Source: Thiomargarita sp. (GTDB lineage: Bacteria > Pseudomonadota > Gammaproteobacteria > Beggiatoales > Beggiatoaceae). Taken from it: a stretch of 46,198 nucleotides of DNA. A model generated the notes under the pieces. That model worked only from the letters and a program-made list of their open reading frames with translations, had not been told where the DNA came from and made no database searches. The stretch covers positions 1-46,198 of the forward strand of contig DYPD01000015.1 in NCBI GenBank assembly GCA_020720115.1. The letters run 5' to 3'. A program made the position numbers and the translations under genes. Of the stretch, positions 1 to 46,198 are shown piece by piece (the first letter of the stretch is position 1; the number at the start of each line of letters is the position of its first letter).

Positions 1-1105
1 GCATATCTTCCAACAAGACTTGGGTGTCAAGGCTTAAGCCTTGTAGCCATAGTCCGGGTTGACGTAGCTTGCCGTGCAGGTATTGTTTGATGCAGGCGGC
101 GACGCTGATGCCAAGCAAATCGTAGGCGTTCTGATGAGAAAGGCTGAGATGCAGGGTTTTTTTGTAGCGCCCGGAATGGTAGGGATCGGTGCGACCATGC
201 AGGGTGGCGATGAGTTGCGCACCGTAGGGCAGGCGGTTGAAATGTTCTAGCCCCCAGCGCAGGCGGTGCAGGAGCTTGGCGGAAATTTCTGGCTGAGTGC
301 GGCTTAAGAGCGGTAAGACGAGCCAGTTGACGAAGGGGTTAAAGCGGTTGAGGTTGGCTTCTAGGCGCTGTAATTCGGGAAATTGTTGGCTGAGTTGCTG
401 TAGTTCGGGCAACGCCTTGGGTACGCAGGGTACGGCTTTGGCGCATTGGCTAAAGGGAATTTTGGCGTAGTCGCCGCGCCAAGATTTGGCGTTGCGCCAT
501 TTGCCTTTGCGTAGCACTTGGGTAGGCACTAAGCGCCAGGTGTCAAGCATTTCTTGCAGACTTTGATCGGAAAGGTTTAAGGCTTGCCAGTCGGAATTGC
601 GTAATAGGCTGACCGAGGCTTTTTGCAGACCTGGTACTTGCTGGGCGTAATGGCGCAACAAGGCGGCGGGTAAGCCAGGAAATAGACCGGCTTGGCTGAT
701 GATGCAGAGTCCGGCTTGGCGAATGCGGACGGCTTGTGCGTCAAGCACTGCTTGCACTTGCGGGTGCGAGGAGACGAACAGGGCGTCGGTGTGGCTGGCA
801 AGTAGGCTATCGAGCAGCGTGCTTGTGTGTTCGGCGCAGCTTGCCGCAACAACCAGCAAGCTGGCATTTTGGCAGGCGTCTGTGATTGCGGCGGCGTTGC
901 TGGCGTCTAGGGTCATGCCAGTGACGCGATAATCCCAGCCTTGTCCCACATAGCCGGCATTTAAGTCGCCAGCAGCAAAGCGTGCTTTATCGCCATTGCG
1001 CCCGGCAAGCACGAGCGGTTTATCCGTGCAGCGCAACAGGTAATCAGCGATGCTAAAGCCGGCGTTGCCGTAGCCGCCGAGGATTAAAATAGGTTTGTTG
1101 TCCAT
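1..1105 (-). CDS. Saccharopine dehydrogenase-like NAD(P)-binding protein (C-terminus cut by window edge)
   Basis: An open frame starts at ATG 1103-1105 and runs without a stop off the left edge, giving 368 visible codons. Residues 6-16 form a Rossmann dinucleotide-binding loop (ILGGYGNAG), followed by a basic AGRN segment typical of the second strand in saccharopine-dehydrogenase-like oxidoreductases. A later segment (AGLFPGLPAAL) matches the start of the family's catalytic region. The visible length suits proteins of about 370-400 residues, so little is missing. AAGG and AGAGGA lie just upstream of the start. It sits 32 bp downstream of the PAS-GGDEF gene on the same strand and may share its transcript. 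The family covers many substrates and the substrate here cannot be told; true saccharopine chemistry should not be assumed. Confidence 0.75.
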   Translation of the reverse strand, partial: MDNKPILILGGYGNAGFSIADYLLRCTDKPLVLAGRNGDKARFAAGDLNAGYVGQGWDYRVTGMTLDASNAAAITDACQNASLLVVAASCAEHTSTLLDSLLASHTDALFVSSHPQVQAVLDAQAVRIRQAGLCIISQAGLFPGLPAALLRHYAQQVPGLQKASVSLLRNSDWQALNLSDQSLQEMLDTWRLVPTQVLRKGKWRNAKSWRGDYAKIPFSQCAKAVPCVPKALPELQQLSQQFPELQRLEANLNRFNPFVNWLVLPLLSRTQPEISAKLLHRLRWGLEHFNRLPYGAQLIATLHGRTDPYHSGRYKKTLHLSLSHQNAYDLLGISVAACIKQYLHGKLRQPGLWLQGLSLDTQVLLEDM

Positions 1106-1137
1106 TCCTCTACCTTTGAATATGCTGAGGATTATTT

Positions 1138-2079
1138 TTACAGCACATCTTCTGCGCTGGTATAAAAACAAAATTCGCCATCGTCTGCTTCACGGGCACG
1201 GAGCATTGCTTGTTTTGCCTGTTCCAGCAAAGTGTCTACTTCTTTATGATCTTCTGGATACATGGCAATCCCTAAATGCGCTGACACTGTAAGCGTATGT
1301 GATTGAATTGAAAAAGGCATTTGTAGCCACCGCAAAATATTGCGCGCAACATGGCTGACGTCTGCCAGGGTTTTGATGTCTGCCAGCACCATGATAAATT
1401 CGTCGCCGCCAACCCGCGCCAGCATGTCCACTTGGCGCACGCGATTTTGCAGGCGTTCAGCCACTTGGCGCAAGAGTTCGTCGCCAACCTGAAAACCCAG
1501 CAGGCTATTGATTGGCGCAAAGCGATCCAAAGACACATAAAGCACTGCAAAGCGCGTGGCATAGCGTTTCATTAAGGCTTGCGTTGCCAGCAATTTTTCT
1601 TTGAATAACAATTCATTGGGTAAGCCAGTTAAGCTGTCATAATTGAGCGATTGATGGCGTGTTGCTTGAGATTCTTCGCCGTGAATATCAACATCGCTGT
1701 ACACGCCCAAATAATGCAAGATGCTCGGTTCAGTGTCTGACGGAGTAGGCGGCGACTGCATGGCTTCGTCTAAAGCGATTTCGACTGAAGTGATGGGCAC
1801 TATTTTTAGCCAACTGGCGTACAGCTTACCACTTTTACTGCGATTCCATACGCGCCCACGCCATTCGCCTTGTTCTTGCAACGCATCCCACAAGGATTCG
1901 TAGTAACTCTCGTCATACCCGTTTGATTTGAAAAAGCTCGCAGTTTTACCGATCAGATCGGCAGCGGCAAAACCTGTGCGACGCAAAAAAGTTTCATTGA
2001 CGTGCTCAATGATGCCTTCGTGGTCGGTCAGGATTAAGCCGTTGGTGGTGTTTTGAAAGATCGCATCAAACAAACGCAT
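1138..2079 (-). CDS. PAS-GGDEF diguanylate cyclase
   Basis: A 313-residue protein without membrane segments. Residues about 1-125 form a PAS domain (NGLILTDHEGIIEHVNETFLRRTGF). After a short linker comes a GGDEF domain from about residue 145 (DSLTGLPNELLF). The active-site motif is intact (RVGGDEF), and an inhibitory-site RQVD lies five residues before GGDEF, so the sequence predicts an active, product-inhibited enzyme making c-di-GMP from two GTP. The input signal of the PAS domain is unknown. It lies 94 bp downstream of the sigma-54 activator gene on the same strand, which suggests joint expression or a functional link, but no promoter in the gap was identified. Confidence 0.88.
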   Translation of the reverse strand: MRLFDAIFQNTTNGLILTDHEGIIEHVNETFLRRTGFAAADLIGKTASFFKSNGYDESYYESLWDALQEQGEWRGRVWNRSKSGKLYASWLKIVPITSVEIALDEAMQSPPTPSDTEPSILHYLGVYSDVDIHGEESQATRHQSLNYDSLTGLPNELLFKEKLLATQALMKRYATRFAVLYVSLDRFAPINSLLGFQVGDELLRQVAERLQNRVRQVDMLARVGGDEFIMVLADIKTLADVSHVARNILRWLQMPFSIQSHTLTVSAHLGIAMYPEDHKEVDTLLEQAKQAMLRAREADDGEFCFYTSAEDVL

Positions 2080-2173
2080 AAGCGCCTCGCGGTTGCACGA
2101 ATGGGAGGAAAAAGTCCAGCTTCAAGTCTACAACATAAGCCGTCAGCGACAAAGGTTTTCAGTCGGCAAGTTG

Positions 2174-3511
2174 CTACCGAGCGGCTGTGCTGGCAGCCTC
2201 AAGACTCTCAGGTATGGCTTCGGCGTCATGCAAACGCCGATACAGGGTGCGCTCACTCATGCCTAATTTTTGTGCCAGCGTTGCGCGGTCGCCAGGATAT
2301 TGGTGAGCTGCCCAACGCAAATAGCGTTTTTCCATTTCCGCCAAGGGCATTATTTCTTGAATTAAGGATTCAATTTCTTGCGGAGGCGCAGTGCAGAGTT
2401 CGGGAAAATGTTGCGGCTGTATGAGTCCTCCATCGCAGAGCAAGGCAGCGCGTTCTAGCAGATTGCGCAGTTCGCGGATGTTGCCTGGAAAATCATAATG
2501 CTGCAAACACATCAGGGCTTTTTCTGAAATTTCGGGTGTATTTTCTGGAAAAATGCGCTGGAGCAAGGTTTCCGTCAATAAAGGCAAATCCTCTTTGCGT
2601 TGGCGCAAGGGCGGTAATTTGATGGGAAAAACGCTGATGCGGTAATACAAATCCTGGCGAAAAGTGCCTGCCGCAACCATTTCTTTGAGGTTGCGATGCG
2701 TCGCACAAATCAGGCGGAAATTCGCTTGCAGGGGCTCGATGCCGCCTACGCGCCGGTAAGTGCCAGACTCCAGCAAACGCAGCAATTTAACCTGCATATT
2801 TAAAGGAATATCGCCAAGCTCATCGAGAAATAAAGTGCCATTCGCAGCGGTTTCTACTAAACCCCGTTTGCGGCTATTAGCGCCCGTAAAAGCACCTTTT
2901 TCGTAGCCAAATAATTCGCTTTCAAACAGGGTTTCGGTCAAGCCTGAGCAGTCCACCGGCACTAAAGGACCATGGGCGCGATTGCTGATTGCGTGCAGAG
3001 CGCGGGTGACTAATTCTTTACCAGTGCCAGACTCACCCAACAACAAGACGGTGGCTTGCGTCGGCGCAACCCGCTGCATCAGTTCTAACATGCGGTTAAA
3101 AATTGGCGACATACCCACCAATTCCGCAGCGCCCAGACGGGTTGCGGCAATGCGCGAGTGGCGCATGATTTCCACAAAATATTGAATGCGCCCACTACTA
3201 TCGCGCAAAGGCACTATTTCCACATCCACATGCTCGCGCCCGTCGGGGTGATAGTGCAAATGCAGTGAACGCTGCGCTGTGCCAGAACGCTGGCTTTCGC
3301 GCAAAGGACAGCTTTTCCCCGATTGATCGCAGGGCAGGCTATAGCGGTGTGACACTGTGTAACAATGTCGTCCTAAAATATTGCTTTGCTCTCGATAAAT
3401 GTAGCGATAGGCTTGATTGGCAACGAGAATTTTGTATTCAGGGCTGACTAAAATGGCTGGATCAGATAAGCAGTCCAGCATATCAATAACTTCGGTGGGG
3501 ACGTGGTACAT
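2174..3511 (-). CDS. PAS-domain sigma-54-dependent transcriptional activator
   Basis: A 445-residue enhancer-binding protein. A PAS domain occupies about residues 8-120. The sigma-54 AAA+ domain spans about 130-360, with Walker A GESGTGKE at 159-166, the sigma-54-contacting GAFTGA loop at 206-211 and Walker B LFLDEL at 227-232. A Fis-type helix-turn-helix ends the protein ([10 protein letters not shown]). There is no receiver domain, so control is probably through the PAS domain. That domain carries C50, H55, C61 and C68 ([11 protein letters not shown]), a pattern that could bind metal or sense redox state. Genes on its minus-strand side (PAS-GGDEF, dehydrogenase-like) are candidate targets; no -24/-12 promoter was confirmed. 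Confidence 0.92.
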
Positions 3512-3652
3512 GCAAAATTCTCAACGCAGGGGAATATCAAGGCGGGATTCTAGCCCTAATTCGCCAAAAATAGCAGCTTAGAGCCAAGTTTAACTGCCAA
3601 ATTCGACTGAGCTAGCTTGAAAAAAAACACAAGCGATTGTTAATAAATAAAA

Positions 3653-3682
3653 TTAAAGCTGGTCTAAGCTTTGCCGTATAAT
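3653..3682 (+). promoter_or_regulatory. Possible sigma-70 promoter for the DUF2892 gene
   Basis: A perfect TATAAT at 3677-3682 lies 47 bp before the start codon. The -35 candidate TTAAAG (3653-3658, spacer 18) is weak. The upstream DNA is AT-rich. Confidence 0.4.
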
Positions 3683-3729
3683 CTTGGATTTACCTATTTC
3701 ATCACATGCAAACTTAAGGAGTATGAATT

Positions 3730-3912
3730 ATGTCATGCAACGTCGGCGGGATTGATCGTATTGCACGGATTTTGGTTGGATTAGTGGTTATCGGCGCAGG
3801 TATCTATTTGCAAAATTGGTGGGGTGCGGTGGGTGCTGTACCTTTATTAACCGGCTTGTTCGGTTTTTGCCCACTATATTTACCAGTCAAATTATCTACT
3901 TGCAAAAAATAG
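3730..3912 (+). CDS. DUF2892 (YgaP-like) small inner-membrane protein
   Basis: A 60-residue protein that reads as a DUF2892 family member: an N-terminal segment MSCNVGGIDRIARILVG, then two hydrophobic helices around residues 14-30 and 32-50 separated by a short turn with two tryptophans. A clear AAGGAG ribosome-binding site lies 8 bp before the ATG. In other bacteria the domain is the membrane anchor of rhodanese proteins such as YgaP, or stands alone near sulfur-handling genes. Here it stands alone, between the divergent sigma-54 activator and the tRNA operon. The cysteines at residues 3, 47 and 58 may matter but no role is established. Function is unknown beyond membrane location. Confidence 0.82.
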   Translation: MSCNVGGIDRIARILVGLVVIGAGIYLQNWWGAVGAVPLLTGLFGFCPLYLPVKLSTCKK

Positions 3913-3978
3913 TGTGATGCACAAAAACGCCCTTTGGCGCATTCATTGAAAAAAATGTCTAGCCTGTAAAATTTAGGG

Positions 3979-4007
3979 TTGACAGAAATCCACTTGCCCA
4001 ATAGAAT
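3979..4007 (+). promoter_or_regulatory. Near-consensus sigma-70 promoter of the tRNA operon
   Basis: TTGACA (3979-3984), a 17-bp spacer and TAGAAT (4002-4007) are followed by a GC-rich discriminator (GCGTCCCC), as usual for stable-RNA promoters under growth-rate control. Transcription would begin about 10 bp before tRNA-Pro. Confidence 0.8.
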
Positions 4008-4024
4008 GCGTCCCCTTGACATGG

Positions 4025-4101
4025 CGGGGCATAGCGCAGTCTGGTAGCGCATCTGCTTTGGGAGCAGAGGGTCGGGGGTTCGAATCCCTCTGCCCCGACC
4101 A
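4025..4101 (+). tRNA. tRNA-Pro (anticodon UGG)
   Basis: A 77-nt cloverleaf with encoded CCA. The acceptor stem CGGGGCA pairs with TGCCCCG, the anticodon loop is TTTGGGA (TGG), and the T loop is GGTTCGAATCC. It is the first gene of a Pro-Arg-His operon whose order resembles that of other gammaproteobacterial tRNA clusters. Confidence 0.96.
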
Positions 4102-4111
4102 CTTTACCCAT

Positions 4112-4480
4112 GCGCCCGTAGCTCATTCGGATAGAGCATCGGCCTTCTAAGTGAAAATTGGACCCTTAGCAGAAAACCAAACTGTTAAGGTGGATGGTGC
4201 TATATCGGTGAAACCTGTTAAATGGCAATACCGAGGAAACCTAAAGCCTTTAGGCTTTATCCGTCACGAAGGGGCAGTAAAACTCGCTTATGAGTGCTGT
4301 CGGTAGTGGTGGGTGATGTAAGCGTCAGGGTTCCGTAGAGGCCATACGCACCATGCCTGTAATGGCAAAGATATGGTCCAGACCGCAAACAGCTTGTTTG
4401 TGCTAAACAAATGGCTGGCAGTGAAAACTGTAGTGGTACGAAGCCGAGGGTAACAGGTTCAAATCCTGTCGGGCGCACCA
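4112..4480 (+). tRNA. tRNA-Arg (anticodon UCU), split by a group I intron
   Basis: The 5' exon is 4112-4148 and ends in the anticodon TCT. The 3' exon is 4441-4480, begins with A37-A38 and includes encoded CCA. Joined, they give a standard cloverleaf: acceptor GCGCCCG/CGGGCGC (4112-4118 with 4470-4476), anticodon stem TCGGC/GCCGA, loop CTTCTAA and T stem ACAGG/CCTGT. The insertion lies between U36 and A37. Without removal of the insert the tRNA cannot fold, so activity depends on splicing. It is the second gene of the Pro-Arg-His operon. Confidence 0.93.
4149..4440 (+). ncRNA. Group I intron in tRNA-Arg(UCU), 292 nt, IC3-like
   Basis: The core pairings can be laid out by eye. P1/P10: TTGGA (4158-4162) pairs with UCU|AA across the splice junction, including the expected U·G at the 5' splice site. 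P2: 4164-4172 with 4182-4190. P3: ATGGTGC (4194-4200) with GCACCAT (4348-4354). P4: CGGT (4206-4209) with ACCG (4230-4233). P7: GGCCATA (4340-4346) with TATGGTC (4372-4378), embedded in the hallmark AAGATATGGTCC. The intron ends in G (4440). The layout, including a 3-bp P1 formed with the anticodon itself, resembles the Azoarcus tRNA-Ile intron. It contains no open frame for a homing endonuclease. Confidence 0.92.
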
Positions 4481-4504
4481 GTTTTTTGATATTTTTAGTT
4501 TTAT

Positions 4505-4581
4505 GGTGAACGTAGCTCAGTCGGTAGAGCGCAGGATTGTGATTCCTGTGGTCGTGGGTTCGATCCCCATCGTTCACCCCA
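4505..4581 (+). tRNA. tRNA-His (anticodon GUG)
   Basis: The cloverleaf includes the histidine-specific extra G-1 (4505) facing C73 (4578). The acceptor GTGAACG pairs with CGTTCAC, the anticodon loop is TTGTGAT, and CCA is encoded. It is the last gene of the tRNA operon. Confidence 0.96.
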
Positions 4582-4616
4582 GTTTCTCCTTTCTGTACAA
4601 AAAATCTCCCTTATGC

Positions 4617-4637
4617 CTTGACAAGCTCAACGAGCGG
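4617..4637. repeat. Degenerate CTTGACAAGCTCA-type repeat fragment
   Basis: The CTTGACAAGCTCAACGAG core resembles the repeats at 22366-22418, 34171-34190, 43442-43461 and 46161-46180. It lies between tRNA-His and the terminator. Confidence 0.45.
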
Positions 4638-4662
4638 AGTGATTTTTTGCAAGCTAAAAACT

Positions 4663-4694
4663 AAGCCTTTGCCTAAGCAGCAAAGGCTTTTTTT
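4663..4694 (+). terminator. Bidirectional intrinsic terminator (tRNA operon / sucB)
   Basis: A perfect 10-bp stem AAGCCTTTGC/GCAAAGGCTT with a short loop is followed by a T run on the plus strand. On the minus strand the hairpin is followed shortly by TTAGTTTTT, so it can also end sucB. Confidence 0.85.
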
Positions 4695-4701
4695 ATGCGT
4701 G

Positions 4702-5946
4702 CTATACCGCCAGCAGCAAGCGTGTTGGGTCTTCAATGGTTTGTTTGATGGCAACCAAAAATTGTACTGCATCTCGCCCGTCAATAATCCGGTGATCATA
4801 AGATAAAGCCACATACATAATCGGACGAATCACTACCGCGCCCTTTTCCGCTACGGGGCGCTCCACAATATTGTGCATCCCTAAAATCGCGCTTTGCGGT
4901 GGGTTGAGAATCGGCGTAGACAGCATAGAGCCAAAAATCCCGCCGTTGGTAATAGAAAAAGTTCCGCCCTCCAGATCGCTGAGTTCCAGTTTGTTTTCTC
5001 GCGCTCGCTTGCCAAAATCCGCAATAGTGTTTTCGATTTGCGCAAAAGAAGCCTTATCTGCATCACGCAGAATAGGTACAACCAAACCGCGTGGCGAACT
5101 CACAGCTACGCCAACATCATAAAACCCATGATAAATAATGTCTTCATCTTGAGTCGAAGCATTGATAATCGGAAATTTTTGCAACGCCGCCACTGCTGCT
5201 TTGACAAAAAACGACATAAAACCTAACTTAGCATTATGAATTTTTTGAAATTCTTCCTTGTACTGCGTACGCAAATCCATCACTGGCTGCATATTGATTT
5301 CATTAAAAGTGGTGAGAATCGCATGTTCTTGTTGCGCGTACAGCAGGCGCTCTGCCACGCGGCGGCGTAAGCGTGTCATAGGCACACGCTCTTGCGTGCG
5401 TCCATGCGCCTGTGCAACTGGAATGCTGGCAGCCACAGGTCTAGGTTTAGCGGGCGTTGGTGGCGCGGGTGCTGCTTGTGCTGGCTGAGATTGGGCTTGA
5501 TAGGCGAACAAATCTTCTTTGGTTACTCGGTCGCCTTGGTGTGGTACTTGCGCTGGGTCAACGCCTTGCTCGTTCGCCAGTTTACGCACTGCGGGACTGG
5601 TTTTTGGCGGTATACTGCTGCTGGCTGAGGCTGGCGCAGTTGGTGGTGTGACAGGTAGCGCTGCTTTTTCCGTCAGCTTTGGCTTGCCTGCGCTTTCGGT
5701 TAAACGTAACCGCGCAATAACTTCGCCGCTACCCACTAAACTACCGTCGCTTTTCAATATTTCGATTAATTCGCCGGCTTCCGGCGCAATTACTTCTAAA
5801 ACCACTTTATCGGTTTCAATTTCTACAATTTTTTCTTCTACATCTACCCACTCGCCTGGCTTTTTCATCCACTGCATCAGGGTTGCTTCGCTGATGGATT
5901 CTGCTAAAGCCGGGACTTTGATTTCCAATAGATTTTCATTAGACAT
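4702..5946 (-). CDS. sucB: 2-oxoglutarate dehydrogenase E2, dihydrolipoyllysine succinyltransferase
   Basis: A 414-residue E2 subunit that transfers the succinyl group from lipoyl-lysine to CoA in the TCA cycle. The lipoyl domain has the modified lysine at K47 ([11 protein letters not shown]). A subunit-binding domain follows an Ala/Pro-rich linker ([15 protein letters not shown]). The acyltransferase domain ends with the catalytic DHRIIDG (H385, D389). The frame is open upstream to 6114, but the family N-terminus ([19 protein letters not shown]) begins at 5946, so that ATG is chosen; its ribosome-binding site is weak (AAGAGA). Length matches the family (about 405). Neither sucA nor lpd is adjacent, unlike the usual sucAB order. 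The terminator at 4663-4694 lies just downstream. Confidence 0.95.
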
Positions 5947-6173
5947 GGGTTTAGATTTCTCTTGATTTGTTTGATAGATTTCAGGCGTGGTTAAACCACC
6001 GCCTTTTGCGCGATTGACAGATAAGTCAGAATTCATCACCACTGATTTATGCTTCCAGCCAATCACCTGCCAGTGTAAATGTGGAGGCAAGACGGCGCAA
6101 CAAGCCACCGACATATCCTAACATCGCTTCACTGCCATTAAGTTAAGGCTTTGAATACTGTCAGGGGCGCTGT

Positions 6174-9100
6174 TTAACCCGCAAAATTCTCAAACAAGCG
6201 CTGAAAGTTTTGTTGTTGCAGTCTGCTGTCGCCCTGCTCCGCTTCGACCTGTAAGCGGCTCGTGATCCACAGAGTGTTCCATTGTACACCATAGGAGAGC
6301 CAGAGCAGACCTTGCTCATCGCTGCTGAGATTGATACTGGGCGGCATTTGCGTTTCTTCGGGTAAGCGGGTGACGAGCACTTCGGCTTGTGGGCGTAACA
6401 CATACTTGGCTCCGCTGAGTTGCACCCAACAAGCGCCATCGCTTTGACAAAGCACAAGTTCTGCGCCTAGACGATAGAGTTCGTCTAGCAGCATCTGTGG
6501 TTCGGTAATGGCGGCGTGGGCGGCTTGTTGGTTAAGATCGGGATAAACCAGCTTAAATTGGCTATCTGAAAGGGCGTAAATACCCGGAGTGGCAGCAGCG
6601 TCAGCCACTGCTAGGGTAAAAGCAAAGCCGAGCATCTGGTAGCGTGGTGGATTGACGCTGGCATCTTGTATCAGCACGTCGCCTTGTAGGTTGCGCCAGA
6701 TGTCTCCGCCGCCAGCCAGCGTTGAGAGGTGTGTCAACGAGGGGCTGGTGGCGTTTAAGGTGATGCGCTGGCGCGTTGCGCTGGTCAATTCGATTTGTCC
6801 TTGTGTATTGACTTTCCAGCCAGGTGTGGCAGAGGCGGCGACTTGGATAATGCCGTTGGGCGCGGGCAGGTAGACGTAGGTATTGCTGTGGGTTTGCAGC
6901 AACAGCACGCCTTCGGGATTTTGGCTCAGGTGTCCGTCGCTAAAATCAGTGTGCGCCAGCGATTGCTGTATTTCTGCTAACAGCATTGGTGATTGAAAAT
7001 TTGCTGAAGCCGGGCTTGTCGCTGACACTGGGTTATGGGTCTGCGCAAAAGCAGGGACGCTCAACAGGCTACCGACGGGCGGCTGCCAGGCTTGCGCTGG
7101 TGTGGCTGATTGCCAGTTGAGGGGCAACCAGTTGGCGGGTGGTAAGGCGGCGAGGGTTGGCGCATCAAATTGTTGCAAAAGGCGATGAAGGGTGGCGCTG
7201 TCTAAGCGTTGTAACAAGGCGCGGTCTACATGGGTCAGCAACAACACGCTGAATTGCTGCAAGATAGCGTCAGATAAGCCAGAAAAATTGCCGGTATGTA
7301 GCCCAAACAGTGCTTCGCGGGGAATGGCTTGAAATTGTTCTGGTGAAAGGGCGCTCACAGCGGCGGCGCTGAGTTGCGCTAATTGCTGGCTACGCAAGCC
7401 GCGTAAGCTGTCAACAGGCAGCAGACGCACGCTTGCTGCGTCTAGCGTGGCGAAGCTTTCCGGCGGCAGGGCGCTGAGCGCAGTGGCGCTGAGGCTGCTC
7501 AAAGCGGCTGCATTCAAGCCAAAATTGGCGGCAGTATCTAAATTCAGCGCAAACAAACCTGCGCCCCAACTGCCTGCATACACCCGTGTCGGCGCAGTGC
7601 GACTGATGCCGAGCGCATGAAAGGGCACGGCAGGCAGCCCCGCATTGAGGCTATACCACTGTGTGCCGTCGTCGTCGCTACGCCACACGCCTTTAAGCGT
7701 TGCCGCGTACAACCGTTCTGAATGGTGTGGGTCAGTGTCCAGTTGCCATACGGAAAAGGCTAAATCCGTAACAGGTAGCCAGTTGGCACTGGCGTCGCGT
7801 TGCCACAAACCTGTGGCGGTGGCGGCAAACAGGCGGTTTTGCCCAGCATGAGCATGGACGTGCAGGTCTTGCACAGCGCCAGCATTCAGCGCCACCTCCA
7901 GTATCCAGTACGCGCCCCCGTCCGCACTGTAGTAAAGCTCGCCGTTGGCAGTGCCGGCATACACCAAGCCGTCCGCTGTGGCTAAAATTGCGGATATCTG
8001 TTGTCCGCCAAGCCCTTGTAAACGCCAAGATTCTCCCTCAGCAGCTTGCAGATAGACGCCCTCAGCAGTTGCCGCATACAAGCGTCCCGCGACAAGCGGA
8101 TCAGTTTCCACCGCATAGCTGATTACGCCGCTTAATTCCGGCTGCCAACGCAACGTTGTGCGGGTAGTGCTAAAAATACCCTTGGTGGTGGCAGCATACA
8201 GCCGCTCTTGGCTGGTTTGCACAGCAGTGAGTCCATTGATTGGCGCATCCAAACCCAAGCCGCGCGGCTGCCAGTCGCGTCCGCCATTTTGACTTTGCAA
8301 CAATCCCAAGCCAGATGCCGCCAAATACAGCGTATCCGAATCGGTCAGTAGCGCCTTAACCCCGGTTGCCTGCAAACCAAAGCGGGCAACTTCCCAAATT
8401 TCTGCGGTGGCTGAGGACTTAAACACACCCAAATGCGCGGCGCCTGCAAACAACAAATCCGCTTGCGGCGGCGCTGCCCAACTGAGAATAGGGGTGTCGC
8501 GGACGGGCAAATTGAGCGTCTGCCAGCTTTGCCCCCCAGTGTGACTGAAAAAATTGCCTTGATCGGTGCTAAGATACAAAGATTCGGGCTGACGCGGATG
8601 CACTAACAAACTGAGCGGCATTCCGCTAGGCAATGCCCGACTTTGCCAGCTTAAACCCGCATCAGCTGTGTACCAGAGCGCATCTTGGGCAACCAGCCAC
8701 CAATGCTCGCCTTGTGCGGACAACAGATGCAGTGGTGCGATAGACGGCAACGGCACAAGTTGCGCCGCCTCACCAGCGATAACGCGCAACAGATGTTGCT
8801 CACTGAGCGCCAACAGCACACCTGGCGCCGGTACTTGCAAATGTTGCACACGGGTCGCTTTTAGGGAATTATCCAACAGCGTCCAGGCATCAGCCGTCAG
8901 TGCCCGCTGCCAAATACCTTGCCCGGCGACCGCAGCGTACAGAATGGCGGACTGCGTATCAAAAGCCAAATCATTGATTTGCAAGGCGGGTAATTGCTCA
9001 TTAAAAGGACGCCAACGCAATTCTCCGGCAACCCACAGGCTGCTAAAGATGCCTGCTTGAGCTGTAGCGACAAATACCTGGTCGTCTGTCTCATTGAGCA

Positions 9101-9350
9101 CCAATGCTTGTATGGGGCTGTTGTCTGGCAAGCCGCGACGGAATCCTTCCCACCTCGCGCCTTGGTTGCGACTCAGAAACACGCCATGCGCCGTGCCCGC
9201 GTAAAGCGTGTTACCATCGCTATTTGACGCCAGCACCGAGACGCTACCGCCGTGCAGACCTAAAGGTTGCCAAGTGGGACTGGCAGCGTATGCGAATAAG
9301 GGAAACAGCAAGAATAGGCAAAAAGCCTTCAACCAAGGGGCAATGTTCAT
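6174..9350 (-). CDS. Large exported beta-propeller-like (BNR/YCF48/sortilin-like) repeat protein
   Basis: A protein of 1058 residues from ATG 9350, preceded by GAGAAG; an in-frame TTG at 9362 is less likely. Residues 1-22 form a signal peptide (MNIAPWLKAFCLFLLFPLFAYA). Up to about residue 600 it holds repeated units of the kind VFLSRNQGARWEG, GLSWQS, GGRDWQPRGLG, DGGAYWILE and DDGTQWYSLNAGLP with LYAATxxGVW strands: the Asp-box-like, photosystem-stability/sortilin-type propeller pattern, probably two or more propellers. The next 130 residues are Ala/Leu repeats around LSALPPESF and VSALSPEQFQAI. The C-terminal part is beta-rich and unrecognised. It probably acts in the periplasm or at the cell surface. 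No partner gene is adjacent, and no function can be assigned. Confidence 0.8.
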   Translation of the reverse strand: MNIAPWLKAFCLFLLFPLFAYAASPTWQPLGLHGGSVSVLASNSDGNTLYAGTAHGVFLSRNQGARWEGFRRGLPDNSPIQALVLNETDDQVFVATAQAGIFSSLWVAGELRWRPFNEQLPALQINDLAFDTQSAILYAAVAGQGIWQRALTADAWTLLDNSLKATRVQHLQVPAPGVLLALSEQHLLRVIAGEAAQLVPLPSIAPLHLLSAQGEHWWLVAQDALWYTADAGLSWQSRALPSGMPLSLLVHPRQPESLYLSTDQGNFFSHTGGQSWQTLNLPVRDTPILSWAAPPQADLLFAGAAHLGVFKSSATAEIWEVARFGLQATGVKALLTDSDTLYLAASGLGLLQSQNGGRDWQPRGLGLDAPINGLTAVQTSQERLYAATTKGIFSTTRTTLRWQPELSGVISYAVETDPLVAGRLYAATAEGVYLQAAEGESWRLQGLGGQQISAILATADGLVYAGTANGELYYSADGGAYWILEVALNAGAVQDLHVHAHAGQNRLFAATATGLWQRDASANWLPVTDLAFSVWQLDTDPHHSERLYAATLKGVWRSDDDGTQWYSLNAGLPAVPFHALGISRTAPTRVYAGSWGAGLFALNLDTAANFGLNAAALSSLSATALSALPPESFATLDAASVRLLPVDSLRGLRSQQLAQLSAAAVSALSPEQFQAIPREALFGLHTGNFSGLSDAILQQFSVLLLTHVDRALLQRLDSATLHRLLQQFDAPTLAALPPANWLPLNWQSATPAQAWQPPVGSLLSVPAFAQTHNPVSATSPASANFQSPMLLAEIQQSLAHTDFSDGHLSQNPEGVLLLQTHSNTYVYLPAPNGIIQVAASATPGWKVNTQGQIELTSATRQRITLNATSPSLTHLSTLAGGGDIWRNLQGDVLIQDASVNPPRYQMLGFAFTLAVADAAATPGIYALSDSQFKLVYPDLNQQAAHAAITEPQMLLDELYRLGAELVLCQSDGACWVQLSGAKYVLRPQAEVLVTRLPEETQMPPSINLSSDEQGLLWLSYGVQWNTLWITSRLQVEAEQGDSRLQQQNFQRLFENFAG

Positions 9351-9511
9351 TATGCTTCTCAAAGTAGGGTAATCAGAATTGCAGGATAATAGCGGCTAAT
9401 GTAGGCGCTTATCCTGAAAATTTGTAGACCAAAGATGCCATATGCGTGCTTTTACTAGACCAATGGCTTTGTTAGAAACTGACACACAATTGCAAGATAC
9501 CAAGGACTTTT

Positions 9512-10027
9512 ATGGAACGCTCATTTATCCCGCTGAATATTGCCGTATTAACGGTTTCCGATACCCGCACTGAAGAGAATGACACCTCTGGACAGAGCCT
9601 AGTGCAAAGTCTGCGTGACGCCGGGCATCAGTTAGCAGCAAAAGCGATTGTACCCGATAACATTTACCAAATTCGTGCGCAGGTGTCGCAGTGGATTGCC
9701 GACCCAGCAGTGCAAATCATACTCAGCACGGGGGGGACTGGGATTACTGGACGTGACGGTACGCCAGAAGCTGTTAGCGTTTTGCTAGACAAGGAAATTC
9801 AAGGGTTTGGTGAGATTTTTCGGGCGCTGTCGTTTACGGAAATTGCCACTTCTGCGCTGCAATCGCGGGCGCTGGCAGGTGTGGCAAACGGCACTTACAT
9901 TTTTTGCCTGCCGGGTTCGTCAGGGGCTTGCAAAACAGCATGGAACTCATTGATTCAACATCAATTAGATTACCGCACCCGTCCTTGCAATTTGGTAGAC
10001 CTGATGCCGCGCTTGTTAGAAAAATGA
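9512..10027 (+). CDS. moaB: Molybdopterin adenylyltransferase-like protein MoaB
   Basis: 171 residues, nearly the length of E. coli MoaB and closely matching along it: ILTVSDTRTEENDTSGQ, the ligand loop LSTGGTGITGRDGTPEA, GFGEIFRALSF, SALQSRALAGVANGTYIFCLPGS and the tail RTRPCNL. The family (MoaB/MogA) binds molybdopterin and adenylates it before metal insertion; E. coli MoaB itself may be inactive, so the exact role is uncertain. AAGGA lies about 9 bp before the ATG. It is divergent from the large propeller gene and convergent with the degenerate GGDEF gene. No other molybdenum-cofactor gene is nearby. Confidence 0.93.
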   Translation: MERSFIPLNIAVLTVSDTRTEENDTSGQSLVQSLRDAGHQLAAKAIVPDNIYQIRAQVSQWIADPAVQIILSTGGTGITGRDGTPEAVSVLLDKEIQGFGEIFRALSFTEIATSALQSRALAGVANGTYIFCLPGSSGACKTAWNSLIQHQLDYRTRPCNLVDLMPRLLEK

Positions 10028-10054
10028 GTTATTAATGCGCGGCAGGTCAGTTTG

Positions 10055-10092
10055 AAAAAGGCGCTGGCAGGGCATTTACCAGCCCTGCCAGC
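10055..10092 (-). terminator. Intrinsic terminator of the degenerate GGDEF gene
   Basis: A perfect 11-bp stem GCTGGCAGGGC/GCCCTGCCAGC (10063-10092, 8-nt loop) is followed on the minus strand by GCCTTTTTC. It lies between the convergent moaB and GGDEF genes. Confidence 0.8.
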
Positions 10093-10097
10093 TTGCG

Positions 10098-11180
10098 TTA
10101 CAGCATGGGTTTATGAGTCGCTTCGTGCAGAGTGGATAAGCCCATTTTGGCGCTGATTTCTGGAAAGCCCTGAGTACGGACTTCGGCAACAATCGCATCC
10201 AGCAACTTGCGTAAGCGGTCAGCGTTGCCAGGCGTTGCACCCGGCGCCAGTAAGGCAAATTGATGGTCACCGAGATGGTAAGGCATATCCGAAGAGCGAA
10301 AATGGGTTTTGGATACCTTGGCAAATTCGCGTAACAAATCCTCATAAGCCGCTTCGCCGCGCTCTTGTAGCACCTTATTAGCCCCCTCTAAATCAATCAA
10401 AGCAATACTTAAATCAATTAAGCGCCCTTCATTAAACACCCGTGCAAATTGCGCACTGTCGCGTTCAAAGGCAGCGCGTGTACCCAACCCAGTTAAGGGG
10501 TCGGTAAAAACATTGCAATCATAGTTTTCGTTGCTGTTACCGCTGCGTTCGGTGAGTAAAATGTTGTGAAATTCCCGTTCCGTGCTGAGTTGCTTGAAAG
10601 CAAAGTGCGTGAATTGGTGCATGCCAAGGCTCAGCATCACACCGACAGCTAAGAGAACAGAAATCTGTGGTAACCAATTAGACACCTGAATAGCATGATG
10701 CGTCACCGGATTTGAGCTATCTAACAGCAAAACCAGTCCAAACATCCAAAAAAGCGTGGAAACTGCGGCTGACCAGGCAATTAGACGCGGCATAAAATGC
10801 AGGCTGTGCAATGCCATGAGTGCAAAATAGTATAAAAAAATCTGTGCGGGCTGGATGATGCTATTTGTTTCATAGGGATGGTGCCGCAATTCTACCGATA
10901 ACAAACACACGTCAATCACCACTAACAGGTAAGGATGCCAGCTTTTGGATTGCTCATTGCTGTGCAGCAGAAGGTAGCCCAGACCAACACTGACAAATAG
11001 CAGCAATATGGCTATATGATAAAAAAAATCGCTGTAATCGGGCGCGTGAAACCCAATCCAAAACAAGAGCAACAAAGCCAGCAACACACGGGCAGCAAAA
11101 GCTTGGCGCACGCCCGTGTTATAAAGTTCAGCGAAGACATCAACTAGGCTATTGGTTTGTTCATCCGCAAATAAATTCAT
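10098..11180 (-). CDS. Six-helix membrane protein with degenerate GGDEF domain
   Basis: 360 residues. About residues 28-200 hold six hydrophobic helices (for example VLLALLLLFWIGFHA and IAILLLFVSVGLGYLLL). A GGDEF-fold domain starts at about 225 (DPLTGLGTRAAFERD). Where the active-site GGDEF should be, the sequence reads HLGDHQFALLAPG, so the catalytic Gly-Gly-(Asp/Glu)-Glu is lost and no inhibitory-site RxxD is seen. It is therefore probably not a diguanylate cyclase; it may bind nucleotides or interact with other cyclases. AGAGAG lies upstream of the ATG and a terminator follows the gene. It is a single gene unit. Confidence 0.8.
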   Translation of the reverse strand: MNLFADEQTNSLVDVFAELYNTGVRQAFAARVLLALLLLFWIGFHAPDYSDFFYHIAILLLFVSVGLGYLLLHSNEQSKSWHPYLLVVIDVCLLSVELRHHPYETNSIIQPAQIFLYYFALMALHSLHFMPRLIAWSAAVSTLFWMFGLVLLLDSSNPVTHHAIQVSNWLPQISVLLAVGVMLSLGMHQFTHFAFKQLSTEREFHNILLTERSGNSNENYDCNVFTDPLTGLGTRAAFERDSAQFARVFNEGRLIDLSIALIDLEGANKVLQERGEAAYEDLLREFAKVSKTHFRSSDMPYHLGDHQFALLAPGATPGNADRLRKLLDAIVAEVRTQGFPEISAKMGLSTLHEATHKPML

Positions 11181-11866
11181 ACTCTCTGTATCTCCGTTTG
11201 TGTTGTTTGGTGAAATTGGGCTTGGATTAGGTTTGGTTAATCAGGGCTTGGCGCAGCCTGACTGGTGCTGTCTGCTGGATTTTGCCAGATCAGGTTCTGT
11301 TGCAGTAAAAATCCGCTGAACAGGCACAAAAAACCTTCAGCCATTTTACCTGCACAGCGCCAGCAAAGTCTGCAACAGCCATTTGCTAGACTTCCGCAAA
11401 AAATTAAGGCACAGCTTATAAATCAGCCCGTTGCTTAATGTTCAAGCGGTTGTTTTTATTAACTTTACGCCTTAAATTCGCGCATTCAGTCTACTGAGGA
11501 TTTAGACACAAAACACTGAAAAAATTGCGCTGACAGCGGTTTTTCCGCTTAAGGAAGCTTGGTGTTTTTCTTAAAAATCAGAACTATCAATATATTAGAC
11601 TTGCTACGCGGGGTATTCATTTATTTGACAAGTGCAACAAACTGTAGCAAAAAGCGCGTCTATACTTAAGCTATGCAGAATTTTAATTTAAGGACGTCTA
11701 GGGTAGTATTTAAGCGCATTTATAAAGAAAATCCTAATATAGCGTTACACGCAGAGCATTTGTTGAGTAAGCCTTTTGCAGTCCGCATTCGCTCGCCATT
11801 TTTTGTCACAAATTGATTAAGCAGGTGCAGCCTGTAACCTGAAATCCGACAGAGGGAAGCAATAAA
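11181..11866. other. Long intergenic region between divergent genes
   Basis: 686 bp without a credible open frame. It must hold the promoters of the minus-strand GGDEF gene and of glgB. Short hairpin-forming segments occur at about 11240-11310 (TCAGG/CCTGA). A TTGACA at 11625-11630 has no -10 at proper spacing. No riboswitch or known RNA could be recognised. Confidence 0.4.
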
Positions 11867-14071
11867 ATGACCAGTTCAAATTTAGCCGCAGAGTTACAAA
11901 AAATCAGCAAAGCCCGCCACCATGAGCCTTTTAGCGTGCTTGGTCGCCATCAAGACCAGCAGCAGGTGACGGTTCGCGCCTATTTGCCATTTGCTGAACA
12001 AGTCAGCCTTTTACCTGGTGAGATGAACTTGCAGCGTCGCCAAAACACAGATTTTTTTGAATGGCAAGGAAACGCCAACCAGGTGCCGACACATTATCAA
12101 TTGCACTGGATAGACAAGGAAGGTAACCCGCACACAGACTATGATCCCTATTGTTTTGCACCGCAACTCAAAAGCTTTGATATGCACCTGTTTGCGGAAG
12201 GCAAACATTGGCACGCTTACCGTTTTCTAGGGGCGCATTTGCGCGATCTTGACGGCATCTCCGGCGTGCTCTTTGCGGTGTGGGCGCCGAATGCCGAGCG
12301 CGTTAGCGTGGTGGGGATTTTTAACCAGTGGGACGGGCGTTGCCATCCGATGCGAGTACACCCCTCAGGCATCTGGGAATTATTCATCCCGGGGCTAACA
12401 GCAGAGACGCTGTACAAATTCGAGGTGCGTGCTCGTAACGGCGATATTTTGCTGAAAACCGACCCCTACGGGCGTCATTTTGAACTACGTCCTAATACGG
12501 CTTCTATCGTGTTGGATGACTTGCATTACGCTTGGCAAGATGCGCAATGGGTAGAAAAACGCGAAAAAAGCGACTGGCTCCACACGCCCATGTCAATCTA
12601 CGAAGTGCATCTCGGCTCTTGGCAGCGAGATGAAGAAGATAATTTCTTGAATTATCGAGAACTTGCCAAGCGTTTGGTGGATTATGTCAAAGACCTGGGC
12701 TTTAGCCACATTGAACTATTGCCCATCACCGAACACCCTTTTGATGGCTCCTGGGGCTACCAAACCACTGGCTATTACGCCCCCACCAGTCGCTTTGGCA
12801 CACCCGACGATTTCCGCTATTTCGTGGACTATTGCCACCAAAACGGCATCGGCGTATTCCTTGACTGGGTACCTGCACACTTCCCCAAAGACGCGCACGG
12901 ACTCGCCCGTTTTGACGGCACCGCACTCTACGAACACGAAGACCCGCGTAAAGGCGAACACCTGGATTGGTCAACCCTGATTTATAACTACAGCCGCCAC
13001 GAAGTGAAAAACTTCCTGCTATCCAGCGCCCTGTTTTGGCTAGAAGAGTTTCATCTTGACGGGCTGCGGGTAGACGCAGTGGCATCCATGCTATACCTGG
13101 ATTACTCGCGCAAAGAATGGATTCCCAACGAATACGGCGGGCGAGAAAACCTTGAAGCCATTGAATTTTTACGCGAACTCAACAGCGTTTCACACGGCGA
13201 GCATCCCGGCACCCTGATTATGGCGGAAGAATCCACCTCTTGGCCCCAAGTCACGCGCCCCACCTGGCTGGGCGGCTTGGGTTTCTCCATGAAGTGGAAC
13301 ATGGGTTGGATGAACGATACCCTCAGTTACATGAGCAAAGACCCGATTCATCGCAAATATCACCACGACATGCTGACCTTCAGTATGCTCTATGCCTTCA
13401 CCGAAAACTTCCTGCTGCCCTTCTCGCACGACGAGGTGGTACACGGCAAACAATCCATGCTGTACAAAATGCCTGGCGACGAGTGGCGGCGTTTTGCCAA
13501 CCTGCGCTTGCTTTACACCTATATGTTTACGCATCCTGGCAAAAAATTGCTATTCATGGGCACAGAATTTGGGCAAGGCACCGAATGGAACGCCGCCAAA
13601 ATATTGGATTGGTATGTGCTCGACTATGATTTTCATAAAGGCTTAAAAGCCCTGGTGAAAGACCTTAACCACCTGTATCACCAGAGTCCGGCGCTCTACC
13701 AAAGTGAATTTGACTGGACTGGATTTGAATGGGTTGACTGCCATGATGCCGAGCAATCTATCCTCAGCTATGTGCGCAAAAACGAAGATAGTTTCTTGAT
13801 TGTCATCATCAACTTCACCCCCATTCCGCGCACCAATTACCGTATTGGAGTACCGCAAGCAGGTGATTATAAAGAAATTTTCAACTCAGACTCCACCTAC
13901 TACGGCGGCGGCAACTTAGGCAATGGCATGGGCAGCCTAAAAACCGAAGAACGCCCATGGATGGGACGCCCTCACTCGCTGTCCTTAACTCTGCCACCGC
14001 TGGCAGGCATCGTATTACAGCCCACCAGCGGAGCTGTCGCCTTACTAGAGGATCCGGTTGAAGCGGTCTAA
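11867..14071 (+). CDS. glgB: 1,4-alpha-glucan branching enzyme
   Basis: 734 residues (E. coli 728). The enzyme makes the alpha-1,6 branches of glycogen. Order: N-terminal beta domains including a CBM48 ([23 protein letters not shown]), the GH13 barrel ([22 protein letters not shown]) and the C-terminal beta domain. Catalytic residues are visible: nucleophile D403 in [10 protein letters not shown], acid E454/E455 in MAEES, and D522 in [17 protein letters not shown] lies about 10 bp before the ATG. No other glycogen genes are adjacent, but zwf lies 2.4 kb downstream. The end is followed by an intrinsic terminator, so it is probably transcribed alone. Confidence 0.98.
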
Positions 14072-14112
14072 ACACAGTTGTCAATACCCTGTCACCTAAC
14101 GCTGAACAATTC

Positions 14113-14165
14113 AAGGTGCATAAACCAGTGCGTAGCAAACTGCCTGGTGCCTATGCACCTTTTTA
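14113..14165 (+). terminator. Terminator after glgB
   Basis: A 9-bp stem AGGTGCATA/TATGCACCT (14114-14122 with 14152-14160) with a second nested stem ACCAG/CTGGT is followed by TTTTT. Confidence 0.7.
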
Positions 14166-14187
14166 ACTTTAATCCACGAGAACCTTT

Positions 14188-14910
14188 ATGCACCAGCACG
14201 CCACTCGTCTAACCGAGGGACCTTCAGATTTAATGACCCTATCCCGTGAATCTTGGCGCATATTCCAGATCATGGCAGAGTTTGTGGAAGGTTTTGAGCG
14301 TCTCTCCAACATCTCCCCCGCAGTCACCCTGTTTGGCTCAGCCCGCATTCCGCCAGGACACAAATACTACCAACTAGCCGAAGACATAGGGCGCGAACTC
14401 TCCGAAGCGGGTTTTGCCGTCATCAGCGGTGGCGGTCCGGGTCTCATGGAAGCCGCCAACAAAGGCGCTTTTAACGGCCCCTCGCCCAGCATCGGCTTAA
14501 ACATCCACTTGCCGCATGAACAAGACACCAACGGCTATCAAGATATTTCCATGTCATTCAAACACTTCTTCGCCCGCAAAGTGATGTTTGTCAAAAATGC
14601 CTCTGCCTATGTCGCACTACCTGGCGGCTTTGGCACACTCGATGAGCTGGCAGAAATCATCACCCTGATTCAGACCGGCAAAAGCCGCCAAATCCCGATT
14701 ATTTTGGTTGGCAGCGAATTTTGGAGCGGTTTACTTGCCTGGTTCAAAAACATTCTGCTAGAAAAATTCCACACCATCAGCCCGCAGGATTTAGAACTCA
14801 TCACCCTGGTAGACGATGCCAAAGCAGTGGTAGATATTATTTTTGCCCACTACGAATTTCGCAGCTTCGAGCCGTCGGCGCAAGAACGCGACATGCTGCT
14901 GCATTTGTAA
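14188..14910 (+). CDS. LOG-family protein (TIGR00730, nucleoside-5'-monophosphate phosphoribohydrolase-like)
   Basis: 240 residues with a Rossmann-like fold. Two family motifs are present: GGGPGLMEAANKGA for nucleotide binding and PGGFGTLDE at about 145-153, with the catalytic glutamate. Characterised relatives cleave N6-modified AMP (cytokinin riboside monophosphates) or plain purine NMPs into base and ribose 5-phosphate; older databases call them lysine decarboxylases without support. The N-terminal 50 residues (LMTLSRESWRIFQIMAEFVEGFERL) are the extension of the longer bacterial LOG type. It follows the glgB terminator. The true substrate is not evident. Confidence 0.9.
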   Translation: MHQHATRLTEGPSDLMTLSRESWRIFQIMAEFVEGFERLSNISPAVTLFGSARIPPGHKYYQLAEDIGRELSEAGFAVISGGGPGLMEAANKGAFNGPSPSIGLNIHLPHEQDTNGYQDISMSFKHFFARKVMFVKNASAYVALPGGFGTLDELAEIITLIQTGKSRQIPIILVGSEFWSGLLAWFKNILLEKFHTISPQDLELITLVDDAKAVVDIIFAHYEFRSFEPSAQERDMLLHL

Positions 14911-15000
14911 AGGCGATAAACTGCAAACACCTTGTAAAAAGCCCCAACCGCCCAGCATATTGAGCCAGCCTTTTCCTAAATTTCCGCACAAGGAGCAGCA

Positions 15001-15219
15001 ATGCCGTATTTTATTTACAAAGTATTTCCTGGTAAAAAGCTTGAGCAAATAGCAGAATTAGAAAAATTCCGCGAAGCCAAACAGCAAGCCCGCAGCCTGC
15101 GCGAAAGCACGCCCCCAACAGACGCCTATAGCATCAAAATTATTTTTGCCAAAAACGAGTTGGAAGCGCAGTTACTGTTAAAAGAAGCGCGAGAAGCGCG
15201 TCCAGTGGGCGATGATTAA
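15001..15219 (+). CDS. Small conserved-looking protein of unknown function
   Basis: 72 residues starting MPYFIYKVFPGKKLEQIAEL, preceded by a perfect AAGGAG 5 bp before the ATG. The sequence is highly charged, mainly alpha-helical with a likely coiled coil around residues 14-40, and has no signal peptide or membrane helix. The conserved-looking ends (PYFIYKV and EAQLLLKEAREARPVGDD) give the look of a real proteobacterial family, but I cannot name it. It lies 90 bp after the LOG gene on the same strand and could be on its transcript; a TATAAT-containing region separates it from erpA. Confidence 0.75.
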   Translation: MPYFIYKVFPGKKLEQIAELEKFREAKQQARSLRESTPPTDAYSIKIIFAKNELEAQLLLKEAREARPVGDD

Positions 15220-15391
15220 AACGCAGATTTTATTGTTGACTGATTAACTTGGTTTATAATAGACTACTGCTAAAACAATAGGTTATACATTTTCATCCGG
15301 CTGTTTCTACACAGCTAAAAGCAACTTCAACTAAGCTGTTCATTGCTGTTTTGAATAAACCAATCTTCTTCACACATATGCGAGGCATCCC

Positions 15392-15748
15392 ATGAGCGCA
15401 GTAGAACAATTCGACAACACCCAACCCCTACTTTTCACCGACAGTGCTGCCAAAAAAGTGCAACAACTGATTGAAGAAGAGAACCAAGCCAATCTAATGC
15501 TGCGTGTATTTGTACAAGGCGGCGGTTGCTCTGGTTTTCAATATGGTTTCACCTTTGATGAAAACCAGCAAGAAGGAGATACAATTGTAGAAAATCAAGG
15601 GGTAAAACTCTTAATTGATCCTATGAGCTTTCAATATCTCGTCGGCGCAGAAATAGATTACACTGAAGGCTTAGAAGGCGCACAATTTGTTATTCGTAAT
15701 CCAAACGCCACCACCACCTGCGGCTGTGGTTCTTCCTTTAACGTCTAA
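15392..15748 (+). CDS. erpA: Iron-sulfur cluster insertion protein ErpA
   Basis: 118 residues of the A-type carrier family. The three cluster-binding cysteines are C46 ([11 protein letters not shown]), C110 and C112 ([10 protein letters not shown]). The N-terminal part ([15 protein letters not shown]) and length fit ErpA better than IscA or SufA. ErpA passes Fe-S clusters to proteins such as the isoprenoid enzymes IspG and IspH; dxs of that pathway is elsewhere in this window. The gene stands alone with its own terminator. The upstream region contains TATAAT (15255-15260), but the -35 is poor; an IscR site was looked for and not convincingly found. Confidence 0.93.
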
Positions 15749-15773
15749 ATCTCAAACGCTCACCGCTGAAAAA

Positions 15774-15808
15774 AACCGGCACATCCACTCATGCGCCGGT
15801 TTTTTTTT
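15774..15808 (+). terminator. Intrinsic terminator of erpA
   Basis: A 7-bp stem AACCGGC/GCCGGTT (15774-15780 with 15795-15801) is followed by a run of nine or so T. Confidence 0.88.
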
Positions 15809-15857
15809 CGCCTGCCAAACCGTCAAAATACCACAGTTCCACAACAGGAGATTAACC

Positions 15858-16427
15858 ATGAACGCCGCCGCCGAACAATTCACTTTCAGCGCAGAAGACT
15901 ACTTACAAGGAGAATTACACAGCGAGATCAAACACGAATATGTAGAGGGTAATCTGTACGCAATGGCAGGCGCAAGCGAAGCACATAACCTAGTGAGCGG
16001 CAACCTATTTGCGTTGCTTCACGCACATTTACGCGGTACAGGTTGTCGGGTCTTTATGGCAGACATGAAAACCCTGATACAAACCCTCAAAAACCAGCGT
16101 TTCTACTACCCAGACATTCAAGTTACCTGCGCTGAAAATGACAAAGATCAGTATGTTAAAAACCAACCTAAATTAATTATTGAAGTCCTCTCGCCTGCAA
16201 CAGAACGCAAAGACCGCGCCGAGAAATTTTATGCTTACCGCACCTTAGAAAGTTTAGAAGAATATGTGTTAATTGCTCAAGATGTACAACGAGTAGAAAT
16301 CTATCGCCGTCGCACCGGTTGGGATTTAGAAATCTATGGTGAAAATGAAGCCTGTCACTTGGAATCAGTGGATTTGCACATAAGCGTTGCAGAATTATAT
16401 GCACAAGTCGTTTTAAACCCCGCTTGA
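15858..16427 (+). CDS. Uma2 family (DUF820) putative endonuclease
   Basis: 189 residues from ATG 15858, which has AGGAG 8 bp upstream; the frame is open further upstream only because it runs through the erpA terminator. The protein has the PD-(D/E)XK-like pattern of Uma2 proteins: KHEYVEGNLYAMAGASEAHN, then RFYYPDIQVTC (catalytic Asp) and PKLIIEVLSPATERKDRAEKFYAYRTLESLEEYVLI (Glu-x-Leu plus Lys/Arg), ending RRTGWDLEIY. The family is greatly expanded in cyanobacteria and filamentous sulfur bacteria. Its biological role is not established, and no partner gene is adjacent. Confidence 0.9.
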   Translation: MNAAAEQFTFSAEDYLQGELHSEIKHEYVEGNLYAMAGASEAHNLVSGNLFALLHAHLRGTGCRVFMADMKTLIQTLKNQRFYYPDIQVTCAENDKDQYVKNQPKLIIEVLSPATERKDRAEKFYAYRTLESLEEYVLIAQDVQRVEIYRRRTGWDLEIYGENEACHLESVDLHISVAELYAQVVLNPA

Positions 16428-16468
16428 TTTATCTACCTTGTTTGTCCTCTCATTAAAGGAACCCCGCT

Positions 16469-17959
16469 ATGCCAGATTCTTGCACTTACGTTATCTTCGG
16501 TGCAACCGGTAATTTATCACGCACCAAACTCATGCCTGCTCTATACCACCTAGAAGCTGACGGGCGCTTATCGGGTAACACCATGATTCTCGCTTCTGGG
16601 CGGCGTCCTTGGGATCAAGAAACCTGGATTAAAGAAGTGCGGGAAATGCTCCAAGCACGGGCGCGTTGTGGTTTTGACGCAACTATTTTTGCCCGTTTTG
16701 CGCAACGTCTGCATTATTTTCAAGGCGATATATCTGAACCAGAAACTTATCCGCGAATGCACGAACTCCTTAGCACAGATGCGCGTTTTCCGCAAAATGC
16801 TGCCTTTTATTTGTCCATCCGTCCGGCAGAGTTTGGGCTAGTGGCGCAGCATTTAAGTGAAGCGGGTCTATTGAATGAAGAGCACGGTTGGCGGCGCGTG
16901 GTCATTGAAAAGCCGTTTGGTTACGACCTCGACAGCGCCCGCGCCCTGCAATCCCGATTGGGGCGCTATTTACGCGAAGAACAAATTTATCGCATTGACC
17001 ATTATCTGGGCAAAGGCACGGTGCGCAATCTACTGGTATTTCGTTTTGCCAATTTGCTTATGGAACCGCTATGGAACCGTAACTATGTTGATTATGTGCA
17101 GATTACCCATTCAGAAACCCGCAGTGTCGGTGGACGCGCAGACTATTACGACAGTGCAGGCGCTTTGCGTGACATGATTCAAAGCCATTTGTTACAACTG
17201 CTCACATTAGTGGCAATGGAACCGCCTATTTCTATGGAAGCAGAAGCCTTGCGCGATGAAAAAGTCAAGGTACTCAAATCCATACGCAATATTCCCAGCA
17301 GCGCAGTACACGCTCATGCGTTTCGCGCTCAATATGCACCAGGTTTGATTAAAGGAGAAAAAGCTAAAGGCTATTTGCAAGAAGATAAAGTACCACCAGA
17401 AAGCGTGACAGAAACCTACGCAGCAATGAAACTCTATATTGACAACTGGCGTTGGGCAGGCGTGCCTTTCTATTTGCGCACTGGCAAATGTTTAGCAGAA
17501 GATCAATCTCTGGTTTCTATTTGTTTAAAGAACCCGCCGCAGCAATTCTTTCGCAGTAGTCAATTCCAACAAATGCAGCCTAACTGGATTTTACTCAGCA
17601 TTCAACCAAAAGAAAGCCTGCGTATTCAAATGACGGCTAAAGAACCCGGTTTAGAAATGAAAACCCGTTGCGTTGCACTGGAAGCAGGTTTACGTCACGA
17701 AGATGAAACCAGCCATGATGCCTACGAAGATTTGCTCTTAGATGTGATTAAAGGCGACCGTTCATTATTCTTGCGTTACGATGAAGTAGAATATGCTTGG
17801 AAAGTCGTTGATCCGGTACTGCGCGTGTGGGCGGTAGAACGTGATTACATTTCAACCTATCCAGCCGGCAGTTGGGGTCCAGAAGAAAGCCGCCGTTTGT
17901 TTGAACGTCCCAATCAAGACTGGCGACATACCTTAGAGCCTGTCAGCAAACCCGACTAA
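16469..17959 (+). CDS. zwf: Glucose-6-phosphate 1-dehydrogenase
   Basis: 496 residues, usual family length. It oxidises glucose 6-phosphate with NADP+ as the entry to the pentose-phosphate or Entner-Doudoroff routes. The NADP site is IFGATGNLSRTKLMPALY (residues 9-26), followed by VIEKPFG. The substrate motif reads RIDHYLGKG at 175-183: histidine and lysine are kept, but the usual following glutamate (GKE) is glycine. Further family segments are KVKVLKSIRNI, VPFYLRTGKCL and LLLDVIKGDRSLFLR. AAAGGAA lies before the ATG. No pgl or edd gene is next to it. A strong hairpin follows. Confidence 0.97.
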   Translation: MPDSCTYVIFGATGNLSRTKLMPALYHLEADGRLSGNTMILASGRRPWDQETWIKEVREMLQARARCGFDATIFARFAQRLHYFQGDISEPETYPRMHELLSTDARFPQNAAFYLSIRPAEFGLVAQHLSEAGLLNEEHGWRRVVIEKPFGYDLDSARALQSRLGRYLREEQIYRIDHYLGKGTVRNLLVFRFANLLMEPLWNRNYVDYVQITHSETRSVGGRADYYDSAGALRDMIQSHLLQLLTLVAMEPPISMEAEALRDEKVKVLKSIRNIPSSAVHAHAFRAQYAPGLIKGEKAKGYLQEDKVPPESVTETYAAMKLYIDNWRWAGVPFYLRTGKCLAEDQSLVSICLKNPPQQFFRSSQFQQMQPNWILLSIQPKESLRIQMTAKEPGLEMKTRCVALEAGLRHEDETSHDAYEDLLLDVIKGDRSLFLRYDEVEYAWKVVDPVLRVWAVERDYISTYPAGSWGPEESRRLFERPNQDWRHTLEPVSKPD

Positions 17960-17974
17960 CTGCAGGGTCTAAAT

Positions 17975-18010
17975 GAGGCGCATACCGCTTGCGCCTCAAG
18001 CCTGTTTTTA
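17975..18010 (+). terminator. Intrinsic terminator of zwf
   Basis: An 8-bp stem GAGGCGCA/TGCGCCTC (17975-17982 with 17990-17997) is followed by AAGCCTGTTTTTA; the T run is slightly displaced. The rest of the 360-bp gap to tusA shows no gene and no clear promoter. Confidence 0.7.
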
Positions 18011-18319
18011 TATCTCTACTCTTTTATCACCTCTTTGGCGTCTTTACAGTCCATTTTTTTACCAGGCTTTGCCAGACATATCAAAAAAACTTGCAATGCG
18101 ATTACTATACGCCAAAGCCCGTCTTATATTGTCTTAAATCCTGTCACGCTATTGCGCCTTAACGGATAAAAATACACGGCGTAACAGGCTTTTAAGTTAT
18201 CTTTACACTCCATAATCCAGGTGCTTTTGTGCCGATTTGCACACCTCTGTTTTGCCTGTCCCTTGTAAATGCCTCGGTGCATCATCACTGTTTTAATACC
18301 ACCCAAGGAGTGCTTAAAT

Positions 18320-18550
18320 ATGAAAGAAATTGAAATTGATGTGACTGAAATGGCTTGCCCAATGCCTTTAATCCGCATTAAAAAGGCGGTCAAAGAAATG
18401 CAGCCAGGAGATTTATTGAGAGTTGTCGGTAATGATCCTATTTTTGAAGATACCGTCCGCGATTTTTGTGAAGAAAATACCCACGAAATTGTCGAATGTG
18501 CTCAAGATGGGCGACTGGTTAATTTGGTTTTAAAAATAGGCAAGCAATAA
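18320..18550 (+). CDS. tusA: TusA-family sulfur carrier protein
   Basis: 76 residues from ATG 18320, with AAGGAG 9 bp upstream. The active cysteine C13 lies in the family motif EMACPMPLIRIKKAV; the middle (MQPGDLLRVVGNDPIFEDTVRDFC) is typical. TusA proteins carry a persulfide on this cysteine, for tRNA thiolation in most bacteria or for delivering sulfur to the Dsr or sHdr oxidation systems in sulfur oxidisers. Here the next gene is DsrE2-like, the pairing known from sulfur-oxidiser rhd-tusA-dsrE2 clusters, though no rhodanese gene is present. That favours a role in oxidative sulfur trafficking, as an inference from context. Confidence 0.92.
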   Translation: MKEIEIDVTEMACPMPLIRIKKAVKEMQPGDLLRVVGNDPIFEDTVRDFCEENTHEIVECAQDGRLVNLVLKIGKQ

Positions 18551-18594
18551 GCTTTTAAGTGCAACGCTTAAAATACCAACAGAGGAGATGGAGC

Positions 18595-19137
18595 ATGGCA
18601 GAAGAAAAGAAAACCGCCACAATTATGTTACTCAGTGGTGATATGGATAGAGCTTTAATTGCCTTCATGATTGCTACTGGTTATGCAGCAATGGGGATGG
18701 AAGTCAAAATGTGGTTTACCCTGTGGGGCGCTAATTGCTTAAAGAAACGCCAAAGCTTTTGGCACAAGCTATTTCGCCGTAAAAAATACGATAAAGCCAA
18801 AGAAAGCCGTTATCGGGTATTAGAAACTGATAGTGCTATGCAAGACCTGGTAGAGCTGGTAAATACTGGCGACTCTTCTTGTATGTCTTTATCGCGTTTA
18901 AATTTAATGGGCATGGGACCACCGATTTTTAAGTATTTACTGAAACGCAAGCATTTACCTGACGTAGAGGAACTCATCCAAGCAGCAGTGGATTTAGAAA
19001 TCAGTTTTACCATTTGCCAAATCTGTGTTGATGCTTTGGGATTAAGCCTAGATGAACTGGTCGCACCTGCTGATGTGCGAGGTGTGTCTGGTTATATGCA
19101 AGATTCCACTCACGCGCATATCAATTTGATTATCTAA
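18595..19137 (+). CDS. DsrE2-type DsrE/DsrF-like family protein
   Basis: 180 residues from ATG 18595 (AGAGGAGA upstream; 44 bp after tusA). The N-terminal part (KTATIMLLSGDMDRALIAFMIATGYAAMGMEVKMWFTLWG) is the hydrophobic DsrE-like fold; C48 follows in GANCLKK. After a basic insertion (KLFRRKKYDKAKESR) comes LMGMGPPIFKYLLKRKHLPDVEELI and then C141-x2-C144 in FTICQICVDALGLSLDELV, matching DsrE2 proteins of sulfur oxidisers. These are thought to exchange persulfide sulfur with TusA. It lies 15 bp before the phosphatase gene, so the three genes are probably one operon. Confidence 0.85.
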   Translation: MAEEKKTATIMLLSGDMDRALIAFMIATGYAAMGMEVKMWFTLWGANCLKKRQSFWHKLFRRKKYDKAKESRYRVLETDSAMQDLVELVNTGDSSCMSLSRLNLMGMGPPIFKYLLKRKHLPDVEELIQAAVDLEISFTICQICVDALGLSLDELVAPADVRGVSGYMQDSTHAHINLII

Positions 19138-19152
19138 CTGATTATCTAAGGC

Positions 19153-20670
19153 ATGAACGCTATTTCACTCTCAAATGCACAAGAAAAGCTGCTGGATGAA
19201 TTGCGTAGCCTGCGTGCTAATGAACGCAGTTTGCGCGAAGAAAATGCAACTTTGCGAGTGCTCTGTCAGGAGAAAGACGCTAGCAAGGTTTTACAACGCT
19301 ATGAAACTGAATTGAACTTGATGCGTGAAATCAGTTTAGTGATTGTGTCTGAATTGGATTTGAAGACTGTGCTCAATTTGGTTGCACGCAAAGCCGCAGA
19401 AGTCATTCAAGCAGAAACCCTATTAGTGCCCATGATTAATCAAGATCGTCAACGCTATACTTATTTGGCTGCGGTAGGCGAGAATGCTGAAGAAATCATC
19501 GGTACTGATCATAAAATTCATGTCGGTATGTGTGGGTGGGTGCTGGTCAATGAAAGACCTTTGTTATTTGGACAGCCCGAAGAATGGTGGATGAATAATA
19601 AAACCCATTGGGAAGAAGGCATGGCATCCGCTTTGTTGGTGCCTTTAATTGGTAAGCAAGGCATTATTGGGGGGCTTTCTGGTTTAGGAAAGAAAGGCGG
19701 CGGCAGTTTTTCGGAGCGGGATTTGGAACTCTTGAGCATTTTTGCTTCGCAAGTGGGGGTTGCTGTAGAAAATGCGCGACTGTTTGGAGAACTGTCTGAT
19801 TTAGCCGCTAATCTTGAGCAGCGCGTGGCACAGCGTACCGCCGAACTTGCCAAAGCCAATGAGCAAATTATTAAATTAAATAGGTGCTTGAGCGAAGAAA
19901 ATCTGCGCATGGGAACGGAATTGGAAATCACCCGCCGCTTGCAGCAAATGATTCTGCCGCGCACCGAAGAATTGCAACAAATTGATGAATTGGACATTGC
20001 AGGTTTCATGGAGCCTGCCAGCGAAGTCGGTGGCGATTATTACGACGTGCTACGCCATGACAATGGTAGCGTCAAAATCAGCATTGGCGATGTGACCGGG
20101 CATGGCTTAGAAAGCGGCGTGTTGATGCTGATGGTACAAACTGCCGTGCGCACACTGCTGGCTTACGGCGTTTCAGACCCAAAGCTGTTTATGTGCGCTC
20201 TCAACCGCGTGATTTACGATAACGTCAAACGTATGCAATCCGATAAAAACTTGACGCTCTCGTTAATTGATTACAAAGAAGGCAAACTCAGCCTCAGCGG
20301 GCAGCACGAAGAAGTCTTGTTAGTACGCGCTGGCGGCGCAGTCGAACGCATTGACACCATAGATTTGGGCTTTATGGTCGGGCTAGAACCTGACATCAGC
20401 GCCTTCGTCGCACATTCAGAATGGCAGTTGCGCCCAGGCGACACCTTGGTTTTATACACTGACGGCATCACCGAAGCCCGCAATGCAGTAGGTAAACAAT
20501 ACGGTGTTGAACATTTATGCCGGGTACTGCAAAAACACTGGCATGAATCAGCACACGCTATTCAAGAAGCGGTAGTCTCCAGCATGCGCCGGCATATCGG
20601 CAATGCGCCCGTCTGCGATGACTTAACCCTGCTGGTCATTAAGCAAAAAATCGCGGCTCTGGCAGCGTAA
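19153..20670 (+). CDS. GAF-domain SpoIIE/RsbU-type serine phosphatase
   Basis: 505 residues, soluble. An N-terminal coiled coil (residues 5-50) leads into a GAF sensor domain (about 60-215; LDLKTVLNLVARKAAEVIQAETLLV). A second coiled coil (about 215-265; LEQRVAQRTAELAKANEQIIKL) connects to a PP2C/SpoIIE domain (about 275-500) with the metal-binding motifs EVGGDYYDV, IGDVTGHGLESG, LVLYTDGITEARN and APVCDDLTLLV. Such proteins dephosphorylate anti-sigma-factor antagonists. No anti-sigma or STAS gene is adjacent. Its place 15 bp after the DsrE2-like gene suggests that the signal or target concerns sulfur metabolism; this is inference from gene order only. Confidence 0.9.
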   Translation: MNAISLSNAQEKLLDELRSLRANERSLREENATLRVLCQEKDASKVLQRYETELNLMREISLVIVSELDLKTVLNLVARKAAEVIQAETLLVPMINQDRQRYTYLAAVGENAEEIIGTDHKIHVGMCGWVLVNERPLLFGQPEEWWMNNKTHWEEGMASALLVPLIGKQGIIGGLSGLGKKGGGSFSERDLELLSIFASQVGVAVENARLFGELSDLAANLEQRVAQRTAELAKANEQIIKLNRCLSEENLRMGTELEITRRLQQMILPRTEELQQIDELDIAGFMEPASEVGGDYYDVLRHDNGSVKISIGDVTGHGLESGVLMLMVQTAVRTLLAYGVSDPKLFMCALNRVIYDNVKRMQSDKNLTLSLIDYKEGKLSLSGQHEEVLLVRAGGAVERIDTIDLGFMVGLEPDISAFVAHSEWQLRPGDTLVLYTDGITEARNAVGKQYGVEHLCRVLQKHWHESAHAIQEAVVSSMRRHIGNAPVCDDLTLLVIKQKIAALAA

Positions 20671-20873
20671 AAAACTAGCTTTTTGTACACCCCACTGACC
20701 AAACGTTTAAAAATCAGCCAAATTCAGGCGCTAAATCCAGCCAAAGCATGAACATCTTTGCCTGATGCGCTAAAATCACCCACCGCCCGGTCGTCAGCAC
20801 AGCCAAAGCCTGTATGGGCGTCCTCAAGGCTGTCATATTCACCGTTTTATCCATAAAAATCAGGGATTTTTTC

Positions 20874-21695
20874 ATGCAACAACTACAACAGATTATCGAA
20901 AACGCCTTTGAACAACGCGCCGAACTCACCCCCAGCAACGCCCCCGCTGACATCCGCACCGCCGTCAACCAAGTGCTAGAACTGCTTGACAGCGGGCAAG
21001 TGCGCGTTGCTGAAAAACAAGACGGACACTGGATCGTCAACCAATGGCTGAAAAAAGCCGTGCTACTCTCCTTTCGCATCAACGACAATGCCGTGATTCG
21101 TGATGGCTACAGCAACTACTACGACAAGGTTGCGCCCAAATTCGCCGACATGAACGCCGCACAATTCAAAGCCGCTGGCGTGCGCGTCGTTCCACCCGCC
21201 GCCGCCCGTCGCGGTGCTTACATCGCCCCTGGCGTCGTGCTTATGCCCTCCTACGTCAACATAGGCGCCTACGTTGACAGCGGCACAATGGTAGACACCT
21301 GGGCAACCGTCGGCTCTTGTGCGCAAATCGGCAAAAACGTCCATCTCTCCGGCGGCGTCGGCATCGGCGGCGTGCTCGAACCCCTGCAAGCCGCGCCCAC
21401 CATCATTGAAGACGACTGCTTCATCGGCGCCCGCTCCGAAGTCGTTGAAGGCGTGATTGTCGGCAAGGGCGCAGTCATCTCCATGGGCGTCTACATCGGG
21501 CAAAGCACCAAAATCTACCACCGCGAAACCGGCGAAGTGACTTACGGCTACATCCCCCCCGGTTCTGTTGTCGTCTCCGGCAACCTACCCTCCAAAGACG
21601 GCAAATACAGCCTCTACTGCGCTGTCATCGTCAAACAAGTAGACGAAAAAACCCGCAGCAAAGTCGGCATTAACGAATTGTTGCGCGATATTTAA
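20874..21695 (+). CDS. dapD: 2,3,4,5-tetrahydropyridine-2,6-dicarboxylate N-succinyltransferase
   Basis: 273 residues (E. coli 274) from ATG 20874. The enzyme succinylates tetrahydrodipicolinate in lysine and meso-diaminopimelate synthesis. The N-terminal helical domain ([13 protein letters not shown]) is followed by the left-handed beta-helix with hexapeptide repeats ([46 protein letters not shown]) and the C-terminal [21 protein letters not shown]. The upstream frame extension to 20814 is not family-like. The ribosome-binding site is weak (AGGGA). No other lysine gene is adjacent. Two overlapping hairpins follow the gene. Confidence 0.97.
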
Positions 21696-21708
21696 GGGTT
21701 TCATTAAA

Positions 21709-21756
21709 ACCTGGCAGACTTAAAAAAACTGTCAGGTGTACGCTGTGCACCTTTTT
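21709..21756 (+). terminator. Terminator after dapD with an overlapping alternative hairpin
   Basis: The stem AGGTGTA/TGCACCT (21734-21740 with 21746-21752) is followed by TTTTT. The upstream ACCTGGCAG (21709-21717) pairs with CTGTCAGGT (21729-21737), which shares AGGT with the terminator stem, so the two structures exclude each other. Confidence 0.6.
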
Positions 21757-21777
21757 CAACTCAAGAGGCTCTAAAAC

Positions 21778-22233
21778 ATGAAAACCTTACAGATTGAATA
21801 CGAGCATGATTTCTACCAATGGATTTACAAAAATATCGAATTACTCAAACAACGTAAGTTTTCAGAACTTGATGTAGATACCCTGGTTGACGAGTTAGAA
21901 AGCATGGCAAAACGCGACAAGCGTGAATTGATTAGCCACCTCATGATCCTCATTGCGCACTTATTAAAATGGCAGTTCCAGCCCGAACAGCGCAGCGGCA
22001 GTTGGCAAGGTTCAATTGATGAACAACGCCTGAGAATTTTACAACAACTGGAAGAAAGCCCCAGCCTGCACAATTTTCTCACTGAATCTATCGCCGCAAG
22101 TTATCCCAATGCGCTGAAATTAGCGAACAAGGAAACCAAATTACCGATGCAACTTTTTCCTCAAGCCTGCCCCTACTCAATAGAACAACTCTTGGATGAA
22201 AATTTTTATCCCCTCACTTTTAATATAGTCTGA
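21778..22233 (+). CDS. DUF29 family protein
   Basis: 151 residues matching the DUF29 pattern: an N-terminal YEHDFYQWIYKNIELLKQRKFSELDVDTLVDELESMAKRDKRELISHLMILIAHLLKWQFQPE, then a helical second half ending CPYSIEQLLDENFYP. It is all-helical and soluble with no catalytic motif. The family is common and multicopy in cyanobacteria and filamentous sulfur bacteria; its function is not known. A ribosome-binding site (AAGAGG) lies before the ATG. It follows the dapD terminator; read-through from dapD may be adjustable given the alternative hairpin. Confidence 0.88.
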   Translation: MKTLQIEYEHDFYQWIYKNIELLKQRKFSELDVDTLVDELESMAKRDKRELISHLMILIAHLLKWQFQPEQRSGSWQGSIDEQRLRILQQLEESPSLHNFLTESIAASYPNALKLANKETKLPMQLFPQACPYSIEQLLDENFYPLTFNIV

Positions 22234-22365
22234 TTACTGGATTTTTATAATAAAAAATATATTAAATCATATACTTAATATCTATGAAAACATAATTATT
22301 GAGTAATCCTACTATAAATAGGCGCAAACCTTCTTCTCGTGCCAGCGTTCTACGCGGCGCGAGAA

Positions 22366-22418
22366 CAAGCTCGCGTTCACTGAGCCTGTCGAAGTGAACG
22401 CCGAAGTGAACGAGCTTG
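22366..22418. repeat. Palindromic repeat of the TTCACTGAGCCTGTCGAA type
   Basis: The outer arms CAAGCTCG and CGAGCTTG enclose GTTCACTGAGCCTGTCGAAGTGAAC and a second GAAGTGAAC copy. The same core recurs elsewhere in the window. It lies in the gap between the DUF29 gene and the end of the NACHT-FGE gene. Confidence 0.75.
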
Positions 22419-22464
22419 CGTTTACTAAACAACAGCAAGGGTAAAAGGGTAAAAAAGCAAAGGG

Positions 22465-25840
<3,376 letters not shown>

Positions 25841-26329
25841 TTAAAATGACTTTATTAGTTTATATGAATAATACTCAAGGCAATAAATGCTTTTGCGTAA
25901 AGGTGTTTGGATTAGGCTCCAACCAATAAAAACCCCCATGCTGTTGGCGATGGCGTCAAGTATATCCGGCGTGCGGACAGCACTAAAAGATTGCAGATAT
26001 TCGAGAAAAATGCCTAGAAAAATGAGAGACAAAAACAAGCGGAGGTGATTGCGCGGCGGATGCAGTTGGGCAAACCAGCCCATTAGAGTGGCGTAAGCTA
26101 AGAAGTGACCGAGTTTATCGTAAGAAAATAAAGTACCCAAAGAGGGCATTTTAGGGGTTAAGGAAAGCCAAACAACCAGGGCGATGAGGACGAACCCTAG
26201 TAGTTGCCAAAACCATAAAAAACGCAGATTGGGTTGCGGGAGATGACAGGTGTTTTTTGAAAAAACCTTAAATAACAGCTTGTTGCCGTATTTTTTGCAG
26301 CTTTGCAAAATTTTTTCAAAAGGTAGCAC
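25841..26329 (-). CDS. VanZ-like membrane protein
   Basis: 162 residues with four hydrophobic helices: LLGFVLIALVVWLSLTP, LGHFLAYATLMGWF, LRLFLSLIFLGIFLEYLQ and ILDAIANSMGVFIGWSL. The family signature is present (SLTPKMPS, then DKLGHFLAYATL, EYLQSF and RTPDILDAIANSMG). Members are small integral membrane proteins of unknown role in Gram-negative bacteria. The start is uncertain: 26329 is GTG with no good ribosome-binding site, and there is no ATG before the first helix. It lies 59 bp downstream of tRNA-Thr on the same strand. Confidence 0.85.
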   Translation of the reverse strand: MLPFEKILQSCKKYGNKLLFKVFSKNTCHLPQPNLRFLWFWQLLGFVLIALVVWLSLTPKMPSLGTLFSYDKLGHFLAYATLMGWFAQLHPPRNHLRLFLSLIFLGIFLEYLQSFSAVRTPDILDAIANSMGVFIGWSLIQTPLRKSIYCLEYYSYKLIKSF

Positions 26330-26388
26330 GAGAGTAGAACGAAAAAGGGCGAGCTGGTTTTGATGCCTAAAAAAGCCTTTAAATTCAA

Positions 26389-26461
<73 letters not shown>

Positions 26462-26511
26462 GAGAAACGAGCATTTTACTGTATTTTTTGGTTTAAGTAA
26501 AAATTTCTATT

Positions 26512-28446
26512 TCAGACGCGGGGTTGTTCAACTGCCGCTGTTAAGCGTTTTTGCGTCTCTGGGGTGAGGGAAATTCCCAGCCGCTTTAAGTGCTGTGTCA
26601 CGGCTTGCAAGATGCCTTGTTTGTCTAGCCCAGCATCCGCCAGAAGTTGACTTTGGCTGCCGTGTTGGATGTAAGTATCTGGTAAACCTAGATTTAACAG
26701 CGGGATGCGTAGCCCTTGAGTCTGTAGATATTCGTTGATACCGCTGCCCGCACCGCCCATCACTGCATTTTCCTCCAGTGTGACGAGCAGCTCGTGTGTT
26801 TGTGCGGCGACAAGCACTTGTGCTGCGTCCAGTGGCTTAACAAAACGCATGTTTACTACGCTGGCGTTGAGCACTTCGGCGGCTTGTAGGGCGGGTTGTA
26901 CTAAGCTGCCAAAGGCTAAAAATGCGATTTTGCGCCCTTCCCGTCGTACTTCGCCCTTGCCGATGGGCAGGGTGGTTTTAACATCTGACTGCACTTCTAC
27001 GCCGGGTCCTGAGCCTCGCGGATAGCGCACTACTGCGGGTCCTGTGTGGGCAAAGCCGGTGTTGAGCATGAGTCGGCATTCGTTTTCATCGGCGGGCGCC
27101 ATGATCAGCATGTTGGGAATGCAGCGCAAATAGCTGAGATCGAAGCTGCCCGCATGGGTGGGTCCGTCAGTGCCGACTAAGCCTGCGCGATCAACGGCGA
27201 ATAATACGGGAAGATTTTGCAGTGCGACATCGTGAATCAGTTGATCATAAGCGCGTTGCAAAAAGGTGGAATAAATCGCCACAACGGGCTTTAAGCCCTC
27301 GCACGCCATGCCGGCAGCTAGGGTCACGCTGTGCTGTTCGGCGATGCCTACGTCAAAATAACGCTGCGGAAAACGCTCGGAAAAGCGCACCATGCCTGAG
27401 CCTTCGCGCATGGCGGGGGTAATGCCGATAAGGCGCTCGTCGTGGGCTGCCATGTCGCATAGCCAGTCGCCGAAAACCTTGGTATAGGTAGGTTTGCTAG
27501 GCGATTTAGCTTCCATTTTGCCGCTGATTTTGTTGAAAGCACTGACCCCGTGATAGGTGCAGGGATCGGCTTCGGCGGGCGCGTAGCCTTTGCCTTTTTT
27601 CGTGATCACATGCAGAAATTGCGGACCTTCTAATTCTCGCACATTATTTAACGTATTGAGTAACATAGGTAAATCGTGACCATCTACTGGACCTATGTAA
27701 TTGAAACCGAGTTCTTCAAATAGGGTGCCAGGCACAAACATGCCTTTCATGTGTTCTTCGGTCAAACGCGCCAGCTCGCGCAATTGCGAGGGCATGTTTT
27801 GTAAGATTTTTTTGCCACTTTCGCGCACACCTGTGTACAAGGAGCTGGATAAAACCCGCCCTAGGTATTGTTGCAAAGCCCCGACATTGGGCGAAATGGA
27901 CATCTCGTTGTCGTTGAGAATGACCAGCAAATTGGCATCCAAATCGCCGGCGTGATTAAGCGCCTCAAATGCCATGCCTGCCGTCATAGCGCCATCGCCA
28001 ATCACCGCCACCACACGGCGATTTTCGCCTTTTTGCTGGGCTGCCAGCGCCATACCGAGCGCGGCGCTGATGGAGGTGCTGGAGTGCCCAACGCCGAAGG
28101 TGTCATATGGACTTTCGCAACGCTTGGGAAAGCCTGAAATACCACCGTATTGGCGGATTTGATGCAGGGCTTCGCGGCGCTCGGTAAGGATTTTGTGCGG
28201 ATAGCTTTGATGACCGACATCCCAGACTAAGCGATCATTGGGTGTATCAAAGGCATAATGTAAGGCAATGGTCAATTCCACCACGCCGAGATTGGAGGAA
28301 AAATGACCGCCGGTTTCGCTGATGGTCGCAATTAAAAAACCGCGCAATTCTTCTGCCAAGCGGATCAGTTCAGTACTGGACAATTGGCGAAGTTGCTGAG
28401 GATTATCAATGCGTTCCAGCAAAGGATAGGAATTAAAGTCAGTCAT
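26512..28446 (-). CDS. dxs: 1-deoxy-D-xylulose-5-phosphate synthase
   Basis: 644 residues (usual 620-640). A thiamine-diphosphate enzyme that condenses pyruvate and glyceraldehyde 3-phosphate, the first step of the MEP isoprenoid route. Visible: [43 protein letters not shown], the ThDP/Mg motif [32 protein letters not shown], the transketolase middle domain with [18 protein letters not shown], and the C-terminal domain. No ispA or xseB is next to it, unlike E. coli. tRNA-Thr follows on the same strand and may be on the same primary transcript. Confidence 0.98.
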
Positions 28447-28824
28447 AGGTGCGCACTTTATTATCTATTAGTATCTGAAAGAAAGAAAATTTGGGGCGGG
28501 TAACGGACAATAGTCGCGCAGGCAGGCTATAAATGCAAGACGCTTTTTCTTAAACCCTAGCTTTAACAAAGACTAAGAAGCTTAAAATCAAAGCGTTTTA
28601 CGCTTGCCATGCAGCACGCAACAAGTGCATTCACGCCTAACAGTGATTCAGCAGCTTGTGCGCCTTGATTCCATTTGTAACCTTTTGCTTTTATCATGGG
28701 GGCACTTTTCTCAGTCAAAAAGACCATTGGCAAACTGGCTGTCTGCGTTTAACAGGTTGCACTCAACTCTGTATAGCCAGTGTCCATGCACAAAATTAAG
28801 CCGTTATTAAGGAGCTATTAAAAC
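28447..28824. other. Intergenic region between divergent dxs and aceF
   Basis: 378 bp without a credible gene. It must contain promoters of both genes. AAGGAG lies 10 bp before the aceF ATG. I see no recognisable operator or structured RNA. Confidence 0.4.
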
Positions 28825-30105
28825 ATGCTAACAATTAAAAATATTCCCCTACCGGATATTGGAAACTTTTCCGGGGTGGAAGTTATAGAGGTGATGGTAA
28901 AAGCGGGCGATAGTATCAGCGCAGAAGCTTCGCTGGTGACCTTGGAAAGTGACAAGGCGGCAATGGAAATCCCCTGCCCCGATAGCGGAAAAGTACACGA
29001 AGTGCTGGTGAAAGTCGGCGATAAGGTGTCTCAAGGTACTTTACTCATTACCTTGGAAGTGAGCGAAGAGGGTGGCGCAGTGGCAGATACGCCGATGCTT
29101 CCGCCGTCGCGTGCGGCGCTGGAATCGCCCAGCGCACCGCCGCCCGCACCAGAAGCCAAGCAACCGCCGCCAGCACTGGTGCGGATTGATGATTCCTTGC
29201 GTCCCAAAGCGCACGCCAGCCCTTCAGTGCGTCGTTTTGCCCGCGAGTTAGGCGCAGACTTGAGCAAAGTGAAAGCTTCTGGGCGCAAAAATCGCATTCT
29301 GAAAGAAGATGTACAAGCCTTTGTCAAAAGCGAACTCAGCAAGCCGGCGGCTGCACCAAGCGGCGGTTTTGCCTTGCCAGAGATGCCAGAGATTGATTTT
29401 AGCCAATTTGGTGAAATTGAAACCAAGGCTTTTTCGCGTATCAAAAAACTCTCAGGTCCCGCGTTACACCGCAGTTGGCTGCATATTCCGCATGTCACAC
29501 AATTTGATGAAGCCGACATCACGGATTTAGAAGCTTTTCGCAATAGCCTAAAACCTGAAGCTGAAAAACGTGGGGTTAAAGTCACGCCGCTGGCATTTTT
29601 GATTAAAGCTGCCGTTGCCGCGCTGAAAGCCTATCCCGATTTCAACGCTTCACTGGCGCCTGATAAAGAAAGCCTGATTCTCAAAAAATATTTTCACATT
29701 GGCTTTGCCGTAGATACGCCCGGCGGTTTAGTGGTGCCGGTCATCCGCGATGTAAATTTCAAAGGCATTTTTGAAATCGCCACCGAGTTAGCCACCTTTG
29801 GCGAAAAAGCCCGCGCTGGCAAATTAGCGCCCGCCGATATGCAAGGCGGCTGCTTTACCATTTCCAGCCTAGGTAGCATTGGCGGCACCGCCTTTACGCC
29901 CATTATTAATGCGCCGGAAGTAGCGATTCTTGGCGTATCCAAAGCCAAAATGCAGCCAGTATACGAACAGGGCGCATTCGTGCCGCGCCTGATGTTACCG
30001 CTGTGCTTATCCTACGATCACCGCGTGGTTGACGGCGCACAAGCCGCTCGCTTCACCAGTTATTTAAGCTACATTTTGTCTGACGTGCGGCGTTTGCTGG
30101 TGTAG
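28825..30105 (+). CDS. aceF: Pyruvate dehydrogenase E2, dihydrolipoyllysine acetyltransferase
   Basis: 426 residues. A single lipoyl domain with modified lysine K44 (LESDKAAMEIP), an Ala/Pro-rich linker, the subunit-binding domain (ASPSVRRFARELGADLSKVKASGRKNRILKEDV) and the acetyltransferase domain ending in DHRVVDG (H399, D403). E. coli AceF has three lipoyl domains; this is the shorter one-lipoyl form. It carries acetyl groups to CoA in the pyruvate dehydrogenase complex. aceE and lpd are not adjacent, so it is apparently transcribed alone here. The lipoyl and core sequences favour pyruvate over 2-oxoglutarate; sucB is separate at 4702-5946. Confidence 0.95.
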   Translation: MLTIKNIPLPDIGNFSGVEVIEVMVKAGDSISAEASLVTLESDKAAMEIPCPDSGKVHEVLVKVGDKVSQGTLLITLEVSEEGGAVADTPMLPPSRAALESPSAPPPAPEAKQPPPALVRIDDSLRPKAHASPSVRRFARELGADLSKVKASGRKNRILKEDVQAFVKSELSKPAAAPSGGFALPEMPEIDFSQFGEIETKAFSRIKKLSGPALHRSWLHIPHVTQFDEADITDLEAFRNSLKPEAEKRGVKVTPLAFLIKAAVAALKAYPDFNASLAPDKESLILKKYFHIGFAVDTPGGLVVPVIRDVNFKGIFEIATELATFGEKARAGKLAPADMQGGCFTISSLGSIGGTAFTPIINAPEVAILGVSKAKMQPVYEQGAFVPRLMLPLCLSYDHRVVDGAQAARFTSYLSYILSDVRRLLV

Positions 30106-30189
30106 CCAGGTGGCTTGCAAAAGACCTTGGAAAAGTGTGCTTTTAGATTAAAGTGAGTGCGAATTTTTTCTGCTATATCAGTTGGTTAG

Positions 30190-30261
30190 GTTATGCGCTG
30201 ACATGACTTAACCAGCAGATAACAGCAAAGCAGCGAAACCATGAGGTCAGCAGCGCGTAAC
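30190..30261 (+). promoter_or_regulatory. Possible structured leader upstream of a TonB receptor
   Basis: GTTATGCGCTGAC (30190-30202) pairs imperfectly with GTCAGCAGCGCGTAAC (30246-30261); two CAGCAAAGCAG copies lie within and after it. The cobalamin riboswitch consensus was not seen. Confidence 0.3.
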
Positions 30262-30332
30262 TCAGCAAAGCAGTTGGGTGGAATGGCACCTTATACGATT
30301 TTCTACTTTTGTTGAATTTAAGGATACCTGTT

Positions 30333-32549
30333 ATGTCTGCATCTTCGCTAAAAGTGAGTTTTTTCAGCCTCTTGTTGCTACATGGCGCAAGTCAAGTTGA
30401 TGCCAGCACCGAACAAAAGCTGCCTGGTTTGTTGGAGTTGCCGTTTGCATCTTTATTTGATGTAGAAATTGTCACTGCGTCCAAACACCAGGAAAACATT
30501 AATGACACACCTGCCACTGTGATGGTCATTACCCAGCAGCAAATTCTCCAGCGCCGTTACACCAGCTTGATAGATTTGTTGCAAGACTTACCTGGCGTAG
30601 ATTTACAGCGCGGCACGCGCTCTACTGCGTACCATAATGTGTCTTTGCGCGGACATTTAAGCAACGCTAAGTTTCTGATTTTACAAGATGGTGTGCGTAT
30701 TGAGCCAGGCGTTGGGGAATTGATTCCGGTGGCGGAAAACTTTCCACTACATCATGTCAAGCAAGTGGAAATTTTGTTTGGTCCAGCCGCCGCGCTCTAT
30801 GGCGCAGATGCTTTTGCCGGTGTCATCAATATGTTGACGGAAGATGGTAAAGCCTTGAAAGGCGGAGAACTTTCTCTGACCGCAGGCACAGACGATTATG
30901 GCTATTTGTCGGCGCGTGCGGGTGCGGAATTGCAAAAAGGCGTGGATTTGGTGGTGGGGGCACATGTGCATAGTGCGGATATGGCATCCTTGCAGGATTT
31001 TTATCCCAATGATTTTATTAAAGTAGATGCCAAAACCTTTGACGGGCGACTGAAAATACCAGCGGCTGAGCGTGAAGAGTACACAGCCCCCCTCAGCAGC
31101 CACAGTATTTTCGCTAAATTGAATATAACCGAACATTTTACCCTGGGTTTTCAGCAGTCATTTTTCCGTAGCCTAACCAGCACGGGCGACTTACCCAAAG
31201 CCACTTTATACCTTGAAGACGCGCACTGGGATACGGAAATTAACACGGTCTACGGGCGTTGGCGCTATGATTTAAGCGACCAGCTATCCAGCGAAACCCT
31301 ATTGGAATACAACCGCCATGATATTTTGCCAGGCTCTAAATTCTTAAATATTTATGTGGATTTTGAAGATGATGGCTACGAATACGCCAAAAGCCAGAAA
31401 CACAGCTTGGAACAACAATTCACTTATTTATTCGGCGATGAACATACGTTGATTGGCGGGTTTTCTTATGGTAGCTATTATTCTCTGCCACAGGTGCCAG
31501 ATTTACCCAGTCCTTTTATTGTAGGATTAGCACCAGAGCAACAACAACTTTACTACCCGAATACCAATAACAGCTTACCAATTGTATTTTTTGATACCCA
31601 CTACAACAACCAAGCGGCTTATTTGCAATTACAATCAAATTGGCTAGAACCATTTTCCACCACTTTAGGCGTGCGCTATGACGATAATTCTTCCTTTGGT
31701 GGTACTTGGAATCCGCGTTTAGGCTTTGTTTACCGCATTCAGCCAGAAACAGTGGTGAAAATGCTCTACGGCGAAGCCTTCCGTGCGCCCACCGCCACTG
31801 AAGGTTACGCAACTTTCGGCACCTTTACCGGCGCTAAAAATGCTAAAGGCGAATATATCAGCAGCTTCTTTCGCGCACCTAACTTCAATTTACAACCCGA
31901 AAAAGCTCGCAGCCTAGAACTCAGTTTAAGCCATGAATTTCATACGCATTTGAATATGAATCTTGCCGCTTATTGTGCTGAAGTAGGCAACCTGATTGCG
32001 ACTGTGAACATGAAAGAACCGCTGCAATTCATCCCAGGTGGTTTCATTCAATCCACCAATCAAAAAGGCAATGTAGGCACAGAAACGCGCTATGGACTGG
32101 ATGCCAGCCTGAATTATCAACACCGCTTTGGCGGCGGGATCAACGGTCATTTCTGGGCGAATTACAGTTACATTGATGGCAGCGTACAAGACGGCGTGAA
32201 TAACCCAGAACTGGATTTATTTTATGTATCAAAACATAAGGTTAGGCTAGGCAGTACCCTAAGTTACGGCAAGTATTTCATCACCCCGCAACTCTATTAC
32301 ATCGGCAAAGCCAGCACCGGACGCCAAGATAAAGCCCATCCCGGACGTCTGCTACAAACGCCCGATTATTTCTTAGCTAACTTGCACTTAGGCGTAAACG
32401 ATCTGGTGAAAAATCTATCGTTTTATGTAGACATCAACAATCTGCTCGATGCGCGTTACTACGCCGCCGCTGGGTCTGCCAGCACGACTTTCACGCGAAT
32501 GCCGCAACAACCGCGCAGCTTCATGTTTAGCTTGAATTACCGTTTTTAA
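30333..32549 (+). CDS. TonB-dependent outer-membrane receptor
   Basis: 738 residues from ATG 30333 (AAGGA upstream); the in-frame TTG at 30309 is unlikely. A signal peptide covers about residues 1-25. A plug domain follows (DVEIVTASKHQENINDTPATVMVITQQQI, LIDLLQDLPGVDLQRG, FLILQDGVRIEP, VKQVEILFGPAAALYGADAFAGVINMLTE), then a 22-strand barrel with FRAPTATEGY and a final aromatic residue (SLNYRF) for barrel assembly. The plug resembles colicin-I/haem/siderophore-type receptors; the ligand cannot be told. There is no adjacent ABC transporter. The GC content is like its neighbours, in contrast to the second receptor at 43629. Confidence 0.93.
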   Translation: MSASSLKVSFFSLLLLHGASQVDASTEQKLPGLLELPFASLFDVEIVTASKHQENINDTPATVMVITQQQILQRRYTSLIDLLQDLPGVDLQRGTRSTAYHNVSLRGHLSNAKFLILQDGVRIEPGVGELIPVAENFPLHHVKQVEILFGPAAALYGADAFAGVINMLTEDGKALKGGELSLTAGTDDYGYLSARAGAELQKGVDLVVGAHVHSADMASLQDFYPNDFIKVDAKTFDGRLKIPAAEREEYTAPLSSHSIFAKLNITEHFTLGFQQSFFRSLTSTGDLPKATLYLEDAHWDTEINTVYGRWRYDLSDQLSSETLLEYNRHDILPGSKFLNIYVDFEDDGYEYAKSQKHSLEQQFTYLFGDEHTLIGGFSYGSYYSLPQVPDLPSPFIVGLAPEQQQLYYPNTNNSLPIVFFDTHYNNQAAYLQLQSNWLEPFSTTLGVRYDDNSSFGGTWNPRLGFVYRIQPETVVKMLYGEAFRAPTATEGYATFGTFTGAKNAKGEYISSFFRAPNFNLQPEKARSLELSLSHEFHTHLNMNLAAYCAEVGNLIATVNMKEPLQFIPGGFIQSTNQKGNVGTETRYGLDASLNYQHRFGGGINGHFWANYSYIDGSVQDGVNNPELDLFYVSKHKVRLGSTLSYGKYFITPQLYYIGKASTGRQDKAHPGRLLQTPDYFLANLHLGVNDLVKNLSFYVDINNLLDARYYAAAGSASTTFTRMPQQPRSFMFSLNYRF

Positions 32550-32556
32550 CCAGGAT

Positions 32557-33348
32557 TTACCTTGGAATATCCAGCCAATCCCGCCACTGCTGAAACAGTT
32601 CGGCATCCAGCGCGGCGGCGACTGAACGCGGCGCTAAACTGGGCTGCAACACCGCATCACCCGCCAAAGTAAGCGCAGAACCACCCGCTTCGCTCAGAAT
32701 CAAACTTGCGGCGGCATAATCCCAGAGTTTTTGTGCGCCGTGCAGATACAGATGCACGCGCCCAGCTGCCAGCCAGCACCAATCTAACGCCACTGAACCT
32801 AAACTGCGTTGCGAGGCATAAGGGGGTGTGCTGCTCAGGCGTTGCGCAAGTGCGGGCGGTAAGCGTTTAAAATCAATCAATGCCAGGCTTTTCGCCAGCG
32901 GAATGTGCACAGTGGCTTTGCCAAGCGCCTGTCCGTTGCACCAAGCGCCTTGGTTTTTCGCTGCGTAAAAGCATTCATCGCGCACCGGGTCGTAAATCAT
33001 GCCTAAGCGCACCTCTCCGGCTTCCAACAGCGCCAACGAGACGGCAAAAAATGGAAATCCGGCGGCGAAATTGCGCGTGCCGTCTAAAGGGTCAAGAATC
33101 CACAAACGCTCGGCGCTGTCGAGCAAAGCTTGCTGCTCAGCGGGCGGTGATTCTTCTCCCAGCAACGGAATTTCTGCATACAGTGTTTGCAGTGCGCTTT
33201 GCACCCTTTGCTGCATTGCAATATCGGCGGCGGTCAGCAGACTGCCGTCGGCTTTTTCGCTGCTTTGGCTATGCAGAAAAGCGGGTAACAAAGCGGCTTG
33301 AGCGGCTTCTTTCAGCAGGCGGTGCAATGATTCAAGATTGTTCTTCAA
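32557..33348 (-). CDS. Inositol monophosphatase-family phosphatase
   Basis: 263 residues. The Li+-sensitive phosphatase motifs are present: LLGEES (metal glutamates), [12 protein letters not shown] (metal aspartates) and [17 protein letters not shown]. Relatives hydrolyse inositol phosphate (SuhB), 3'-phosphoadenosine 5'-phosphate (CysQ) or fructose bisphosphate; the sequence alone does not decide. The start is TTG at 33348, sharing TTGA with the stop of the copper ATPase gene, with AGAGGG about 10 bp upstream, so translation is probably coupled. It is convergent with the TonB receptor gene (7 bp between them). Pairing with a metal ATPase is unusual and may be only positional. Confidence 0.88.
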
Positions 33349-35897
33349 GTATTAGTCCCTCTATGCGTTGTTTTTTGCCGGGTCAAACGCAGCGCATTGG
33401 CGACTACCAGCAGGGAGCTGCCAGACATACCGATGGCAGCCATCCAGGGTTGCACCCACCCAAAGGCGGCGGCGGGCAGCGCCAGCAGGTTGTAAGCCAC
33501 TGCCCAGGCTAGGTTTTGTCGGATAATGCGCAAAGTTTTTTGTGCAGTATCAATGCCTTGCACTAGGTTTTGCAGGTCTTCGCTGAGTAGAATCATGTCG
33601 GCGCTGGCGCGGGCGACTTGCGTACCGCCGCCCATCGCAATGGAAACTTGCGCCGCTGCCAGCACGGGCGCGTCGTTGACGCCATCGCCGATCATGGCAA
33701 CAGTTGCGCCCTGTGCTTGTAAGGCTTTGACTTGACTGAGCTTGTCGTCTGGGCTGAGATTGGCAAACACTTGCGTGATGCCGACGCTCTGGGCAACGCG
33801 CTGTGCGCAAGCCGCGTGGTCGCCAGTCAGCAATAACACTTGTTTGCCGCTGCTGTGCAGGCTTTTGATTAATTCTTGCGCGCCAGGGCGCACCTGATCG
33901 CCGAGCGCAAAGGCGCAGTGAATTTGTTGGCTATCTGCTAACCACACTAGACTGTGCCCTTGTGCTTGCAGGTTGGCAAGACGCTGCGCGTCGGGTTTTA
34001 AGCCGGTCTGTGTCTGGATGAATACATGAGTGCCTATGTACCAGAGCTGGTCGTCAATCATGCCGCTTAAGCCCTGACCTGGGTGGTTGCTGACCTCAGA
34101 GGTACTCAGGGAACGCCTGTCGGTTACTGAGTTTGTCACTTCGGTCACTTCGGTCACTTCGGTCACTTCGGTCACTGAGCTTGTCGAAGTGGTCGAAGTG
34201 GGAGTGGTCGAAGCAGCAAAGGCGACCAGCGCCTTGCCCAGCGGATGTTCGGAATGCTGTTCTAAGGCGGCGGCATAGCTCAGACAATGTGCGCGGCTGA
34301 GAGCGGAAAAGGTTTGCATATCCAGCACATGCAGTTGTCCGTCGGTTAAAGTGCCGGTTTTGTCAAACACGAAATGCGTGGCACGCGCCAGGGTTTCCAG
34401 CGCATGACCGCGTGTGGTCAGCAGCCCGTGTTGAGTCAGGGTGCCAGTGGCAGCGGTCACGGCGGTGGGCGTTGCCAGCGACAGGGCGCAAGGGCAGGTG
34501 ACCACTAGCACTGAGAGGGTAATTGCCAGCCAAGCGTCAGGCGCGTATTGCCACCAAAACAGCGCCACGCTACTTGCCAGCAACAGCACTGCCAGTACAA
34601 ACCAAGCAGCGGTGCGGTCGGCGAGTTGGGTTATGGCGGGTTTTTCGGTTTGCGCTCGCTCCAGCAAGCGCAAAATGTGTGATAGCAGCGTGTCCTGCCC
34701 GAGCTTGTCCACGCGCAAGGTCAGCGGGCTTTCGATGTTGACTGTGCCCGCCGCCACTGTGTCGCCGCTGCGCTTAGGCAATGGCAGGCTCTCGCCCGTC
34801 AGCAGCGACTCATCCACGCTGGAGCGCCCGCTGAGGACTGTGCCGTCTGCTGGAATGCTGTCGCCAGGGCGCACCAGCACAGTGTCGCCTGGGGAGAGTT
34901 CGACCACCGCCACCAGGGTTTCTGTGCCATCCTCGTGCAGACGTGTCGCCATTGCTGGCAGCATTTGCACCAGAGATTCGGCGGCGTGGGCGCTGCGCCG
35001 CCGCGCCATGAGTTCAAAATAACGTGCCAGCAGTAAGAAAAACACGAACATCACCACCGAGTCGTAATACACATGTTGTCCGCCAAACAGCGTTGTCCAC
35101 AGGCTACCGGCAAACGCCAGCCCGATGCCCAGGGATACTGGCACATCCATGCCTGCCTGCCGGTGCTTGAGATCGCGCCAGGCGCTTTGGAAAAACGGCG
35201 GCGCTGAATACAAGAGCACTGGCAATGTGAGCACCAGGTTTAACCAATTGAAAAGACTGCGGTAGTGGCTTTCCATGCCGTAAAAATCTCCGGCATAAAG
35301 CGCCACCGAAACCATCATTACCTGCATTCCCAACACACCTGCTAATCCCAAACGACGCAACTGGCGCTTGCGCTCGGCTTCCAGCAATTCCTGCTGACGA
35401 CTGGGATCATAGGGATGTGCTAAATAACCGATGGCGCTGATGGCTTGGAGAATCTGGCTCAGTCTGATTTGGCTATTGTCCCACCGCACCCGTGCGCGAT
35501 GCGTGGAATAATTGATGCCGACTTGCAACACCCCGGGCAGACTGCGAATGTGGCGCTCGTTCAGCCACACGCACGCAGCGCAAGTGATACCTTCGAGAAT
35601 CAGCGAAGCTTCGCGCACCTGTTCGCCCTCTTGTTGCACGAAGGTTTTTTGAATATCTGGGTTGTCGTAAATTTCCGTTTGGCGCAAAAACGCTGGCACC
35701 AGTTCTTGTCCGGTTGGCGCGTTTTGGGTGCGGTGCTTGTAAAAATCGCCCAAGCCGTTGTCTATAATGGCTTGTGCTACCGCCTGGCAACCCGCGCAAC
35801 ACATGGCGCGGATTTCGCCTTCAATGGTGACTTGAAAGTGTGTATGGGGCGGCACGGGTAAACCGCAGTGAAAACAGTTGTGATGAGCCTGCTGCAT
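33345..35897 (-). CDS. ccoI: CcoI/FixI-type copper-translocating P-type ATPase
   Basis: 850 residues. The N-terminus has the extra cysteine region of this subgroup (C8-FH-C11; CCAGC at 33-37), then an HMA domain with C106-AA-C109. After the membrane helices come the ion-path motif CPC at 468-470, the phosphorylation site DKTGTLT starting at D512, SEHPLGKAL and [11 protein letters not shown]. The subgroup supplies copper for cbb3 oxidase assembly; no ccoN, ccoG or ccoS gene is nearby. Between HP and the VSNHPGQG segment sits an extra Ser/Thr-rich stretch (about residues 560-605) with four VTE units, encoded by a DNA repeat (34135-34170) and absent from typical relatives. It overlaps the phosphatase gene by 4 bp. 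Confidence 0.9.
34135..34200. repeat. 9-bp tandem repeat plus palindromic repeat fragment inside the copper ATPase gene
   Basis: Four copies of GTCACTTCG (34135-34170) are followed by GTCACTGAGCTTGTCGAAG and a further GGTCGAAGTG. The unit length of 9 bp keeps the reading frame and encodes repeated VTE. The core matches the repeat at 22366-22418. Confidence 0.85.
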
Positions 35898-36293
35898 GGT
35901 GCTTGATGAAATCCCTTGGATGAGCGAGAGAAAGGCGATGCCTACGTTCTCTGCACAGTCAAAATGAAAACCCTTAAAGGATGATATTTATCCCCTGAAA
36001 AGCGGCATATTACAAGAAAACATCATCCCGCTTGTATTTAGACTCTGTTAAGGTGTGCTGCCGCCATCCATAATGTCAGCAGAGCTGACTGCTTGGATGG
36101 CGAATGGGTTGCCTTGATGATAAGTCTTTTTCTCACACAGATATTGTCGCTTACGCGAACTGGCGTTTGATAGGCGGAGAAAAATTTTTAATTCGGGTAC
36201 ACTTTTTAGCCTATATAGCCGTTGCCTAATACAGAAGGGAACAACGGCATCCCTTTGCAATATTTTCTTAATTTTCTAAATAGCGATTGTTTT
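35898..36293. other. Intergenic region with a two-part hairpin
   Basis: 396 bp between divergent genes. At 36063-36101, GCCATCCA pairs with TGGATGGC, and inside it GTCAGC pairs with GCTGAC around AGA, separated by a symmetric 4/4 internal loop. There is no T run on either side, so it does not look like a terminator. Nothing else was recognised. Confidence 0.6.
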
Positions 36294-36932
36294 ATGAATG
36301 ACACACTAGACACTACAGGATATTCACAGCTCCCCCAAAAAATGCTAATCACTTCGGAAATGATGGCAGGAGGGGTTAAACCTTTATTGTTTATTGGCGG
36401 GGCTTGTAATATTCAGGGTCCAAAGGGAGCGGAACGCAATCCTGGGCGCGATCCTTTAGCCGCTTGGCTAAGCTCTAAAGGCTGGAGTTATTTTGATCCA
36501 CAAATTCACCCCAGTACGCATGGGCGCGAGTATGTGTGGGGAATTGATGGTCCTCAGGAAAAGCGCGCCCGCGCTTTGGCTAAGTTGCGTGTTTACGAAA
36601 TTATTCCTATGACTATTGAGGCGGTCACTATGCTGGAAATTATGGATGACGCTCGGCTAGGACGCACCAGCATTGTTTGGTTGCGTCAGGGAAATATTTT
36701 TGAACCCATCGGCTTAGGTGGGCGCGATGAATTGTTGAATAATACTGAATTGCGGCAGAAGGTTGGGGATATGGTGTATTCGCATTTGTTGGCGTATGTC
36801 AATGCAGGACGCCAGGTGCGCTCGGAAATGCAGCTTATGCTGACGGATTGCCAGAATATTGTGTTTGTGAGTAGTTTTGAAGAATTGAAAAACGCCGTGA
36901 CGCATTTGATGCGTTTATATGAGGGACGCTGA
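36294..36932 (+). CDS. Unrecognised protein, possibly nucleoside 2-deoxyribosyltransferase-like
   Basis: 212 residues from ATG 36294; the frame extends to 36222 but that part is not protein-like. No signal peptide or membrane helix. Notable segments: PLLFIGGACNIQGPKGAERNPGRDPLAAWL, SYFDPQIHPSTHGREYVWGIDGPQEKRARALAKL and VYEIIPMTIEAVTMLEIMDDARLGRTSIVWL. The GGxC start, the FDPQ strand end and later acidic helix vaguely recall the nucleoside 2-deoxyribosyltransferase fold, but I am not sure of this. Codon use and length support a real gene. It stands alone between a structured gap and convergent leuC; a hairpin GCTGAAGC/GCTTCAGC overlaps its stop codon. Confidence 0.7.
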   Translation: MNDTLDTTGYSQLPQKMLITSEMMAGGVKPLLFIGGACNIQGPKGAERNPGRDPLAAWLSSKGWSYFDPQIHPSTHGREYVWGIDGPQEKRARALAKLRVYEIIPMTIEAVTMLEIMDDARLGRTSIVWLRQGNIFEPIGLGGRDELLNNTELRQKVGDMVYSHLLAYVNAGRQVRSEMQLMLTDCQNIVFVSSFEELKNAVTHLMRLYEGR

Positions 36933-36956
36933 AGCAGTTGCCCGCTTCAGCTTTGG
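36928..36956 (+). terminator. Weak hairpin between convergent genes
   Basis: An 8-bp stem GCTGAAGC/GCTTCAGC (36928-36935 with 36944-36951) overlaps the stop codon of the upstream gene and is followed by TTTGG only. Confidence 0.45.
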
Positions 36957-36960
36957 TCAA

Positions 36961-38367
36961 TTACAGCAGTTCCCGCACATCAGTAAAATGCCCGGTAATT
37001 GCGGCGGCTGCCGCCATTGCTGGGCTGACTAAATGAGTGCGCCCACCCGCGCCTTGACGCCCTTCAAAATTGCGGTTAGAGGTGGAAGCACAACGCTCGC
37101 CTGGCTCTAGGCGGTCGGCATTCATCGCCAAGCACATGGAACAGCCGGGCGCCCGCCATTCAAACCCAGCAGTGCGGAAAATCTCATCTAAGCCTTCTTG
37201 CTCGGCTTGCTGCTTAATCAAGCCCGATCCTGGCACCACCAACGCCGCTTTAATGTTGCTTGCCACTTTGCGCCCTTTCACGATAGCTGCCGCTGCACGC
37301 AAATCTTCCAAACGCGAATTGGTGCAAGAACCGATAAATACCTTGTCTATGGCGATGTCGCTGATTGGCATATCTGCGCTTAAGCCCATATACTGCAAAG
37401 CACGACGCATTCCTTCGGTTTTCACTGGATCGCTGATGTGTGCGGGGTTAGGTACTGCGTCCGTGATTGCTGCGACCATTTCTGGCGAAGTGCCCCAGGT
37501 CACTTGCGGGGCAAGCTGGCTCACATCAAAGCGTATCTCGGCATCAAAGGCTGCGCCTTCGTCTGAATGCAGGTCTTGCCAAGCGTGTACGGCTTGTGCC
37601 AAAACCGCGCCTTGGGGGGCGTAGGGACGTCCCTGAACATAGTCAATGGTTTTGTCATCTACCGCCACCATGCCAGCGCGTGCGCCTGCTTCAATGCTCA
37701 TGTTGCACAGGGTCATGCGCCCTTCAACGGACAGAGCGCGAATTGCTGGTCCGGCAAATTCGATAGCGTAACCCGTACCGCCTGCCGTGCCGATTTTGCC
37801 AATGATTGCCAAGATAAGGTCTTTCGCGCTCAGTCCGTTGGCTAAGATGGAATCTACCAAAATGCGCAAATTTTTGGATTTTTTCTGTACTAAACATTGG
37901 GTGGCTAACACATGCTCAACCTCGGAAGTACCAATACCGAAGGCAAGTGCCCCCAGCGCACCGTGTGTAGACGTATGAGAATCGCCGCAAACCAGCGTCA
38001 TACCAGGTAAAGTAGCGCCCTGTTCAGGACCAATCACATGCACAATGCCTTGGCGGATGTCCTGCATTTTGAACTCGGTGATGCCAAAGTAGTCGCAATT
38101 TTGGTCTAAAGTTTCTACTTGCAGGCGCGACACGGGATCAATAATGCCCTGTTCTAAACCCGTAGTAGGCACATTATGGTCGGGTACCGCGAGGTTGGCA
38201 GCCAAGCGCCAAGGGGTGCGTCCCGCCAGCCGTAAGCCTTCAAAGGCTTGGGGTGAGGTGACTTCATGGATCAAGTGCCGATCAATGTACAGCAAGGCAG
38301 TGCCATCTTCGGCGCTGCTGACGACGTGGGCTTCCCATAATTTGTCATAAAGTGTGGCTCTCAGCAT
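36961..38367 (-). CDS. leuC: 3-isopropylmalate dehydratase large subunit
   Basis: 468 residues from ATG 38367, which has AAGGA 10 bp upstream; the frame is open further to 38406 but the family N-terminus is [16 protein letters not shown]. It isomerises 2- to 3-isopropylmalate in leucine synthesis together with LeuD, using a 4Fe-4S cluster held by cysteines in [11 protein letters not shown] and [11 protein letters not shown]. Other family segments are [47 protein letters not shown] and [14 protein letters not shown]. The usual leuD and leuB are not adjacent, since a convergent gene follows. Its start lies only 23 bp from that of the divergent YfiR-like gene. Confidence 0.97.
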
Positions 38368-38390
38368 TTTGGGGTTTTCCTTATAAAACA

Positions 38391-38915
38391 ATGAAAATTT
38401 CTGCATTTTACGGCAAATCGAAGCTTTTTTTCAGCTTTATCCTGTGCCTATTGACGGGCATAGTTTGTGCTGTGCCCAACGAGTACGCGGATAAAGCCAA
38501 TCATCTGTATCAGTTTGTCAAACATGTGCAGTGGCCTCAAACCAAAGTTTTGAATATCTGCGTGGTGGGCGCTAATCCTTTGGCTAACCAGTTAAAGCAG
38601 CTTGTGCAAGGGCAGACGGTTGGCGGACGCGATTTACACACCAAGCCAGCGTCTCCAACGCAATCTGTAGCGGGTTGTCATCTCTTGTTTGTAAGCAAAA
38701 GTTTAAGCAATCAGCAAGTTAAAGCCATTCTACAAAGCGCCAGCCCATCTGCTTTGACGGTAGGGGAACAAACCGACTTTATCCGGCTTGGCGGTATTAT
38801 CAATTTTATTATCCAAAATAACAAAGTGCGCTATGAAGTCAATTATTCCTTGGCAAAACAGCGTGGCTTAAAATTGGGCTATCAATTAGTTAAACACGCC
38901 AGCAAAAGGCATTAG
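38391..38915 (+). CDS. YfiR-family (DUF4154) periplasmic regulator
   Basis: 174 residues from ATG 38391; a GTG at 38352 is also in frame. A signal peptide covers residues 1-28 ([17 protein letters not shown]). The mature part has the YfiR pattern: [39 protein letters not shown], and the end signature [46 protein letters not shown]. In Pseudomonas, YfiR binds the periplasmic domain of the diguanylate cyclase YfiN and keeps it off. The next gene is a CHASE8-containing cyclase, which strongly supports the same pairing. Small hairpin arms (GCAAAAG/CTTTTGC, 38902-38928) overlap the stop. Confidence 0.85.
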
Positions 38916-39010
38916 CCGAGGCTTTTGCTTGACCGCAAACTGAACCGCATTACCCAATTTTTTCATAAACTTAAGTTGATGTGCGTAAAAAAGGGTAGGC
39001 GGTATCTTGG

Positions 39011-41458
39011 ATGTACCAATTCATGGAGAACCTGATGGTCAATTTCCGCGATCTGCCGATTCGCTACAAGCTGACCCTGATGACGCTGTTTATCAGCGGA
39101 ACTATCCTGCTGTTGAGCAGCAGTGCTTTTGTCACCTACGATTTATTGCAACTCAGGAAAAACTTACACAATGATATTGCGGTCACTGCCACCATGTCTG
39201 CATACACCACTTCAGGTCCATTGGGCTTAGGTTATCCTGAAGATGCTGGACAATTTTTAATCGCTTTGCGCGCTAACCCGCACATACTCGCTGCACGGAT
39301 TTATCAAACGGACGGTCAGGCGTTTGTCACCTATCAACAGCGCGATCTGGCACAACAGATCATTTATACGCGCACCAAAGTCGCTCTGCTGGAATTGCTC
39401 ATGGAGCAAAGCTTTCGCTTTGAAGACAGTGAAAAAGAAGATTTGCGGCAATTTTTCAAGGCTCAGGATCAACTGTTTTTAACCCATGACATGCAGCAGA
39501 AACTCCAAGTTTTTCTGCGCAATAAAACCAACCTATTACCCGCAGCACTGGCGCAAGATTTGGCTTACTTGTTGGCACAGCAGCAGCGTCTTTTGCCAGA
39601 GACGCTGCCCCAAGCGCAATTAGCACAGGCAACCCGCATAGGTACGCAACACCTGTATTTTGCACAAAGCATTGCGGATATAGAAGAAGGGGTCGTCCGC
39701 TACGACAAACCCATAGGTCACTTGCTGCTGGTGGTGAATTTGAGCGATTTATACGAGCGTATTCGCTGGTATTTATTCATCGCCCTGAGCATAGTGCTGG
39801 GCGCCACTGGTTTGGCGCTGTGGCTGACTTCGCGCTTGCAAAAGCTCATAGTGCAACCGATTCACACTTTATCAGACCTGACCCACCAGGTTTCTACCGA
39901 TAAAGACTATAGCCTGCGCAGTCACTACCAGAGTGGTGACGAATTAGGCGTCTTGTCTAGTGGACTGAATGCCATGCTCAACGCCATTCAAATGCGCGAC
40001 GAACAGCTTGCCAAACACCGCGACCAACTAGAGCACACAGTGGCAGAACGTACCGCAGAACTGAAAAAAGCCAATCAGCAGTTGACCTATCAAGCGTTTC
40101 ATGATGCGCTGACCAACTTACCCAACCGTGCGCTGTTTGTGCAACAGGTTGAGCAAGCCATTAAACATGCCAAAGAACAAGAACATGCGCTGGCGATGTT
40201 GTTTATTGACCTGGATCATTTCAAATACATCAACGATACCCTAGGGCATTCCGCGGGCGACCGCATTTTGCAAGAAGTTGCCAAACGTCTGCTGTCTTGC
40301 ACACGCCAGCCAGAAGACCTGGTAGCACGGTTAGGCGGCGACGAATTTACCGTGCTCTTGCGCAATGTCAAAGAACCGCTCAATGCCGGCATAGTGGCGG
40401 GCAAAATTTTACGCGCACTGGCGTTGCCGTTCCGTTTCAATGTACAGGATTTGTACGTCACGCCCAGCATCGGCATCAGCATTTATCCTGATGACGGCGA
40501 TGACGTAGGCACACTGATGCGCAACGCCGATACCAGCATGTACGTTGCCAAACAGCAAGGGCGCAACAATTACCAGTTTTACACCGCTGGCGCTAATACT
40601 GCTTCAGCCAATCGCCTTAAACTGGAAAACAAATTACGCCAAGCCATTGAATTTAACGAGTTTGAGGTCTGGTATCAACCGCGCTTCGACCTCAATAACG
40701 GACAACTGGTCAGCGCCGAAGCCCTCATACGCTGGCGCAGCCCCGAACAAAAATTAGTGCCGCCCGCTCAATTTATTCCGCTGGCTGAAGACACCGGACT
40801 CATCATTCCCATCGGCGAAAAAGTGCTGCGCGCCGCTTGCGAAAACAACCTGCTGTGGCAACACCCGCAACAGTCGCCCGTAGAGGTTTCAGTCAACCTG
40901 TCTGCACGGCAATTTGTACAAGAAGACCTGTTAAGCAAAATTGACAAACTCTGCAAAGAAACCGGCATGAAACCAGAACTGCTGGAACTTGAACTGACCG
41001 AAAGCTTAATCATGCCTAAAGCCTCCGACACCATAGAAACCCTGCGGGCGCTGAAAGAAACTGGCGTTAAAATCTCCGTAGACGATTTTGGTACGGGCTA
41101 TTCCTCGCTCAGTTACCTTAAGCGTTTTCCCATTGATATTTTGAAGATAGATCAATCCTTTATCTACGATATTGGCATGGATTCGGACGATACCACGCTG
41201 GTGACCGCCATTATCGCAATGGCACACAAGCTCAATCTTAAAGTGGTTGCTGAAGGTGTAGAAACTCAGCAACAGCTTGATTTCCTGCGCCTGCACCAAT
41301 GCGACTATGTGCAAGGTTTCCTGCTCGGCAAACCGATCCCCGCTAAAGCCTTCAAAATCCTCATTGATCAGCGTTGCGACATTGACAGCTACCGCCTCGC
41401 AGTCCGCGAACTGCGCCACAGCGGTGAAGAAGACTGGTTAAAAGAGATCGAATATTGA
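39011..41458 (+). CDS. CHASE8-HAMP-GGDEF-EAL c-di-GMP turnover protein (YfiN/TpbB-like)
   Basis: 815 residues. ATG 39011 begins the frame; ATG 39035 has a better ribosome-binding site (GGAG, 6 bp) and may be the real start. Helix one (LTLMTLFISGTILLLSSSAF) and helix two (about 254-273) flank a periplasmic CHASE8 domain (IAVTATMSAYTTSGPLGLGY), which holds an inserted Gln/Leu-rich helical segment of roughly 90 residues. HAMP, GGDEF (DALTNLPNRALF, RLGGDEF intact) and EAL (SAEALIRWRSP, DDFGTGYSSLSYLKRFP, EGVETQQQL) follow. At the inhibitory site QPED replaces RxxD. Unlike classic YfiN it has an EAL domain, so it could also degrade c-di-GMP. It follows the YfiR-like gene by 95 bp. Confidence 0.92.
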   Translation: MYQFMENLMVNFRDLPIRYKLTLMTLFISGTILLLSSSAFVTYDLLQLRKNLHNDIAVTATMSAYTTSGPLGLGYPEDAGQFLIALRANPHILAARIYQTDGQAFVTYQQRDLAQQIIYTRTKVALLELLMEQSFRFEDSEKEDLRQFFKAQDQLFLTHDMQQKLQVFLRNKTNLLPAALAQDLAYLLAQQQRLLPETLPQAQLAQATRIGTQHLYFAQSIADIEEGVVRYDKPIGHLLLVVNLSDLYERIRWYLFIALSIVLGATGLALWLTSRLQKLIVQPIHTLSDLTHQVSTDKDYSLRSHYQSGDELGVLSSGLNAMLNAIQMRDEQLAKHRDQLEHTVAERTAELKKANQQLTYQAFHDALTNLPNRALFVQQVEQAIKHAKEQEHALAMLFIDLDHFKYINDTLGHSAGDRILQEVAKRLLSCTRQPEDLVARLGGDEFTVLLRNVKEPLNAGIVAGKILRALALPFRFNVQDLYVTPSIGISIYPDDGDDVGTLMRNADTSMYVAKQQGRNNYQFYTAGANTASANRLKLENKLRQAIEFNEFEVWYQPRFDLNNGQLVSAEALIRWRSPEQKLVPPAQFIPLAEDTGLIIPIGEKVLRAACENNLLWQHPQQSPVEVSVNLSARQFVQEDLLSKIDKLCKETGMKPELLELELTESLIMPKASDTIETLRALKETGVKISVDDFGTGYSSLSYLKRFPIDILKIDQSFIYDIGMDSDDTTLVTAIIAMAHKLNLKVVAEGVETQQQLDFLRLHQCDYVQGFLLGKPIPAKAFKILIDQRCDIDSYRLAVRELRHSGEEDWLKEIEY

Positions 41459-41467
41459 TTCAGTGGG

Positions 41468-42034
41468 CTAAAGCCGAGTGAACTTTTCTGGATACTTAGG
41501 TGTCACACTGTTATAAAAATCATAGAGTTGGCGCAGGTCTTTTTCCATGTCGTCACTGGTGTGCAACACCCCCGCAATACCCGCTTCTTTTTTTGCGTAA
41601 TCTAAATAGCCCAGAGCAATGGGCACTTGAGCGTTTTTAGCCAGATGGTAAAAGCCCATTTTCCAGCGTTTTACCGCGCTGCGCGTGCCTTCTGGCGTAA
41701 TCATCACGACTAAGGTGGGTTCTTGGCGAAACAACTGGCTCATGGTCTCCACCATCGTATTGCGCGTCGTGCCTGCATGTTTGGGCGTGCGATCTATGGG
41801 AATTGCGCCTAAGCGTTCAAACAGGGTTTTGAAGGGAAAACGCACCCACTCCTGTTTGATGGTAAAACGTACTTTTAGCCCCATTTGATCATAAGCTGCC
41901 ATAGCGTAGATGAGGTCCCAATTACTGGTGTGGGGCGCAGCAATGAGCACGCATTGAGTCACTTCTTTAGGCAGCACCGGACCGACTTTCCAGCCGTGCA
42001 GCTTGAATAACCAGCGACAAATACTTCTAAACAT
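41468..42034 (-). CDS. Acyltransferase of the PlsC-like (1-acylglycerol-3-phosphate acyltransferase) superfamily
   Basis: 188 residues from ATG 42034, preceded by AAGGA at 8 bp; the frame extends to 42106 but that part overlaps the divergent hemH start. The acyl-transfer motif is APHTSNWDLIYAM (His and Asp as H-x4-D), followed by FTIKQEWVRFPF, LGAIPIDRT and TPEGTRSAVKRWKMGFYHLA. These are the four blocks of the family, in the short soluble-looking form often seen in sulfur bacteria and Bacteroidetes. The likely reaction is transfer of an acyl chain to a lysophospholipid or similar; the acceptor is unknown. It is convergent with the GGDEF-EAL gene (9 bp). Confidence 0.88.
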   Translation of the reverse strand: MFRSICRWLFKLHGWKVGPVLPKEVTQCVLIAAPHTSNWDLIYAMAAYDQMGLKVRFTIKQEWVRFPFKTLFERLGAIPIDRTPKHAGTTRNTMVETMSQLFRQEPTLVVMITPEGTRSAVKRWKMGFYHLAKNAQVPIALGYLDYAKKEAGIAGVLHTSDDMEKDLRQLYDFYNSVTPKYPEKFTRL

Positions 42035-42067
42035 AATTTTTATCCTTTTTTGAGGTTGAGAAACGCG

Positions 42068-43204
42068 ATGAGCCCATTTCGCCAGCCGCTGTATACCCAT
42101 TCCCAAACACCGATCACCGGCATTTTGCTAACTAACTTAGGCACGCCGCAAGCTCCCACGCCAGCGGCGTTGCGGCGCTATTTAGCCGAGTTTTTAAGCG
42201 ACCGGCGGGTTGTGGAGCTACCGCGCTGGCTGTGGTGGCTGATTTTACACGCAATTATTCTGCGTGTGCGTCCAGCGCGTTCAGCACGCGCCTATAAAAA
42301 AATCTGGACGCCGGAAGGTTCGCCGCTGTTGCAGATTGCGCGGCAGCAAGAAGCCGGTATTCGCACCCGCTTGGAACAGGCTTTTTCTGGTGCAGTAGCG
42401 GTAGAATTGGGAATGCGTTACGGGCAGCCATCCATACAGCAGGCATTGGAGCGTTTGCGAGCAGCGGGCGTGAATCGCTTGCTGGTGTTGCCGCTGTATC
42501 CGCAATATTCCTCGGCAACCGTCGGTTCAACTTTTGATGCGGTCAGTCGCACATTGCAGACTTGGCGCTGGCTACCAGAACTGCGTTTTATCTCTCATTA
42601 TCATGAAGATAGCGGTTATATTCAGGCGCTGGCTGAAACAATTCGCAGCTATTGGCAACAACACGGGCGCCCGGATAAATTGCTGCTGTCATTTCACGGC
42701 ATTCCTCAGCGTACCTTTTTAGCCGGCGATCCTTACCATTGCGAATGTCACAAAACCGCTCGTTTAGTCGCAGAGCAGCTAGAACTCGCCGAAGGCTTCT
42801 GGCAAGTCACCTTTCAATCCCGCTTTGGGCGCGAGGAATGGCTAAAGCCCTACACAGACCATCAACTGCAAGCCCTGGGTGCAGCGGGTGTCAGGCGGGT
42901 TGACCTGGTATGTCCCGGCTTTTCCGCCGATTGTTTGGAAACCCTAGAAGAAATTGCGCATGAAAACCGTGCGCTGTTTCTGCAAGCCGGCGGACAGGCA
43001 TTTCATTACATTCCGGCGCTGAATGCCGACCCTGCGCACCTGGACGCGCTAACGCAGTTAATTATGCGCAACACGCAAGATTGGCTGGCAGACGCCAATG
43101 CGCAGGCGCAAACGACAACAGCCAAACGCATTGAGCGAGCACAGGCATTGGCAGCGCAACTGGGTATTGTTGAGCACTCTAATCAACCGAGCTTAAAACA
43201 ATAA
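42068..43204 (+). CDS. hemH: Ferrochelatase
   Basis: 378 residues from ATG 42068. It inserts Fe2+ into protoporphyrin IX, the last step of haem b synthesis. Family segments: GILLTNLGTPQAPTPAALRRYLAEFLSDRRVVELP, WTPEGSPLL, VLPLYPQYSSATVGSTFDAV, the catalytic histidine in LLSFHGIPQRTF, DPYHCECHKTARLVAEQL, FQSRFGREEWLKPYT and CPGFSADCLETLEEIAHE with the proton-shuttle glutamate. The C-terminal 30 residues (NAQAQTTTAKRIERAQALAAQLGI) form an extra charged tail. It is divergent from the acyltransferase, with 33 bp between their starts, so the promoters overlap the coding ends. Confidence 0.96.
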   Translation: MSPFRQPLYTHSQTPITGILLTNLGTPQAPTPAALRRYLAEFLSDRRVVELPRWLWWLILHAIILRVRPARSARAYKKIWTPEGSPLLQIARQQEAGIRTRLEQAFSGAVAVELGMRYGQPSIQQALERLRAAGVNRLLVLPLYPQYSSATVGSTFDAVSRTLQTWRWLPELRFISHYHEDSGYIQALAETIRSYWQQHGRPDKLLLSFHGIPQRTFLAGDPYHCECHKTARLVAEQLELAEGFWQVTFQSRFGREEWLKPYTDHQLQALGAAGVRRVDLVCPGFSADCLETLEEIAHENRALFLQAGGQAFHYIPALNADPAHLDALTQLIMRNTQDWLADANAQAQTTTAKRIERAQALAAQLGIVEHSNQPSLKQ

Positions 43205-43344
43205 CCAAGCGAAGCAAGAAGGCAAAAACGGTTGCACCTTATGCCCTTCATCTTTCCTTCCTGCATTTTTGCTCATTGAGCCTACTGATAGGGTTTACTA
43301 CAATAGTTGACCGCAAGGATGAACACCACTCGGCGGTATCTTCA

Positions 43345-43363
43345 ATGCGTAACATCAGTCAAT
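43345..43363. repeat. Solo copy of TGCGTAACATCAGT repeat end
   Basis: TGCGTAACATCAGTCAA matches the right end of the MITE-like element at 45905-46001. It lies upstream of the compositionally foreign TonB receptor. Confidence 0.6.
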
Positions 43364-43387
43364 TATACTCAAACTACTGGATTTTTT

Positions 43388-43419
43388 GGATTTTTATAAA
43401 TAAAAGTTTATAAAAATCC
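43388..43419. repeat. AT-rich perfect palindrome
   Basis: 13-bp arms GGATTTTTATAAA/TTTATAAAAATCC surround TAAAAG. Similar sequence (TACTGGATTTTTATAATAAAAA) occurs after the DUF29 gene near 22236. It could form a hairpin or bind a dimeric protein. Confidence 0.75.
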
Positions 43420-43441
43420 TATGCTTAGCAAAAAATACCAG

Positions 43442-43461
43442 CTTGACAAGCTCAGTGAACG
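43442..43461. repeat. CTTGACAAGCTCAGTGAACG repeat
   Basis: The cleanest copy in the window of the dispersed repeat seen at 22366-22418, 34171-34190 and 46161-46180. Confidence 0.7.
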
Positions 43462-43628
43462 GCGGGATGGTTGCGTGTGTCCAGTTATACCTTTGGTATT
43501 TCTTGCCGCGGTTGCAGGATTTCTACGTTATGTTTTATCACAGTGTAACACCAGCAATTGAGCTAGATAGCGTAATGCACCATTTCGATATGCCGACTGC
43601 CCCGCTTTTGCGAAAGGAATCCTTTCCC

Positions 43629-45692
43629 ATGCTGCCCCGTTTTCTTTCCCTCTGCCTGCTGGTCTGGCCGCCCTTCGCTGTCAGTGCGCAAGACATTGAT
43701 ATCCTTATCCTGACCCGTCTGCCGCTGGAGGATTTGTTCAACGTGGAAATCACCACCGCCAGCAAAACCCTGGAGCGGGCCGATCAGGCACCGGCCACGG
43801 TGTATGTGTTTACCGCCGAGCAAATCGCTGCGCTGGGTTTGCGCGATCTCAAGGAGGTGCTGGCGCTGGTGCCGGGGGTGGATACCTCCGATAACCATTT
43901 CTTTCTGCAAGGCGGCCAGCGCGGTTTCATGGGGCCGTTTTCGCAATCGTTGCTGCTGGTGGACGGGCGCGAGATGAATAATCTGATCGCCGGGGAAACC
44001 TTTATTTCCGAGCAGTTCCGCACGCACAATATTCAACAGATCGAAATCATCGCTGGGCCGGGGTCGGCGCTGTACGGGGCGAATGCGGTGGGCGGGGTGA
44101 TCAATCTGATTACCCGTTCGGCTGCGGACACGCAGGGTGCGCGGGTTGGCGTGAATTACGGGAGTTTCGATACGCGCAGCGTGGATGTCACTTTCGCTGG
44201 CGAGGATAATGGCTGGAAATACGCTGGATCGTTGGCGCGCTATGACAGCGGCGGCGAGGATTTTTCCGAGTTTCTCTCCACCCCCGCGCTGGCCTCGCCA
44301 GCAGCGGAAAACAACGCCTACCGCCATCTGCCGAAAGAGTACGGCTACGCCAACGACAGCGACGCCTTGCCGATCAGCCTGTCGCTGGAAAAATCCGGGA
44401 TTTACACCGGCCTGGAATATTACCGCAACCGCTCCGGGCGCGGCACCGCTTCGATTCAGTGGGATTACACCCGCTCCGAGGATGAGCGGGAATTATTGAT
44501 GAATTACCTGGGCTATCACTTGCCCTCGCTGTGGCAGGGCAAGCTGGATGTGCGCTTGGAATACCGCCATTACTGGGAAAAGTTCTGGGGCAACCACACC
44601 GAATCCACCGGCGCGCTGGAAGACCCCGACAGCGGCGAGCTGATCACCGAAGGCGCGACGCTGGACGATGTGGAAAACTTTCGGGGCTATTACAGCAATC
44701 AGCGCAGCAAGGGTTCGCGCAAGCACATCGCGCTGATCGAAGGGATTTACCGGGCCGATAAACACACCGTGGTGGCGGGGTGGGATTATGAACACAGCGA
44801 CATCACCGGCGCGGCCTGGTCGCGCACCGACGGCCCGCACCCCGAAGTCGGCGCGGGGCAAACACTGCCGGAGTTCCGCAACTGGAAAACCGGCCTGTAC
44901 GGGCAATGGCAGAGCAAACTGGCCGACGACCGCCTGAGCCTGACCCTGGGCGCGCGCCTGGCTGCGCACCAGCGTTACGACGCTGCCCTGCTGCCGCGCG
45001 GCGGCCTGGTCTGGCAGGCGCGCCAGGGGACGCTGTTCAAGCTGCTGTACGGCGAATCTTTCCGCGAGCCGGTGGTGTTCGAGTTGTCGAGCAACCCGGA
45101 CATCCAGCCGATGCGCATGAGTACCTGGGAACTGGCCTGGCACCAATACCTGGGGCCGTATTTCAAAAACGAAGCGGTGGTGTTCCTCAACCGCGCCAAA
45201 AATCGCATCGTGTCCGACGATGTGCTGGCGATTGCCAATGGCGGTACGCTGGAAGCGCAAGGCTTTGAAAACGTGCTGCATTTCAACTACGGCCCGCTCA
45301 CCGGCTGGCTGAATTACACCTATATGGACACGGTGCGCGCCACGGATCACGACGTGACCAGCGAGGTCTACGACATTCCCCGGCACAAGGTCAATCTGGC
45401 GCTGATTTACCACCTGGCTCCGCACACCACCCTGGGCCTGGTGGGGCGCTTGCGCAGCGCAGCGGATACCGAGGACCAGGACAGCATTTGGCGCATCGGC
45501 GGTTACACGGCCTGGGATATGACCTTGCGCCGCGAGGGAGTGGATTGGCTGAGCGGCAAGGCAGCAGTCAGCCTGAGCGTGAAAAATCTGTTTGACCGTG
45601 CCTATTATCACCCGGAGCCACGCGACGCCAACGCGCTTCAGCATCCGCAGGAAGGGCGCAGCTTGTGGCTGCGGGTGGAGTGGGGGATGTGA
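43629..45692 (+). CDS. TonB-dependent receptor of foreign composition
   Basis: 687 residues from ATG 43629, which begins a normal signal peptide (MLPRFLSLCLLVWPPFAVSAQ); the frame is open to 43443 but the added 62 residues do not look like a signal. Plug domain: LEDLFNVEITTASKTLERADQAPATVYVFTAEQI, LKEVLALVPGVDTSD, LLLVDGREMN, IQQIEIIAGPGSALYGANAVGGVINLITRSA. The barrel ends with LWLRVEWGM, ending in methionine rather than the usual terminal aromatic. The family resembles colicin-I/vitamin-B12-type receptors; the ligand is unknown. Sampled lines are about 60% G+C with strong third-position G/C, against about 50% around it, which suggests horizontal acquisition. Repeats lie on both sides. Confidence 0.92.
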   Translation: MLPRFLSLCLLVWPPFAVSAQDIDILILTRLPLEDLFNVEITTASKTLERADQAPATVYVFTAEQIAALGLRDLKEVLALVPGVDTSDNHFFLQGGQRGFMGPFSQSLLLVDGREMNNLIAGETFISEQFRTHNIQQIEIIAGPGSALYGANAVGGVINLITRSAADTQGARVGVNYGSFDTRSVDVTFAGEDNGWKYAGSLARYDSGGEDFSEFLSTPALASPAAENNAYRHLPKEYGYANDSDALPISLSLEKSGIYTGLEYYRNRSGRGTASIQWDYTRSEDERELLMNYLGYHLPSLWQGKLDVRLEYRHYWEKFWGNHTESTGALEDPDSGELITEGATLDDVENFRGYYSNQRSKGSRKHIALIEGIYRADKHTVVAGWDYEHSDITGAAWSRTDGPHPEVGAGQTLPEFRNWKTGLYGQWQSKLADDRLSLTLGARLAAHQRYDAALLPRGGLVWQARQGTLFKLLYGESFREPVVFELSSNPDIQPMRMSTWELAWHQYLGPYFKNEAVVFLNRAKNRIVSDDVLAIANGGTLEAQGFENVLHFNYGPLTGWLNYTYMDTVRATDHDVTSEVYDIPRHKVNLALIYHLAPHTTLGLVGRLRSAADTEDQDSIWRIGGYTAWDMTLRREGVDWLSGKAAVSLSVKNLFDRAYYHPEPRDANALQHPQEGRSLWLRVEWGM

Positions 45693-45734
45693 GTGGGGCG
45701 GCAGTAAAAATGTCTGAATCAGGATTTTCAGAAT

Positions 45735-45896
45735 AGACTTGTTGCGCCTATAAAACAAGAAAAATCAATGTCTTATAAAAAGTGCTTTGGCTTGATGACT
45801 ATGAAAAATCAATGGCTTAGCTGAAATCTGAAAAATTTGGAGTCAGTTATATTCTCGAACTCCGCATTTTTACTGGATTTATGTCGCAACAAGTCT
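45735..45896. mobile_element. Possible 162-bp MITE-like element
   Basis: Perfect 12-bp terminal inverted repeats AGACTTGTTGCG/CGCAACAAGTCT bound a non-coding segment that contains direct copies of AAAAATCAATG(T/G)CTTA. No transposase is present. Confidence 0.55.
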
Positions 45897-45904
45897 AATT
45901 AAAG

Positions 45905-46001
45905 AACTGACCTTACGCAGAGCGACGGTAGCATGGGCTTCCGTGCCCATGCGCACGGGGACGGAACCCCGTGCTGCCGTGCATACTGCGTAACATCAGT
46001 T
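45905..46001. mobile_element. 97-bp MITE-like palindromic element
   Basis: Terminal inverted repeats AACTGACCTTACGCA / TGCGTAACATCAGTT (13 of 15 match) enclose two GC-rich hairpins (CATGGGC..GCCCATG and CACGGGG..CCCCGTG). A solo end lies at 43345-43363. Confidence 0.65.
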
Positions 46002-46017
46002 AAAGAATTTACAATCA

Positions 46018-46062
46018 GGTAGGGTGGGCAATGGGCAACGAAAAAATGTTGCCCACCCTACC
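46018..46062. repeat. GGTAGGGTGGGCAA palindromic repeat
   Basis: Perfect 14-bp arms GGTAGGGTGGGCAA/TTGCCCACCCTACC with a 17-nt loop. Confidence 0.8.
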
Positions 46063-46097
46063 CGCCTGGTTACTCATATAAAACCCGTAACCCGTAA

Positions 46098-46136
46098 GGC
46101 GGATAAGGCGCGTCTGTTTGCGCCGCCATCCGCCAT
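46098..46136. repeat. GGCGGAT..ATCCGCC palindromic repeat
   Basis: The arms GGCGGAT/ATCCGCC enclose a second pairing GGCGC/GCGCC; hairpin-forming and GC-rich, in non-coding DNA. Confidence 0.65.
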
Positions 46137-46160
46137 CTCGGAGCTTCCGAATGTCGCATA

Positions 46161-46180
46161 CTTCGGCAAGCTCAGCACAA
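46161..46180. repeat. CTTCGGCAAGCTCAGCACAA repeat
   Basis: A variant copy of the dispersed CTTCGACAAGCTCAG-type repeat. The sequence after it, to the window end, shows nothing further. Confidence 0.55.
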
Positions 46181-46198
46181 GTGACGCTATCGCTTATG

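Follow-up and report, generated by a model that had tools for sequence, protein, structure and literature searches.

The window analysed here, a 46,198-nt stretch of Thiomargarita DNA, carries a small tRNA cluster on its forward strand, in the order tRNA-Pro(UGG) (4025–4101), an interrupted tRNA-Arg(UCU) and tRNA-His(GUG) (4506–4581), the two outer genes being recognized by both ARAGORN and Rfam. A predicted promoter-like site, TTGACA-17-TAGAAT (3979–4007, 11 of 12 matches in a consensus scan), lies upstream of the cluster, and a predicted terminator-like hairpin with a T-run, based on consensus only, lies on its 3′ side (4663–4689). Run without introns on the window, ARAGORN misses the Arg gene and reports nothing between tRNA-Pro and tRNA-His; with introns permitted, it returns tRNA-Arg(tct) containing a 292-nt intron. 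The 5′ exon (4112–4148) terminates in CCUUCU, so that its 3′ end is the anticodon U34-C35-U36, the insert (4149–4440) terminates in GUACG, and the 3′ exon (4441–4480) runs from AAGCCG to CACCA. Joined, the exons form 77 nt with a complete tRNA-Arg(UCU) fold and an encoded CCA, and the end of the 5′ exon is further supported by intact orthologues. An AA repeat makes the splice junction formally ambiguous as read from the sequence; we place it at 4148/4149 and 4440/4441 because a U then stands at the 5′ site and the intron ends in G. The original prediction of a tRNA-Arg(UCU) gene broken between U36 and A37 by 292 nt, in a Pro-Arg-His setting, was exact to the base.

No ORF for a homing endonuclease was found in the window copy of the intron, which has no ORF of its own. 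The sole listed frame, of 106 aa (4257–4577, reverse strand), is antisense to the intron and tRNA-His and looks spurious as a gene.

To describe the fold we wrote out a full P1–P10 group I model and counted its pairs on an alignment of 20 homologues. Of the 1291 cells that the model pairs, 98.6% are indeed paired, and both sides have changed in 32 of 66 pairs, compared with 15 when columns are shuffled and 8–11 when partners are slid. Sliding the partners by 1–3 columns lowers pairing to 29–41%, and none of 500 shuffles matched the real alignment on any of five measures. The intron strand is also more stably folded than its shuffles (z −3.2). The P2 hairpin (4165–4189) has double changes in seven of eight pairs; the core of P3, P4, P6, P7 and P8 is 98–100% paired in the 20 sequences, with double changes in P3, P6, P7 and P8, and the crossing of P3 and P7 makes it a pseudoknot. 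The two strands of P3 (4195–4200 and 4348–4353) are paired in every sequence and doubly changed at three of six pairs, P4–P5 (4205–4234) is 98–100% paired and largely invariant, and P6 (4235–4334) carries variable P6a and P6b extensions with double changes in every pair. P8 (4354–4367) shows them in three of four pairs, and P9, P9.1 and P9.2 (4382–4437) are 98–100% paired, again with double changes present.

The 5′ strand of P7 (4338–4344), with a bulged A4339, pairs in the 20-sequence model with a 3′ strand (4374–4379, 100% paired) lying inside the AAGAUAUGGUCC box, and the guanosine-binding pair, judged by known group I introns, would be G4340–C4378. In one homologue the box reads AAGAUAUAGUCC instead of AAGAUAUGGUCC and the pairing partner is altered to match. 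RNAalifold instead pairs the guide sequence with the 3′ strand of P7, which we rule out, since P7, bulged A included, is paired in all 20 sequences and covaries. The last nucleotide, G4440, is G in all 20 homologues and corresponds to the omega G. The alignment upholds the P2, P3, P4 and P7 pairings, the box and the terminal G that had been proposed from the single sequence, and by the criteria of core, guide and terminal G with P10 the comparison supports the insert as a group I intron. It is homologous to tRNA-Leu(UAA) and tRNA-Arg(CCU) introns, as expected of an IC3 tRNA intron (mostly 47–71 bits with R1, a covariance model built on the 3′ core of the intron), and from this kinship alone its subgroup would be IC3-like.

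The internal guide UUGGA (4158–4162) reads the anticodon itself. Its GGA pairs with UCU to form P1 (A–U34, G–C35 and a G·U36 wobble at the splice site), and its UU pairs with A37 and A38 to form P10. Four of these five pairs are kept in all 20 sequences and the fifth in 18; the wobble U36·G4160 is present in 20 of 20, the motif TGGAC in 22 of 22, and P10 is 95% paired. A guide of just this kind, TTGGA pairing with UCU|AA across the junction, had been claimed in advance, and the counts agree with it. The three exon pairs of P1 are invariant and so yield no covariation; P1 is supported by this invariance together with the classical group I rule.

The Rfam model Intron_gpI (RF00028), which had been suggested as a check on the original prediction, with a missing match to count against it, does not match the intron of the window even with E relaxed to 10, and lax Rfam scans of the window returned only tRNA and chance matches. 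The same model scores related introns in graded strength: 67.7 bits for an Arg(CCU) intron (L203) and 61.4 bits for L222, both aligned end to end; 49.7 bits for L107; 47.3 (L211) and 38.3 bits (L104) for Leu introns; 29.7 bits for an Arg(UCU) intron at 34/35 (L087); and 20.4 bits, full-length but below threshold, for an orthologue of the window intron (L017). Because of this gradation we attribute the missing match to the insensitivity of RF00028 for this branch, whose relatives span 20.4–67.7 bits.

The window belongs to the Beggiatoaceae, the family of large sulfur bacteria, and a search at the DNA level showed that many genomes of this family carry the insert in the same position. By covariance model, an intron at 36/37 of tRNA-Arg(UCU) is present in 22 of 43 family genomes including that of the window (21 of the 42 others), among them Thiomargarita nelsonii Hydrate Ridge, Venteria ishoeyi, Parabeggiatoa, Halobeggiatoa and Thioploca. 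The family introns are 236–312 nt long; all 22 loci adjoin tRNA-His and 21 also adjoin tRNA-Pro. An intact tRNA-Arg(UCU) without insert occupies the same cluster in 14 other family genomes, which supplies the intron-less relatives that the original prediction had proposed looking for, and among these mostly fragmentary genomes we found none with both an interrupted and an intact UCU copy. In a quick rpoB tree built from 30 genomes of the family, presence must change at least six times, four of the changes being forced by strongly supported branches; gains and losses are not distinguished on it. The sisters T. nelsonii (G017), which has the intron, and G032, which lacks it, have matching exon sequences.

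Several further features were noted. Among loci L143–L162 and L079–L086, family genomes also hold introns in tRNA-Leu(UAA), in tRNA-Arg(CCU) (L154) and in CAU tRNAs at 33/34 (L083, L150). One genome (G062, L123) has four Arg tRNAs in a tandem array, and in another (G018, L127) the Pro-Arg-His cluster is duplicated, the second Arg gene being CCG. A MAG labelled Dichelobacter nodosus (L188, DYPE01000008.1) carries the family intron and groups with the family, so that its label looks wrong. In seven genomes (G002, G008, G009, G012, G026, G029 and G036) a break near position 285–310 interrupts the RpoB domain PF00562, in frames of about 1500–2100 aa; an intein or other insert is the likely cause.

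In wider samples, R1 had matches in 46 of the 369 genomes taken from across the class and in 35 of the 398 taken from the phylum. Reading the exons gives five settings: Arg(UCU) at 36/37 (Beggiatoaceae), Arg(UCU) at 34/35, Leu(UAA) at 34/35, Arg(CCU) at 36/37 and CAU tRNAs at 33/34. The Arg(UCU) introns at 34/35 comprise 16 loci (L087–L102), spread over 12 further families of Gammaproteobacteria and mostly lying in a Pro-Arg-His cluster; their 3′ exon starts CUAAGCCG, which rules out reading them as 36/37 introns. We found no earlier report of them among open-licence papers, and earlier reports may exist. Three of the 16 (L091, L093 and L098, 658–690 nt) contain a PD-(D/E)XK frame, intact in L093 and L098 (PDDEXK_5, E ~1e-40) and broken over two frames in L091. 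The patterns used found no relatives of this endonuclease in viral contigs, and sequence comparison found none among solved structures. A 688-nt Leu intron (L112) has an HNH endonuclease frame on its opposite strand (Pfam HNH_3, at the cut-off).

A pattern scan for 36/37 introns over 84,980 species genomes gave 38 stretches, of which 20 hold Beggiatoaceae introns; the other 18 have no R1 match and are coincidental or ordinary tRNAs. The scan, which is blind to other guides, thus turned up no member of this lineage at 36/37 outside the family. One further UCU intron at 36/37, in a different tRNA-Arg(UCU) gene (L222 in G740, 1336–1649), belongs to another lineage, with guide UUGGG, and has perhaps spread from a CCU intron.

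What depends on the split gene can be narrowed from the other Arg tRNAs. A second, intact tRNA-Arg(UCU), which had been named as evidence against the original prediction, was not found by searches of the window's 185-contig genome assembly, where the other Arg tRNA matches are CCG and CCU. The tRNA-Arg(CCU) is intact, on contig C44, and because of it AGG is covered independently, so that only AGA clearly depends on the interrupted gene. The proposed dependence of both codons on the ribozyme therefore narrows to AGA, whose reading would rely on splicing provided that the assembly lacks no tRNA gene. AGA is a rare codon: roughly 13 AGA and 16 AGG codons occur among 705 Arg codons in the long frames of the window, overlapping frames included. 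To standard annotation, genomes with the split gene seem to lack AGA decoding, because ARAGORN without introns and Rfam both miss the gene.

We consider it very probable that the locus holds a group I, IC3-like ribozyme intron, with a guide that reads the anticodon, in the one tRNA-Arg(UCU) gene that the searches turned up, and that it shares an ancestor with the introns at 34/35. The cluster is probably cotranscribed, and splicing would presumably follow group I chemistry without the help of a protein. After transcription the intron would fold through P2–P9, and the guide UUGGA would hold first the anticodon UCU, with the U·G wobble at the 5′ splice site, and then A37–A38. A guanosine bound in P7 would attack after U36, and the freed 5′ exon would attack after G4440, joining the exons to a normal tRNA.

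Alternatively, the insert could be a degenerate intron that no longer splices, leaving the gene a pseudogene and AGA to be read by another tRNA. The silence of Rfam on the insert would fit this, as would a second UCU copy absent from an assembly of 185 contigs; but the core is conserved with compensatory changes in 20 sequences, the exons make a perfect tRNA, and an intact UCU copy was seen in none of the 22 intron-bearing family genomes while 14 relatives have one, which makes such decay very unlikely. Removal by protein enzymes of the archaeal or eukaryotic type is scarcely credible. Protein-spliced tRNA introns do usually sit near 36/37, close to the site used here, but the insert has a group I core with a P3/P7 pseudoknot, a terminal G and a guide, and we know of no protein-spliced tRNA intron with a core of that type.

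Turning to the origin of the ribozyme intron, we built trees of 55 and 90 rows without the guide columns. In both, all 38 tRNA-Arg(UCU) introns, at 34/35 and 36/37 together, form one clade (100/99), separate from the Leu and CCU introns, and a constraint grouping the 36/37 UCU introns with the CCU introns is rejected (AU p ~0.001). The long branches that were flagged are mostly Leu, CAU and CCU rows. From these trees we conclude that the two sets of Arg(UCU) introns share an ancestor. The two trees disagree on the order within this clade, and with it on the direction of a shift between the sites: with 55 rows the 34/35 intron L094 joins the 36/37 set (99/96), and with 90 rows the 34/35 set is a clade (96/75).

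The guides suggest how one lineage might have moved. At 34/35 the guide is AGGAG, pairing G–C32, A–U33 and G·U34 before the splice site and G–C35 and A–U36 after it, and in both classes the GGA of the guide lies 2 nt upstream of P2. Were GGA to slip by one base along UUCU and the wobble to pass to the other G, the splice site would shift by two bases. The chances seem to us evenly balanced that a single lineage slid 2 nt within the anticodon in this way, in one direction or the other, through GGA pairing with UUCU in two registers. It is also possible, if somewhat doubtful, that no move took place at all and that the two sites of this tRNA gene were entered separately by introns already related to each other. 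Independent entry at 36/37 of a UCU gene does occur, as the L222 intron of a different lineage demonstrates, related introns are found in Leu(UAA), Arg(CCU) and CAU tRNAs as well, and presence in the family switches at least six times; against separate entry, the two sets are mutual nearest relatives (100/99) in the same Pro-Arg-His gene and have an equal distance from GGA to P2. If the two-register slide is correct, self-repetition in the anticodon loop is what allows a ribozyme to slide over its own target. Across the family and its relatives, one orthologous gene offers a natural series of intron, no intron and shifted site, through which the gain and loss of ribozyme introns, and their moves over short distances, become directly testable.

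An intron of this sort is not new in kind; what this analysis contributes is its structure, distribution and origin. An interrupted tRNA-Arg-TCT was reported in Candidatus Thiomargarita nelsonii Bud S10 and Candidatus Maribeggiatoa (BOGUAY) by Flood et al. (PMC4853749), who name the inserts putative group I introns and leave type and structure undetermined. These inserts in the same tRNA and family, together with UCU introns in at least 12 further families of Gammaproteobacteria, weaken the claim that such a case is at least rare; the intron of T. nelsonii Hydrate Ridge (G017, L183) falls in the clade of the window. The nearest relatives, the Arg(UCU) introns at 34/35, share the gene and mostly the Pro-Arg-His setting, but are inserted two nucleotides earlier, use the guide AGGAG and carry an endonuclease frame in 3 of 16 cases. 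The cyanobacterial and proteobacterial tRNA-Leu(UAA) introns, found in Beggiatoaceae too, have a homologous core (R1 mostly 50–71 bits) but lie at 34/35 of another tRNA, with P6 reading GAGCYAAGC rather than GAGGAAACC. Agrobacterium-type tRNA-Arg(CCU) introns (L203–L228) share a tRNA-Arg, the site 36/37 and the U·G at the 5′ site, but form a separate lineage with guide UUGGG, and their grouping with the clade of the window is rejected. The Azoarcus tRNA-Ile(CAU) intron, of subgroup IC3, is likewise a small ribozyme of a tRNA gene, with a guide that reads bases of the anticodon, but it lies in another tRNA.
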